A stretch of 64,000 bases of DNA, taken from positions 1-64,000 of the forward strand of contig JAGWWF010000002.1 in the NCBI GenBank assembly GCA_018970445.1, written 5' to 3'. A program made the translations under genes and the position numbers. Each line of letters begins with the position of its first letter. Within the stretch, counting starts at the first letter, position 1. This stretch comes from Alphaproteobacteria bacterium. Its GTDB lineage: Bacteria > Pseudomonadota > Alphaproteobacteria > Sphingomonadales > Sphingomonadaceae. Below are positions 1 to 64,000 of the stretch, piece by piece. Under the pieces are notes generated by a model that made no database searches, was not told the DNA's origin, and saw only the letters and a list, made by a program, of their open reading frames with translations.

Positions 1-273
1 CCCGATGGCCAGGCCGAAGTGATGGAAATGCCCGCCCCCGTGGTGCTGCCCAGAACCGCCTGGCGCCTCGACCGCCTGACGCGGGCGGACGCCGGCTACA
101 CCGCCCGCATCCGCGCCACCTGGGAAGACACCCCCTTCTACAGCCGCACCGCCCTGGCCACCCGCCTGTGGGGCGAAGACGTGGTCGCCGTGCACGAATC
201 GCTCAACATGAAGCGCTTCGCGACGGGGGCGGTGCAGTGGATGCTGCCGTGGCGGATGCCGCGGAAGGTGTGA
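1..273 (+). CDS. crtC: carotenoid 1,2-hydratase (CrtC-like), 3' end only
   Basis: The frame is open from the left edge to a TGA at 271-273, so only about 90 C-terminal residues are visible. The segment 'TPFYSR' followed by 'GEDVVAVHESL' and a final 'PWRMPRK' resembles the C-terminus of bacterial CrtC, which hydrates the C1,2 double bond of acyclic carotenoids such as neurosporene or lycopene. A crtC gene fits the neighbouring photosynthesis genes, since crtCDF normally belongs to such clusters. The gene ends abruptly beside a foreign-looking restriction-modification pair, with no obvious terminator between them. Assignment rests on a short C-terminal match by memory; the upstream part would settle it. 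Confidence 0.7.
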   Translation, partial: PDGQAEVMEMPAPVVLPRTAWRLDRLTRADAGYTARIRATWEDTPFYSRTALATRLWGEDVVAVHESLNMKRFATGAVQWMLPWRMPRKV

Positions 274-361
274 GGGGGGCCTTGCCCTTTCCCGCAATGT
301 GCTACAGTTAAGAAAATCATGGCCTTCCGATGCGATACCGGTTCGGCTTGGGAGACAGTTT

Positions 362-1282
362 GTGACCGTTGAGGCTCCCCGCAGCTACTATACGACGAAC
401 CTCGGCGCTGCATACCTAGGAGACAGCTTGGACCTGATGTCCTCCATAGATGCGGAGGCGGTGGACCTAATTCTAACTTCCCCACCATTCGCGTTAAAGC
501 GTAAAAAGGAGTACGGCAACGAGGACGAGGCCAACTATGTAAAATGGTTCTCTGAGTTTGCTGATCAATTCAAACGAATTTTGAAACCAAACGGCTCTCT
601 TATCATTGATCTAGGTGGCGCCTATCTTCCTGGCTATCCAGTCAGAAGCATCTATCAGTTTGAATTGCTGGTTTCTTTGGTTCGCGATCACGGCTTCAAA
701 CTTTGTCAGGAGTTTTACCACTATAATCCGGCCCGACTTCCGGCACCCGCTGAATGGGTGAATGTTCGTCGAATTCGAGTGAAGGACTCGGTCAATGTAG
801 TTTGGTGGCTTTCACGTAGTGGGAACCCAAATGCCGACAATAGGCGCGTACTTCAGCCATACAGCAACAGTATGCGTACTTTACTGAAGAATGGTTATAA
901 AGCTAAAATGAGGCCGAGCGGGCACGACATTTCTGAAAAGTTTTCTAAAGACAATGGTGGAGCCATTCCGTCAAACATGCTAGAAATCGCTAATACAGAG
1001 AGCAACAGTAAATATCTAAAGCTGTGCCGTCAATTAGCAATAAAACCCCACCCGGCGAGATTTCCGCAGAAATTTGCAGAATTTTTTATTAATTTTCTGA
1101 CTGAGGACGGCGGCTTGGTATTGGATCCATTTGGCGGATCGAATACCACTGGGCGTGCAGCTGAAGACCTTGCAAGGCGCTGGATAAGCTGCGAATTGGT
1201 AGAAGAATATGTTCAAGGCGGCGCACTGAGGTTTTCCGATGACGAATTTGTCAGCGAACCAGTTACGCGAAAGGTTGCTTGA
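362..1282 (+). CDS. type II DNA (cytosine-N4) methyltransferase, PvuII-like
   Basis: This is a beta-class amino-methyltransferase: the catalytic motif TSPPF (residues 39-43) comes before the AdoMet motif DPFGGSNTTG (about 255-264). Many segments match what I recall of M.PvuII, for example RKKEYGN, RPSGHDI, FSKDNGG, HPARFP and FGGSNTTG. Predicted activity is therefore N4-cytosine methylation of CAGCTG, protecting DNA from the adjacent nuclease; the specificity is inference. I prefer the GTG at 362 because GGGAGA stands six bases before it; the frame opens at another GTG at 299, which would add 21 residues. The next gene starts inside the end of this one (44-base overlap). Base composition is clearly more AT-rich than the flanks, a sign of horizontal transfer. 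Confidence 0.9.
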   Translation: MTVEAPRSYYTTNLGAAYLGDSLDLMSSIDAEAVDLILTSPPFALKRKKEYGNEDEANYVKWFSEFADQFKRILKPNGSLIIDLGGAYLPGYPVRSIYQFELLVSLVRDHGFKLCQEFYHYNPARLPAPAEWVNVRRIRVKDSVNVVWWLSRSGNPNADNRRVLQPYSNSMRTLLKNGYKAKMRPSGHDISEKFSKDNGGAIPSNMLEIANTESNSKYLKLCRQLAIKPHPARFPQKFAEFFINFLTEDGGLVLDPFGGSNTTGRAAEDLARRWISCELVEEYVQGGALRFSDDEFVSEPVTRKVA

Positions 1283-2222
1283 TTCCTTTAGAGGCGCAGG
1301 CAGCCAAGTCGTTTTGGAGGACGCCAGTAAGCCCTACAAGCTAGACGTCACATCTGAAGATGGACGAACTCTGCGGTTGGCGATTTATGTTTGGAACTGC
1401 ACTCATGGAGGCGGTGCCGCACGGGCATCTGACGAATATCGTGTGCAGTTCACAGGCCCAATGCCAACACAGCATGCAAGCCGTAGGACGCTCGTTCTTG
1501 GCTGGCATTCCGGTTATGAAGTGTGGGCAGCTTGGGACATTCGCCTGCACGACGGCTCCACCGGGAGATCGCCGTCTGCCCAGATTAAGGAAGAGGCCCT
1601 CCGCAACGCGCACCTAAATGGCTTTGCTAGCATCAAGCGCCAGAACGAAGAGTGGGCCCTTGCATTTCGATCAGAACTCATTTTCGAGTATGCTGACAGC
1701 GTGCCTGCAATCCACGATGCTGCCAATACAATCGCTGTCCGAAAGTTGGACAAGATATCTACATTAACAGATGAAGATATTACTTCTATTAAAAACGTAG
1801 AACGCAGGCTCATTGTACAGAAAATTGTAAAGCGATACAGAGCCTTCGACTTTCGAAAGCGCGTTTTAACTGCATATGGCAATAAGTGCGCGGTATGCGA
1901 TCTTGATTTAGACCTGTTAGATGCAGCACACATCGTTCCTGTAAACGCTCCAGGCAGCACCGACGAAACTAGGAACGGCTTAGCGCTGTGTAAAAATCAT
2001 CATAAGGCTCTTGATGATATTTTAATTTCTGTTGCGCCAGATTATAGAATCGAAGTTAGCGAAAAGAAGTCTGAGCATTTGCGAAATCGAAAGATCGCAC
2101 AATCTCTTTCTGAGTTCAAATCAGGGTTACGACCAATTATCAGACTTCCTGCCGATCGTCGGGATTACCCCGACCCAACCTACTTACGCGGTGGGCAAAA
2201 AATCAGAGGGTGGAACCCTTAA
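1239..2222 (+). CDS. HNH restriction endonuclease partner of the methyltransferase
   Basis: The 327-residue protein has a C-terminal HNH nuclease domain: CAVC (Cys217, Cys220), 'AAHIVPV' with His231, and 'RNGLALCKNHHKALD' with Asn246, Cys251 and His254/255, giving the zinc-structured beta-beta-alpha-metal site. The N-terminal half ('YVWNCTHGGG', 'ADEYRVQFTG'-like) is a domain I have seen in front of HNH nucleases and which probably reads DNA; I cannot name it. The start lies 44 bases inside the methyltransferase gene, so the two are probably co-translated. R.PvuII itself has a PD-(D/E)XK fold, so a PvuII-like methylase has here a nuclease of another family. AT-rich like its partner. Restriction activity is inferred from pairing. 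Confidence 0.82.
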   Translation: MTNLSANQLRERLLDSFRGAGSQVVLEDASKPYKLDVTSEDGRTLRLAIYVWNCTHGGGAARASDEYRVQFTGPMPTQHASRRTLVLGWHSGYEVWAAWDIRLHDGSTGRSPSAQIKEEALRNAHLNGFASIKRQNEEWALAFRSELIFEYADSVPAIHDAANTIAVRKLDKISTLTDEDITSIKNVERRLIVQKIVKRYRAFDFRKRVLTAYGNKCAVCDLDLDLLDAAHIVPVNAPGSTDETRNGLALCKNHHKALDDILISVAPDYRIEVSEKKSEHLRNRKIAQSLSEFKSGLRPIIRLPADRRDYPDPTYLRGGQKIRGWNP

Positions 2223-2244
2223 TTTTATCGCACTTGCTGGGAAG

Positions 2245-2442
2245 CTAAATCAAAACTTGGCCTGATTGCACCGGATCAAGCGGGGCGATGGGCCAGCGGC
2301 GGGCTTCATAGGCGTCCACCAACGTCACCAGCACGTCCAGCCGGTCGCCGGCTTCGGTGCCTTCGTCGGCACCCCACAGGGTTTCGATTTCGCGCAGGGC
2401 GGCCTCGTGATCGGCGTCGGAGCGGATGGGGCGAATCTGCAT
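2245..2442 (-). pseudogene. higA: HigA-type antitoxin, truncated at its 3' end
   Basis: The frame begins MQIRPIRSDADHEAALREIE and continues with LWGADEGTEAGDRLDVL and 'VDAYEARRWPI', the typical N-terminal half of HigA-family antitoxins. It should continue after 'DPV' into the DNA-binding helix-turn-helix (usually 'DPxEAIxFRMEQ'), but here runs only seven more unrelated residues to a TAG at 2245-2247. Similarity ends near base 2271, where the AT-rich insert ends. No higB toxin frame is visible nearby. I infer that the restriction-modification insertion removed the 3' part. An alternative start ten codons upstream (2472) is possible but would run against the family's usual N-terminus. Confidence 0.68.
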
Positions 2443-2483
2443 GGGCGGCTCTGCCGAACGGATACCACCCACGCCCCCTGCCC

Positions 2484-2580
2484 GTCACCCCGGACTTGAT
2501 CCGGGGTTTGGCTGTTTCTCTGTGCCGCGAGGGCGGGAAGAGGGGAAGGAGGCCGAACCCCGGATCAAGTCCGGGGTGAC
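2484..2580. repeat. inverted-repeat (REP-type) element, family A
   Basis: Left arm 2484-2512 and right arm 2552-2580 are reverse complements over 29 bases with one mismatch, around a 39-base spacer. The core reads CACCCCGGACTTGATCCGGG. Such GC-rich paired palindromes are common between genes of sphingomonads. A single degenerate arm occurs again near 2795-2819. Confidence 0.85.
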
Positions 2581-2618
2581 GTGGGGGTGGGGGGACTCGC
2601 CCTGGCCTGCAAGCGCTG

Positions 2619-2717
2619 GTCATGCTGAACTTGGTTCAGCATCCACGGCCCAAGTGCCGCGAAGGGCGTGCGTTGGGGGGCGCACTCCCATGGATGCTGA
2701 ACCAAGTTCAGCATGAC
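2619..2717. repeat. inverted-repeat (REP-type) element, family B, copy 1
   Basis: Arms 2619-2645 and 2691-2717 are perfect reverse complements over 27 bases around a 45-base spacer; each arm is itself a near palindrome with core ATGCTGAACTTGGTTCAGCA. Two further copies lie at 44016-44115 and 51921-52018. All three are intergenic and have similar arm spacing, which suggests a mobile unit of paired palindromes (REPIN-like) rather than terminators arising independently. Confidence 0.88.
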
Positions 2718-3065
2718 GCTGTGGGATGAGCGGCGGCACGCACCGGCAGGGCTGCGCTGAAACGAGCGGGTCGAGCGGCCTCGCCCCTTGCCACGTCACC
2801 CCTGACCTGATCCGGGGCGGAGGCTTCTTCTGCTGCTAGCGCCCTCGGCACGCCGCCCTGTCCTACACAGGGCAAATGCGGTTATGCTGATCCCGTTCTT
2901 TCCACCGTCAACCCCACCCACAGCCGCGCTGCGCCACAGGCGCGCGATGCGTCACCCGTGGCGCATCATGACAGGCGGGACACGGGGAAAGCCACCGCCG
3001 GCCGCCGCAAAAAAGCCTGCAAAAACAATGCCGAATCCCGGCGGATTCGTGAAAAGTGTCAAAAC

Positions 3066-3206
3066 TCAACTGCCCTTGGGCGCGTCGTCATCTTTGTCTC
3101 CCGGTTTTTCGCGCAAGGACCATAATTGCCAGCCGGCAAAGGCGAGGACGGCGAACAGGCTGACCCCGGCTTCGATCAGGCCGTAATATTCAACCGGGAT
3201 CTCCAT
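3066..3206 (-). CDS. small single-pass membrane protein, 46 residues
   Basis: The frame starts MEIPVEYYGLIEAGVSL and continues with a hydrophobic helix (about residues 9-29, 'LFAVLAFAGWQLW') followed by a charged tail 'LREKPGDKDDDAPKGS'. This layout, with an N-terminal acidic/aromatic patch, one membrane helix and a polar cytoplasmic tail, is like short conserved hypothetical proteins I recall from sphingomonads. It sits directly before the S41 protease gene's stop codon on the same strand, 18 bases downstream of it, so it may be co-transcribed. Function unknown. Confidence 0.6.
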   Translation of the reverse strand: MEIPVEYYGLIEAGVSLFAVLAFAGWQLWSLREKPGDKDDDAPKGS

Positions 3207-3224
3207 CGCGTCAGCGCCGGCCAA

Positions 3225-6200
3225 TCAACGACGAATCGGGCCGTCGGGGCCATAGAGCGGGAAGGGCGGGCGTTTCGGCGTGGGCGGCGGGGCCTTGGCC
3301 AGGGCGTCCATGGCCAGCGCCACCGCCGTTTCCAGCTGCGGATCGCCGCCGGCCATCACCTTGTCCGGATCCTGGTCCACCTCCACGTCGGGCGGCACGC
3401 CGATATTTTCCACCGCCCATTCACCGGCGGGCGAGAAGAAGCCCACCGACGGGCTGGTGAGCTGGCCGCCGTCCATCAGCGGCGGGATGCCGCCGATGCC
3501 AACCAGCCCGCCCCAGGTGCGCTTGCCCACCAGCGGCCCCAGTTTGAAATCCCGGAACATCCAGGGCAGCATGTCGCCGCCGCTGGCCGATCCTTCGTTG
3601 ATCAGCATCACCTTGGGCCCCAGCACGGCGGCGGCGGGCGTGCGGTCGATCCGGCCATAACGCGGCTGCCACCAGCTGATCAGGCGGCGGTTCATCACCT
3701 CGATCATGTAATCCGCCGCCTGGCCGCCGCCGTTGAAGCGATCATCGATCACCATGCCCTGCCGGTCGCTCTGCGCGAAATAATAGCGGTTGAAGCTGGT
3801 GAAGCCGCCGCCGCCGGTGTTGGGCAGATAGACATAGCCGAGCTTGCCGCCCGACAACTGGTCCACCCGGCGGCGGTTGTCCTCGATCCAGCTGAGGTTG
3901 CGCAGGCGCGCTTCGTTGGCGATGGGCACCACCGTCACTTCCCGCGCCGGCTGGTCGGCCCGGGCGATGGACAGGGTGACGGCGGTATCGGCGGCGCCTT
4001 CCAGATGGCGCTGGATATCCTCGTCACCGCTCACCGCCGTGCCGTTGATGGCGGTGATGCAATCGCCAGCCTTCACATCCAGGCCGGGGCGGGCGAGCGG
4101 GGCCTTGATGTCGGGTGTCCAGCTGCCGCCATCGTGGATGCGAGCCAGGCACCAGCGGCCATCGCGGATGGTGTAATCGGCGCCCAGCAGGCCGCCGGGC
4201 ACACGTTTTGCCGCCGGGATGGCGCCGCCGCCGCCGCGCAGATGGCCGATGGAAAAGCCGGTGAGCGCTTCGTGAAACAGATAGTTGAGATCGCCGCGCG
4301 ACTGGATGCCGGGCAGGAAGGCGGCCAGGGCCTTTTCGGCCGCGGCAACATCATAACCGTGAAAATCGGGATCATAGAAATAGGCGCGCTGCACCCGCCA
4401 GATCTCGCGATACATCTGCGCCCATTCGGCGGCCGGATCGATGCGGGCCATCAGGCCATCGGTTTTCAGCCGCACATCGGGATCGGATGGCTTGATTGGC
4501 TTGGTGGCATCGGCGACCAGCCAGCCGGCATTGGCCCCCGACGTGCGCACCAGCAGCTTGCTGCCATCGGCCGACAGGGTGAAGCCCTGCGCCTTGTCGA
4601 ACAGCGTCTCGCTCTTCTTGCTCTCCAGCGTCCAGCGCAGCAGCGACGCGCCGGGCGGTTCGTCGGCATCGACATCCAGCGGTTCGTTGGCGCGCAGCAG
4701 CCACAGCACGCCGCCCTTGCCGGCTTCAAGGTTGCGATAATCGGCGGCGGGCAGCGGCAGCGCCACCATGCGGCGGGCGATCTGATCGGGGCTGAGGCTG
4801 GCCAGATCGATCTTGATGGCAGGCGTGGCCGGGGCGGCGGCGGGCCTGGCCGGTTTCCTGGCGTCGGCCTTTTCGGGCGCAGCCGGCGCCGAAGCGATCT
4901 GGGTCGGGGCCTTTTCATCGCCCAGTTCCGGGGCCAGCGGCGATGGCGTGCCGGCGGCCAGCGCGATGGCATAGACGCTGCGTGTCGGTTGATAGACATC
5001 GCTTGACATATCAAGCGGGTAGATGGTGCCGCCAGCATTGTTGCTGGCCAGGAAATACAGATATCTGCCATCGCGATCAAAGGCCGGATCGCTGGCCATG
5101 GCCATGGCATCGCTGATCTGGGTGGTCTTGGCCGTAGCCACTTCGTGCAGCATCAGCACCGGGAAATGATTGCCGCTGACGCGGGCATAGACGAACCAGG
5201 CCGAATCCGGCGACCAGGCCATGCCACTGGACGGCTGGGCAAAGCCGCCAAATTCATCCGGCGGGCCGGCGGCGACCAGCCTGCCCGTTGCCAGATCCAG
5301 GATCCACGTGTTCAGCCGATTGTCCTGAAAGGCGATGCGCTTGCCATCGGGCGACCATTTGGGGTTGAAATAATAGGCCGGCTCCGGGGCCAGCTTATAG
5401 GTTTTTACCGGCTTGCCGGCCCCCATCTGGCTGGCGACATGCAGGGCATACAGCCCGCCCGCATCGCTGAAATAGGCCACCGACTGGCCATCGGGGCTCC
5501 AGACCGGGGTGCGTTCCATGGTGCCGGGGGTGGCGGTGATGCTGCGGGTGATGCCCTCCTTGACGGGCAGGGTCATGATCTCGCCATGGGCCTCCACCGC
5601 GACGCGCAAGCCGGTGGGCGAAAGGGCGGCGGCGCGCACCTCGCTGCCCACGCTGGCGACGCGGGGGCGGATATCGGGCATGTCGCCATCCAGATCGATG
5701 CTGATCGCCTTGGGCTCCTCGCCCGGCACCAGCGTGTGGATCGTGCCCAGCCGGTCGAACACCAGGGCCTTGCCATCGGTGGCCAGGCTGCGGATGTCGG
5801 GCCCGCGGTTCTGCCAGACCAACGCCGTCTGGCCGGAGGCGGGATCAAAGCGATACACGCTTACCGGCCCCTTGCGGCCAGACAGGAAATAGACCTGGCC
5901 GCCCAGCCAGACCGGCGAGAAATCCGCGCCGCCAGCCTGCGGCACCTTGCGGGTTTTCAGCCCATCAAGGCTGGTGATCCACACCGCGCCGGTGAGCCCG
6001 CCACGATAATTGCCCCAGGCCGTGTAGCGGGTGTGATTGAAGGAAAAGCCGGGTTCGAGCGGGTTGTAGGCGATGGACTTGCCATCGGGGGAGAAGGCGC
6101 CGGCCGCCGCCATCGGCAACGGCAGCGCACTGGCCGCGCCGCCGCCGGCATTCACCCGCCACAGCCGGGTATAACGGCTGGCCGAATCGCGGTTGGAGCG

Positions 6201-6575
6201 AAAGATCAGCTGGGTGCCATCCGGGGTCCAGCCCACGGCCTGATCCGCCGCCGGGTGGAAGGTGATGCGCCTGGGCACCCCGCCGGCCAGCGGCACGGTG
6301 AACACATCGGTGTTGCCGTCATATTCGCCGGTAAACGCTATGTTCTCGCCATCGGGAGAAAAGCTGGGGGCCTGTTCGATGCCGATGCCGGCGGTGATCC
6401 GAACCGCCTTGCCGCCGTCGCGTGGCGCGACCCAGAGATCGCCGCCCGACACGAAGGCAAGGTGCGTGGCGCTCATCACCGGCGATTGCAGCAGCCTCTG
6501 CGGGCTGGCGGCCGTGGCTGCGCCCGCAGCGGCAAGGGCCAGCAGGCCGGCACCGGCCAGATGGATGGAGTTCAT
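3225..6575 (-). CDS. tricorn-like S41 family protease with N-terminal beta-propeller
   Basis: The 1116-residue protein starts with a signal peptide (MNSIHLAGAG... cleaved near 'ATAA-SPQ'), so it is exported. Residues ~35-600 contain TolB/WD40-like propeller repeats ('FSPDGENIAFTGEYDG', 'WTPDGTQLIFRSNRD', 'WSPDGKRIAFQDNR'). An Ala/Pro-rich linker follows, then a second propeller-like part, a PDZ-like segment ('GDCITAINGTAVSGDED') and the S41 tail-specific protease core with the nucleophile region GSASGGDMLPW. This is the architecture of tricorn-protease homologues, thought to finish degradation of periplasmic peptides. I chose the ATG at 6575 because it begins the signal peptide, although the frame runs upstream. 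Divergent from the VOC operon. Confidence 0.9.
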   Translation of the reverse strand: MNSIHLAGAGLLALAAAGAATAASPQRLLQSPVMSATHLAFVSGGDLWVAPRDGGKAVRITAGIGIEQAPSFSPDGENIAFTGEYDGNTDVFTVPLAGGVPRRITFHPAADQAVGWTPDGTQLIFRSNRDSASRYTRLWRVNAGGGAASALPLPMAAAGAFSPDGKSIAYNPLEPGFSFNHTRYTAWGNYRGGLTGAVWITSLDGLKTRKVPQAGGADFSPVWLGGQVYFLSGRKGPVSVYRFDPASGQTALVWQNRGPDIRSLATDGKALVFDRLGTIHTLVPGEEPKAISIDLDGDMPDIRPRVASVGSEVRAAALSPTGLRVAVEAHGEIMTLPVKEGITRSITATPGTMERTPVWSPDGQSVAYFSDAGGLYALHVASQMGAGKPVKTYKLAPEPAYYFNPKWSPDGKRIAFQDNRLNTWILDLATGRLVAAGPPDEFGGFAQPSSGMAWSPDSAWFVYARVSGNHFPVLMLHEVATAKTTQISDAMAMASDPAFDRDGRYLYFLASNNAGGTIYPLDMSSDVYQPTRSVYAIALAAGTPSPLAPELGDEKAPTQIASAPAAPEKADARKPARPAAAPATPAIKIDLASLSPDQIARRMVALPLPAADYRNLEAGKGGVLWLLRANEPLDVDADEPPGASLLRWTLESKKSETLFDKAQGFTLSADGSKLLVRTSGANAGWLVADATKPIKPSDPDVRLKTDGLMARIDPAAEWAQMYREIWRVQRAYFYDPDFHGYDVAAAEKALAAFLPGIQSRGDLNYLFHEALTGFSIGHLRGGGGAIPAAKRVPGGLLGADYTIRDGRWCLARIHDGGSWTPDIKAPLARPGLDVKAGDCITAINGTAVSGDEDIQRHLEGAADTAVTLSIARADQPAREVTVVPIANEARLRNLSWIEDNRRRVDQLSGGKLGYVYLPNTGGGGFTSFNRYYFAQSDRQGMVIDDRFNGGGQAADYMIEVMNRRLISWWQPRYGRIDRTPAAAVLGPKVMLINEGSASGGDMLPWMFRDFKLGPLVGKRTWGGLVGIGGIPPLMDGGQLTSPSVGFFSPAGEWAVENIGVPPDVEVDQDPDKVMAGGDPQLETAVALAMDALAKAPPPTPKRPPFPLYGPDGPIRR

Positions 6576-6802
6576 GCGATCATTCCCCAGGCATTTGAGG
6601 CGCAAAGCGTGGCAGGCTGGCCAGCGGTCGTCAACAATCGGGCCGGGGCGCAGGGGCCTTCGATTGCGTGCCCGCACCGGAAGGCGCACATGGTGCCGGC
6701 TGACAACGGATTCAGGCTGGTCCATACTGGCACATTCAATGGCAGTCGCGCGGCCTTGGTCAGGAGGCGGCGCGAGCACGTCCGGGTCGATTGGAGAGGG
6801 TC

Positions 6803-7522
6803 ATGTTGCGTCTGCGCCAGATTGCTGTGGTGGCCCCCGATCTGGCCCCGCAGGAAGCAGTCATCAGCCAGTTGCTGGGTGTGGCGCCCTGTTTCCACGA
6901 TCCGGGTGTGGGCAAATATGGGCTGGAAAACGCGCTGTGGGCACTGGGCGGCACGTTTCTGGAAGCGCTCGCTCCGATCCAGCCTGGCACAACGGCCGGC
7001 CGTTATCTGGAACGGCGGGGCGGGGCCACCGGCTATATGCTGATCCTCGATACCGACGATATCGCGGCGGTTCGACTGCGGCTGGCGATGACCGGCACAA
7101 GGATCGTGGAGGATCTGACGGTGGACACGCACGGCCAGCAGGCCACCGCCCTGCATCTGCACCCGCGTGATACCGGCGGCTGCCTGCTGTCCATCGATCG
7201 CCATGGCCCCAATCCGGCGCTGCTGGGCAGCTATGCCTGGGCAGGGCCGGATTGGCAGCGCACCTGCCGCCGCGATCTGGCGATCACAGGCGCCGTGCTG
7301 GCAGCGGCGGACCCGGCCGGGCTTGCGGCGCGGTGGAGCGCGTTGCTGGCGCGGCCGTGGCAACGGCGGGGCGATGTGTGGCGCATCGGGCTGGATCATG
7401 GCCATATCGATATCGCCCCGGTGGCGGACATGCGCGGCGAGGGCCTGACAGCAATCATGGTTGCCGGACTGGCCGCCCCGGCGCATGTTTGCGGCATCGC
7501 CCTGCTGCCAGAGGATGGCTGA
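6803..7522 (+). CDS. VOC (glyoxalase superfamily) protein
   Basis: The 239-residue protein has two related beta-alpha-beta-beta-beta modules as in the vicinal oxygen chelate fold: one starts 'LRQIAVVAPDL' and includes 'GTFLEALAPI' and 'GYMLILDTDD'; the second is around 'DLAITGAVLAAAD' and 'GHIDIAP'. It resembles the glyoxalase-like domain proteins of unknown substrate. The ATG at 6803 has a strong GGAGAGGG ribosome site seven to eight bases upstream. Its stop overlaps the start of the enoyl-CoA hydratase gene by one base (TGATG), so they are translationally coupled and possibly act in the same acyl-CoA breakdown. Specific reaction not predictable. Confidence 0.72.
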   Translation: MLRLRQIAVVAPDLAPQEAVISQLLGVAPCFHDPGVGKYGLENALWALGGTFLEALAPIQPGTTAGRYLERRGGATGYMLILDTDDIAAVRLRLAMTGTRIVEDLTVDTHGQQATALHLHPRDTGGCLLSIDRHGPNPALLGSYAWAGPDWQRTCRRDLAITGAVLAAADPAGLAARWSALLARPWQRRGDVWRIGLDHGHIDIAPVADMRGEGLTAIMVAGLAAPAHVCGIALLPEDG

Positions 7523-8343
7523 TGAGCCTTTATGCCCCCGAAACCGATGATCTGATCGCTGCCGTGGCCGACGGCGTGCTCACCCTCACCCTCAATCGTC
7601 CGGCCGCCCGCAACGCCTTGTCGCGCGCCATGCTCGATGGTCTGGCCCGGCTGCTGGAACAGGCGGAGGCCGATCCGGCCATCGGGGCCATTGTCATCAC
7701 CGGGGCCGGCGGGGCCTTTTGCGCCGGTGGCGATGTGAAGGGCATGGCCGCCCGCAATGAAGGCGGGGAGCCGGAACCCATTGATCAGGCCATCGCCCGC
7801 CAGCGCCGCAACCAGCGCGCCATTTCCGGGCGGCTGCACGCCATGCCGAAACCCACCATCGCCGCCATTCCCGGCGCGGCGGCCGGGGCCGGCCTTTCCA
7901 TCGCGCTGGCCTGCGATTTGCGGGTGATGGCGCAAACCGCCTTTTTCACCACCGCCTTTGCCCGTGTCGGCTTCTCTGGCGATTATGGTGGCACCTATTT
8001 CCTCACCCGGCTTGTTGGCGCCGCCAAAGCGCGGGAACTATATTTCCTGTCTGACCGGGTGGATGCGGTCGAGGCGCTGCGCCTGGGGCTGGCCAACAGG
8101 GTGGTGCCGGCCGAGGCATTGCTGGCCGAAGCCCAGGCGATGGCAACACGGCTGGCCAGCGGGCCACGCGTGGCGCTGGCCTATATGAAGGAGAATCTCA
8201 ATCGCGCCTTTTCAGGTGGGGACATGGATGATTGCCTTGATCTGGAGGCGACCCATCATGTCCATTGCGGCTTGACCGAAGATCACCGGGAGGCCGCAAA
8301 GGCGTTTGTGGACAAGCGCCAACCGCTGTTCAAGGGCCGCTGA
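7522..8343 (+). CDS. enoyl-CoA hydratase/isomerase family protein
   Basis: A 273-residue crotonase-fold protein: 'LTLNRPAARNALS' near the N-terminus, the oxyanion-hole segment 'GAGGAFCAGGDVKGMA' (about residues 58-73), and 'AAGAGLSIALACDLRVM' with the second oxyanion-hole region. These proteins hydrate or isomerise enoyl-CoA thioesters in fatty-acid or side-chain degradation. The segment 'FSGDYGGTYFLTRLVG' places glycine-aspartate where crotonase-type hydratases often carry a catalytic Glu, so activity may be of another crotonase subtype. Middle gene of a three-gene operon (VOC, this gene, cupin). Confidence 0.85.
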   Translation: MSLYAPETDDLIAAVADGVLTLTLNRPAARNALSRAMLDGLARLLEQAEADPAIGAIVITGAGGAFCAGGDVKGMAARNEGGEPEPIDQAIARQRRNQRAISGRLHAMPKPTIAAIPGAAAGAGLSIALACDLRVMAQTAFFTTAFARVGFSGDYGGTYFLTRLVGAAKARELYFLSDRVDAVEALRLGLANRVVPAEALLAEAQAMATRLASGPRVALAYMKENLNRAFSGGDMDDCLDLEATHHVHCGLTEDHREAAKAFVDKRQPLFKGR

Positions 8344-8356
8344 AAGGAAGATTGCC

Positions 8357-8836
8357 ATGCGCCGCCACCTGATCGCACTGCTGATCGCCCTGCCGACAAC
8401 GCCGCTTGCCGCGCAGGCGCCCCCGGCGGCCCTGCCCGCCGCCACCGCCGCAGACATTGCCGCGCTGGCCGAAAAACTGGCCGCCAGCATCAAGCCCGGC
8501 CAGGCGTTGCTGGCGCAGCCATTGCTGGGCTTTGGGCCGTATCGCGCCGTGATGGAATATCGCCAGGCCGGAGCGCCAGCGGCGGTGCACTATACCCAGG
8601 CCGAGATATTCCAGGTGGTGGCCGGTGCCGGCCAGCTGGTCACCGGTGGCACGCTGGACGGCCCGCGCACCGCAAACGCCCCCAGCGCCACGGAAACCGC
8701 CAGCGGCATCAGCGGTGGCAGCAGCCGGCGGCTGGCGGTGGGAGACATGGTGGTGGTGCCCGCCGGCGTGCCGCACTGGATTCCCAGCGTGGAAGGCCGG
8801 CTGGTGCTGATCAGCACCAAGGTGCCGATGCCCTGA
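8357..8836 (+). CDS. exported cupin-domain protein
   Basis: The 159-residue protein has a signal peptide (MRRHLIALLIALPTTPLAA-Q). The mature part contains a small beta-barrel cupin: 'VHYTQAEIFQVVAGAGQLVTGG' supplies the first conserved His/Glu region, and 'LAVGDMVVVPAGVPHWIPS' the second with a metal-binding His. It lies 13 bases after the enoyl-CoA hydratase gene, with AAGGAAG before the ATG, so it is the last gene of that operon; it ends three bases before the convergent bchO gene. Substrate unknown. An upstream start in the same frame (8306) would overlap the hydratase gene and hide the signal peptide, so I rejected it. Confidence 0.75.
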   Translation: MRRHLIALLIALPTTPLAAQAPPAALPAATAADIAALAEKLAASIKPGQALLAQPLLGFGPYRAVMEYRQAGAPAAVHYTQAEIFQVVAGAGQLVTGGTLDGPRTANAPSATETASGISGGSSRRLAVGDMVVVPAGVPHWIPSVEGRLVLISTKVPMP

Positions 8837-8839
8837 TCG

Positions 8840-9727
8840 TCATGCCGGCGGCAACACGCCCTGCGCCTGCGCAAATTCGATGATGGCCTGGGCGTGGACA
8901 CCGGGTGCCTCCTCGTGCGCCAGATGGCCCAGGCCCGGCAGGCCGCGCTGCTGGACCACCACCCCATGGCTGGCCAGCTTGCGCGCCACCGTGTGGCTGG
9001 TGGCCGGCGGCACCGTCTTGTCGCGTTCACCGTGCAGCAGCAACACCGGGCATTTCACCTGCGCAATGCTGCGTTCGATCGTGTCGAGATCCCAATGCGC
9101 CATCAAGGCCAGCGCGCCCCCGGTGTGGGCGGGGCTGCGGAACAGCCGTTCATAATGCGCCACCTGTTCGCGGCTGGATCGCGACCCGGTCCAGCGCGCC
9201 AACAGATCGGGCATGGACTGGAAACGGGTGGTGAAGCTGAAGAAGGCCGGCATGAATGGATTGACGAACAGCGCCTTGGCCAGGCCCGGATAGACCTTGC
9301 CAACGCCATCAAAGGGCAGCAACGCGCCGCCCAGCGCCACCACGGCCTGTGGGGCCACCAACCCGCGCGCCACCAGCATGAAGGCAATGGCTGCCCCCAC
9401 GCTGTGGCCCAGGATGATCGCGGGCTTGACGCCCAATGTCGTCACCAGCGCCGCCATGGCCTTGGCAACAGTGTCGGGATCGGGGGCGCTGAGCTTTTCG
9501 GTAAAGCCATGGCCGGGCAGATCGGGGATGATCACCCGGAAATGCTGGGCCAGCAGCGGTGCCAGCCCGGCAAAGCTGTGGGTGGTCGCCCCGGTGCCGT
9601 GGATCAGCAACAGCACCGGTGCATCGGCCGGGCCGGTTTCCTGGACATGAAATTTCAGGCCGCCCGCCGTGACGAAGCGACTCCATTCCCGGTGCGGCAC
9701 ATGGGCCGAATCGACATCCCAACGCAT
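8840..9727 (-). CDS. bchO: BchO, magnesium-chelatase-associated alpha/beta hydrolase
   Basis: The 295-residue protein has an alpha/beta-hydrolase fold: oxyanion strand 'LLLIHGTGATTHSF', nucleophile elbow GHSVGA with Ser109, and the C-terminal catalytic region 'LLLHGERDKTVPP' and 'GLPGLGHLAHEE' with the His. In phototrophs this protein, BchO, is encoded with the Mg-chelatase subunits and is needed for normal bacteriochlorophyll amounts, though its reaction is unknown. Its ATG overlaps the bchD stop by one base (TGATG), so it is translationally coupled as the last gene of bchI-bchD-bchO. The N-terminal 'MRWDVDSAHVPHRE.SRFV' is typical of BchO. Confidence 0.93.
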   Translation of the reverse strand: MRWDVDSAHVPHREWSRFVTAGGLKFHVQETGPADAPVLLLIHGTGATTHSFAGLAPLLAQHFRVIIPDLPGHGFTEKLSAPDPDTVAKAMAALVTTLGVKPAIILGHSVGAAIAFMLVARGLVAPQAVVALGGALLPFDGVGKVYPGLAKALFVNPFMPAFFSFTTRFQSMPDLLARWTGSRSSREQVAHYERLFRSPAHTGGALALMAHWDLDTIERSIAQVKCPVLLLHGERDKTVPPATSHTVARKLASHGVVVQQRGLPGLGHLAHEEAPGVHAQAIIEFAQAQGVLPPA

Positions 9728-11490
9728 CAGATCGCCCCCTGCGATGCAGCCTTCACCGCCGCCACCACGGCCTGGGCATCCACCCGCGGCAATGTCACCA
9801 GCCGGGCGCCCATGGCAGCGGCCAGTTCGGCCCCCTGCGGCCGTGGCCGGGGTGAGCAATCGATGAACACGGCAGCAATGCCCGATGCCCGATAGGCCCG
9901 TGCGCTGGCCAGCGCCGCCTCCTGCGGGCTGATGCCATCGCCGCCGCCGACATTGGCCCGACCATCGGTCAAGACCACCACCAGCGGACTGCGGCCGCGG
10001 CCCTTCTCGCCCTCTGCCACCCGGCGCGCCAGATCAAGGCCAGAGGCAATCGGCGTACCACCCCCGCCAGCCAGGCCGGCCAGTTCCCGTTTGGCCCGCG
10101 GCAGGCTGCGCGTGGGCGGCAGCGCCAGCACCGCCTCCAGCCCGCGGAAGGCCACCAGCGCCACTTCGGCCCGCTTGACATAGGCTTCGGCGAGCAAAAG
10201 CTCCACCGCGCCCTTGGCTTCGGCCAGCCGGGCGAAGGCCGCCGATCCGCTGGCATCGACGGCAAAGATGGTGGTGGATTGTGTCTGCGCGATGAAGCGG
10301 CGGATGCGCAGATCCTCCACGCGGATGGCCAGCCGGCCATCGTCGCGTACCGGGCGGATCCTTTGCCACGGTGCCGCCGTCTTGATGGTTTCGATCAAGG
10401 CCAGACGCGCGCCGCGGCCCGGCATCCCCGGCCGCACGCCGGCCGGCCGACCGCTGGTGATGCTCTTCTGCTTGGCACCGGATGATCCGCTGGCCTTGGG
10501 GGCCTTGCTGATGGTGCTGGCGGCCAACGCATCCAACAGGCCGGGCGGCAAGGCAGTTTGCGCGGCATCCAGAATCATGTCGGTCGGGTCGATGGGCGGT
10601 GGCTCCGGCTGCTCCTGGTCATCGCCCGTCGTGTCATCCGATGGCGGGGGCGGTGGCGGCTCCTCGGCTGGGGGCTCTTCGGGTGGCTGCTCCTCGGGTG
10701 GGGGCGGCGCTTCCTCATCCGGTGGTGGCGGCGGCAGGCGTGTGGCGCGCGGGCCCAGCACCAGTGCGCCGGCGGCGGCCATGTCGGCCTCACGCAGCTG
10801 CTCGATATCGTCCGGTCGTTCGTCGGCCCTGGCATGGGCGCGCGCCACGCGCACGGCCATGATGGGGGCGCGGATGGACGCGATGCCCAGGGCAGCGGCA
10901 CCGACGGCAAGCGCGGTTTCGGGATCGCTGGCGATGGCACCGGGTTCGGCCAGCATCGCGAGTGGCGGCGGCGGGGCCTCCCCCGCCACCAGCGCTGCCA
11001 TGTCCAGCCGCACGCTGTTCAGATCGATGTGAATGGCCAGCCGATCGGCCAGGCCCTGCGGCACACGTTCCCGGTCCGGATTATCGGGATCGCCTTCGTC
11101 AAACAACAGCAACGGTGGGCAGCCTTCATCAATGGCGGTGGCCAGCCGGGCGGCGAGCGCAACGTTCAGCCGCTCGGCCATCGGCACCACCAATATCTTG
11201 CCGGCGGCATCGGCCAGGATGCCGGCACGGTGCACCGGCTTGCCGCTGGCCAGCGTCGCCGTCAGGTCCAGCCCGCCATCCAGCGCCTCGGAATCGGCAT
11301 TGGCCGGCAACCGGCGGGTGGGCACCACCATGGCCAGCGCATCGGCCCAGGCATCCCGCACCGGGCCGGGCCGGGCACGCAGCAGGATGCCGCCAATCGC
11401 GTTGCCGGCTGCCACCAGGATGTCGATGGCCGAAAGCGCCAGCGCCCAGCGTTCGCCCGACGCTTCGTCTGCCGCCCCGTCAGGGGTCAT
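9727..11490 (-). CDS. bchD: magnesium chelatase subunit D
   Basis: The 587-residue protein has a degenerate AAA+ N-terminal half without a proper Walker A, a long Pro/Glu-rich acidic linker (about residues 250-300, runs of 'PPPPP', 'EEAPPPPEEQPPEE'), and a C-terminal von Willebrand A domain with the metal-binding MIDAS DASGS at residues 412-416 and 'TDGRANVGGG'. BchD scaffolds the BchI ATPase ring and presents it to BchH so that Mg2+ is inserted into protoporphyrin IX, the first step unique to chlorophyll synthesis. Its start overlaps the end of bchI by four bases (ATGA). The acidic linker is typical for the family. Confidence 0.96.
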   Translation of the reverse strand: MTPDGAADEASGERWALALSAIDILVAAGNAIGGILLRARPGPVRDAWADALAMVVPTRRLPANADSEALDGGLDLTATLASGKPVHRAGILADAAGKILVVPMAERLNVALAARLATAIDEGCPPLLLFDEGDPDNPDRERVPQGLADRLAIHIDLNSVRLDMAALVAGEAPPPPLAMLAEPGAIASDPETALAVGAAALGIASIRAPIMAVRVARAHARADERPDDIEQLREADMAAAGALVLGPRATRLPPPPPDEEAPPPPEEQPPEEPPAEEPPPPPPSDDTTGDDQEQPEPPPIDPTDMILDAAQTALPPGLLDALAASTISKAPKASGSSGAKQKSITSGRPAGVRPGMPGRGARLALIETIKTAAPWQRIRPVRDDGRLAIRVEDLRIRRFIAQTQSTTIFAVDASGSAAFARLAEAKGAVELLLAEAYVKRAEVALVAFRGLEAVLALPPTRSLPRAKRELAGLAGGGGTPIASGLDLARRVAEGEKGRGRSPLVVVLTDGRANVGGGDGISPQEAALASARAYRASGIAAVFIDCSPRPRPQGAELAAAMGARLVTLPRVDAQAVVAAVKAASQGAI

Positions 11491-12512
11491 GCCGGGATCA
11501 GCTCCGCAATGGCGCGGGCGATGCGGCTGGTCGAACCGGTGTCGTCCAGCACGTTGCGGCGCAGGCGGTGGCGCAGCGCCATCGTGGCCACCTCGGCGAC
11601 ATGGTGCGGCTTCACATCCTTCTTGCCGGCCAACGCCGCCTGGGCGCGGGCGGCGCGCAGCAGGGTCAGCTCACCGCGCAGGCCATCGGCCCCAACGGCG
11701 GAACAGAGCTGTGCGCCCAGCAGCAGCATCTCGTCGACCACCTGCACCTTTGGCAGCAGTTTGCGTGCCTTGGCGATGGCTTCCAGCGTCGCCTGTTCAC
11801 TGCCCTGGAATTCGGCCACGAACGCCGCCGGGTCGCGATCAAACCGGTCACAGCGCTTCACGATCTCGATGCGGTCGCCCATGTCGGTCGGCGTGCGGAC
11901 ATCGACGGACAGGCCAAAGCGGTCGAGCAGCTGCGGGCGCAGCTCGCCCTCTTCCGGGTTGCCGCTGCCCACCAGGATGAAGCGCGCCGGATGGCGGATG
12001 GACAGGCCCTCGCGCTCCACGACATTGGTCCCCGACACCGCCACATCAAGCAGCAGATCGACAAGATGATCTTCGAGCAGGTTGATCTCGTCGATATAGA
12101 GAAAGCCGCGATTGGCCTTGGCCAGCAGACCGGGTTCAAAGCGCTTTTCGCCGGTGGCGAGCGCACGTTCCAGATCGAGGCTGCCGACAACCCGGTCTTC
12201 GGTCGCCCCCAGCGGCAGATCCACAAACGGAACGCTGGCCTCTTCGCTGCGCTTTCCGGCCCTGTCGCGGCAGCCTTCGATGCATGGATTGCGATCATCG
12301 GGGGCGCAGAAATAGCGGCAGCCCGGCACCACCTTCATCGGCGGCAGCAGGCCGGCCAGTGCCCGCACGGCGGTGGACTTGCCGGTGCCACGATCACCAA
12401 ACACCATCACGCCGCCCAGCCGTGGTTCGACCGCGGCCAGCAGCAACGCCTGCTTCATTTCGGCCTGGCCAACGATGGCGGTGAATGGAAAGGGAATGCG
12501 AGCGCTTGCCAT
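11487..12512 (-). CDS. bchI: magnesium chelatase ATPase subunit I
   Basis: The 341-residue AAA+ ATPase carries Walker A GDRGTGKST (39-47), Walker B 'FLYIDEINLL' (137-146) and the cysteine-containing insertion 'CRYFCAPDD'. BchI hexamers hydrolyse ATP to drive Mg2+ insertion by BchH with BchD in the cytoplasm. I chose the ATG at 12512, giving MASARIPFPF, which matches the family N-terminus ('YPFTAIVGQ'); 16 codons upstream in frame look unrelated. First gene of the bchIDO operon, separated from the upstream TonB receptor gene by a strong terminator. No PpsR box was found in the short gap before it. Confidence 0.96.
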   Translation of the reverse strand: MASARIPFPFTAIVGQAEMKQALLLAAVEPRLGGVMVFGDRGTGKSTAVRALAGLLPPMKVVPGCRYFCAPDDRNPCIEGCRDRAGKRSEEASVPFVDLPLGATEDRVVGSLDLERALATGEKRFEPGLLAKANRGFLYIDEINLLEDHLVDLLLDVAVSGTNVVEREGLSIRHPARFILVGSGNPEEGELRPQLLDRFGLSVDVRTPTDMGDRIEIVKRCDRFDRDPAAFVAEFQGSEQATLEAIAKARKLLPKVQVVDEMLLLGAQLCSAVGADGLRGELTLLRAARAQAALAGKKDVKPHHVAEVATMALRHRLRRNVLDDTGSTSRIARAIAELIPA

Positions 12513-12559
12513 GGACGTTGCCTTAGGGGGCAAGCCGCTGGCCTTCAAGCCGGGACGCA

Positions 12560-12591
12560 AAACGCCGCAGGCCGGGGGGCCTGCGGCGTTT
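12560..12591 (-). terminator. intrinsic terminator after the TonB receptor gene
   Basis: A perfect 14-bp stem (12560-12573 with 12578-12591; AAACGCCGCAGGCC) closes a four-base loop. Read on the minus strand it is followed by TTTT. It lies 16 bases after the receptor stop and before bchI, so it should separate the two transcripts. Confidence 0.85.
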
Positions 12592-12606
12592 GCCGGGTGT
12601 GGAGGA

Positions 12607-14931
12607 TCAATAGTCCTTGCGCAGCGTCAGGAAGAACTGGCGCGGCGCGGCCGGCAGCAGCGTCTGGTTGTCACCGCTGAAGCCAAAGCCATTGGAACCG
12701 ATGGTGGCGACATAGCGGCGATCGAACAGGTTGCTGGCTGTCGCTTCGATGGCCAGACCGTTCAGCCAGCGGTTATCACTGGTGACGCGATAGCCGATCT
12801 TGCCATCCACCACCACGCGGCCGCCGACTTCGCGATCGTTCGAGAAGGTGAAGAAGCGGCCAGTCATGGCGTTGGCGTTGGCGCGGCCGTAGAAGGCGCC
12901 ATCATCATAGGCCAGTTCCAGGTTGGCGATGCTGCGCGGGCTGTCAACCACGGTACGGCCGCGGATGGCCTGCACCACCGTGCCGGCAGCGTTGCGCACG
13001 TCATCGCGATAGGTGTTTTCATTGTAGGCATAGGAGGCGGTGACGGTGAAGGCTTTCACCGGCTGCCACTGCACACCGATTTCTGCGCCCAGCGAGCGAA
13101 CATCGCCAACGTTTGACAGCAGGGAGGCGTTGCCGACGATGCCCGGCCCTTGCGGGATGGACAGCAGCCGGTTGGAGAAGTTGACCAGATAGGCCGCGAC
13201 CACACCGCTCAGCTTGCCTTCACCAAAGCGGAAGCCGGCTTCGAAGGTGTTGGTCTTTTCCGGGCGCAACTGGCTGGCGATCACTGCAAAGCCGGCAGCA
13301 GACGTGGCGAACGGGCCCGTGGTGGCAGCGGCGGTGAAGGCGCGCTGATTCTCGGTGAAGTTGGCGAACAGTTCGTTGCCGGCACCCAGTTTGTAGAGCA
13401 GGCCGACCTGCGGCATGAACAGGTCTTCCGACTTGATGCGGCCCAGGGCCAGCGGGCCCGGCACCGGGTTGATGGCCGCCGCACGCAGCTTCACGCTCTG
13501 GCCCTTGAACCCGACGCTCACCGAAAAATCGTCGTTGATATCCCACTGATCCTGCACGGCATATTGGAAGGTGCGGGTGTTGTAATCGTTGTTCCACTGG
13601 GTGAAGAAGGGATTGGACTGATAGGCCAGCGCGTTGTTCAACGGCACGGTCTGGCTGGTGCCCATGTCGTAGAAACGACGGGCCTGTTCGAAATCATTGT
13701 TCTCGTACCAGACGTTCAGACGCAGCGTGTTGGAACCCAGCGTGGCGGTGAGATCGCCCAACAGGCCCAAACGGCTGATTTCATATTCGGTGGTGCGGAA
13801 GCTGATCGGCAGACCGCCGGGGCTGGCGCGATAGGGCGTGATCCACGAACCCTGGCCCTTGTTGCTGTGATAATAGGTCTGGAGGCCGGCGGTGACCTGA
13901 TCCGACAACTTGCCTTCCAGACGGCCACCGGCCAGCCAGTCGCGACGCAGGCCGGCGGCATCGAAATAGGCATCGTCCACGCTGGTGTAGGGTGCCGGGA
14001 AGCTGGTGCCGAACGTGTTCGCGCCCACCGCGACGCCGGTGTTGCTGCGGTTGGCGCCGATGAAGGCCAGCCGCACGGCCAGCGGCCAGTTGTCGGAAAT
14101 ATTGTCGGCAAAATAGCCCAGGCGGTTCAGCATTTCCTGGCTGAAATCCTGATAGTCGCTTTCCTTGCGGTCGGTGAAGTTGACAAAGGCAGTGAAGGTC
14201 ACATCCTCGGCAAGATCGGCCACCGCCTTGGCGTTGACCTGCGTGGCGCGCTGGGTGCCCACGCCCTTCCACTTGTCGGCCGTCAGGTGAGCGGCGCTGA
14301 TATAGGCCTTGAAGCCGCCCAGATCGCCGGTGTCGAGCGTGCCGAACAGCCGCAGCGTGTTGTTGTCGCCATAAGTGACGTTGCCGGCAACGCCCAATTC
14401 CTCTTCGGGCGCGCGGCTGAAGAATTCGATGGTGCCGCCCAGGTTGGAGCTGGAAGCGGTGCCCAGCGCGCCAGCGCCCTGGCTGACGCGGGTGCGGCCA
14501 ATGTTGTCGGCAATCACTGCGCGGCTGATGTGCAGGCCGTTGGTGTTGCCATAGCTCATGTCACCCAGCGGCACGCCATCCAGCGTGAAGCCGAGCTGGT
14601 TCTGGTTGAAGCCGCGCAGCGTGATGCGGGTGGACCATTCATAGACGCCGAACGGATCGGCCGACTGGAAGTTGACGCCCGGCAGCTTCTGGATCGCAAT
14701 GAACGGGCTGGCACCCGGCACGGTCAGCTTGATGTCGTCAGCCTTGATCTCGGTGACCTGGCGGACTTCGCCTTTGCCATAGACGACGATTTCGGCTTCT
14801 TCAGTGGCGGCGTCGGCTGCAGCAGCGTCAACAGCGGCATCGGCCGGGGCGGCAGCGTCGGCACGGGCAAAGGCCGGCGCGGCCAAGAGGGTACTGGCGA
14901 GCAGGGCAAGACGAAGAACGGACGTTTGCAT
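12607..14931 (-). CDS. TonB-dependent outer-membrane receptor
   Basis: The 774-residue protein starts with a signal peptide (MQTSVLRLALLASTLLAAPAFA), an Ala/Asp-rich stretch, and a TonB-box-like 'EIVVYG'. The plug domain follows ('ASPFIAIQKLPGV', 'ITLRGFNQNQLGFTLDGVP', 'GTASSSNLGGTIEFFS'), then a 22-strand-type beta-barrel ending in 'FFLTLRKDY', with terminal aromatic residue as required for outer-membrane insertion. Such receptors take up siderophores, cobalamin, carbohydrates or other large substrates; the ligand is not predictable here. It is unusual inside a photosynthesis cluster, between bchI and an sbtAB pair, and lies 125 bases downstream of sbtB on the same strand. Its ATG has an AGGAG site. 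Cobalamin or iron are plausible cargos given the pathway, but this is speculation. Confidence 0.93.
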   Translation of the reverse strand: MQTSVLRLALLASTLLAAPAFARADAAAPADAAVDAAAADAATEEAEIVVYGKGEVRQVTEIKADDIKLTVPGASPFIAIQKLPGVNFQSADPFGVYEWSTRITLRGFNQNQLGFTLDGVPLGDMSYGNTNGLHISRAVIADNIGRTRVSQGAGALGTASSSNLGGTIEFFSRAPEEELGVAGNVTYGDNNTLRLFGTLDTGDLGGFKAYISAAHLTADKWKGVGTQRATQVNAKAVADLAEDVTFTAFVNFTDRKESDYQDFSQEMLNRLGYFADNISDNWPLAVRLAFIGANRSNTGVAVGANTFGTSFPAPYTSVDDAYFDAAGLRRDWLAGGRLEGKLSDQVTAGLQTYYHSNKGQGSWITPYRASPGGLPISFRTTEYEISRLGLLGDLTATLGSNTLRLNVWYENNDFEQARRFYDMGTSQTVPLNNALAYQSNPFFTQWNNDYNTRTFQYAVQDQWDINDDFSVSVGFKGQSVKLRAAAINPVPGPLALGRIKSEDLFMPQVGLLYKLGAGNELFANFTENQRAFTAAATTGPFATSAAGFAVIASQLRPEKTNTFEAGFRFGEGKLSGVVAAYLVNFSNRLLSIPQGPGIVGNASLLSNVGDVRSLGAEIGVQWQPVKAFTVTASYAYNENTYRDDVRNAAGTVVQAIRGRTVVDSPRSIANLELAYDDGAFYGRANANAMTGRFFTFSNDREVGGRVVVDGKIGYRVTSDNRWLNGLAIEATASNLFDRRYVATIGSNGFGFSGDNQTLLPAAPRQFFLTLRKDY

Positions 14932-15056
14932 GACACATCTCCTGTTGGGCACGGACGCCCCTTCACAGGCCGATGTTGCAGACTGATGCCGGATCGATTG
15001 CGGCAATGTTTCAACAAGTTTGCAATTTCAAGACGTTGCAGCGCAGCAACAGGCGC

Positions 15057-15371
15057 TCAATCGAACTTGGCGTTGCGCACGACCTCCACATCGCTCGACA
15101 TCAACAACATGTGATGGCTTTCCAGCAGCGGTGCCAGCCGGTCGATGAAGGCGGCGGCATGATCGGGACCGGTGATGGCGAGGAACATCACCTTGGCCGT
15201 GGCGCCGGACAATTGATCATCGCGCCAGCGTCCGTGGGCACCAACCCCGCCCAGGGTAGGCAACAAGGTGTGGTGGGTTATGCCGGCATCGGCCGCGATG
15301 CGCACGATGGCCGAAATCAGCGGCTCGTCGGCCAGCACCTCGATGCGGCGGCGGTGGGTTGTGTTGGTCAT
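15057..15371 (-). CDS. PII-like regulatory protein, SbtB-type partner of the transporter
   Basis: The 104-residue protein has the length and beta-alpha-beta pattern of small PII-like (ferredoxin-fold) regulators: 'RIEVLADEPLISAIVRIAADAGI' then 'HTLLPTLGGVGAHGRW' at the site of the T-loop and 'AKVMFLAITGPDHAAAFIDRLAPLL' in the second half. It lies 11 bases after the sbtA-like gene on the same strand, the arrangement known for SbtA-SbtB, where the trimeric SbtB binds adenyl nucleotides and closes the bicarbonate transporter. Sequence similarity is weak to my eye, so the role is inferred mainly from position, size and fold pattern. Confidence 0.7.
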   Translation of the reverse strand: MTNTTHRRRIEVLADEPLISAIVRIAADAGITHHTLLPTLGGVGAHGRWRDDQLSGATAKVMFLAITGPDHAAAFIDRLAPLLESHHMLLMSSDVEVVRNAKFD

Positions 15372-15382
15372 GGCCTGTGCCC

Positions 15383-16351
15383 CTATCCCCGGATCAGCGG
15401 CCAGACATGCGCCGCCAGCCAGCCATAGTAACCGATCCCGACGGTGAGGTTGAACGGAAATGTCACGGCGAGGCTCATGCCGAGATACAGGCCGGGATCG
15501 GCCGCCGGCAGCGCCAGGCGCATCACCGCCGGCACCGCGATATAGCTGGCAGAACCGGCCAATATGCCCAGGGCCGCCGCCGATCCGGCATCAAGACCAA
15601 GTTCCACGCCCAGCACTACACCCAGCGTGCCGTTCAACAGTGGCAATAGCAGGGCAACAGCGGCGGTGCGGATGGTGAGCGCGCGCCTGTCGAGCAGCCT
15701 GCGCGCCGCGATCAGGCCCATGTCGAGCAGGAAGATGCACAGCATGCCGCGGAACGGCACCTCGAACACCGGCGCGATGGGGGCCATGCCAGCTTTGCCG
15801 GCCACCAGCCCGATCAGGAAACTGCCGAGGAGAAGAATGACCGAACCGTTGAGGAAGGTCTCGTGGAGCAGGCCACCGCGGGGAGCCAGACTGTCCTGGT
15901 TCTGGGCGCGAGCAAGCAACAAGCCGGTGATGATCGCCGGGGTTTCCATCAGCGCCAGCACCGCCACCATGAACCCGGCCGGGGCCATGCCGGCATGGCG
16001 CAGGATTTCCGAACCAGTGGCGAAGGTGACGACACTGACGGAGCCATAGTGCGCCGCCACGGCCGCGGCATTGGTCCGATCCAGCCGGCCAGCGGTGCGC
16101 AGCAGCCAGAAGGCTGGCAGTGGGAGCAGGAAGCTCAAGACGAGGCCGGCGCCGCCTGCCACCAGCATGTCGTGGGTGAATCCGGTTTCGGCCACCTCCC
16201 CGCCGCCGCGCAGGCCGATCGACATCATGAGGTAGAGCGAAATGCCCTTGGCCACGGCCTCTGGGATGGCGAGATCCGAGCGGGCAAAGGCAGCCAGGGC
16301 GCCGAGCAGGAAGAACAGCACCACAGGCTGCAACAGGGCATCAAGGGCCAA
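15383..16351 (-). CDS. sbtA: SbtA-type sodium-dependent bicarbonate transporter
   Basis: The 322-residue, very hydrophobic protein shows about ten membrane helices in two inverted halves. 'AAHYGSVSVVTFATG' in the first half and 'GSASYIAVPAVMRLALP' in the second are the signature segments of SbtA, the Na+/HCO3- symporter of cyanobacteria, which also occurs in some proteobacteria. The start is a TTG at 16351 with GGGAG seven bases before it; no ATG gives a better N-terminus. It is followed immediately by a PII-like gene, as for SbtA-SbtB. In an organism without visible carbon-fixation genes it could feed carboxylases of anaplerotic metabolism. Lies between hemA and the TonB receptor. Confidence 0.85.
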   Translation of the reverse strand: MALDALLQPVVLFFLLGALAAFARSDLAIPEAVAKGISLYLMMSIGLRGGGEVAETGFTHDMLVAGGAGLVLSFLLPLPAFWLLRTAGRLDRTNAAAVAAHYGSVSVVTFATGSEILRHAGMAPAGFMVAVLALMETPAIITGLLLARAQNQDSLAPRGGLLHETFLNGSVILLLGSFLIGLVAGKAGMAPIAPVFEVPFRGMLCIFLLDMGLIAARRLLDRRALTIRTAAVALLLPLLNGTLGVVLGVELGLDAGSAAALGILAGSASYIAVPAVMRLALPAADPGLYLGMSLAVTFPFNLTVGIGYYGWLAAHVWPLIRG

Positions 16352-16427
16352 GGCGGCACTCCCGCTGGATCAACATGAACGCGCCGTAATCATTTCGGGT
16401 CCGGCCAGCAAGGGGCGGCTTGTCCCA

Positions 16428-16456
16428 CAAAAAAGCCCGGCGGAGTGCCGCCGGGC
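16428..16456 (-). terminator. intrinsic terminator after hemA
   Basis: A perfect 10-bp stem (16433-16442 with 16447-16456; AGCCCGGCGG) has a four-base loop. On the minus strand it is followed by a run of six T (16433-16428). It lies 22 bases downstream of the hemA stop and ends the puhABC-acsF-puhE-hemA transcript before sbtA. Confidence 0.9.
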
Positions 16457-16478
16457 TGATTTGCGAACGATGGCTGGA

Positions 16479-17702
16479 TCAGGCGGCAGCCTCAACGCGA
16501 TGGAGCGCACACTGGCTCCAGATGTCGGACAAGGCCTTGATTAACCGGTCGATGTCGTCATCGCTGTGCACCGGGCCGGGAGTGATGCGCAGGCGTTCAG
16601 TGCCGACCGGAACGGTGGGATAGTTGATCGGCTGCACATAGATGCCGTGATGTTCCATCAGCCAGTCGCTGATCATCTTGGCCTTCTTGGCATCGCCCAC
16701 CATGACGGGAATGATGTGGCTGGGATTGTCCAGCTGCGGAATGCCGGTGGCGCGCAGCGCGGCGCGCACCCTGGCGACTCGCTCCTGCTGGCGCTTGCGC
16801 TCGAACGGGCTGGCCTTGAGGTGCTTGACCGAGGCCAGGGCACCGGCAGCAACGGCCGGCGGCAGCGCGGTGGAAAAGATGAAGCCCGAAGCAAAGCTGC
16901 GCACGAAATCGCACAGCGCCTTGGAACCGGCGATATAACCACCAACAACGCCATAGGCCTTGGCGAGTGTGCCTTCGATCACGGTCAGCCGGTTCATCAG
17001 GCCTTCCCGTTCGGCAACCCCGCCGCCGCGTGGGCCATACATGCCAACGGCATGGACTTCATCGATATAGGTCATCGCGCCGTGCTTGTCGGCAACGTCG
17101 CAGATCTCCTTGATGGGGGCGATGTCGCCATCCATCGAATAGACGCTCTCGAACGCAACCAGCTTCGGCACTTCAGGGCCATATTGGCCGAGCAGCCGAT
17201 CAAGATCGTCTGCGTCATTGTGCTTGAACACGTGGCACTTGGCGCGGCTGTGGCGAATGCCTTCGATCATCGATGCATGGTTGAGGGCATCGGAGAAGAC
17301 CACGCAGCCAGGAATCTTGCTGGCGAGCGTCGACAGTGCGGCCCAGTTGGAGACGTAGCCCGACGTGAAGAGCAGCGCATCTTCCTTGTCGTGCAGATCC
17401 GCCAGCTCCAGTTCAAGCTGGCGATGCACGTGCATGGTGCCGGAGATGTTGCGGGTTCCGCCAGATCCGGCACCGGACTTGTCCAGCTCTTCATGCATGG
17501 CTGCCAGCACATCGGGGTGCTGGCCCATGCCGAGATAATCATTGGAGCACCACACGGTCACATCCTGGGTGCTGCCATCAGGCAGGTAGCAGGTGGCATG
17601 AGGATAGTCACCCCGCCGCCGCTGCAACTCGGCAAACACGCGGTAATTGCCGCGTTCTTTCAAGCCGTCCAACGCCGCCTGGAAATGTGCTTCAAAGTCC
17701 AT
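16479..17702 (-). CDS. hemA: 5-aminolevulinate synthase
   Basis: This 407-residue pyridoxal-phosphate enzyme condenses glycine and succinyl-CoA to 5-aminolevulinate, the committed precursor of haem and bacteriochlorophyll in alphaproteobacteria. Recognisable parts are the N-terminal '[10 protein letters not shown]', the glycine-rich '[14 protein letters not shown]', the cofactor Asp in '[13 protein letters not shown]' and the Schiff-base Lys248 in 'GTLAKAYG'. Length is standard. It lies 20 bases after puhE and ends the puh-acsF operon; a perfect PpsR-type box (17761-17778) inside the puhE 3' end suggests an additional, oxygen- or light-controlled promoter of its own. GGGAG precedes the ATG. 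Confidence 0.97.
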
Positions 17703-17722
17703 TCATCATCTCCCGGCGCCGT

Positions 17723-18607
17723 TCATTGCACGGCGTTTTGTCGCACCGCAAGTGGATTCGTGTCACCCTGGCCTGACACATGGGTTGTATTGGCAGCAGG
17801 CGTAAGGCTGGAGTCAGCCGCCGCATGGCCAGTGGCTGATGGCGCAGATTGACGGAGATTTTCTGGCATGGCCCAACGAAACATGGCCGTATCCTGCCAG
17901 GGCACCACCAGGAATCCATGTTCCAGAAAGGCCAGGGCCACGAGCGCAAAGGCCAAGGCATAACCAGTCGCAATACCGCCCTGGCTCGACAGGGCCAGAT
18001 CGGCGAGCCACCCCGCCAGAACCGCAATGCCAGAGACCGATGCGACGAAGAACCAGCGCGGAGGGGCGATGCGGAAATAGCTGGCAAGATAACGCATGTG
18101 ATCGGGCATCATCTCGGTCGACAGATGCGGGACACCGGCAAAGATGTTGAACTTGGCCGAGAGACGCATGACGAACAGCAGCAGAAATGTGAGCGTTGCA
18201 GTCTGGTTGGCCTTGCCCCAAGTGGCAGCCGCCAGGGCAATGAGGCAAAGGAACATCGCCACTTCGTGATAGATCAGCGTTGCTGCCGCCAACCGGAATC
18301 GCCGCCAGCCCCGCGCTTCGGGCGGGCAGGGTTGGCGATTGGGGCCGGTGACAAAGCCCATCAGGAACGACAGTTCATGCCATCCCCACAGCACCAGCGC
18401 ACAGGCAAAGGCTACATAGGCGGCCCAAGGGCTGGTTTCCTCGGCGGTGGCGATGATTCCGCCCATGGCCAGGCCAGAGGCCACCGTGGCCATGGTGATG
18501 CTCATCGGCCAGGTGTGGCTGGGCAGCTTGTCCAGCCACAGCACAAAGCCAGTGGCCACAAACCACAGCACTGTGGCAAACAGCAGAGGCAAGGCAAATT
18601 CGCTCAC
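17723..18607 (-). CDS. puhE: PuhE, putative photosynthetic complex assembly protein 2
   Basis: The 294-residue integral membrane protein has about seven to eight hydrophobic helices beginning 'LPLLFATVLWFVATGFVLWL'. Sequence marks such as 'HELSFLMGFVTGP', 'LIYHEVAMFL', 'RLSAKFNIFAGVPHLSTEMMP' and 'HMRYLASYF' are those of the DUF3623 / PuhE family, known from photosynthesis clusters and implicated in amounts of reaction centre and bacteriochlorophyll. It lies 16 bases downstream of acsF and 20 bases before hemA. The last ~40 residues are hydrophilic and poorly conserved, and the DNA encoding them contains the PpsR box of hemA. Confidence 0.93.
   Translation of the reverse strand: MSEFALPLLFATVLWFVATGFVLWLDKLPSHTWPMSITMATVASGLAMGGIIATAEETSPWAAYVAFACALVLWGWHELSFLMGFVTGPNRQPCPPEARGWRRFRLAAATLIYHEVAMFLCLIALAAATWGKANQTATLTFLLLFVMRLSAKFNIFAGVPHLSTEMMPDHMRYLASYFRIAPPRWFFVASVSGIAVLAGWLADLALSSQGGIATGYALAFALVALAFLEHGFLVVPWQDTAMFRWAMPENLRQSAPSATGHAAADSSLTPAANTTHVSGQGDTNPLAVRQNAVQ
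17761..17778 (-). promoter_or_regulatory. PpsR/CrtJ binding box upstream of hemA
   Basis: TGTCACCCTGGCCTGACA is a perfect TGT-N12-ACA, in fact TGTC-N10-GACA, the operator recognised by PpsR/CrtJ repressors. It lies 58 bases before the hemA start, inside the puhE coding end. A ppsR gene is present at 32353. Binding is predicted, not shown. Confidence 0.65.
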
Positions 18608-18623
18608 GATGACGCCCGGATGC

Positions 18624-19709
18624 TTACCAGACCGGCGCCATGCGCACGTTGGGAGTAACCTCCATCTTGTCCACAGGATGCAGATAAAGGCGGGCGAAGG
18701 TGACCGCTGCCTTCAGCGAAAGGCCGATGCGCTTGACGCTGCCGGCCAGGCCGCCCTGCGCCGTGGCAGCATCGATGGCATCACTGGTCACGCGCATCGT
18801 CTCCAGCAGCGCACGATAGCTGGGTGCATCGGTTTGCAGGCCGATCGGGAAGACCTGGCGCGTGATGTCGGTGGTGATGCGGAACACCTTGAAGCCAAAA
18901 TCGGTCGGGTTGATGCCGAAATGCTTGTAGAGCGCCGGGCGCTTGTGATCGCGCACATACATTGTGGCATAGACCGCGTTCAGGAAGAAGCGGATCCACA
19001 GCACGTTGAAGCCGGATGTGAGCTTCGGATCAGACCGCATCAGCAGCGCGAACGCCTCGCCATGGCGGAATTCGTCGTTGCACCATTCCTGGAACCACTT
19101 GAAGATCGGATGGAAACGGCGTTCGGGATGTGCCTCCAGATGGCGGTGAATGGTGATATATCGCGCGTAGCCAATCTTTTCTGACAGATAGGTGGCATAA
19201 AAGATGAACTTCGGCCGGAAATAGGTGTATTTCTTGGTCTTGGTCAGAAAGCCCAGATCAATGCCGATACCGGCATCCTTCAGGCTGTCATTGATGAAGC
19301 CGGCGTGGCGGCTTTCATCACGGGCCATGAGCTTGAACAGCGCCTTCGCATCGGGATTCTTCATGCGCTTGGTGATTTCGGCATAAAGAATGCAGCCCGA
19401 AAATTCCGACGTCATCGACGAAACGAGGAAATCGATGAACTCCGGCTTCAATTCCGGATCCATGGCAGCGATCACGCCATCAAATTCGGGTGTGCGCTTG
19501 AAATGCTTCTTGTTGGGATCGGCCGTCATTTCGGCAATCAGGCTGTCCCACTCAGAACGGACGCGATTGACGTCGATGCGGTCCATCGCGTCATAATCGG
19601 TGGTATAGAACCGCGGCGACAGCACCGTTTCCTGGCGCGCTATCGCCAGCGCGTCATCCTTGGTGATTTCCACGGCACCGCCGGCATTGATCGGGGTCAC
19701 GGCATTCAT
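18624..19709 (-). CDS. acsF: Mg-protoporphyrin IX monomethyl ester oxidative cyclase (aerobic)
   Basis: The 361-residue di-iron enzyme forms the fifth ring of bacteriochlorophyll with O2. Iron-ligand motifs of the ferritin-like family are visible: Glu102/Glu111 in '[12 protein letters not shown]', DESRH (131-135) and DEFRHGE (212-218). The oxygen-dependent cyclase marks an aerobic phototroph; no oxygen-independent bchE is in the window. The ATG at 19709 overlaps the stop of the upstream 97-residue gene by one base (TGATG), and gives a normal AcsF N-terminus; an in-frame extension upstream is a shadow. Part of puhABC-orf-acsF-puhE-hemA. Confidence 0.97.
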
Positions 19710-20002
19710 CACGGCCTCTCCGAGCTGAAGGTGATTTCGTACAATTCGGTCAATTCCAGCTGGGCCTTGAGCTTGGTCCACAGCCGCTCAAAGGGAGTGG
19801 CCTTCCAAACGGTCACGTCCCGGCGCAGGGTCAGGCGCTCACCAAACGGCAGCTTCACGGCCGCGCCATGCACCTTGACCTGATCGCCCGGGCCCAATTC
19901 CACGTCGCCATCCAGTTCGACATGCGCGTGCAGATTGTCGAACGTGTGTTCGATCTCGATCGTGCACTGCGTGTCAAACCGGTCGCGGCTGAACAGGCCC
20001 AT
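19709..20002 (-). CDS. conserved 97-residue protein between puhC and acsF
   Basis: The protein starts [20 protein letters not shown] and is soluble, rich in beta strands ('[23 protein letters not shown]', '[13 protein letters not shown]') and ends with a short amphipathic part '[12 protein letters not shown]'. A small hypothetical gene at exactly this place is usual in sphingomonad and related photosynthesis clusters, always tied to acsF. Both ends overlap neighbours by one base (TGATG with puhC upstream and acsF downstream), implying strict translational coupling. I suspect a role in cyclase function or assembly from position alone; nothing in the sequence shows catalysis. The upstream in-frame extension to 20203 runs inside puhC and is not real. 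Confidence 0.85.
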
Positions 20003-20559
20003 CAGCCTTCCCCTGCAAAGAAGGGCATGCTGGCCGCTTCCGGTGCCTTGCCGATGATGGGCTGCGCCGGCACGCCGCCGCCGCCGGGGGCATAGGGCAC
20101 CAGCAGCTGGGCAAAGGCGGCGCGATTGGTGTGGCCAAAGCTGCCCAACTCCAGGATGCGGCCGGTTGATTGATCCGTCAGGGTCAACGCACCATCGCCC
20201 CACTGCGCCACCGTCACCGGGCCCGTGCGCGCCACCTCGTGCAGACGGCGTTCACGCATCAGCCCCCGCATGACGCCGCGGATGAATCCGGTGTTGCTGC
20301 CTGGCGGAAAGATGAAGGCCAGCTTGTCCGCCTTGATGTCGAACACCAGAAGGGCACCATCGGCGCGATCCTCGAACCGGAAGTCGCGGCTGGTCACGGC
20401 CGCCACCTGCCGGCGTTCGCGGGACTGTGGGGCGGTTTCCGGGGCCGGCAGCAGACCCACGCGAATGCTGCCCACAGTCAGGACCGAAACCGCAATCAGG
20501 GCACCGGCAGCATAAAGGGCCGACTTGGGGAAACGCTCGTTGGTGAACTCACCGCTCAT
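20002..20559 (-). CDS. puhC: PuhC, photosynthetic complex assembly protein
   Basis: The 185-residue protein has one N-terminal membrane helix (about residues 14-37, 'ALYAAGALIAVSVLTVGSIRVGLL') and a periplasmic domain with 'RDFRFEDRADGALLVFD', 'FIRGVMRGLMRERR' and 'LTDQSTGRILELGSFG', characteristic of PuhC, which helps LH1-reaction centre assembly. It overlaps puhB by four bases (ATGA) and the following small gene by one. The C-terminal ~30 residues are Gly/Pro-rich and variable. Standard length and position. Confidence 0.93.
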   Translation of the reverse strand: MSGEFTNERFPKSALYAAGALIAVSVLTVGSIRVGLLPAPETAPQSRERRQVAAVTSRDFRFEDRADGALLVFDIKADKLAFIFPPGSNTGFIRGVMRGLMRERRLHEVARTGPVTVAQWGDGALTLTDQSTGRILELGSFGHTNRAAFAQLLVPYAPGGGGVPAQPIIGKAPEAASMPFFAGEG

Positions 20560-21170
20560 GCCGCTGCCCCTAGCATGGCCGGCGCACGCACTGCATCAGG
20601 GCTTGCCGCAGCATTGCGGGCCGGATCGGCCTTGGCCAAGGCATCGGCGAGCAAGGGCACAAAGGATTCGGGAACAGCACGCAACATCGGCTGCGGCGAA
20701 CCGAATTTCCAGGGGCGCACGTGGGGCCACATCTGCAGATAGGCCAACGGGAACCTGACTGTCGGGGTGAGCGAGATATCAACCATGCCTTTGCCGGCCG
20801 GCTTGACGTCCGCGCGGCCCACCAGCGACAGCGGGACATTCACGCACTTCGGCAGCGCCACGCCGAAGCGCAGGACGACACGCTTGTTGGTCAGCGTGTA
20901 GATGGTCGACTTGGCCTGCGCACGCGCCAGGATGCCAAGGATTGCGAGGCCGAGCACGGCGACCGCCAGCGTGATTGCAGCACCGGTAACACCGGTGCCG
21001 CCGGCAAGAAACGCCAGGCTGGCAACGGCCACGAACCACATCGCCACCAGCCGCGTGTGGAACACGCCGCGGGCGACACCCTGCCAATCGGGGGCACCCT
21101 GCCAGAGGATCGCCTCTCCCGGCGGCAGCCGTCCCGGCAGACCGGGGATTGGCTCGTCTTCATACTCCAT
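20556..21170 (-). CDS. puhB: PuhB, photosynthetic complex assembly protein
   Basis: The 204-residue protein starts MEYEDEPIPGLPGRLPPGE and has 'GEAILWQGAPDW', three hydrophobic helices between residues ~38 and 95 ('LVAMWFVAVASLAFLAGG', 'ITLAVAVLGLAILGILA') and the PH-like part 'STIYTLTNKRVVLRFGVALPKCVNVPL' with a C-terminal domain 'WPHVRPWKFGSPQPMLR'. These are PuhB features; PuhB aids reaction-centre assembly in the membrane. The ATG at 21170 is chosen because family members begin close to 'PGLP'; 15 upstream codons look like leader. It follows puhA after 72 bases that hold a small hairpin. Confidence 0.93.
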   Translation of the reverse strand: MEYEDEPIPGLPGRLPPGEAILWQGAPDWQGVARGVFHTRLVAMWFVAVASLAFLAGGTGVTGAAITLAVAVLGLAILGILARAQAKSTIYTLTNKRVVLRFGVALPKCVNVPLSLVGRADVKPAGKGMVDISLTPTVRFPLAYLQMWPHVRPWKFGSPQPMLRAVPESFVPLLADALAKADPARNAAASPDAVRAPAMLGAAA

Positions 21171-21205
21171 CGACACTTGCTGCTCCGTCCGTTTCCGTTC
21201 CTGCA

Positions 21206-21234
21206 CCGGCCCCATGACCCATTTCCGGGGCCGG
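21206..21234 (-). other. intercistronic hairpin between puhA and puhB
   Basis: CCGGCCCC (21206-21213) pairs with GGGGCCGG (21227-21234) around a 13-base loop. No T-run follows on the minus strand, so it is not an obvious terminator. A hairpin here could stabilise the puhA message or reduce read-through, giving more PuhA than assembly factors; this is inference. Confidence 0.4.
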
Positions 21235-21242
21235 ATGCCGGA

Positions 21243-22022
21243 TCAGATCAGCGGCTCGGCCCGTTCGGGGGTTGCCCACAGATAGCCGGCGCCAAAATAG
21301 GCGGTAATCTTCTCTTCTTCGAGCAGGGTGACCTGATCGGCGCTCTTGGTGCGCGGTGCAGCGGCGATCTGCGCACCGGTGATTGCATCCGTGACGATGC
21401 CAGCGCGCGAGACCTCGGCCATGGTGATCGGCATCAGGACGGTGCCGGCCCCGCCGTCCAGATCGACTTCCAGATAGCGCAGGCAGGATTCGGCACGATC
21501 CATCCACAGATCCTTCACCGTTCCGGCCTTGCCGCCATCGAGGCCAAACACCGGCAGGCCGCGCGGATCGACATCGTTGGCGTGGACGCCAACCGGATGG
21601 CTGATGACGCGGGTGGGCACGATGCGCGGCTGGCCGTGCATGTCCACGTCCGGGCGATCGGCGCGCTGGGCAATCGAAGCCGGGCCGAGACCGGAGGTCA
21701 TCTTGTCCCCAACCACGTCCAGCGGTTCCCCAGCCCAGGCGCGCGGCAGCACATTGTCCGGCAGCGGATCGCTGGCATTGGCGGTGGGGGTCGTCACGTC
21801 GCCCAGGCCATGCGGAAGCTTGAAGGTCTTGGCCGGCTTGAAGAACAGCGCATCAGTCTCGACGCCGCCATGGGCAGCGCCACTGAGGTCGTCCTCAACC
21901 GGATAGCCTTCACGCCGGTCTTCGCCGCGCAGGTACCAGACCAGGCCCAGGAAAAACAGGAAGAAAGCGAAGAAGGTCAGTTCGGCGATATCAAGGCCGC
22001 CAACCAGATGCACATTCGACAT
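21243..22022 (-). CDS. puhA: photosynthetic reaction centre H subunit
   Basis: The 259-residue protein has a single N-terminal membrane helix ('AELTFFAFFLFFLGLVWYL', about residues 13-31) followed at once by 'RGEDRREGYPVEDD', as in all H subunits, and a cytoplasmic PRC-barrel domain with 'GVHANDVDPRGLPVFGLDG', 'LRYLEVDLDGG' and 'VLMPITM'. PuhA caps the L and M subunits on the cytoplasmic side and shapes the proton path to quinone QB. L and M (pufLM) are outside the window. First gene of the puhABC block; 277 bases separate it from bchM, where many relatives have lhaA. Confidence 0.96.
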   Translation of the reverse strand: MSNVHLVGGLDIAELTFFAFFLFFLGLVWYLRGEDRREGYPVEDDLSGAAHGGVETDALFFKPAKTFKLPHGLGDVTTPTANASDPLPDNVLPRAWAGEPLDVVGDKMTSGLGPASIAQRADRPDVDMHGQPRIVPTRVISHPVGVHANDVDPRGLPVFGLDGGKAGTVKDLWMDRAESCLRYLEVDLDGGAGTVLMPITMAEVSRAGIVTDAITGAQIAAAPRTKSADQVTLLEEEKITAYFGAGYLWATPERAEPLI

Positions 22023-22299
22023 GCGAGGTGTCTCCCCTCAAGAACCAAAGCCCGCCACAACCGGCGCGTGGCCGCAACGAACCGGCGCGATCATCATGGC
22101 CAGCACCCGCCGCGCCTGCGGGATGGCCCTGCGATTCCTGTCAAAGCCCATAACATGCGCCTTGCCAGACCTGTTAGTGCAGACCATGACGAAAAAGCAA
22201 TGTTTTCGGCCTTCGTCTGCAAATTCACCTTGTTGCCCTGCGCCTGTACCCGGCCAATGGCCACACCCTGTGGCCAGATGCCGCAGGCGCAAAGCCCGC

Positions 22300-27602
<5,303 letters not shown>

Positions 27603-27613
<11 letters not shown>

Positions 27614-29189
27614 AATGGGCTTTGGCCTCGTACAACGTCTCGCGGGTGATGGTAGCAACGCCATGCTCCGCCGCATAGCGTTCGGTGTTGCGTCGGGCCT
27701 TGCCCCGGACAAAGAACGGGATTTTTCCCAGTTCGGCAAGGGCTTCGGGCGTCCAGCCGCCGGGCTCATTTGTCGCAGGCGGCGGCGATGTCGCAACCGG
27801 CGCCTGGGCCGCCGCCAGAACCGGTTCCGCCGGCGCTGGCGAAGCGGATGCAGAGGCATGACCAAGGTGGCTCGGCCCAGCAGCATCGGAAAATTCAAAA
27901 TCATCCCGAAACATGGTCAGCAGATGCTCTTCCAGGCCCATCACCAGCGGATGCACCCAGGTATCGAACAGCACATTGGCCCCTTCGAAGCCCATTTGCG
28001 GGCTGTACCGGGCTGGAAAATCCTGCACATGCACCGGCGCGGAGATCACCGCACAGGGCAAGCGCAGGCGCTTGGCGATATGGCGTTCCATCTGGGTGCC
28101 CAGCACCAGTTCCGGTGCAGCCGCCTCGATTGCTTCCTCCACCACCAGATAATCATCAGTAATCAGCGGCTCGACCCCGTAAATCTGCGCCGCAGCCCGG
28201 ATTTCACGGGCGAATTCGCGATTGTAACAGCCCAGGCCGACCACCTTGAAGCCCAGTTCCTCCGCTGCAACACGGGCAGCAGCGACGGCATGGGTGGCAT
28301 CGCCGAAGATGAACACGCGTTTGCCGGTCAGATAGGTCGAATCCACCGATCGCGACCACCAGCCCATACGGCCCTGATCCACCGCGCCCGGCATCATCAC
28401 GCCGGCCACCTGGCACACTTCGGACACGAATTCGCGAGTGGCATTCACGCCGATCGGCACGGTCTTCACCGTCTTCTGACGGAAGGTCCGTTCCATCCAG
28501 CTGCACGCCTGGGCGGCGATTTCGGGGTAAAGGCAGATGTTGAAATCCGCCTCGCCCAGCCGCACCAGATCAGCCGGTGCCGCGCCCATCGGGGCCGCGA
28601 CATGCACATCGATGCCCAGTTGATCGAGCAGACGGGTGATTTCCACCACGTCGTCGCGGTGGCGAAAGCCTAACGCAGTCGGGCCTAGCAGATTGGCACG
28701 CGGTCGACGCGGCCCGGCCTCGGTCACCGCAGGCGGCGGCCGCCGCTCCTTGTCCGCCAGTCCGCGCACCAGCTGATAGAAGGTTTCCGATGCGCCCCAG
28801 TTTTCCTTGCGGCTGTAGCTGGGCAGCTCCAGCGGTATCACCGGGCAGCCCAGGCCCATGGTTTCGGCCAGACCCGCCGGATCATCCTGGATCAGTTCGG
28901 CGGTGCAGCTGGCCCCCACGATCATCGCCTGCGGCTTGAACCGTTCATAGGCTTCGCGCGCGGCCTTCTGGAACAGTTCGGCGGTGTCCTTGCCCAGATC
29001 ACGGGCCTGAAACGTGGTGTAGGTGACAGGCGGACGATGATCCCGCCGTTCGATCATGGTGAACAAAAGATCGGCATAGGTATCGCCCTGCGGGGCATGC
29101 AGCACATAATGGAGACCGGTCATGCCGGTTGCAACCCGCATCGCCCCAACATGGGGCGGGCCTTCGTAGGTCCAGACAGTGAGCTGCAT
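27603..29189 (-). CDS. bchB: light-independent protochlorophyllide reductase subunit B
   Basis: The 528-residue protein begins '[20 protein letters not shown]' and carries '[15 protein letters not shown]'-like sequence, '[19 protein letters not shown]' with the catalytic-protein cluster Cys, and the C-terminal domain '[29 protein letters not shown]' that covers the substrate site. BchB with BchN forms the catalytic heterotetramer of the dark-operative enzyme. An Ala/Pro-rich insert (about residues 435-465) separates core from C-terminal domain and is variable between species. Starts three bases after bchN. Confidence 0.97.
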
Positions 29190-29192
29190 GGG

Positions 29193-31066
<1,874 letters not shown>

Positions 31067-31388
31067 TGACCCTGCTGCAGACAAACCCCTTACCCCTCAC
31101 AAGTCACGTGTTTTCCCTAACACCGCCCCCCTTGGTGTCAACCGTGATTGCTGCCCGTCTGTCATCCCCGCTTGTCAATCCTGACCCTGCTGCCGGGCCG
31201 GACAGGCTCGCGGAGCGGCTTCGCGTTGCGCCGCAGCAACGAGACTGCGAAATCAGCGTGAAATGCCACAACAGCCGGTTGCCAGCCGGTGATCACTGGC
31301 ATAGCCTGTGTCAGTCTGTCGCGACAGGTGGAACATAACCAACCGGCAGGCATGGGAGCCGTCGCCTGCAGGGTGACGGGTACAGGTG
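31067..31388. promoter_or_regulatory. divergent control region between bchF and ppaA
   Basis: This 322-base gap holds no gene and should contain promoters for both sides. It has one perfect PpsR box (31309-31326, separate entry) and one near-match, TGT-N12-TCA, at 31160-31177. On the minus strand a TTGACA at 31141-31136 lies 70 bases before bchF, but the -10 candidate 16 bases later (TAGGGA) is poor. Joint repression of both operons by PpsR is plausible. Confidence 0.6.
31309..31326 (+). promoter_or_regulatory. PpsR/CrtJ binding box in the bchF-ppaA region
   Basis: TGTCAGTCTGTCGCGACA is a perfect TGT-N12-ACA (TGTC-N10-GACA), the consensus of the photosynthesis repressor PpsR/CrtJ. It ends 62 bases before the ppaA ATG and begins about 240 bases before bchF on the other strand. 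PpsR usually binds two sites cooperatively; the weaker box at 31160 could be the partner. Confidence 0.75.
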
Positions 31389-32288
31389 ATGACGTCCATG
31401 CTGGACATCGTGGCAGACGCAACCAGCGCTGCCACCAAGGGCTGGAAGCGGGCCCGGCAAGCTGCGTTTGGCAGCGCCGGCCCCATTGTTGCGCCGCCTG
31501 ATCGCTCAGAGCTGGCCCGCCTGATCGAGGCAGACATCATTCCCCGTCTGCTTGCCGGCCAGCGCGTCGATGGGGGTGAGTGCCCTGATGGCGCTGGCGG
31601 CCCGGTGCTGCCGGCTGGCCTGGTGCCGCGTTTGGCGCGCGTGCTGCTGGACGAGGACGCTGCGGGCCTGATTGCCGAGATTGAGGCACTGCATGAGCGG
31701 GGGCATCCGGCCCGGGTGTTGATGGAGCAATTGATTGCCCCGGCTGCCCGCTTGTTGGGCGATTGGTGGTTGGCTGATGACATTGATTTTGTTGATGTCA
31801 CCATGGGCGTGTGGCGCTGCCAGATGCTGGTGCAGGCGCTTTCGGCGCGTACACCGGGCATTGCGGTGCCGGCCGCCATGCAGCGCCATGCCCTGATCCT
31901 GCCTGCGCCCGGCGAGCAACATGTGCTGGGCGCAATGATTGTGGAGGATGCGTTTCGGTGTGCCGGCTGGGGCACACACGGCGGCCCGGCCCTGGACCAA
32001 GACCAGTTGATTGCGCTGGTTGCCGCGACGGCCTTCGACGTGGTCGGCTTGTCAGTCGGCAGCCAGCGCGTGCTGGCCGGTGTGCCGCGGACCATTGCCG
32101 CAGTCAGACGGGCGGCTGGCCGAGCGATTGTGGTGCTGTTGGGTGGGCCAGCCATTGGCGACAACGGCGCGGTCGCGCGGTGGGCGGGGGCCGATGCCGC
32201 CGCTCGCGATGCTGCCCATGCCGTTGCGCTGGCCGAACGGCATCTGGCCGGGAGAACGCCGGCCAGGGCTGCTGTGGGAAGCGGGTGA
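31389..32288 (+). CDS. ppaA: PpaA/AerR-type cobalamin-binding antirepressor
   Basis: The 299-residue protein has an N-terminal variable part (to ~95), a helical middle ('MEQLIAPAARLLGDWWLADDIDFVDVTMG', as in B12-binding modular proteins) and a C-terminal Rossmann-like B12 domain with 'LPAPGEQHVLGAMIVEDAF'; His178 in that motif matches the histidine that ligates cobalt in AerR. 'VVGLSVGSQRVL' and 'VVLLGGPAIGDN' continue the fold. PpaA/AerR releases repression by PpsR/CrtJ in response to light through adenosyl- or hydroxocobalamin. It is the first gene of the plus-strand operon, 64 bases before ppsR. I use the ATG at 31389; a GTG lies one codon earlier. Confidence 0.92.
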   Translation: MTSMLDIVADATSAATKGWKRARQAAFGSAGPIVAPPDRSELARLIEADIIPRLLAGQRVDGGECPDGAGGPVLPAGLVPRLARVLLDEDAAGLIAEIEALHERGHPARVLMEQLIAPAARLLGDWWLADDIDFVDVTMGVWRCQMLVQALSARTPGIAVPAAMQRHALILPAPGEQHVLGAMIVEDAFRCAGWGTHGGPALDQDQLIALVAATAFDVVGLSVGSQRVLAGVPRTIAAVRRAAGRAIVVLLGGPAIGDNGAVARWAGADAAARDAAHAVALAERHLAGRTPARAAVGSG

Positions 32289-32352
32289 GCCTGCATGAGA
32301 CTTGCCGGAATCGGCAGAGTGACAAGACAACGGGGGGCCGGAGACAAACGGC

Positions 32353-33807
32353 ATGGATGCTAGAAACATAAACAACATCAGCGCACTGCCCAGCGACGGC
32401 GCCATTGACCTGGCTGCACTGGTTGCTGGCCGGCCCGACAGTGCGTTGGCCGCCCTGCTGGCCGCCGCCGATCTTGTGCTGGTGGTCAGCGCCAGTGGCC
32501 GCATCGACCAACTGCATGTCGGCAGTGGCGATATCGAACCCGCCGAAGTGGCGGATTGGGAAGGTGATGACTGGCGCGCCACCGCCCAGCCAGAGAGTGT
32601 GGGCAAGATCGAGGCGCTGATGAGCGAGGCGATTGCGCCGCGCTGGCGCGAGGCCAATCACGTCAGCGCCGCCGGCGAACTGCCGCTGAAGTGGCTGACC
32701 CTGCCATTGCCCGGTGGCCGGCGACTGGCGATTGCGCGCGATCAGCGGGTGGCAGCCAACCTGCAGCAGCGGCTGGTGCGGGCACAGCAGGCGATGGAGC
32801 GCGATTCAATGCGCCTGCGCCAGCTGGAAACCCGCCACCGCCTGCTGTTCGACACTGCGTCCGAGCCGATCTTCATCATCGATTCCGCCAGCCGCCGCGT
32901 GCTGGAGGCCAATGCCGCCGCCCGCCGCGCCACGGGCCTTGCGGCGACTGCGCTGGACGGCGTGAATTTTGCCGCGCTGGTACATCCAGACGACCATGAT
33001 GGCACCATCGCCATGCTGGGCGCATTGACCGTCAGCGCGCAACGCCACCCCGCTCGCCTGCGGCTGACCGACGGCCAGCCCTTCGCCATGAGCGCCAGCC
33101 TGTTTCGCCAGGATCGCGACAACCGCCTGCTGATTCGTCTGGCACCACTGGATCTGGCCGCTCCACCCGAAAGCGAGCCGCTGGCCCAGGCGATGGAACG
33201 CATGCCCGATGCGTTCGTGCTGACCGATGACAATTTCGACATCATCGCCGGCAATGGCGCCTTCCTCGATCTGGTTGGCCTGGCGCGGCCGACCGAACTG
33301 GTGGGCCAGCCGATCAGCCGTTATCTCGGCCGCCCCGGCATCGATCTGGGCGTACTCACCACGGCGCTGCGCGATCATGGCACAGTCCGCGGCTTTGCCA
33401 CGATTGCCCGGCTGGGCACTGGCGATCCAGCGAGCAGCGATGGCGAGCCAGTCGAGGTGTCGGCCGTCTCGTCAGGTGAAGCCGATGAGCTGCGGCATGG
33501 CTTTTCGATCCGTCCGGCAACACGCGATGCGGCCCAGGCCGCCGGCGCGTCGCTGCCGATGAGCCAGTTGACCGATCTGGTTGGCCGCGTTTCGCTGAAG
33601 GACATCGTGCGCGAATCGACGGATCTGATCGAACGCCTGTGCATCGAAGCAGCGCTGAACTACACCGACGACAATCGCGCCTCGGCCGCCGAAATCCTTG
33701 GCCTGTCGCGGCAGAGCCTTTATTCAAAGCTGCATCGCCACGGGCTTGGCAATCTGGGCGACAATGACAGCAGCAATGACAACAGCAAGGACGCCAGCAG
33801 CGGCTGA
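32353..33807 (+). CDS. ppsR: transcriptional regulator PpsR/CrtJ
   Basis: The 484-residue protein has an N-terminal PAS-like domain (~30-130), a coiled linker (~135-162, 'NLQQRLVRAQQAMERDSMRLRQLETRHR'-type heptads), two PAS domains (~163-270 and ~278-395) and a Fis-type helix-turn-helix (~430-466, 'ASAAEILGLSRQSLYSKLHRHGL'). This is the PpsR/CrtJ architecture; it represses bch, crt and puf genes at high oxygen by binding TGT-N12-ACA. The only cysteine in the whole protein is Cys430 at the start of the DNA-binding helices; the second redox cysteine known in Rhodobacter, in the PAS region, is missing. The tail 'GDNDSSNDNSKDASSG' is disordered. Confidence 0.95.
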   Translation: MDARNINNISALPSDGAIDLAALVAGRPDSALAALLAAADLVLVVSASGRIDQLHVGSGDIEPAEVADWEGDDWRATAQPESVGKIEALMSEAIAPRWREANHVSAAGELPLKWLTLPLPGGRRLAIARDQRVAANLQQRLVRAQQAMERDSMRLRQLETRHRLLFDTASEPIFIIDSASRRVLEANAAARRATGLAATALDGVNFAALVHPDDHDGTIAMLGALTVSAQRHPARLRLTDGQPFAMSASLFRQDRDNRLLIRLAPLDLAAPPESEPLAQAMERMPDAFVLTDDNFDIIAGNGAFLDLVGLARPTELVGQPISRYLGRPGIDLGVLTTALRDHGTVRGFATIARLGTGDPASSDGEPVEVSAVSSGEADELRHGFSIRPATRDAAQAAGASLPMSQLTDLVGRVSLKDIVRESTDLIERLCIEAALNYTDDNRASAAEILGLSRQSLYSKLHRHGLGNLGDNDSSNDNSKDASSG

Positions 33808-33843
33808 TCCGGCGCGGCAAATCGCGGCGCGACCAATGCCAAG

Positions 33844-33885
33844 TGTCTCGCAGCGTTGACGCCCGGCCGGCGTCAAGACTAATTT
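33844..33885 (+). promoter_or_regulatory. candidate bchG promoter with PpsR-like box
   Basis: TTGACG (33856-33861) and TAATTT (33880-33885) are spaced 18 bases apart, a plausible sigma-70 promoter. The -35 is overlapped by TGTCTCGCAGCGTTGACG (33844-33861), a PpsR box with one mismatch in the last base. An inverted repeat (33856-33863 with 33869-33876) lies between. The predicted start of transcription falls on or next to the bchG ATG at 33891. Confidence 0.4.
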
Positions 33886-33890
33886 ACAGC

Positions 33891-34826
33891 ATGGAACATG
33901 TCCCGCCACCGCGCCCCGGCGAACTGCTGCCGGCTGGCCCCCGCCACGCGGCAACCGGCGCGCCGCAGCCGCGAGCCGTGCTGGAACTGCTGAAGCCTGT
34001 AACCTGGTTTCCGCCGATGTGGGCCTTCATGTGCGGCGTGGTCTCCTCCGGCGTGCCGCTTGCCGATCGCCTTGGCCTGCTGATTGCCGGCATGCTGCTG
34101 GCGGGGCCTCTGGTGTGCGGCAACAGCCAGGCAATCAATGATTGGTTCGACCGCCATGTCGATGCCATCAACGAGCCGCAGCGACCGATCCCGTCGGGCC
34201 GCATTCCCGGCCGCTGGGGTCTGTACATCGCCTTGATTGGCAGCGTCATCAGCCTTTGTGTCGGCTTTCTGATTGGGCCGGTGGTGGGGGTTGCCACCAT
34301 CATCGGCGTGGCAATGGCCTGGGCCTATTCGGCACCGCCCTTCCGGTTCAAGGCGGATGGCGGGCTGGGTCCACTGGTGTGTGCCTTGGCTTATGAAGGC
34401 GTGAGCTGGTTTACCGGGGCTGCCGTGATGACTGGCGGCGTGCCCGACAGCCGCATCATCTGGGTGCTTGTGCTCTATTCGCTCGGGGCACATGGCATCA
34501 TGGTGCTGAATGATTTCAAGGCGGTGAAGGGCGATGCGCAGTCGGGCATCAATTCGCTGCCGGTGCAGATTGGGGAACGCAACGCCGCTGAAGTGGCCTG
34601 CTGGACGATGGCGCTGCCCCAGGTGGTGGTGATCATCCTGCTGGCGCGCTGGGGCCTGCACTGGCCGTCGGCGATGGTTGCCTTCAGCCTGGCGATGCAG
34701 GTCGTGCTGATGCAGCGCGTGCTGGCGGCGCCGGCTGCCAATGCGCCCTTCTACAACGCCACTGGCACCACGCTCTATGTGCTGGGCATGCTCACCAGCG
34801 CCTTTGGACTGTCGGTGATTGTCTGA
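33891..34826 (+). CDS. bchG: bacteriochlorophyll synthase
   Basis: The 311-residue UbiA-type prenyltransferase has about eight to nine helices and both Asp-rich motifs: 'NDWFDRHVDAINEPQRPIPSG' (first, DRxxD) and 'NDFKAVKGDAQSGINSLP' (second, DxxxD). It esterifies bacteriochlorophyllide a with geranylgeranyl or phytyl diphosphate in the membrane. The ATG at 33891 gives the family N-terminus; there is no Shine-Dalgarno sequence and a possible promoter ends six bases before it, so the message may be leaderless. An in-frame GTG at 33843 would add 16 residues. It overlaps the next gene by one or more bases (TGATG). Confidence 0.95.
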   Translation: MEHVPPPRPGELLPAGPRHAATGAPQPRAVLELLKPVTWFPPMWAFMCGVVSSGVPLADRLGLLIAGMLLAGPLVCGNSQAINDWFDRHVDAINEPQRPIPSGRIPGRWGLYIALIGSVISLCVGFLIGPVVGVATIIGVAMAWAYSAPPFRFKADGGLGPLVCALAYEGVSWFTGAAVMTGGVPDSRIIWVLVLYSLGAHGIMVLNDFKAVKGDAQSGINSLPVQIGERNAAEVACWTMALPQVVVIILLARWGLHWPSAMVAFSLAMQVVLMQRVLAAPAANAPFYNATGTTLYVLGMLTSAFGLSVIV

Positions 34827-36133
34827 TGCAACCGCTTGGCTGGCTTGGCATTGCCCGTCTGGGCCTGGTGCAAAGCGCACTGGGAGCCATCGTAATGCTG
34901 GCCTCCTCCTTGCTCAACCGCATAATGGTGGTGGAATATGCGCAGGCGGCAGCCCTGCCGGCCGGGCTGGTCGCCTTTCACTATGGCGTGCAGTTTTCCC
35001 GCCCGAAATGGGGCCATGGCAGCGATGCGGGTTGGCGGCGCACGCCGTGGATCATCGGCGGCATGGCGGTGCTGGGTGGCGGCGGCCTGCTCGCCACCGT
35101 CACCACCACCCAGTTGAGCGGCTCGTTCTGGCCGGCGCTTGCCGCGCTGATACTTGCCTATGCCATGATCGGCATTGGCGTCGGGGCCGCCGGCACCTCG
35201 CTGCTGGCGCTGCTCGCCAGCCGCACGGCCGAAACGCGGCGGCCGGCAGCCGCCAGCCTGACCTGGATCATGATGATCATCGGTATCGTTATTTCCGCTG
35301 GCGTGGCCGGCACGCTGCTTGACCCCTTTTCGCCTGAACGGCTGATTGCGGTGGCGGCCGGCGTCGTGGCGGCGGCCTTCATGCTCACCATCGTCGCCGT
35401 CTGGGGAGTTGAAGGCACGCCCGCATCCGAAGCCAAGCGTGAATCAGCCCCGTTCGGCGACGCCATTGCGGCCATCTGGGGTGACCCGCTCACCCGCCTG
35501 TTCAGCATCTTCGTCTTCTTCTCGATGCTGGCCTATTCGATGCAGGATCTGATCCTCGAACCCTTTGCCGGGCTGGTCTTCAACATGACACCAGGCCAAT
35601 CAACCAGCCTGTCGGGGGTGCAGCACCAGGGCGTGTTGGCCGGCATGATCATGGTGGGTGTGGGCGGCCATGCCTTTGGTGGCAAGGCGGGCCTGAAGCT
35701 GAAGCGCTGGATCGTCACCGGTTGCCTTGCGTCCGGTCTGGCGCTGGCCAGTCTGGCGCTGGCGGCACGGGCCGGGCCGGGCTGGCCGCTTTCTGCCAAC
35801 GTGGCCGTGCTGGGCTTTGCCAACGGCATGTTCGCTGTCGCCGCCATCGGATCGATGCTGGAACTGGCCGGGCGCGGCGGGCCGGGGCATGAAGGCATCC
35901 GCATGGGGCTGTGGGGCGCGTCCCAGGCCGCTGCATTCGGCATTGGTGGCTTTGCAGGCGCGCTGGCGGTTGACCGCTTGCGGGCGGTGGTGGCCAGCAC
36001 CGGTCGGGCGTTTGAACTGGTGTTCTGGGCCGAAGGCGGCTTGTTTCTTGTTGCCGCGCTCATCGCTTTGAAACTGAACGCGGATATGGGACAGGTGGCA
36101 GGCAGGCCGACAGCGAAGGAGGCAGTGGCATGA
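34826..36133 (+). CDS. PucC/LhaA-family MFS transporter (Bch2)
   Basis: The 435-residue protein has 12 hydrophobic helices and PucC-family marks: 'LNRIMVVEYAQAAALPAGLVAFHYGVQF', 'HGSDAGWRRTPWIIGGM', 'MLAYSMQDLILEPFAGLVF' and 'LSGVQHQGVLAGM'. These proteins are thought to deliver bacteriochlorophyll to light-harvesting apoproteins or help LH assembly. The gene between bchG and bchP is often called bch2 or orf428. It overlaps bchG (TGATG) and bchP (ATGA). Since no lhaA is found next to puhA, this may be the only PucC-type protein of the cluster, which would make it responsible for LH1 assembly; that is inference. Confidence 0.9.
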   Translation: MQPLGWLGIARLGLVQSALGAIVMLASSLLNRIMVVEYAQAAALPAGLVAFHYGVQFSRPKWGHGSDAGWRRTPWIIGGMAVLGGGGLLATVTTTQLSGSFWPALAALILAYAMIGIGVGAAGTSLLALLASRTAETRRPAAASLTWIMMIIGIVISAGVAGTLLDPFSPERLIAVAAGVVAAAFMLTIVAVWGVEGTPASEAKRESAPFGDAIAAIWGDPLTRLFSIFVFFSMLAYSMQDLILEPFAGLVFNMTPGQSTSLSGVQHQGVLAGMIMVGVGGHAFGGKAGLKLKRWIVTGCLASGLALASLALAARAGPGWPLSANVAVLGFANGMFAVAAIGSMLELAGRGGPGHEGIRMGLWGASQAAAFGIGGFAGALAVDRLRAVVASTGRAFELVFWAEGGLFLVAALIALKLNADMGQVAGRPTAKEAVA

Positions 36134-37377
36134 CCGAGATGTTCGACATGGTGGTGGTGGGCGGCGGCCCGTCGGGGGCGACGGCGGCCAATGATCTCGC
36201 ACTCCAGGGCTTCAAGGTGATGCTGCTTGACCGCATGGGCCGCATCAAGCCGTGTGGCGGCGCCGTGCCGCCGCGCCTGCTGAAGGACTTTGATGTGCCG
36301 CTGGATTTGCTGTGCACCACGGCCAACAGCGCCCGCATGATCAGCCCCACCGACAACAAGGTTGATATGCCGGTGGGCGAAGGCGGCTGGGTCGGCATGG
36401 TCGATCGCGACGTGTTCGATGAATGGCTGCGCGCCCGCGCCGCAAAGAACGGGGCCGACCGCCGCGATGGCACGTTCGAAGCGCTGGAACGCGATGCCGA
36501 CGGGGTCGCCATTGTCTGTTACCGGCCCAAGGGCGCCGCGCGCGGCAGCGAACCCGTGAAGGTGCGGACAAAGATGCTGATCGGCTGCGATGGCTGCAAT
36601 TCCGCCGTTGCCCGCGCCGCCCTGCCCGAAGAGAAATTGCCGTTTGTTGCCGCCTATCACGAGGTGGTGGAAAGCCCGCCCGAAGGCTTCAAGGGGTTTG
36701 AAGGCAATCGCTGCGATGTCTTCTATCAGGGCAAGCACAGCCCGGACTTCTATGCCTGGGTGTTCCCGCACGGCAGCAAGACCAGCATCGGCACCGGCAG
36801 CGCCGTGCAAGGGTTTGAATTGCGAAAGGCCGTCAGCAAGCTGCGCGACGAGCTGGGCATGGATGAAGCCACCTGCAAGACGGTGCGGGTGGAAGGCGCG
36901 CCCATCCCGCTGCGACCGCGCAAGAAGTGGGACAATGGCAAAGATGTCGTGGTGGCGGGCGACGCCGCCGGCACGGTCGCCCCGGCCAGCGGCGAAGGCA
37001 TTTTCTATGCGATGACAGCGGGGCGCGAGGCGGCCAAGGCGGCCGCCGAAGCAGTGCGCACCGGCGACCCGGCCCGATTGGCCCTGGCCCGCAAGCGCTT
37101 CCTCAAGGGGCATGGCACGGTGTTCACCGTGCTCGGCATCATGCAGTGGTGGTGGTACCGGTCTGACACGATGCGCGAGAAGTTCGTGAAGCTGTGCATG
37201 GACAAGGATATCCAGGAGTTGACCTGGGAAGCCTATATGAACAAGGAACTGGTGCGCCGGAAACCGCTTGCCCATGTCCGCATCTTCCTCAAGGACTCCG
37301 TGCAGCTGGTCACCGGCATCCTGAAGGGTGGTGGTGTCCGCGAAGGCAACACCGCCGGCAAGCGCGCCCAGGCCTGA
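36130..37377 (+). CDS. bchP: geranylgeranyl diphosphate / bacteriochlorophyll reductase
   Basis: The 415-residue flavoprotein begins with the FAD-binding 'VVVGGGPSGATAANDLA' (GGGPSG at 11-16) and has 'KPCGGAVPPRLLKDF', 'GCDGCNSAVARA', 'WVFPHGSKTSIGTG' and 'VVVAGDAAGTVAPASGEGIFYAMTAGR', the second nucleotide site. BchP reduces three double bonds of the geranylgeranyl tail to phytyl. Its start overlaps the Bch2 stop by four bases. Length and position (after bch2, before tspO) are the standard sphingomonad arrangement. Confidence 0.96.
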   Translation: MTEMFDMVVVGGGPSGATAANDLALQGFKVMLLDRMGRIKPCGGAVPPRLLKDFDVPLDLLCTTANSARMISPTDNKVDMPVGEGGWVGMVDRDVFDEWLRARAAKNGADRRDGTFEALERDADGVAIVCYRPKGAARGSEPVKVRTKMLIGCDGCNSAVARAALPEEKLPFVAAYHEVVESPPEGFKGFEGNRCDVFYQGKHSPDFYAWVFPHGSKTSIGTGSAVQGFELRKAVSKLRDELGMDEATCKTVRVEGAPIPLRPRKKWDNGKDVVVAGDAAGTVAPASGEGIFYAMTAGREAAKAAAEAVRTGDPARLALARKRFLKGHGTVFTVLGIMQWWWYRSDTMREKFVKLCMDKDIQELTWEAYMNKELVRRKPLAHVRIFLKDSVQLVTGILKGGGVREGNTAGKRAQA

Positions 37378-37415
37378 TCGCCAGCGGCACCGCCGGGGCA
37401 GAAGCGGGAGGCGTG

Positions 37416-37907
37416 ATGGCACGATTGTCCGAGCAAGCATGGGTGTTGCCGGCCGCGATCGCAGCGGTGGCGGCCAGTTTCACCGCGGCTGTGGGCGCGA
37501 CGATCACCGATATTGGCCCATGGTATCAGGCACTGAAACAGCCGGCCTGGGCACCGCCAACCTGGCTGTTCGGCCCGGCCTGGACCCTGATTTTCGGCCT
37601 GTGCACCATGTCGGGCGCCACGGCCTGGCTGGCGGCGCGCACCCGGTCCCAGGCCGAATCGGTCATCGGCCTGTTTGCCCTGAACGGCTTCCTCAACCTG
37701 TTGTGGAGTTTCCTGTTCTTTCGGTTGCACCGGCCGGATTATGCCGCGCTGGAGGTTGGTGTGCTGTGGAGCAGCATCGGCATCCTGTGCTTCGTGCTCT
37801 GGCGCTTTTCACGGCCGGCCGCCCTGCTGCTGTTGCCCTACTGGGCCTGGGTCAGCTTTGCCGCCATGCTGAACCGGGCGATCGTGGAGCTGAACGGGCC
37901 GTTCTGA
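37416..37907 (+). CDS. tspO: TspO/MBR family tryptophan-rich sensory protein
   Basis: The 163-residue, five-helix membrane protein has the TspO signature 'WYQALKQPAWAPPTWLFGPAWTLIFGL' and 'NGFLNLLWSFLFFRLHRPDYAALEV', rich in Trp and with the conserved Pro-Trp pairs. In Rhodobacter TspO binds porphyrin intermediates in the outer membrane and lowers photosynthesis gene expression under oxygen. GGGAGG stands five bases before the ATG at 37416. It follows bchP by 38 bases and ends the ppaA operon, nine bases from the convergent cytochrome c gene. Confidence 0.93.
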   Translation: MARLSEQAWVLPAAIAAVAASFTAAVGATITDIGPWYQALKQPAWAPPTWLFGPAWTLIFGLCTMSGATAWLAARTRSQAESVIGLFALNGFLNLLWSFLFFRLHRPDYAALEVGVLWSSIGILCFVLWRFSRPAALLLLPYWAWVSFAAMLNRAIVELNGPF

Positions 37908-37916
37908 AGCCGGCGG

Positions 37917-38453
37917 TCAGGCCCGGGTTTTCAGATAGGCAATCACGTCCGCCCGGTCCTGCGCGTTCTTCAGGCCGGCAAAGGCCATGCGGGTGCCGGG
38001 CATGAAGCTCTGCGGCGCTTCGAGATAGGTGAACAGCACCTCCTCGCCCCACACCACGCCGCTGTTGCGGTTGGCGCGGCTGTAGTTGAACCCGGCGACA
38101 CTGCCGGATTTGCGCCCGACGACACCGTGCAGCGACGGGCCGATCCGGTTCACGCCCGGTTCGGCGACATGGCAGGCCCGGCACTGGCCAAAGATGCGTT
38201 CGCCCTTCACCGCATCACCAGCAAGCCCGGCATAGGAAACGCCGGATGCAGGGGCCATGGTTGCCGTGGCCGAAGGCGGCGGCAGCGGCTGCGCATCGGC
38301 AGGCGGTGGCACCGGGGCAACATCGGTAAAGGTGGCATTGGGGGTGGCCGGTTCCTTGATCGTCGGCGCTTCGGCCGGCACGGCACTGTTGCCACCGCAG
38401 GCGCTGGTGAACAGGGCTGCCCCGATCAGGCTGACAACAGGCAGGAAACGCAT
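37917..38453 (-). CDS. lipoprotein-anchored cytochrome c (class I, c2-like)
   Basis: The 178-residue protein has a lipoprotein signal (lipobox 'FTSAC', Cys19), then a ~60-residue Pro/Ala-rich flexible tether, and a class I cytochrome domain with haem motif CRACH (91-95), '[18 protein letters not shown]' and '[15 protein letters not shown]', where Met156 is the likely axial ligand. The layout of a membrane-anchored cytochrome on a long tether suits fast electron delivery between the bc1 complex and the reaction centre or oxidase. Its place next to the photosynthesis operon and near ccmAB supports, but does not prove, a photosynthetic role. Confidence 0.9.
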
Positions 38454-38526
38454 AATGGAGGCTCCTTCGCGGGCACGGCCGCGGGGGCATTAACACAATG
38501 TCATGTTGATCGGCAATGAACCGGCT

Positions 38527-39153
38527 TCACTCCGGCTTCAATGCCGCGGCCGCCGCAAACGGCCCCACGGCCAGCGCCACCAGACTGGCGGCGGCCAGCA
38601 GCCGGAAGGCGCCGGCCACATCGCTGCCCACCCCGAAAATCAGCACCGGCAGCGCCAGTGGCAGCACGATCAGCCCGGCCAGCGCGCCGCCGCCCTTCAA
38701 CCCGGCGGTGAGCGCGGCGGCCACCACGGCCAGGCTGGCCAGCGCCGGCGTGCCCAGCAGCAGCGCCAGCCCCAGCCGCAGGCCCGTCGCGGCATCCAGC
38801 CCCAGCAGCACCCCGGCCACCGGCAGTGCCGCCAGCAGCGGCAGCGCAAAGCCCAGCCAGTGCGCCGCGATGCGGGCGGCGCACACCAGTTCGAGCGCGA
38901 TGCCGCGGGCAATCAGCTGATCGATCGTGCCATCCTCCACATCGGGGGCCAGCAGCGTTTCCACCGGCAGCAGGCTGGCGAGCAGCGCCGCCACCCAGAT
39001 GATGCCCGGCGCGATCCGCCCCAGCAGCCGGGCATCGGGGCCAACGGCAAAGGGAAACAGCGCCGCCACCAGCACAAAGAACATCACCGGCAGCCACAGC
39101 GCCGGCGACCGGGCGATCAGCGCGACATCGCGGCGGAACAGCGCCCACAGCAT
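38527..39153 (-). CDS. ccmB: haem exporter permease CcmB
   Basis: The 208-residue protein has six hydrophobic helices and CcmB-like segments 'LFRRDVALIARSP', 'LFPFAVGPDARLLGRIAPGIIWVAALLASLLPVETL'-type sequence and 'DVEDGTIDQLI'. CcmB forms with CcmA the ABC unit of cytochrome c maturation system I, acting with CcmC on haem attachment to CcmE. Start overlaps the ccmA stop by one base (TGATG). The next gene downstream is 73 bases away and is the cytochrome c, a natural client of this system. Confidence 0.93.
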   Translation of the reverse strand: MLWALFRRDVALIARSPALWLPVMFFVLVAALFPFAVGPDARLLGRIAPGIIWVAALLASLLPVETLLAPDVEDGTIDQLIARGIALELVCAARIAAHWLGFALPLLAALPVAGVLLGLDAATGLRLGLALLLGTPALASLAVVAAALTAGLKGGGALAGLIVLPLALPVLIFGVGSDVAGAFRLLAAASLVALAVGPFAAAAALKPE

Positions 39154-39725
39154 CAGCCCAGCCTCAAGACCGCGGCATCATCCAGGCCGATCTCGCCGTG
39201 CACCGCCGCCACCACGATGCCGCCCGCCGCCCGATGCGCTGCCATCGCGGCGGCCAGCAGCCCGGCCGATGCCGTGTCCAGCCCCGCCGTCGGCTCGTCC
39301 AGCAGCCACAGATCCGCCCCGGCCGCCAGCACCCGCGCCAATGCGGCCCGCCGCTTCTGGCCCGACGACAGCATCCGGCACGGCACGTCCACCAGCCCGG
39401 CCAGGTTCATCGCCGCCAGCGCCGCCGGCAACCGCATCAGCCCGCCATCCAGCCGCGCCCAGTGTGACAATTCTGCCCCCAGCGTCTCACGCGGTTTCAG
39501 CGCGACCTCGTGCCCGGCAAAGGCGCGGCGGCCGGCAAAGCCGATGCTGCCCGCTGCTGCCGGCAGCAGCCCGGCGAGCAGCCGCAGCAGCGACGATTTG
39601 CCGGTGCCATTGGGCCCGACCAGCAGCAGCGCCCCGCCCGGCGCCACATGGGCCGACACGCCTTCAAACAGCAGCCGCCCGCCGCGCCGGCAGGCCAGAT
39701 CCGTGATGTCAAGCGCTTCGCTCAC
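39153..39725 (-). CDS. ccmA: haem exporter ATP-binding protein CcmA
   Basis: The 190-residue ABC ATPase has Walker A 'GPNGTGKSS', the signature 'LSSGQKRRAALARVLAA' and Walker B 'LWLLDEPTAGLD'. It is the cytoplasmic ATPase of the CcmAB complex that supports cytochrome c maturation. The start is a GTG at 39725 (protein 'VSEALDITDLACRRGG'); no suitable ATG exists in frame. It is followed directly by ccmB. It is divergent from yciB, with 72 bases between. Confidence 0.92.
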   Translation of the reverse strand: MSEALDITDLACRRGGRLLFEGVSAHVAPGGALLLVGPNGTGKSSLLRLLAGLLPAAAGSIGFAGRRAFAGHEVALKPRETLGAELSHWARLDGGLMRLPAALAAMNLAGLVDVPCRMLSSGQKRRAALARVLAAGADLWLLDEPTAGLDTASAGLLAAAMAAHRAAGGIVVAAVHGEIGLDDAAVLRLG

Positions 39726-39797
39726 CGTCCCAGGCTTAACCGCCGGCCTTCGCTGCCGCAACTGGCGAAGCCCGGCAAATCCGGCTATGTCGCGGCC

Positions 39798-40421
39798 ATG
39801 CCCGCCAAAGACCGCCCGCCACTGTCCACCGCCTCCAATCTGGCCGTCAACTTTGGCCCGTTGCTGTTGTTCTTTGCCGCCAGCAAGGCCGGCAAGGCGA
39901 TGTTCGAGCGCGGTGAACTGCCGGGCTTGCGCGATGCCGATCTGGCCAGCGCCATGATCGGCACCGGCGTGTTCATCATCGCCAGCCTGCTCGCAGCGAC
40001 CTGGCACTGGGCGAAAACCCGCCATCTGCCGCCCGCCATGATTTTCACCACGGTGATCGTCGTGCTGTTCGGCGGCCTCACCATCTGGCTGCAGGACAAG
40101 GCGTTCATCCAGCTCAAGCCCAGCATCATCTATGGCGTGTTCGCCGCGCTGCTGCTGGGCGGGCTGGCCACCGGCCGGCCCACCCTGCAACTGGTGATGG
40201 GCGAGGCGCTGCCCGGCCTCACGACCCGCGGCTGGCGCCTGCTCACCCGCAACTGGGCGCTCTTCTTCCTCGCCCTGCTCGCCGCCAACGAAGGTGCGCG
40301 GCGTTTCCTGTCCTATGATGACTGGCTCAGCTTCAAGGTCTGGGGTGTCACCATCGCCATCTTCGTCTTCACCCTCGCCCAGACTCCGCTGCTGACCCGG
40401 CATGGGCTGAAGATGGATTGA
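39798..40421 (+). CDS. yciB: inner membrane-spanning protein YciB / septation protein A family
   Basis: The 207-residue protein has five to six hydrophobic helices with 'NLAVNFGPLLLFFAASK', 'FTTVIVVLFGGLTIWLQDKAFIQLKPSIIY' and 'WRLLTRNWALFFLALLAANE', the YciB (IspZ) family pattern. YciB is linked to cell-envelope and division functions in enterics. The ATG at 39798 is chosen because upstream in-frame sequence lies antisense to ccmA. Neighbourhood with ccmAB is common in sphingomonads. Confidence 0.92.
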   Translation: MPAKDRPPLSTASNLAVNFGPLLLFFAASKAGKAMFERGELPGLRDADLASAMIGTGVFIIASLLAATWHWAKTRHLPPAMIFTTVIVVLFGGLTIWLQDKAFIQLKPSIIYGVFAALLLGGLATGRPTLQLVMGEALPGLTTRGWRLLTRNWALFFLALLAANEGARRFLSYDDWLSFKVWGVTIAIFVFTLAQTPLLTRHGLKMD

Positions 40422-40551
40422 TCGCCGCCCAGTTTTGACAGCTTTGCCGATTCTGTCCGGAATCGAGACTGAAATCCTTTCATTTTTTCGCCGCCAGACA
40501 CAATGGCAGCGGTGAGATCATGACAGGCCGGGCCCGTGTAGGACAGCCCGA

Positions 40552-42720
40552 TCATTCGCCCGGGCGATAGCGGCGCTCGACATGGCCGGCCAGCTGCGCA
40601 TCGGTGAAATAGACCGGGCGCAGGGCGTGGGCGGCATAGCGATCGGCCTGATCGCGGAAATGCGGGCTGGCCGCATCGCCGCGCTGGCCGCCGGCATGGA
40701 TGGCGCGGGCCTCCGGCCCATCCTTGCCGAATCGCACCACGGCGACAAAGCTGTTGCCATAATCGCCATACCAGCGCTTCGTGCCGTCACGCGGGCGTGA
40801 GCCAAAGCTGGCCAGGCTGCCCCAGTTGCCGCTGGCAAAGGGCACGGCCACCGATGGCAGCCGGTCGTCATAGGCTTGCGCGATGTTGGCGGTCAGGCGC
40901 TGGAAGCGGTTGATGTGGCCCCACGGCACGTCCCAGCCGCCAAAATCGCCGGCAAGCCGGCCCAAGGCCACATCCAGCGCCGCCAGCCGATCGGCATCGG
41001 CGATCCTGTCGCCGGCCAGATAGGTGGTGAGGGCGGCCGAATCGGCCCGCGCGGCCGCGCCAAAGCGGCGGATCATCTCGTCGCCCCAGAACACGGCCAG
41101 GCTGGTGGCGGTGGAGGCGGCACCGGTGCGATAATCCCAGGCCTTGAGCGTGGCGACAGGCGCGGCCAGCCGATCCTTCTGCGCGCCGGCCGGCAGCGCA
41201 TCCCAGGCCTTGACCAGGCCGGGGATGGTATCGGCAAAGCCCTGCAGATAGGGATCATAGGCGGTGGCGATCAGGCTATCGAGATCAAATTTGCGATCAC
41301 CCGACAACAGCCGCAGCGCATTGGGGCCGCGCGGGTTTTCGCCGGCCGAATCCATGTAGCGCGGGAAGGCCGCCTGTTTCGGGCTGTCCGGCCCGGCCGC
41401 CGTCCACGGCCAGTTGTTGACGTTGAACACGAAGCCGCTGTTCGGGTTGGCCACCGATGGCAGCTGGTCAAGGCTGTGTTCGCCCTGCCAGTCGGTGGCG
41501 GGATCGCTGCCGTCCACCGGCTTCTTCCAGTCAAAGCGATTGTCGCGGATCGGCACGAATTGCGGGTGGAGATAGGCGATCTCGCCCCTGGAACTGGCAA
41601 ACAGCGTGGCGTTGGACGAATTGGCCCGGCGCGACGCAACCTTGAGATAGGAGGCCAGGTCGCTGGTCTTGGTGCGCAGGAAGCTTTGTTCCAGCGCGGC
41701 GACCGGCCGGTGCATCAGGGCGATGGCGATCCATTTGCCAGCTTCGGCGCGGATCACCGGGCCGTGGTGCGATCGCCACGTGGTGAACACCCGCGTCTTC
41801 ATGCTGCCGTCAGCCGCCTTGTAGGGCACGCTGATGGTCTTTTCCACCAGCGGTTTCCAGCTGGCGCCGTGCAGATAATGCCAACGGCCGCCCTTGCGTT
41901 CGACGGTGAGAGCAAATTCGTCGATATTGTCCACGCCGGAACTGGTGTGCATCCAGCCCACGTTGCGGTTGAAGCCCTGATAGACGAAGAACTGCCCCCA
42001 GGTGCTGGCGCCATAGGCATCCAGCCCCTCGCCGCTTTCCACCTTGGCCTCGCTGCGGAAATAGAAGCTGGTGTGCGGATTGATCAGCAGCAGCGCATCG
42101 CCGCTGGTGCTGCGGCCGGGTGCCAGCGCCATGCCGTTGGAGCCGGCCGGTTCGGCCAGCTCGCTGCCCAGATCCAGCGCCGACAGCTTCGCCGGCTGGC
42201 CGGTGTAGAAGGCTTCCAGCCGGGCCAGGTTGATGCTTTCGATGTCGCCGCCGATGCTGCCTTCCGAGAAGGACAGCGCCATCCACGGTTCGAAGCGGGT
42301 GATGACGCGCGGTTTCACCTGGGGGTGGGTCGCCAGATAATGGTTCAGCGCATCGGCCCAGGCGGTGCACAGGCTTTTCAGCCAGCCGGGCGCGGCCTTG
42401 TATTGTGCCTGCAATTCGGCCGGATCGATGAACAATTTCATCCGCAGATCGCGCCAGATGGCGGCTTCGCCCTCGGTTTCGGCCAGGCGGCCCACCGCGT
42501 TGATGAAGTTGGTTTCGACGCGGCCCCAATCATCCTCGGCCTGGGCGTGGATCATGCCGAACACGGCATCGGCATCGGTCTTGCCCTTGATGTGGGGCAC
42601 GCCCCAATCATCGCGGGCGATGGTGACGGCAGCGCTGCGCGCGGCCCAGCGATCCGTTTCGGGGGAGGCCAGTGCGGGCGCGGCGAGGAGGGAGGCGAGG
42701 AGCAGGGCGCGGTTGATCAT
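40552..42720 (-). CDS. penicillin acylase family (AHL-acylase-like) hydrolase
   Basis: The 722-residue precursor has a signal peptide (MINRALLLASLLAAPALA) and belongs to the Ntn-hydrolases. The autocatalytic site is 'AEPAGSNGMALAPGRS', with predicted cleavage after Gly193 and Ser194 as N-terminal nucleophile of the beta chain; 'LLLINPHTSF' follows as usual. The alpha chain includes 'TIARDDWGVPHIKGKTDADAVFGMIHAQAEDD'-type sequence. Such enzymes hydrolyse amide bonds of penicillins or acyl-homoserine lactones in the periplasm; the PvdQ/QuiP-like branch is likely but the substrate is not predictable. Its start overlaps the upstream MFS stop by four bases. Confidence 0.9.
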   Translation of the reverse strand: MINRALLLASLLAAPALASPETDRWAARSAAVTIARDDWGVPHIKGKTDADAVFGMIHAQAEDDWGRVETNFINAVGRLAETEGEAAIWRDLRMKLFIDPAELQAQYKAAPGWLKSLCTAWADALNHYLATHPQVKPRVITRFEPWMALSFSEGSIGGDIESINLARLEAFYTGQPAKLSALDLGSELAEPAGSNGMALAPGRSTSGDALLLINPHTSFYFRSEAKVESGEGLDAYGASTWGQFFVYQGFNRNVGWMHTSSGVDNIDEFALTVERKGGRWHYLHGASWKPLVEKTISVPYKAADGSMKTRVFTTWRSHHGPVIRAEAGKWIAIALMHRPVAALEQSFLRTKTSDLASYLKVASRRANSSNATLFASSRGEIAYLHPQFVPIRDNRFDWKKPVDGSDPATDWQGEHSLDQLPSVANPNSGFVFNVNNWPWTAAGPDSPKQAAFPRYMDSAGENPRGPNALRLLSGDRKFDLDSLIATAYDPYLQGFADTIPGLVKAWDALPAGAQKDRLAAPVATLKAWDYRTGAASTATSLAVFWGDEMIRRFGAAARADSAALTTYLAGDRIADADRLAALDVALGRLAGDFGGWDVPWGHINRFQRLTANIAQAYDDRLPSVAVPFASGNWGSLASFGSRPRDGTKRWYGDYGNSFVAVVRFGKDGPEARAIHAGGQRGDAASPHFRDQADRYAAHALRPVYFTDAQLAGHVERRYRPGE

Positions 42721-44006
42721 CCCCCAAGGCTAGAGCCCGAACCCCCCTTGGGCAAGAGCGCCAAGCCTATCACAGACACCAGCGCCGCGCCGGCAAGATA
42801 CCAGCCGACAGCGCCAATGCCATATTGGCTGGCCAGCGATGCGCCGATGACGGGCGTGAGGCCGCCGCCGATGATGCCACCCATGTTGAAGGCCACCGAT
42901 GCCCCGGTATAGCGCACCCGCGCCGGAAACAGGCCGGGCAGGAAGGCCCCCAATGGCCCATAGACAAAGCCCATGACGAACAGGCTGAACGCCAGAAAGG
43001 CGAACACGCCGGCCGTGCCGCCGGCCATCAGCGGCCCCATGGCAGCGCCGACGACCACAGTGGCCAGACTGCCCAGCATCAGCACGCGCGCCGGGCTGCT
43101 GCGATCGGCCAGCCAGCCCGCCGCAATGATGCCGGCCGCCAGGAACAGGATCGCGCCCAGTTGCAGTTGCAGGAATTCGCTGCGCGCATAGCCAAGCTGC
43201 GTGGTGCCAAAGCCCAGCGCGAAGGCGGTGGCGATGTAGAAGATGGCAAAGCAGGTGACGGCCGCCGCCACACCGCACAGGGTTGCGCGGCCATGGTGGC
43301 GCACCAGTTCGGCCAGCGGCACCGCCGGCGGCTTTTCATGGGCCAGCATGGCGGCAAAGGCCGGGGTTTCCAGGATGGTCAGCCGCACCCACAGGCCGAT
43401 GCCGACCAGCAGGATCGATCCGGCAAAGGGCAGCCGCCAGCCCCATTCCAGGAACTGGCCATCATCCAGCCACAGGCCCAGCGCCAGGAACAGGCCATTG
43501 GCGGCGATGAAGCCCACCGGTGCGCCCAGTTGCGGGAACATGCCATAGCGCGCGCGCCAGCCCGGCGGGGCATTTTCCACCGCCAGCAGCGCCGCCCCGC
43601 CCCATTCGCCGCCCAGACCAAAGCCCTGGCCAAAGCGCAGCAGGCACAGGATCGCCGGCGCGGCCACCCCGATGGCGGCATAGGGCGGCAGGAAGGTGAT
43701 GGCAAAGGTGGAACCGCCCATCAGCAGCAAGGACGCCACCAGCGTGGATTTGCGGCCCAGCCGGTCGCCATAATGGCCGAACACCAGCGCGCCGATCGGC
43801 CGGGCGACGAAGGCGACGGCAAAGCTGGCGAAGCTGAGCAGCAGTTGCAGATCGGGATTGTCGGACGGGAAGAACAACGGCCCGAACACCAGCGCGGCAG
43901 CGGTGGCATAGATGTAGAAATCATAGAATTCCACCGCCGTTCCGACCAGGCTGGCGGCGAGGATGCGGCTGGCGGGGGTTGGAGCAGCAATTGTCTGATT
44001 CACCAC
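42717..44006 (-). CDS. MFS transporter, metabolite:H+ symporter type
   Basis: The 429-residue, 12-helix protein has 'ASLVGTAVEFYDFYIYATAAALVF', 'GALVFGHYGDRLGRKSTLVAS' and 'RFGQGFGLGGEWGGAALLAVENAP', typical of the MHS family (ProP, KgtP, shikimate carriers). Start: two adjacent GTG codons at 44006 and 44003 follow GAGG by five and eight bases. An ATG at 44039 in the same frame would add 'MLKQVQHDEVL', but those residues are encoded by the arm of a REP element, so I reject it. Co-transcribed with the acylase (ATGA overlap), so it may import the acylase product. Substrate unknown. Confidence 0.88.
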   Translation of the reverse strand: MVNQTIAAPTPASRILAASLVGTAVEFYDFYIYATAAALVFGPLFFPSDNPDLQLLLSFASFAVAFVARPIGALVFGHYGDRLGRKSTLVASLLLMGGSTFAITFLPPYAAIGVAAPAILCLLRFGQGFGLGGEWGGAALLAVENAPPGWRARYGMFPQLGAPVGFIAANGLFLALGLWLDDGQFLEWGWRLPFAGSILLVGIGLWVRLTILETPAFAAMLAHEKPPAVPLAELVRHHGRATLCGVAAAVTCFAIFYIATAFALGFGTTQLGYARSEFLQLQLGAILFLAAGIIAAGWLADRSSPARVLMLGSLATVVVGAAMGPLMAGGTAGVFAFLAFSLFVMGFVYGPLGAFLPGLFPARVRYTGASVAFNMGGIIGGGLTPVIGASLASQYGIGAVGWYLAGAALVSVIGLALLPKGGSGSSLGG

Positions 44007-44015
44007 AAGAACCTC

Positions 44016-44115
44016 GTCATGCTGAACCTGTTTCAGCATCCATGGGGCGGATTTTCCAAACGGGTGGCCGGTGACAACGCGGGAGCCATGGATGCTGAAA
44101 CAAGTTCAGCATGAC
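44016..44115. repeat. inverted-repeat element, family B, copy 2
   Basis: Arms 44016-44045 and 44086-44115 are complementary over 30 bases with one mismatch around a 40-base spacer; same arm sequence as at 2619-2717 and 51921-52018. The left arm lies just upstream of the MFS start codon and can be read through in frame. Confidence 0.88.
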
Positions 44116-44195
44116 ATCGGGATTGGTCGGAAGGGAATGGCCCATCTGCACAAATGCTGGCCGCACAGGCTCGCGGCGCTCGCACCCGCCCCCGG

Positions 44196-44216
44196 CCCCT
44201 CCCTTGCAGGGAGGGG
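44196..44216 (-). terminator. GC-rich hairpin after lysA
   Basis: CCCCTCCC (44196-44203) pairs with GGGAGGGG (44209-44216) around TTGCA, 11 bases downstream of the lysA stop. No T-run follows, so it may be a weak terminator or another intergenic repeat. Confidence 0.4.
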
Positions 44217-44227
44217 AGACCTGCCCC

Positions 44228-45493
44228 TCACAGCCACGGCGGGTTGGCATCCAGCGCCAGCATGGCGGCCGGCTGGTTGCGTTGCGAAACGATCGCCCAA
44301 GACGCGCCCTTCACCATCACTTCCGGCACCAGTGGCCGCGAATTATAAGTGCTGGCCATGGTGGCGCCATAGGCCCCGGCGGTCATGAAGGCGACCAGAT
44401 CGCCGGCCGCCACATCCTCCATCTCGCGGTCGGCCGCGAAGGTATCGCCGGTTTCGCAGATCGGCCCCACCACGGTGGCGGTGGTGCGCGTCGCCCTGGG
44501 GTGGACGGCGAGGATATCGTGCCAGGCGTTGTAGAGCGAGGGCCGCAGCAGATCGTTCATCGCGGCATCGACGACGATGAAATGTTTTGACGCGCCCTCC
44601 TTGGTGAGGATGACTTCGGACACCAGCACGCCGGCATTGCCGACGATCATGCGGCCGGGTTCGAACATCAGCCGCCACGGCCAGCCGGCGGTGGCGCGGG
44701 CGACCATTTCGGCATAGGCGGCGGGCGGCGGCGGGGCGGGCTGATCACGCCTGTAGGGCACGCCAAGGCCGCCGCCCACATCGATGCGGCGGATCTGGTG
44801 GCCGGCGGCTTCCAGTTCACGGGCCAGATCGCCCAGCTTGCGGATGGCATCCTCCACCGGCTCCAGATCGGTGAGCTGGCTGCCGATGTGCGCCGCCAGG
44901 CCCACGGGGCGCAGATGGGGATGGGCGGCGGCCTGGGCAAAAGCGGCGGGCAGCCGTTCCCACGGGATGCCGAACTTGGCGTCGGCGCCGCCGGTGCTGA
45001 TCTTGCCATGCGTCTTGGGATCGACCGCCGGGTTGATGCGGATGGCGATTTCCACCACCGCGCCCCTGGCGGCGGCGACAGCGGCCAGCATGTCGATCTC
45101 CGCTTCGGATTCGACGTTGAATTGCAAGATGCCGGCATCCACCCCGGCCGCCAGTTCGGCGCGGGTCTTGCCCACGCCGGAAAACACGATGCGGTTTGCC
45201 GGCACGCCGGCGGCGAGCGCGCGGGCCAGTTCACCGCCCGACACGACATCGGCACCGGCGCCCAGCCGGGCCAGCGTGGCCAGCACGGCCAGATTGGGAT
45301 TGGCCTTCACCGCAAAGGCGACCAGCGGGTTTCCATCGCCCAGTCCGGCAACGGCATCGCGGAACACGGTGAAATGCCGCTCCATGGTGGCGCTGCTGTA
45401 ACAGTAAAAGGGCGTGCCCACCTGTTTGGCCAGGGCGGCGAGGCTGACATCCTCGGCATGCATGACGCCGTCGCGAAACTGGAAATGGTCCAT
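44228..45493 (-). CDS. lysA: diaminopimelate decarboxylase
   Basis: The 421-residue fold-type III PLP enzyme makes L-lysine from meso-diaminopimelate, the last step of lysine synthesis. Visible parts: 'TPFYCYSSATMERHF', the PLP lysine in 'VAFAVKANPNLAVL', 'GLAAHIGSQLTDLEP', 'DVGGGLGVPY', 'FEPGRMIVGNAGVLVSEV' and the active-site 'CETGDTFAADREM'. The ATG at 45493 gives the family N-terminus; upstream in-frame codons overlap the lptM-like gene. Third gene of argH-lptM-lysA, ten bases after lptM. Confidence 0.96.
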   Translation of the reverse strand: MDHFQFRDGVMHAEDVSLAALAKQVGTPFYCYSSATMERHFTVFRDAVAGLGDGNPLVAFAVKANPNLAVLATLARLGAGADVVSGGELARALAAGVPANRIVFSGVGKTRAELAAGVDAGILQFNVESEAEIDMLAAVAAARGAVVEIAIRINPAVDPKTHGKISTGGADAKFGIPWERLPAAFAQAAAHPHLRPVGLAAHIGSQLTDLEPVEDAIRKLGDLARELEAAGHQIRRIDVGGGLGVPYRRDQPAPPPPAAYAEMVARATAGWPWRLMFEPGRMIVGNAGVLVSEVILTKEGASKHFIVVDAAMNDLLRPSLYNAWHDILAVHPRATRTTATVVGPICETGDTFAADREMEDVAAGDLVAFMTAGAYGATMASTYNSRPLVPEVMVKGASWAIVSQRNQPAAMLALDANPPWL

Positions 45494-45503
45494 TGGGCAG
45501 GCC

Positions 45504-45743
45504 TCAGCGGGGCGGGGGCAGGTTGAAGGGATCATTGCCGCGTTCGGGCAACGGGCCCTGATTGTCGTCCACCCGCTGCGGCACCGCCTGGGGATCAAGC
45601 CGCAGCATTTCCTGCGGGGTGGCAGCGCGCACCTGGGTTTCGCCGCGCTGCGGGGCGGGGCGGCCGGCGGTGGGGGCCAGCGCGCCCTGCTTGCCGCAGC
45701 CGGCCAGCAGCAGCAGCGCGATCAGGGCCAGCGCCCGCTTCAC
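45504..45743 (-). CDS. small LptM-like lipoprotein
   Basis: The 79-residue protein starts with GTG at 45743 ([22 protein letters not shown]); the lipobox LAGC gives a lipidated Cys after a short hydrophobic signal, and the rest is a Pro/Gln-rich tail ending '[11 protein letters not shown]'. A short lipoprotein of this kind between argH and lysA is a regular feature and corresponds to LptM (YifL), which assists maturation of the LPS translocon LptD in enterics. The function here is by position and length only. The start overlaps the argH stop by four bases (GTGA). Confidence 0.78.
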
Positions 45744-47245
45744 AGGCGCGCCCGTGCGGCCGCGATGGCAGCGCGCACATTGGCGGGCGCGGTGCCGCCA
45801 AAGCTGGTTCGGCTGGCCACGCTGGCTTCGACGCTCAGCACGTCGCGGACGGCCTTGGTGATGCGGCTGTCGATGGCCTTGAGCTCGGCATCGGTCAGGC
45901 CGTTGAGATCGCTGCCCCTGGCCTCGGCGGCCTTGACGCACTTGCCGGTGATTTCATGGGCTTCGCGGAACGGCACGCCGGCCACCCGCACCAGCCAGTC
46001 GGCCAGATCGGTGGCGGTGGAAAAGCCCGAATTGGCCGCGGCTCGCATCTTCGCCTTGTTGAACGTGATGGTTTCCACCATGCCGGTCATGCTCGCCAGG
46101 CACAGGCCCAGATCGTCGAAGGCGGCGAACACGGTGGATTTGTCGTCCTGCATGTCCTTGGAATAGGCCAAAGGCAGGCCCTTCATCACCACCGACAGCC
46201 GGGTGAAGGCGGCGAGGAATTCACCGGATTTGGCGCGCACCAGTTCGGCGGCATCGGGGTTGCGCTTTTGCGGCATGATGCTGCTGCCGGTGGACCAGGC
46301 ATCGGGCAGGGTGATGAAGCCATAGGGCTGGCTGGCCCAGATGATGATTTCCTCGGCCAGGCGCGACAAATGGAGCCCGGTCATGTGGGTGGCGCTGAGA
46401 TATTCCAGTGCGAAATCCCGGTCTGACACGCTGTCGAGGCTGTTGCGCGTGGGGCCGGCAAAGCCCAGCGCCTTTGCGGTCATCTGCCGGTCGATGGGGA
46501 AGCTGGTGCCGGCCAGGGCGGCGGCGCCCAGCGGGCATTCGTCCATGCGGGCCGCCGCATCGGCAAAGCGGCTGCGATCGCGGCCGAGCATCTCGACATA
46601 GGCCATCAGGTGATGGCCCAGCGTGACGGGTTGCGCCACCTGCAGATGGGTGAAGCCGGGCATGATCGTATCGGCATGCTCCTCGGCGCGCTTGAGCAGC
46701 GCGGCGATCAGCGCCTTGAGCGCGCCATCGGCTTCGGCGCAGGCGGCCTTCACCCACAGGCGGAAATCCACCGCCACCTGATCGTTGCGGCTGCGCGCGG
46801 TGTGCAGGCGGCCGGCGGCGGGGCCGATGATGTCCTTCAGCCGGGTTTCGACGTGGAGGTGGATATCCTCCAGCGCCAGATTTTCGACCAGCTTGCCGGC
46901 TTCATATTCGGCGGCAATCTGTTGCAGCCCCTTGTCGATGGCGTCGGCATCGGCGGCCGAGACGATGCCCTGCCTGGCCAGCATGGCCACATGCGCGCGG
47001 CTGCCGGCGATGTCCTGCCGCCACAGCCGTTTGTCAACGCCGATGGAGGCGTTGATCTGCTGCATGATCGCCGACGGGCCGGCGCCGAAGCGGCCGCCCC
47101 ACAGGCTGTTGGCGGCGGCGGTGCCAACCGGCTTTGCTGTGTCGCTGCTCATGGTCTGCGCCGATAGTGGATTGCCGCCCAGCCCGCAACCAACCGCGCC
47201 GCCCACGGCCGCCAGTTTCAGCGCATCGCGCCGCGATATCGTCAT
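45740..47245 (-). CDS. argH: argininosuccinate lyase with an N-terminal Tat-like signal
   Basis: Residues from ~43 on are a normal ArgH: '[21 protein letters not shown]', '[17 protein letters not shown]', '[20 protein letters not shown]' and the signature '[20 protein letters not shown]'. The enzyme splits argininosuccinate to arginine and fumarate in the cytoplasm. Oddly the open frame begins with a textbook twin-arginine signal: SRRDALK at residues 4-10, a hydrophobic stretch, and 'PLSAQ' near a possible cleavage site. An alternative start is the ATG at 47152 (residue 32, [10 protein letters not shown]), but it lacks a ribosome site, while the ATG at 47245 is preceded by AAAGGGCAGGG. Start remains uncertain. 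Operon argH-lptM-lysA. Confidence 0.92.
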
Positions 47246-47345
47246 GCCCTGCCCTTTCGTTCACATGTGCAGCAGTGCCACAGCCGCTTGCCGGCGACCA
47301 CTGCGCTGTTTATCGGGCGGGGGCATGTCACAAGGATCGCCGCCG

Positions 47346-47888
47346 ATGCGCCACCTGCCCCTGATCGCCGCCGCCCTGGCCCTGGCCGCCTGCAACCAGA
47401 GCCCGCCCGACGCCCCAGCGCAAGCCGCCCCGGCCAAGACGGCGGCAGCCCCGATCAACACCATCGATCGCAGCCACGCCGGCGAACCCGGCCCGGCCGC
47501 CGTGACCTGGGAAATGAAGGGCGGCACCAAGCAGAAACTGGCCGATCACAAGGGCATGAAGATGCTGGTCAACCTGTGGGCGACCTGGTGCGCGCCGTGC
47601 ATCGCGGAAATGCCGGCCTTGGACAAGCTGGCCGGCGACGTGCCGGTGATGGTGCTGCCGATTTCCGAGGATATGGAAGGCTGGCAGGTGGTCGACAAGT
47701 TCTGGAGCAAGGGCAAGTTCCAGAATATCGAGAGCGGGCTGGACCAGCCGGGCAGCTATGCCGAAGCGGTGAAGGCCAAGGGCCTGCCGATCACGATCCT
47801 CTATGACGAGAATGGCAAGGAGATCTGGCGCGTGGCGGGCACGCTGGATTGGGGATCGGCCAAGGTGCGCAAGGCGATTGTGGGGTGA
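47346..47888 (+). CDS. TlpA-like thioredoxin-fold lipoprotein
   Basis: The 180-residue protein has a lipoprotein signal with lipobox LAAC (Cys16) and a periplasmic thioredoxin domain: active site WCAPC (Cys82, Cys85) in 'LVNLWATWCAPCIAEMPALDKL' and the cis-Pro region 'KGLPITILYDENGKE'. TlpA/ResA-like proteins keep cysteines reduced for cytochrome c or oxidase assembly. A similar gene is commonly found divergent from argH. It ends before a repeat element that separates it from rho. Confidence 0.92.
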   Translation: MRHLPLIAAALALAACNQSPPDAPAQAAPAKTAAAPINTIDRSHAGEPGPAAVTWEMKGGTKQKLADHKGMKMLVNLWATWCAPCIAEMPALDKLAGDVPVMVLPISEDMEGWQVVDKFWSKGKFQNIESGLDQPGSYAEAVKAKGLPITILYDENGKEIWRVAGTLDWGSAKVRKAIVG

Positions 47889-47898
47889 GCCCCAGCTA

Positions 47899-48031
47899 TC
47901 CTCCCCCTCTGGGGGAGGTGGCACGCACAGCGTGACGGAGGGGGCGACGAGGGGCGCGTGTTTGGGCGGGCCTGGCCGGTGCCGGCCCCCTCCGCCTCCC
48001 GTTGGTCGGCACCTCCCCCAGAGGGGGAGGA
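47899..48031. repeat. inverted-repeat element, family C, between tlpA-like gene and rho
   Basis: TCCTCCCCCTCTGGGGGAGG starts the left arm (47899-47920); the right arm (48010-48031) is its perfect reverse complement over 22 bases, with an 89-base GC-rich spacer that is partly complementary itself. It sits between two convergent genes, where it could also stop transcription from both sides. Confidence 0.8.
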
Positions 48032-48050
48032 ACAACCAAAGCGCGTCCCG

Positions 48051-49307
<1,257 letters not shown>

Positions 49308-49442
49308 GGGGGTCCTCTGGCGCAGAGCGCGGGGAATGGCAGGGAGACTGTGGGGCCCAGTTGAGCCGGGGCGCACCAGGACGGGCGCCAATGTCAGGTC
49401 GGTGCCTAATGTGCGCCGGTTGGGCCGTCAAGGCCCGCGCGG

Positions 49443-51398
49443 TCAGTTCAGGCGGAAGCGGATGGGCTGCACCCGGCCCAGGCAACCCACGCTTTGGGTG
49501 CCGCGCAGCACCGGCTTGAACTTCCAGCTCTGCATGCGCTTGACCGTCTGATCGGAAAAGGCGAACGGCGGCCGCGCGCTGATCACCCGCACATTGGCCA
49601 TGTCGCCGGCCGGGGTGACATCATGGGCCACCCGCATCATCGCCGACAGGCCCCAGGCCTGGGCTTCGCGCGGGAAATCATCGGTGCTCAGAAAGGCATT
49701 GCGGCCCTGTGGCCGCACATCAACCAGCGCGCATTGCTGGGGCGACAGGCCGGTGGCGGCCAGCGCCGCGGACGCCTTTGCCTCCTCGCCGCGGGCAAAG
49801 GCGCGATCCGACAGCATGATCAGCGCCTTGGTGCGCAGCGGATCGGCCTCGCCATGGCGGGCGGCAATGGCGTCAAGCTCGCTCTCGTCACCGCCGCCCA
49901 TGCTGTATTCCAGCCGCAGCAGCCGCAGATAATCGGCGGTGCGCACCTCCCCGCGCTGATCGGCCAGTTGCACCAGCCGGCGGAACTGGCCGGCCATGTC
50001 GCCACGGCGTTTCGTGCGCCATTGCGCGACAAAGCGCAGATAGGCCGGGGCATCATGGCGTTCGGCCAGCGCATCCAGCCGGGCGGCATCGGCCAGGGTT
50101 TCGCTGGCGCCGTGGGCGGGGTTCTGCACCAGCGCGGCCAGCAACGGCAGGGCGGCGGCGGCATCGGGATTGCCGGCGGCATCCACGGCGGCCAGCGCGG
50201 CGATCAGCTGCTGCCGGGTTTGCGCGGCGGTGGCGGCTGGGGGCGGCGTGGCCAGGCCGCGGGCCTTGAACCACGCCTCCTGCTCGCGCGCCAGCGTGGC
50301 GGTGATCAGATCGGGTTGCTGGGTCATGCAGCGCACTTCCACCCTGATGGCGGCACGCCACAGCGGGCTGGTGGCGCTGGCCTGATCGGCTGGCCAGCTC
50401 CAGCCATGCACGGCGGCGGTGAATTCCTCTTCCGGGTGGCTGCCGGCCGGGCCGGATCCAGGGCTGGCAAAGATGGGGCGCACATTGAGCACGCGGCCAT
50501 CATCGCGCACCGAAAATTCGATCACCGCCATGGCATCGGGCGCCAGGCTGCCGCTGGGCGCGCAGGGCGGCAGATCGCCCACCCCGGCCAGCCGCCGGCC
50601 ATTGTCGTCCAGCATGCTGTTGCCCGACATGGCGGTGAGCCGCACGACGCTGGCCATGTCCTTCTTCAGCCAGGCCAGCACGGCCAGATCGCCGCGCAGC
50701 TGCACGTCGTCCAGATTGACCTGCAGCGTGGCGGTGCCGCCGGCCAGCTTGCCGGCTTCATCCAGCGTGCGCCTTGCTTCATCCAGCCGGCCCAGGTGCA
50801 TGGCCAGCTGGCCCTTCAGGCGCAGCACCAGCAGCCGGCCGCTGATGCCGGCCTGCGGCTGTGCCCCCCACACGCTGGCCGGTTCGGCCAGCAGGCCATC
50901 GATCAGCGCGGCGGCGGCCTGGGGCTGGGTCCAAAGCCCGGTGCGCGCCGCGCCCAGCCGCGCCTGCAGGCCGCCCAGGCTGGTGGGCGGCAGCAGCGCT
51001 TCCGTCAGGATCATCTGCCAATGGCCCAGCGCATCGCGCAGCTTGCCCTGTTCCTCGGCGGCGCGGGCGAGATGGGTGAGCACGCCGGCGCGCTCGTCGG
51101 CCACCGCCGCCACGCCGGCGGGCAGGCCGGCCAGCGCGGCTTCGAGCAGCGGCTGCGCCTCCTCCACATCGCCCATGGCGATCATGGTTTCGCCCAGCCG
51201 CGACCGCACGATCATCGCCGAGCGGCCTTTCGATGCGCCCAGCCGTTCCAGCAGCGCGGCAAAGCCGGCGCGCGCTTCGGCCAGGCGCACGCCATCAAGA
51301 TGGGTCTGGGCCGCATCGAAATCCTGCTGCACCGTGCCAGCCTGCGCCGGCATCGCCAGCAGAAGCAGAATCACCAGCGGCATCAGCATGATCTTCAT
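49443..51398 (-). CDS. exported protein with TPR-like half and TonB-C-like segments
   Basis: The 651-residue protein has a signal peptide (MKIMLMPLVILLLLAMPAQA). Residues ~25-240 are Ala/Leu-rich helical pairs like TPR repeats ('LGETMIAMGDVEEAQPLLEAALA'). Around 270-370 and again at the C-terminus ('MANVRVISARPPFAFSDQTVKRMQSWKFKPV') are segments resembling TonB C-terminal domains, as in many sphingomonad energy-transducer-like proteins. I do not recognise a specific family; the role may be in periplasmic binding or envelope transport. The start at 51398 gives the signal peptide; in-frame codons up to 51485 were rejected. Divergent from the HIT gene. Confidence 0.7.
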   Translation of the reverse strand: MKIMLMPLVILLLLAMPAQAGTVQQDFDAAQTHLDGVRLAEARAGFAALLERLGASKGRSAMIVRSRLGETMIAMGDVEEAQPLLEAALAGLPAGVAAVADERAGVLTHLARAAEEQGKLRDALGHWQMILTEALLPPTSLGGLQARLGAARTGLWTQPQAAAALIDGLLAEPASVWGAQPQAGISGRLLVLRLKGQLAMHLGRLDEARRTLDEAGKLAGGTATLQVNLDDVQLRGDLAVLAWLKKDMASVVRLTAMSGNSMLDDNGRRLAGVGDLPPCAPSGSLAPDAMAVIEFSVRDDGRVLNVRPIFASPGSGPAGSHPEEEFTAAVHGWSWPADQASATSPLWRAAIRVEVRCMTQQPDLITATLAREQEAWFKARGLATPPPAATAAQTRQQLIAALAAVDAAGNPDAAAALPLLAALVQNPAHGASETLADAARLDALAERHDAPAYLRFVAQWRTKRRGDMAGQFRRLVQLADQRGEVRTADYLRLLRLEYSMGGGDESELDAIAARHGEADPLRTKALIMLSDRAFARGEEAKASAALAATGLSPQQCALVDVRPQGRNAFLSTDDFPREAQAWGLSAMMRVAHDVTPAGDMANVRVISARPPFAFSDQTVKRMQSWKFKPVLRGTQSVGCLGRVQPIRFRLN

Positions 51399-51506
51399 GG
51401 CCGCCAGCCTGACCATATTGGCCGGCGATCGCAAGTGGCTTGAACCGTTGCAATTTGGCGGCATGATTGCGGCCCTGATGTTCATGGTTCATACGAAGGA
51501 CTGATC

Positions 51507-51884
51507 ATGCCGGTTGCAGCGCTGGGCGATTATGACAGCAACAACATCTTTGCCCGCATCCTGCGCGGCGAGATTCCCTGCCGGCGTGTGCATGAAACCG
51601 ATCATGCGCTGGCGTTTCACGACATCAACCCGCAGGCGCCCATCCATGTGCTGGTGATCCCCAAGGGGCCATGGCGCAGCTGGGCGGATTTTTCAGCCCG
51701 CGCCAGCGAGGCGGAAATTGCCGGCTTCGTGCGGGCGGTGGGCGAGACGGCGCGGCTGCTGGGGCTGGAGGAACCGGGATACCGGCTGCTGGCCAATGCC
51801 GGGGTGAACGCCCATCAGGAGGTGCCGCACCTGCATGTGCACATCTTTGGCGGGCGGGCGCTGGGGCCGATGCTGGCGCGGTGA
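51507..51884 (+). CDS. HIT family (HINT-like) nucleotide hydrolase
   Basis: The 125-residue protein carries 'DYDSNNIFARILRGEIPCRRVHETDHALAFHDINPQAP' and the histidine triad 'HLHVHIFGG' (His-x-His-x-His) with 'HVLVIPKGPW' and 'NAGVNAHQEVPHLH'. HINT-type proteins hydrolyse nucleoside phosphoramidates and AMP conjugates. The length is standard. GGA before the ATG is close ('GAAGGACTGATC'). A family-B repeat follows 36 bases later. Confidence 0.93.
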   Translation: MPVAALGDYDSNNIFARILRGEIPCRRVHETDHALAFHDINPQAPIHVLVIPKGPWRSWADFSARASEAEIAGFVRAVGETARLLGLEEPGYRLLANAGVNAHQEVPHLHVHIFGGRALGPMLAR

Positions 51885-51920
51885 GGGGCGGCCTGACGGG
51901 CTGTGGATCATCAAGCCAGC

Positions 51921-52018
51921 GTCATGCTGAACTTGTTTCAGCATCCATGGCCCAACCCCTCCAAGGGCAACCAATGAGGAGACCTCATCCATGGGTGCTG
52001 AAACAAGTTCAGCATGAC
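51921..52018. repeat. inverted-repeat element, family B, copy 3
   Basis: Arms 51921-51950 and 51989-52018 are complementary over 30 bases with one mismatch around a 38-base spacer. The left arm sequence is the same as the complement of the right arm of copy 2. It lies between convergent genes (HIT and SelO). Confidence 0.88.
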
Positions 52019-52040
52019 GTGTTTCTTGGTGGGGGTTTAC

Positions 52041-53417
52041 TCACCCCGCCCGGTGCGCGTCGCCCATCCGCCGGATGGCGGCGACCTTGGCGTGGAGCGG
52101 CGCCCAGTCATCGCGTTCGGCAATCGGGGTCCACAGCGCCTCCACCGCGTCGATCAACATGGTGCAGGGGGCTTCGTCTGACCAATAGGGGTGGCTGGGG
52201 GCGCCGGTGGCGAAATCGGGGATCAGCGCCAGGAAATCGGTGAAGCCATCGTGGCTGTAGTGGTGTTCGGCCGGGGACGCTGCGCGCCGCACGCCGCCGC
52301 GCCAATCGAAGAAGAAGCGATCCGGGTCCATCTGCGTGGCGACCAGCGCCTTCTGGATGGCGGCGACCAGCGCCTCGTCTTCGGCGCTGCCCAGCCGCTG
52401 CACCCCCAGCCGGCCCAGAATGGCGTCGCTCAGGGCGGCGCGGTAGCGCTGGGGATAGGTTTCCAGCGGGCCTTTCAGTTCGTCCACCTCGGCAATCAGG
52501 CGCAGCGCGTTGCCCAGCTGATAGAGGTTCCACTGCAGGGCTTCGGCCTGGCGGCCAAAGGCATAAAGGCCATGATGATCGAAATAGGCGGCGGTGAAGC
52601 CGGCATCCCAGGCCGGGGCAAAGCGCCAGGGGCCATAATCGAAGCTTTCGCCGGTGATGTTGATATTGTCGGTGTTGAGCACGCCGTGGACGAAGCCGGC
52701 GGCCATGAACTGCGCTGCCATGCGCGCGGCGCCCTTGACCGCGTGATCGACCAGCGCCGCCACCGGCGTGGGCCCGCTGGCCTCTGGCGCAAGCTGGGTG
52801 AGGCAATAATCGACCAGCCGGGTGAGCCCGTCGCGGTTCTGGTGGAAGGCGCGGGCCTGGAAGCTGCCATAGCGAATGTGGCTGTGATTGAGCCGCACCA
52901 GCACGGCCGATCGTGTGGGTGACGGTTCATCGCTGCGGGCGAGTTTTTCGCCCGTTTCGATGACGCTAAAGGTGCGGGAGGTGGCGACGCCGAGCGCTTC
53001 GAGCATTTCGGTGGCCAGGATTTCGCGCACCGCGCCCTTGAGCGTGAGCCGGCCATCGCCAAGGCGGCTGAAGGGCGTGGTGCCGCTGCCCTTGGTGCCC
53101 AGATCCATCAGCCGGCCGCTCTCATCCCGGCATTGTGCGAACAGGAAGCCGCGGCCATCGCCCAGATCGGGATTGTAGGTGCGGAACTGATGGCCGTGAT
53201 AGCGCAGCGCCAGCGGCTGCGGCAGGCTGCCGGACAGGGGCGCGAAGCGGCCGAAATGCCGGCACCATTGATCATCGTCCAGCCCATCCAGCCCGATCTG
53301 CGCCGCGGCGCGATCGTTGCGAAAGCGCAGCAACGTCTGGGGAAAATCGGCAGCGGCGACAGGATCGAAGGAATCCGGGCCAAGGGCAAGGATGGCGGTT
53401 TCGGGCGTGAAGATCAT
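52041..53417 (-). CDS. selO: protein adenylyltransferase SelO
   Basis: The 458-residue pseudokinase family protein (YdiU/UPF0061) has 'LALRYHGHQFRTYNPDLGDGRGFLFAQ', 'DLGTKGSGTTPFSRLGDGRLTLKGAVREIL', 'VLVRLNHSHIRYGSF' and 'GVLNTDNINITGESFDYGPWRF'. SelO transfers AMP to protein Ser/Thr/Tyr residues and works in redox stress. Bacterial SelO is about 480 residues and often lacks the eukaryotic C-terminal selenocysteine; no redox Cys is seen at the end here. Downstream of a TetR gene by 27 bases on the same strand. Confidence 0.93.
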   Translation of the reverse strand: MIFTPETAILALGPDSFDPVAAADFPQTLLRFRNDRAAAQIGLDGLDDDQWCRHFGRFAPLSGSLPQPLALRYHGHQFRTYNPDLGDGRGFLFAQCRDESGRLMDLGTKGSGTTPFSRLGDGRLTLKGAVREILATEMLEALGVATSRTFSVIETGEKLARSDEPSPTRSAVLVRLNHSHIRYGSFQARAFHQNRDGLTRLVDYCLTQLAPEASGPTPVAALVDHAVKGAARMAAQFMAAGFVHGVLNTDNINITGESFDYGPWRFAPAWDAGFTAAYFDHHGLYAFGRQAEALQWNLYQLGNALRLIAEVDELKGPLETYPQRYRAALSDAILGRLGVQRLGSAEDEALVAAIQKALVATQMDPDRFFFDWRGGVRRAASPAEHHYSHDGFTDFLALIPDFATGAPSHPYWSDEAPCTMLIDAVEALWTPIAERDDWAPLHAKVAAIRRMGDAHRAG

Positions 53418-53444
53418 GCCGGCATCATGGCCGGGCCGGGCACT

Positions 53445-54137
53445 TTATTCCACCACATATCCCGATGCGGCGCGCACGAAGCGCACGGTTTCCCGCTCGA
53501 TGCGGTCGGCCTCGTCCGGGGTGGCAGCGCACAGCCAGCGATCGATGGCATCACCAACGACATGGTGGGTGAAGCTGGCGGCGATGTCGATCTCCACGCC
53601 GGTGACGCCGCGCTTGGCAAAGGCGGCCTGCATGTGGCGCTTGATCCAGTCGGTCGTCACTTCCTTGGCGGCGTGGTAGAAGGGTTCGGCATCGGGCGTC
53701 TGCGCCATCTTGGATTTGGGCGTGCATTCGCTGCAATCGGGTTCGGCGCCTTCCCAGATCATGTTGTCGCGCACGAAGCGCAGCACGCGCGGCACGGTGA
53801 TGCCGGGTTCCAGATCCTCCAGCGCATAACCCTGTTCCATGGCGGCGATCATCGCTTCGCCATGGCGGCGGCCCAGTTCGGCCAGCAGCGCCTTTTTCGA
53901 CCCGAAGTGATAGAAGATGGAGCCTTCCGACACATCGGCCTCGCGGGCGATGTCGGCGGTGCCGGTGGCGGCAAAGCCCTGGCGCGAGAACAGCATGTGG
54001 GCGGCGGCCAGCACCCGCGCCTTGGTTTCGGCCGGATCATAGCGGCGCGCGCGCACATCGGGCACGGCGCGCGGTGCGCGGCTGCCACGGCCGGGCGTGG
54101 TGGAAACGGATCGTGTGTCGAAGGCGCGCGTTGCCAC
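53445..54137 (-). CDS. TetR family transcriptional regulator
   Basis: The 230-residue protein has a ~30-residue basic N-terminal arm and then the TetR DNA-binding domain: 'ETKARVLAAAHMLFSRQGFAATGTADIAREADVSEGSIFYHFGSKKALLAEL' is the classic helix-turn-helix region (residues ~37-87). The C-terminal ligand domain has 'DCSECTPKSKM', with two close cysteines. It is divergent from the hydrolase-reductase pair with 69 bases between, so it probably controls them and itself; a possible operator is the sequence around 54170-54205. Ligand unknown. Confidence 0.9.
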   Translation of the reverse strand: MATRAFDTRSVSTTPGRGSRAPRAVPDVRARRYDPAETKARVLAAAHMLFSRQGFAATGTADIAREADVSEGSIFYHFGSKKALLAELGRRHGEAMIAAMEQGYALEDLEPGITVPRVLRFVRDNMIWEGAEPDCSECTPKSKMAQTPDAEPFYHAAKEVTTDWIKRHMQAAFAKRGVTGVEIDIAASFTHHVVGDAIDRWLCAATPDEADRIERETVRFVRAASGYVVE

Positions 54138-54206
54138 TGTGCTGGTTCTTCCCTATCCCCCCGGAAAGCGATTCCTATAGCAAGCATCCTGAGTCAGAGT
54201 CAAAAC

Positions 54207-55121
54207 ATGCCGCTTGCCGCCGCCACCACCCGCCTTGCGCCGGCCCCCGGCTGGCAGCGCGGCTATGTGTTTTCGCCCGACAATGTGCGGCTGTGCTGGC
54301 GCGAACATCAGGCGCCGGGGCTGGATGAACGCCGCCCGGCCCTGCTGTGCCTGGCCGGGTTGACCCGCAATGGCAGCGATTTTGCCCATCTGGGTGACAG
54401 CCTGGGCGCAGCATGGCGGATCATCGCGCCCGATCTGCGCGGGCGCGGCGAATCGGGCTATGCGCGCGATTCCCTGTCCTATGTGCCGCTCACCTATCTG
54501 CGCGATCTGTCGCTGGTGCTGGAAACGGCGGGGGTGGCGCGCTTTGTCGTGCTGGGATCATCGCTGGGCGGGTTGCTGGCGCTGCGGCTGACCACCGCGC
54601 ATCTGGCCGGCATGGCCGGCGTGGTGCTGAACGATATCGGCCCCGAACTGGAAGCGGCCGGGCTGAACCGGCTGCGCGCCAATGTCGGGCGCGGCGGCAA
54701 CTGGCTGACCTGGGTGCACGCCGCGCGCGACCTGGCCAGCCGCAACGCCGGCATCTATCCCGAATGGGGGCTGCACGACTGGCTGGGCTTTGCCAAGCGG
54801 CTGTGCCGGATCAGCCCGCAGGGGCGCATCATCTTCGATTATGATCCGCGCATTGCCGAACCCTTCCGGCTGCCGCATGGCGATGCCGGGGCGGATGACT
54901 GGGCGGCCTTGGAACTGTTGCGCGGCCTGCCGGTGCTCAGCCTGCGCGCCGGCCTGTCGGATGTGCTGTCGGCCGGCACCCAGGCCGAAATGGCACGGCG
55001 GCTGCCGGGGATGCAGGCGGTGACGGTGCCGGGCGTGGGCCATGCCCCCACCCTGGCCGAACCGGCGGCCGCCGCCGCGCTGGCGGCATTTCTGGGCGAT
55101 ATCGCAAAGGGAGAGGACTGA
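54207..55121 (+). CDS. alpha/beta hydrolase
   Basis: The 304-residue protein has 'PALLCLAGLTRNGSDFAHLGDSL' (oxyanion strand), 'IIAPDLRGRGESGYA', nucleophile elbow 'VLGSSLGGLLALRL' with GSSLGG, acidic residue in 'LPVLSLRAGLSDVLSA' and the catalytic His in 'VPGVGHAPTLAEP'. It resembles esterase/3-oxoadipate enol-lactonase-type hydrolases; substrate not predictable. The ATG at 54207 is chosen because upstream in-frame sequence is antisense to the TetR and SelO genes. It overlaps the reductase gene by one base (TGATG). Confidence 0.85.
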   Translation: MPLAAATTRLAPAPGWQRGYVFSPDNVRLCWREHQAPGLDERRPALLCLAGLTRNGSDFAHLGDSLGAAWRIIAPDLRGRGESGYARDSLSYVPLTYLRDLSLVLETAGVARFVVLGSSLGGLLALRLTTAHLAGMAGVVLNDIGPELEAAGLNRLRANVGRGGNWLTWVHAARDLASRNAGIYPEWGLHDWLGFAKRLCRISPQGRIIFDYDPRIAEPFRLPHGDAGADDWAALELLRGLPVLSLRAGLSDVLSAGTQAEMARRLPGMQAVTVPGVGHAPTLAEPAAAAALAAFLGDIAKGED

Positions 55122-56128
55122 TGCAGCGCAGATACTGGAAACTGGTGCGGCGGCCGGTGGGCGACATCGCGCCCGGCGATCTGGAACTGGTGAGCGAGGC
55201 GCTGCCCGATCTGGCCGATGGCCAGTTCCTGTTGCAGGTCATCTATCTCAGCCTGGATCCCACCAACCGCATCTGGATGAGCGACATGGAGCAATATATG
55301 CCCCCGGTCGCGCTGGGGGCGCCGATGCGCGCCGGGGTGTGCGGGCGGGTGATCGCCAGCCGCAAGGCCGGGGTGTCCGAAGGCCAGATCATGGCCGGGC
55401 TGGGCGAATGGGCCGATCACATCGTGTCTGACGGCAGCTTCATGAACCCGCTGCCGCAATTGCCGGGCGTGCCGCTGGCCGCCACCTATGGCACGCTGGC
55501 GCTGGTGGGCCCCACCGCCTATTTCGGCCTGATGGACATTGGCCAGCCCAAGGCCGGCGAAACGCTGGTGGTATCGGCCGCGGCCGGCGGGGTGGGGCAG
55601 ATCGTTGGCCAGATCGGCAAGATCAAGGGCTGCCACGTGATCGGCATCGCCGGTGGCCAGGCCAAGTGCGATTATGTGGTGAACGAACTGGGGTTCGATG
55701 CCGCGATTGACTACAAGGCCCAGGATGTGGGCGCCGCGCTTGATCGGCTGGCGCCGGGCGGGGTGGACATCAATTTCGAGCAGGTTGGCGGGCCGATCAT
55801 GGTGGAGGTGATGAAGCGCATGCGCACCTTCGGCCGCGTGCCGCTGTGCGGGCTGATCTCCAGCTACAACGATGTCACCCCCAACGAGCCGCCGGGTTTC
55901 TGGACGATGATGCTGATGCGCCGGCTGACGGTGCGCGGTTTCATCGTCACCGATTTCGCGCCGCGCTTTGGCGAGAGTGGCGCGGCGCTGGCCGGCTGGA
56001 TGCTGGGCGGCCAGCTCAAGACCCGGCAGGACATCCGGCCCGGCCTGGAAAACGCCGTGGAGACGGTGAAGGAGCTGTATAGCGGTGGCAACTTCGGCAA
56101 GCTGCTGATCGAGGTGTCGGCACCCTAG
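55121..56128 (+). CDS. NADP-dependent oxidoreductase, MDR superfamily (PTGR/CurA-like)
   Basis: The 335-residue zinc-free medium-chain reductase starts 'MQRRYWKLVRRPVGDIAPGDLE', has 'LSLDPTNRIWMSDMEQYMPPVALGAPMRAG' and the Rossmann motif 'VVSAAAGGVGQIVGQIGKIKG'. These are leukotriene B4 dehydrogenase/2-alkenal reductase features, reducing alpha,beta-unsaturated carbonyls with NADPH. Coupled to the hydrolase gene upstream; its last four bases overlap the convergent amidohydrolase stop. Confidence 0.92.
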   Translation: MQRRYWKLVRRPVGDIAPGDLELVSEALPDLADGQFLLQVIYLSLDPTNRIWMSDMEQYMPPVALGAPMRAGVCGRVIASRKAGVSEGQIMAGLGEWADHIVSDGSFMNPLPQLPGVPLAATYGTLALVGPTAYFGLMDIGQPKAGETLVVSAAAGGVGQIVGQIGKIKGCHVIGIAGGQAKCDYVVNELGFDAAIDYKAQDVGAALDRLAPGGVDINFEQVGGPIMVEVMKRMRTFGRVPLCGLISSYNDVTPNEPPGFWTMMLMRRLTVRGFIVTDFAPRFGESGAALAGWMLGGQLKTRQDIRPGLENAVETVKELYSGGNFGKLLIEVSAP

Positions 56129-57822
56129 CGCGCCTGCCACACCACCCGGCCGTCCACCATCGTCAACAGGCTGCGGGCCTGGGCGATGGTGAACGGATCA
56201 ACGCGGAAGATGTCGCGATCCAGCATCACCAGATCGGCGCGCTTGCCCGGCTCCAGGCTACCCAGTTCGCGCTCCACGCCCAGTTGATACGCGCTGCCGA
56301 AGGTGAGCGCCCGCACCGCCTGCGCCACGCTCAGCGCCTCGGCGGCGTTGCGGGCCGGCAGATCACGCCGGCCGGGCAGGCGGCGGGTGACGGCCACCTC
56401 GATCTGGGTGAGCGGCTTCCAGGTCGAGAGATAGGCGGCGGCCGGCCAATCGGTGCCAAAGCTCTGCACCGCGCCGCTGGCGATCAGGCGCTTCACCGGA
56501 TAGGCCGCCTCCATCACATCGGTGCCGACAAACCGCCCGATATTGTCGTAACTGGGATCGCGGGTGGCCCACTGGATGCTGGTTTGCGCCACCACGTTCA
56601 GCTTCGCGAAGCGCGGCACGTCGGCGGCATCGACCAGATCCATATGGGCAATGGCGTGGCGCTGGCCGTTCAGCCCGGCAAAGCGGGCGCGGGCCACGGC
56701 GTCCAGCACCTGGCGCACCGCCGCGCCGCCAATGGCGTGGACATGCACCGGCACCCCGGCGCGCTCGGCCGCGGTGATGCGGGCATCCAGATGCGCGTCG
56801 GTCATCATCGGCACGCCCCTGAAATCGGCCTTGTCCCTGTAATCGGCGAGCAGGAACGCGGTGTGGCCTTCGGGCACGCCATCGGCAAACAGCTTCACGG
56901 CGGTGGGGCGCAGCAGCCGGCCGCCGTATTGCGCCTTGAGTTGCAGCAGCCGGGCCACGGGATCATCGGCCTCCCCGCGATTGGCGGTGGAGCTGAAATA
57001 GCGCAGCGGCAGGGTGCCGGCGGCCTCCAGCCCGGCCAGCAGCCGATAGGCCGATGCCTCGTCCGGGGCGGCCATGCCGGCATCGAACAGGCCGGTGAGG
57101 CCGGATTCGAGCGCGCGCGGCAGCCAGCGCCGGAAGGCGGCGGCATAGGCCGCGGTGGTGGGGGCGAACAGCCGGCGGGCCATGGCGGCATCGGCGCCTT
57201 CGCGCGCGGTGCCGGTGGGATGGCCGGCGGCATCGCGTTCCCAGAAGCTGCTGCCCGGCACGGGATCGGGCGTGGCCGCCGTGATGCCGCCCGCCTTGAG
57301 CGCGGCCGTGCTGTACCAGCTGCTGTGGCCATCCACCGATTCGATCAGCACGATGCGATCGCCGAACACCGCATCGAGGGCGGCCGCCGTGGGGCCGGTG
57401 GGGCCGAACAGGTGATTCTGCCAGCCGCGCGCCTGGATCGGGCCGCTGCCGGGGCTGGCGGCCTTGAGCGCCTGCAGCGCGGCGGCCAGTTTTTCCGGCG
57501 TGTCGGCAGCGGCAAAATCAATGCCGGTATCGGCCAGACTGCCTGACAGGGCGTGCATGTGGCTGTCGATCAGGCCGGGCAGCACCAGCCGCCGCTGCGC
57601 ATCGATCACCCGCGTGCCGGGCCGGATGCAGGCCCGCGCCATGGCGGTGCTGCCGATGGCGGTGATGCGGCCATTTTCGATGCACAGGCCCTGCGCCACC
57701 CGGCCACCGGCTGCAGCCGCGCCGCGTCCATCCATGCTGTGGATGCGGGCGTTGATGATCACCGTGTCGGCCGCCAGCGCCGGTGTGGCCGCCAGCATGG
57801 CCAGGCCCAGAAACTTCAACAT
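56125..57822 (-). CDS. YtcJ-like amidohydrolase, exported
   Basis: The 565-residue protein has a signal peptide (MLKFLGLAMLAATPALA) and the amidohydrolase 3 pattern: 'DTVIINARIHSMDG', metal motif 'PGLIDSHMHALSG', 'HVHAIGGAAVRQVLDAV', 'IAHMDLVDAADVPRFAKLNVVAQTSIQWA' and the C-terminal 'ELGSLEPGKRADLVMLDRD'. It probably hydrolyses N-acyl or formamide-type bonds in the periplasm; the substrate is unknown. Convergent with the MDR gene (4-base overlap of ends). Confidence 0.9.
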   Translation of the reverse strand: MLKFLGLAMLAATPALAADTVIINARIHSMDGRGAAAAGGRVAQGLCIENGRITAIGSTAMARACIRPGTRVIDAQRRLVLPGLIDSHMHALSGSLADTGIDFAAADTPEKLAAALQALKAASPGSGPIQARGWQNHLFGPTGPTAAALDAVFGDRIVLIESVDGHSSWYSTAALKAGGITAATPDPVPGSSFWERDAAGHPTGTAREGADAAMARRLFAPTTAAYAAAFRRWLPRALESGLTGLFDAGMAAPDEASAYRLLAGLEAAGTLPLRYFSSTANRGEADDPVARLLQLKAQYGGRLLRPTAVKLFADGVPEGHTAFLLADYRDKADFRGVPMMTDAHLDARITAAERAGVPVHVHAIGGAAVRQVLDAVARARFAGLNGQRHAIAHMDLVDAADVPRFAKLNVVAQTSIQWATRDPSYDNIGRFVGTDVMEAAYPVKRLIASGAVQSFGTDWPAAAYLSTWKPLTQIEVAVTRRLPGRRDLPARNAAEALSVAQAVRALTFGSAYQLGVERELGSLEPGKRADLVMLDRDIFRVDPFTIAQARSLLTMVDGRVVWQAR

Positions 57823-57842
57823 GTCTGCCCCCTGATTGCCGG

Positions 57843-58313
57843 TCAGCGTGGCAAATCACCGGGGGCTTGGCAACCGACGAAGGGCAGCAGCGCCTCCAGC
57901 GCCGGATCGGGCCGGCCGCGCCGCCGGGCGCGAAAGGCGTGTTCAACGATCATCGCCTGCTGTTCGATGCCATAGCGGGCAAACGGCTTGCCCGGCACCA
58001 GATCATAGCGGTAGCGCGCGAACGGCGGCCGGCGCAACGCCAGATGGCCGCCGGCCTGATATTGCCAGACATGCACCAGCTCATGGATGAAATGCGCCTG
58101 GAAACCGGGGGTTTCGGCGGCATAATCGGGCGACCAGTTCGGGCCATTGGGGTGGCACCAGATCTGGCCGTTGGGGGCCATCGTCACCCACCACGGATGC
58201 AGCGCCCAGTATTTGGCGCGGTTGACGCGCACCCGGGCGGGATCGAGCGCCGGGCCAAAGACGCTGGCGGCCAGCGCAATCTCGGCTGGCGTCAGCGGCC
58301 GTGAGTCAATCAC
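57843..58313 (-). CDS. metallopeptidase-like ('vgr-related') protein
   Basis: The 156-residue protein carries 'FIHELVHVWQYQ' with an HExxH-like HELVH zinc motif, preceded by 'MAPNGQIWCHPNG' and 'DYAAETPGFQAHF'. Proteins of this type in sphingomonads are often called vgr-related or DUF4157-like; I do not know a substrate. Its start overlaps the tadA end by eight bases, so both may be one transcript. Confidence 0.7.
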   Translation of the reverse strand: MIDSRPLTPAEIALAASVFGPALDPARVRVNRAKYWALHPWWVTMAPNGQIWCHPNGPNWSPDYAAETPGFQAHFIHELVHVWQYQAGGHLALRRPPFARYRYDLVPGKPFARYGIEQQAMIVEHAFRARRRGRPDPALEALLPFVGCQAPGDLPR

Positions 58314-58764
58314 GGCGGGCCGCGAAGAAGTCTTTCAGCAGTGCAGCACATTCGGCTTCGGCCACGCCGGATATCAGCTCTGGCCGGTGATGGGTCTGGG
58401 CGTGGCTGAAGATGCGGGCGCCAGCCTCCACGCCGCCCGATTTGGGATCGGCGGCGCCATAGACCAGCCGGTCGAGGCGCGCCGCGGCAATGGCGGCGGC
58501 GCACATGGCGCAGGGTTCCAGCGTGACGGTGAGCGTGCAGCCGATCAGCCGTTCGCTGCCAAGCGCGGCGCCGGCGGCGCGGATGGCCAGCAGCTCGGCA
58601 TGGGCGGTGGGATCGTGCAATTCGCGCGTGCGGTTGCCGGCCGCCGCGATGATCTGCCCGGCTGCATCGCTGATCACCGCGCCCACCGGCACCTCGCCGC
58701 GCGCGGCGGCGGCGCGGGCTGCGTCCAGCGCCAGGGCCATCGCTTTGGAGGGGGGGAAGACCAT
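58306..58764 (-). CDS. tadA: tRNA-specific adenosine deaminase
   Basis: The 152-residue zinc deaminase has 'PTAHAELLAIRAA' (HAE, catalytic Glu) and 'TVTLEPCAMCAAAI' (PCAMC zinc ligands), plus 'VYGAADPKSGGVEAG'. TadA converts A34 to inosine in tRNA-Arg(ACG). Length is standard. It is divergent from acs with 46 bases between. The start ATG at 58764 follows a purine-rich stretch. Confidence 0.93.
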   Translation of the reverse strand: MVFPPSKAMALALDAARAAAARGEVPVGAVISDAAGQIIAAAGNRTRELHDPTAHAELLAIRAAGAALGSERLIGCTLTVTLEPCAMCAAAIAAARLDRLVYGAADPKSGGVEAGARIFSHAQTHHRPELISGVAEAECAALLKDFFAARRD

Positions 58765-58810
58765 GGCAAGACCCTAGCGGCAAGCGCCGCTGCGGCATAG
58801 TCTGTGCACC

Positions 58811-60769
58811 ATGAGCGAGAGCATCCACCCCGTCACCCCGGCCGCGCTGGCCATCACCCGCACCACCGCCGCGCAATATCAGGCCGCCCATGCCCGCAGC
58901 CTGGCCGACCCGGATGGTTTCTGGCGCGATCAGATCGGCCGGCTGGACTGGTATCGTGCGCCCACCATCATGGGCAACTGGTCGTGGGACCCGGTGGACA
59001 TCAAATGGTTCGAAGATGGCGTGATCAACGCCAGCTGGAACTGCCTTGACCGCTGGGCCGACAGCGATCCCGGCCGCACCGCGATTCTGTGGGAGGCCGA
59101 TGATCCGGCCGCCGACACCCGCCGCATCAGCTATGGCGAATTGCGCGCCGAGGTGGCACGCATGGCCAACGCGCTGGTGGCGCTGGGCGTCGACAAGGGT
59201 GATCGTGTCACCATCTACATGCCGATGATCCCGGAAGCGGCGATGGCGATGCTGGCCTGCGCCCGCATTGGCGCTGTGCATTCGGTGGTGTTCGGCGGCT
59301 TTTCGGCCGAAAGCCTGGCCGGGCGGATCGAGGATGCCCAGAGCCGTTTCATCATCACCGCCGATGAAGGCCGGCGCGGCGGCAAGCCGATCCCATTGAA
59401 GGCCATTGCCGATGATGCCTGCGACAAGGCCGAGGTCGCCGGCGTGAATGTGGAAGCCGTGCTGGTGGTGCGCCACACGGGCGGCCGCATCGCCATGGTG
59501 GAGGGGCGCGACCATTGGTGGCACGAGGTGCGCGCCGAGGTGCCGGAAGCCTGCACGCCCGAACCGATGAACGCCGAGGATCCGCTGTTCATCCTCTACA
59601 CCAGCGGTTCGACCGGCAAGCCCAAGGGCGTGCTGCATTCGACCGCCGGCTATCTGCTGTGGGCCAATCTGACGTTCGAGACCGTGTTCGATTACCGCCC
59701 CGGCGAGATTTTCTGGTGCACCGCCGATGTCGGCTGGGTGACCGGGCACAGCTATATCGTCTATGGGCCGCTCAGCGCCGGGGCCAGCGTGCTGATGTTC
59801 GAAGGCATCCCCAGTTTTCCGGCCAATGACCGTTTCTGGCAGGTGATCGAACGGCACAAGGTCAACATCTTCTATACTGCGCCCACCGCGCTGCGGGCCA
59901 TAATGCGCGATGGCGACGATCCGGTGCAGCGCCATGATCTGTCGTCCTTGCGCCTGCTGGGCACGGTGGGCGAGCCGATCAATCCGGAGGCGTGGATGTG
60001 GTATCACCGCGTGGTCGGCAAGGGCCGGTTGCCGATCGTCGACACCTGGTGGCAGACCGAAACCGGCGGCGCGCTGATCACGCCGCTGCCCGGTGCGACG
60101 CCGCTGAAGCCGGGCAGTGCATCATGGCCCTTCTTTGGCATCGAACCGGCGCTGGTGGATGCCGATGGCGCGATCATCCCGTGGACGCCGGGGCTGGAGA
60201 TCAGCGGCAATCTGGTGCTGCTGGGCAGCTGGCCGGGCCAGGCGCGCACGGTGTTCGGCGATCATGAACGCTTCACCCAGACCTATTTCACCGCCTATCG
60301 CGGCCGCTATTTCACCGGCGATGGTGCGCGCCGCGATGCCGATGGCTATTGGTGGATCACCGGCCGCGTGGACGATGTGATCAATGTGTCGGGCCACCGC
60401 ATGGGCACGGCCGAAGTGGAGTCGGCGCTGGTGGCCCACCCGCAGGTGGCCGAGGCCGCCGTGGTCGGCTTCCCGCACGACATCAAGGGCCAGGGCATCT
60501 ATGCCTATGTCACGCTCAACGCCGGCGTGACGGCCAGCGATGCGCTGGTGGCGGCGCTGAAAGCGACGGTGCGCGCCGAAATCGGCGGCATCGCCGTGCC
60601 CGACCATATCCACCTGACCCCGGCCCTGCCCAAGACCCGCAGCGGCAAGATCATGCGCCGCATCCTCAGGAAGATCGCCGAGAACGAGTTTGGCGCGCTG
60701 GGCGACACCAGCACGCTCGCCGATCCATCGGTGGTGGACGCGCTGATCGAGGGGCGGCTGAACCGCTGA
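58811..60769 (+). CDS. acs: acetyl-CoA synthetase
   Basis: The 652-residue AMP-forming ligase has '[24 protein letters not shown]' (P-loop), '[11 protein letters not shown]' with the acetate-pocket Trp, '[22 protein letters not shown]' and the C-terminal '[18 protein letters not shown]', where the Lys is the usual acetylation site. It activates acetate to acetyl-CoA in the cytoplasm. The N-terminal '[17 protein letters not shown]' is typical for Acs. Length matches the family. Confidence 0.96.
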
Positions 60770-60846
60770 GCCGGCTTGCCCGGCGGCGACGTGCGCGCGA
60801 TACTCTGTGGCCGCGATACCGCGGCCACCGAAACGGGGGGATTGCC

Positions 60847-61098
60847 ATGACCACGGAATTTCCAGCCGCGCTTGCCACGCTGATCGCCGGCGACGCCGAT
60901 CATGACAGGCTGCTGGCCGCGCTGCGCAGCGGCGATCTGGCCGCTGCCGGCGGGCCGAAGATCGTCAAGAAAGAAGTCTATTACACCGACCGGCTTGACC
61001 TGTCGTGCCCATCCGGCTGGCGCAATGTGCGCTGCGTCAAGCTCACCTATGACGATGGCAGCGAATCCGAATTGTGCAACCGCGGCAGCTGTGTGTGA
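60847..61098 (+). CDS. small cysteine-containing protein of unknown function
   Basis: The 83-residue soluble protein has a helical N-terminal half ('FPAALATLIAGDADHDRLLAALRSGD') and a C-terminal half with four cysteines: 'DLSCPSGWRNVRCVKLTYDDGSESELCNRGSCV'. The spacing Cys-x7-Cys and Cys-x4-Cys could bind a metal or form disulfides. GGGGG and a short gap precede the ATG. It ends exactly where the convergent gyrB stop begins. I do not recognise a family. Confidence 0.55.
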   Translation: MTTEFPAALATLIAGDADHDRLLAALRSGDLAAAGGPKIVKKEVYYTDRLDLSCPSGWRNVRCVKLTYDDGSESELCNRGSCV

Positions 61099-63579
<2,481 letters not shown>

Positions 63580-64000
63580 TCAGCCGCGCGCCGCCAGCCA
63601 GTCCCGCGCGGCATCGGGCAGCATCGGGCGGGCAAACCAAAATCCCTGGATGGCCGCGCAGCCGTGCGAGGCGAGAAAATCGCGCTGGCGCTGGGTTTCC
63701 ACCCCTTCGGCAATCACCTCCAGCCCCAGCGCCCGGCCCAGCTGGATCAGGGAGCGGGCAATCAGCCCTGATCCATCCTGGCAATCGATGGCGTTGGTGA
63801 AGCTGCGGTCGATCTTGATGCGGTCCACCGGAAAGGCGGTGAGGTGGGACAGCGAGGCATAGCCGGTGCCGAAATCATCCATGGCCAGGGTGCAGCCCAT
63901 CGCCTGCAGCGCCGCCAGCGTCTGGCCGATGCGGGCGATGGAACGATCGAGCAGCACGGTTTCCGTCACCTCGATCTCCAGCCGCTGCGCCGGCACGCCG
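63580..64000 (-). CDS. EAL-domain protein (c-di-GMP phosphodiesterase), 3' end only
   Basis: The frame is open to the right edge; ~140 C-terminal residues of an EAL domain are visible: 'LEIEVTETVLLDRS', 'LAMDDFGTGYASLSHLTAFPVDRIKIDRSF' and 'VIAEGVETQRQRDFLASHGC', ending shortly after 'GFWFARP'. The DDFGTGYAS and KIDRSF residues for metal and c-di-GMP binding are present, so the domain is likely active in degrading c-di-GMP. Any sensor or GGDEF part lies outside the window. Confidence 0.9.
   Translation of the reverse strand, partial: GVPAQRLEIEVTETVLLDRSIARIGQTLAALQAMGCTLAMDDFGTGYASLSHLTAFPVDRIKIDRSFTNAIDCQDGSGLIARSLIQLGRALGLEVIAEGVETQRQRDFLASHGCAAIQGFWFARPMLPDAARDWLAARG

Follow-up and report, generated by a model that had tools for sequence, protein, structure and literature searches.

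SbtA and SbtB have been studied mostly within the cyanobacterial CO2-concentrating mechanism, as in Synechocystis, where adjacent genes encode the carrier SbtA (Slr1512) and its PII-like partner SbtB (Slr1513). Another PII-like protein, CPII of Thiomonas intermedia, has been reported with carboxysome genes. According to the titles of its PDB entries (5d4l-5d4p, 5drk and 5ds7), the ligands are ADP, AMP and bicarbonate. In Synechocystis SbtA, the four bicarbonate ligands S114, Y140, S324 and S327 were docked and mutated (PMC8352866). The accessible text of a review mentions SbtA-like proteins in heterotrophs (PMC10117731), and that of a study on Shewanella oneidensis ties the Sbt-like protein SO_3758 to formate tolerance and prefers efflux as the explanation (PMC12093963). 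For ‘Ca. Phycosocius’, an alphaproteobacterial aerobic anoxygenic phototroph without RubisCO, Sbt has been proposed to serve anaplerotic bicarbonate uptake; in the accessible portion of that paper the genomes have PEP carboxylase, and Sbt is not placed in the photosynthesis cluster (PMC10008586).

We analysed a 64,000-nucleotide stretch of contig JAGWWF010000002.1 (the window) from a Sphingomonadaceae genome, GCA_018970445.1. A sequence-only reading had placed an SbtA-like and a PII-like gene between hemA and bchI in this stretch, and both open reading frames are indeed found there, separated by 11 bases on the minus strand. The genes at the locus are as follows:

15383-16351, minus strand: sbtA-like gene of the Sbt_1 superfamily, 322 aa, TTG start (Pfam, AlphaFold model, dN/dS)
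15057-15371, minus strand: sbtB-like gene of the PII family, 104 aa, ATG start (Pfam, AlphaFold model, dN/dS)
12607-14931, minus strand: TonB-dependent receptor gene between sbtB and bchI (Pfam, NCBIfam, synteny)
16479-17702, minus strand: hemA, 5-aminolevulinate synthase, upstream of sbtA (TIGR01821)
11487-12512, minus strand: bchI, the downstream photosynthesis neighbour (TIGR02030; start as called)

Besides hemA, the upstream flank carries puhE (TIGR03055) and acsF (TIGR02029) according to NCBIfam, and bchF, two bchN/B-type genes and regulator genes with PAS and B12 domains lie further along the cluster. The 2.3-kb receptor gene that separates sbtB from bchI was missing from the sequence-only reading. 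We put at roughly two in three the probability that the two genes are a housekeeping pair for bicarbonate uptake and sensing that came to lie, secondarily, at a variable site of the photosynthesis cluster in one lineage.

The carrier and its PII-like partner

The sbtA-like product, which carries AAHYGSVSVVTF and GSASYIAVPAVMR, matches the Pfam family Sbt_1 (PF05982) with 360.6 bits (E 9e-108; cut-off 27) over positions 1-307 of the 308-position profile, whereas no NCBIfam model matched either this protein or the SbtB-like protein at E <= 0.1. Its AlphaFold model has a mean pLDDT of 89.7. Structural similarity search using Foldseek returned Synechocystis SbtA (PDB 7egl) as the best match, with an E-value of 2.5e-13, a TM-score of 0.87 and 24% identity, and the model shows the 5+5 inverted-repeat fold of SbtA in this comparison; bile-acid symporters came next, at TM-scores of about 0.5-0.66. 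The protein is a member of the Sbt_1 superfamily with a predicted SbtA-type elevator fold, and bicarbonate is its presumed substrate.

Compared to Synechocystis SbtA, to which it is about 25% identical, the protein shares the fold, the adjacent PII-like gene and two of the four bicarbonate ligands. Mapping through a phmmer alignment showed that S114 corresponds to S106 and S324 to S269, both still serine, whereas Y140 and S327 are replaced by L132 and A272; the full ligand set of canonical bicarbonate-transporting SbtA is thus not present. All 31 aligned relatives have S106, S267, S269 and A272, with leucine (20) or methionine (11) at position 132, which indicates that the ligand change is a trait of the entire sampled branch.

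Taken alone, the SbtB-like protein scored 24.4 bits against the Pfam family P-II (cut-off 25) and 25.7 bits against DUF190 (cut-off 23.4), and within its family, 45 of 46 proteins reach P-II at E <= 0.01. Its AlphaFold model (pLDDT 90.7) adopts the PII ferredoxin-like fold. The best fold match is Thiomonas CPII (E 3e-9, TM up to 0.84), with cyanobacterial SbtB ranking behind it (best E 8e-8, TM 0.62-0.73 among the matches listed). A profile search with the partner gave the same order, with E-values of 5e-10 for CPII, 1e-4 for SbtB7001 and 0.02 for Slr1513. The closest solved relative of the partner is CPII rather than a cyanobacterial SbtB. Identity to CPII is only 16-20% in the fold alignments, and by analogy the partner may bind similar ligands; unlike CPII, it goes with a transporter and, in relatives, with a carbonic anhydrase. 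It also differs from Synechocystis SbtB in belonging to a genome without RubisCO and in its C-terminus, which ends in VVRNAKFD, without the CGPxGC redox loop that a part of the SbtBs conserve. The protein contains no cysteine at all, and so has no redox R-loop of the kind seen in those SbtBs.

Both genes are under purifying selection, with dN/dS of 0.05-0.17 for sbtA and 0.10-0.22 for sbtB between the window and six relatives, at rather diverged synonymous sites (pS 0.42-0.59). In 8 of 11 relatives, a TTG, GTG or ATG occupies the position of the sbtA start; in the other three, the extracted matches start within the coding sequence, and a start codon is found 3-7 codons upstream.

Signals between hemA and bchI

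Three features bear on how the pair might be transcribed:

16434-16457, minus strand: GC-rich hairpin with a T-run, resembling an intrinsic terminator, between hemA and sbtA (terminator scan, conservation)
16386-16412, minus strand: promoter-like element of sbtA, CTTG (16412-16409) and TTAC (16389-16386) (conservation)
17761-17778, no strand assigned: nearest PpsR-type motif upstream, TGTCA-N8-TGACA, lying 59 bp ahead of hemA rather than ahead of sbtA

As the terminator scan found four sites in 5.6 kb against 4.0 expected, the weight of the hairpin lies in its position and conservation. It was seen by eye behind hemA in all 12 hemA-downstream sequences, nine with and three without sbtAB, and is followed by a run of at least five T in seven of them. 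Between the hairpin and sbtA, CTTG and TTAC stand at promoter-like spacing and are invariant in all eight aligned species, and their conservation suggests that they may act as a promoter. A generic sigma-70 scan did not pick up this element, and by eye it is absent from G406, the ninth hemA-linked species, which was left out of the promoter alignment.

The motif TGT-N12-ACA, which we take as the PpsR-type motif, occurs 13 times in the window against 5.4 expected, a count reached in 1 of 100 shuffles. Apart from the site upstream of hemA, another lies between bchF and the regulator genes; the motif scan of the window found none between hemA and sbtA. For want of such a site, PpsR control of sbtAB was rejected or at best left open. 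FnrL control was set aside as well, since the sole match to TTGAT-N4-ATCAA, with one mismatch and at position 3598, is at chance level.

These signals bear directly on the proposal of the sequence-only reading that the pair is a functional part of the cluster, in which light energy drives bicarbonate uptake for anaplerotic carboxylation under joint control with the pigments. We consider this proposal improbable. The stretch from sbtB to bchI shows no terminator-like site on the minus strand, and nine of the 12 species in one clade keep the pair behind hemA, both of which would suit a cluster gene; a further genome, G403, has sbtAB ahead of the receptor gene and bchI. Against it stand the hairpin after hemA, the promoter-like element of the pair itself and the lack of a PpsR-type site from hemA to sbtA. 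To judge from the DNA, co-regulation with the pigments finds no support; light coupling of the pair is possible, with no regulatory sign of it at the locus. Moreover, the three clade species without sbtAB still keep their photosynthesis cluster.

Distribution and genomic neighbours of the pair

In a sample of 396 Sphingomonadales genomes, with Sbt_1 scored over the Pfam cut-off and puhE taken as the photosynthesis marker, Sbt_1 was found in 92 genomes, puhE in 80 and both in 25; puhE is missing from the other 67 Sbt_1 genomes. Only three of the 25 have sbtA less than 2.5 kb from puhE (2.3-2.4 kb), and all three belong to Sandarakinorhabdus. In the other 22, which count against a functional place in the cluster, the two genes are about 172 kb to 2.3 Mb apart on the same contig (15 genomes) or on different contigs (7). 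A cluster-located sbtA is thus present in 3 of 80 puhE genomes of the sample, in a single genus, and is not conserved among phototrophs. The excess of Sbt_1 among puhE genomes, which would favour the cluster-gene proposal, is weak and not significant (25/80 vs 67/316, p 0.07), and outside the genus p is 0.22 (21/74 vs 67/315).

Within Sandarakinorhabdus, 23 of 24 genomes have puhE and 13 have Sbt_1. The pair is cluster-linked in ten of these 13, corresponding to 10 of the 23 puhE genomes. In nine genomes it directly follows hemA, the copy of G406 being split over two contigs, and bchI comes next in eight of the nine; G407 shows no bchI in the stretch examined. In that genome, the expected place of bchI behind the TonB receptor is taken by large ORFs on the opposite strand (L098:8485-13664). 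In the tenth, G403, the pair precedes the receptor gene and bchI on a contig without hemA, an arrangement that is less secure as this genome is 78% complete with 6% contamination. The remaining three genomes carry the pair outside the cluster, beside lipA (G386, G411) or beside pheT (G400). Outside the genus, sbtA lies away from the photosynthesis genes, the outcome that the sequence-only reading had named as refuting it: of the 92 Sbt_1 genomes, 67 have no puhE and only the three of the genus have sbtA within 2.5 kb of it. Inside the genus the location does recur (10 of 13).

A second collection of 37 named loci, gathered with two peptide patterns, is no census, and several of its contigs offer less than 10 kb of flank. 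Photosynthesis genes occur in the flanks (up to 10 kb) of nine loci, all from the Sandarakinorhabdus group. No photosynthesis query matched in the flanks of the other 28, which include Rhodovulum, Roseibaca and Aerophototrophica, presumably phototrophs.

A neighbour count over 87 loci outside the genus, not including the fragmentary Sbt_1 genomes G014 and G057, revealed a different usual home. A PII-like gene adjoins sbtA at 85 of these loci (90 of 92 with five genus loci added) and accompanies it in all 13 genus genomes that have sbtA. A β-carbonic anhydrase gene is adjacent to the pair at 73 of the 87, and 70 show the order sbtA-sbtB-carbonic anhydrase with a divergent lipA in the flank (for example L002, L014 and L027), mostly in genomes without puhE. 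The spacing is tight: of the 72 loci where both were found, 53 have a carbonic anhydrase match that begins about 10 bases or less from where the sbtB frame ends, and 17 more have it within 100 bases, and the gap between lipA and sbtA is below 200 bases in all except 7 of 72. No carbonic anhydrase was detected with the pair at 13 of the 87 loci; in the second collection, one lies close to sbtA in 11 of 37, for example in Thalassospira. The apparent operon with β-carbonic anhydrase beside lipA in most relatives points to bicarbonate supply as the basic job of the pair, and a role in carbon supply is strengthened by these gene arrangements.

In the genome of the window, the carbonic anhydrase gene stands beside lipA (L128) and sbtAB is missing there, which indicates that the carrier-sensor genes and the anhydrase have been separated in this lineage. 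G133, which has no sbtAB, likewise keeps the anhydrase beside lipA, with one ORF between, and in G411 the order beside lipA is carbonic anhydrase-sbtA-sbtB. The idea that sbtAB replaces a missing carbonic anhydrase was rejected, as β-carbonic anhydrase is present in all 24 genus genomes. Elsewhere, an Erythrobacteraceae MAG (L199) has an 80% identical SbtA with a PII-like gene near ORFs that by eye resemble phosphoglycerate kinase and fructose-bisphosphate aldolase.

The neighbours also bear on the substrate. Two of the four tested ligands are replaced throughout the branch, and a SASYIA stretch is common to this carrier and Shewanella SO_3758, being among the residues named in the accessible text of the study in which a variant of that protein gave formate tolerance (PMC12093963). 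The carrier might accordingly move formate or another short carboxylate, or export bicarbonate, with the PII-like partner as its gate. We regard this as quite improbable, given the anhydrase next to the pair at most loci, a partner most like CPII, which was solved with bicarbonate, and the invariance of the other two ligands. The replaced Y140 and S327, the 13 loci without carbonic anhydrase, the formate link in Shewanella and the SbtA tree described below were all counted against a bicarbonate unit.

As for how the pair reached the cluster, the content of the hemA-bchI junction differs by species (some gene names assigned by eye): it holds a TonB receptor (in some species along with an M24 peptidase), a dehydrogenase/hydratase-like group, or small ORFs. 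In the window as at L100, L102, L104 and L105, the TonB-dependent receptor occupies the junction, which it does in species without sbtAB too. In several relatives it is joined by an M24-peptidase-like gene (one of them scanned). The pair is present in G409 and missing from the closely related G133 and G247; the flanks compared are 97% identical towards hemA and 91-96% towards the receptor gene. In a tree of SbtA, which left out G406 and L189 (the second copy of G313), the cluster type groups with L159, a copy from another genus (G280); the node uniting these with the genus copies at the lipA site has a support of 81/88, with long branches flagged by the program. A transposase-like ORF, recognised by eye, lies upstream of the L159 pair and hints at mobility. 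Identity to the SbtA of the window is 90% in G403 and 85% in G400, compared to 72-73% for their PuhE and 87% for HemA, and this greater likeness of SbtA than of PuhE/HemA suggests a transfer of sbtAB in these two genomes. A simple vertical move from the lipA site into the cluster was not borne out, as L159 of another genus stands beside the cluster type in the tree; on the sequences compared, horizontal acquisition would be as likely as a move from the lipA site.

Such variable junctions, together with the presence or absence of sbtAB between close relatives, could mean that the pair is neutral cargo in a permissive spot and functionally dispensable, the more so as the genome holds a second candidate bicarbonate system. 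That the two genes are under purifying selection and are retained as a pair in every genus genome with sbtA makes this very improbable. The second system consists of a SulP-family transporter gene immediately followed by a β-carbonic anhydrase gene (L127:1594-3825; G000:C17).

Possible consumers and the role of the pair

The sequence-only reading saw no RubisCO genes, which held for the entire genome of the window: no large subunit was found. Service to RubisCO was rejected for this reason and because G396, the sole member with RubisCO in a search that covered the genus, has no Sbt_1. G396 is itself a candidate photoautotroph: it has puhE, a row of fbp, prk, fba, cbbL, a small-subunit-sized ORF and cbbX (L129, G396:C1:1144000-1156000; L130), and a second RubisCO-like protein nearest to OiaX. 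Another member, AAP62, was reported without autotrophic pathways (PMC3587927).

The anaplerotic consumers named by the sequence-only reading fared unevenly. Canonical PEP carboxylase is not present in the genome of the window, where the best match to PF00311 reaches 48.6 bits over about a quarter of the profile, compared to about 920 bits for the full-length matches of other genus members. A divergent 912-aa PEP-carboxylase-like protein is encoded at L126:2027-4765 (G000:C34), in a clade without strong PEP carboxylase matches; at only 48.6 bits, it would be a doubtful consumer of the bicarbonate. Across the 24 genus genomes, the match is strong in ten, weak and partial in seven and absent in seven, and a strong match is missing from nine of the ten genomes with cluster-linked sbtAB (among these ten, G406 is only 75% complete). 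The genome note of AAP62, a sister strain, lists a PEP carboxylase (PMC3587927), with which its 44-bit partial match conflicts unless the divergent protein was meant. The pyruvate-carboxylase C-domain is likewise absent from the genome of the window and was found in 3 of 24 genus genomes, including G407; GTP-PEPCK was not found in the genome of the window either. Among the six families searched there, the only clear matches were one ATP-PEPCK and three biotin carboxylases. One of the latter is the size of AccC, and the other two carry a fused biotin-carrier domain, like the alpha subunits of acyl-CoA carboxylases. A propionyl-CoA-type carboxylase, also named by that reading, is a possible consumer. 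That aerobic anoxygenic phototrophs assimilate CO2 anaplerotically is reported in the accessible parts of two papers (PMC10008586, PMC5071866), which would favour the cluster-gene proposal, although the strain of the latter fixed little CO2 in this way; the absence of canonical PEP carboxylase and pyruvate carboxylase from the genome of the window argues against it.

We favour a housekeeping pair instead. SbtA would import bicarbonate with Na+ through its SbtA-type elevator fold, and the CPII-like partner would dock on it and throttle uptake in response to adenylate charge and to the bicarbonate level inside the cell. The basic job of the pair would be to supply biosynthetic carboxylations, by acetyl-CoA and other acyl-CoA carboxylases, when CO2 is scarce. 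Carbamoyl phosphate and purine synthesis also draw on bicarbonate. In one Sandarakinorhabdus lineage, sbtAB would have come to lie behind the hairpin of hemA with its own promoter-like element, leaving the carbonic anhydrase alone beside lipA. A bolder extension, which we hold to be unlikely, is that a heterotrophic operon of SbtA-like, CPII-like and β-carbonic anhydrase genes for bicarbonate supply is conserved across Sphingomonadales, that its carrier-sensor half was captured by the photosynthesis cluster in Sandarakinorhabdus, and that the energy status set by light now governs uptake. If this were true, adenylate charge and the Na+ gradient would set the bicarbonate available to acyl-CoA carboxylases in CO2-poor, bloom-like water.

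The link between Sbt and phototrophy had been thought undescribed. Anaplerotic uptake through Sbt was already proposed for ‘Ca. Phycosocius’ (PMC10008586), where the passage concerned is silent on any location in the cluster. In the open-access literature, represented mostly by titles and the beginnings of abstracts, we found no description of sbtAB inside a photosynthesis cluster or of a Sphingomonadales sbtA-sbtB-carbonic anhydrase operon. The published cluster of AAP62 lists ‘6xORFs’ between puhE and bchIDO (PMC3587927), the interval that holds hemA, sbtA, sbtB and the TonB receptor gene in that genome.

Altogether, the position within the photosynthesis cluster is a lineage-specific placement and should not by itself be read as a physiological link. 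Roughly one in four of the Sphingomonadales genomes sampled carries the pair, usually accompanied by β-carbonic anhydrase, and this recurring unit offers a testable system for bicarbonate supply in presumed heterotrophs.
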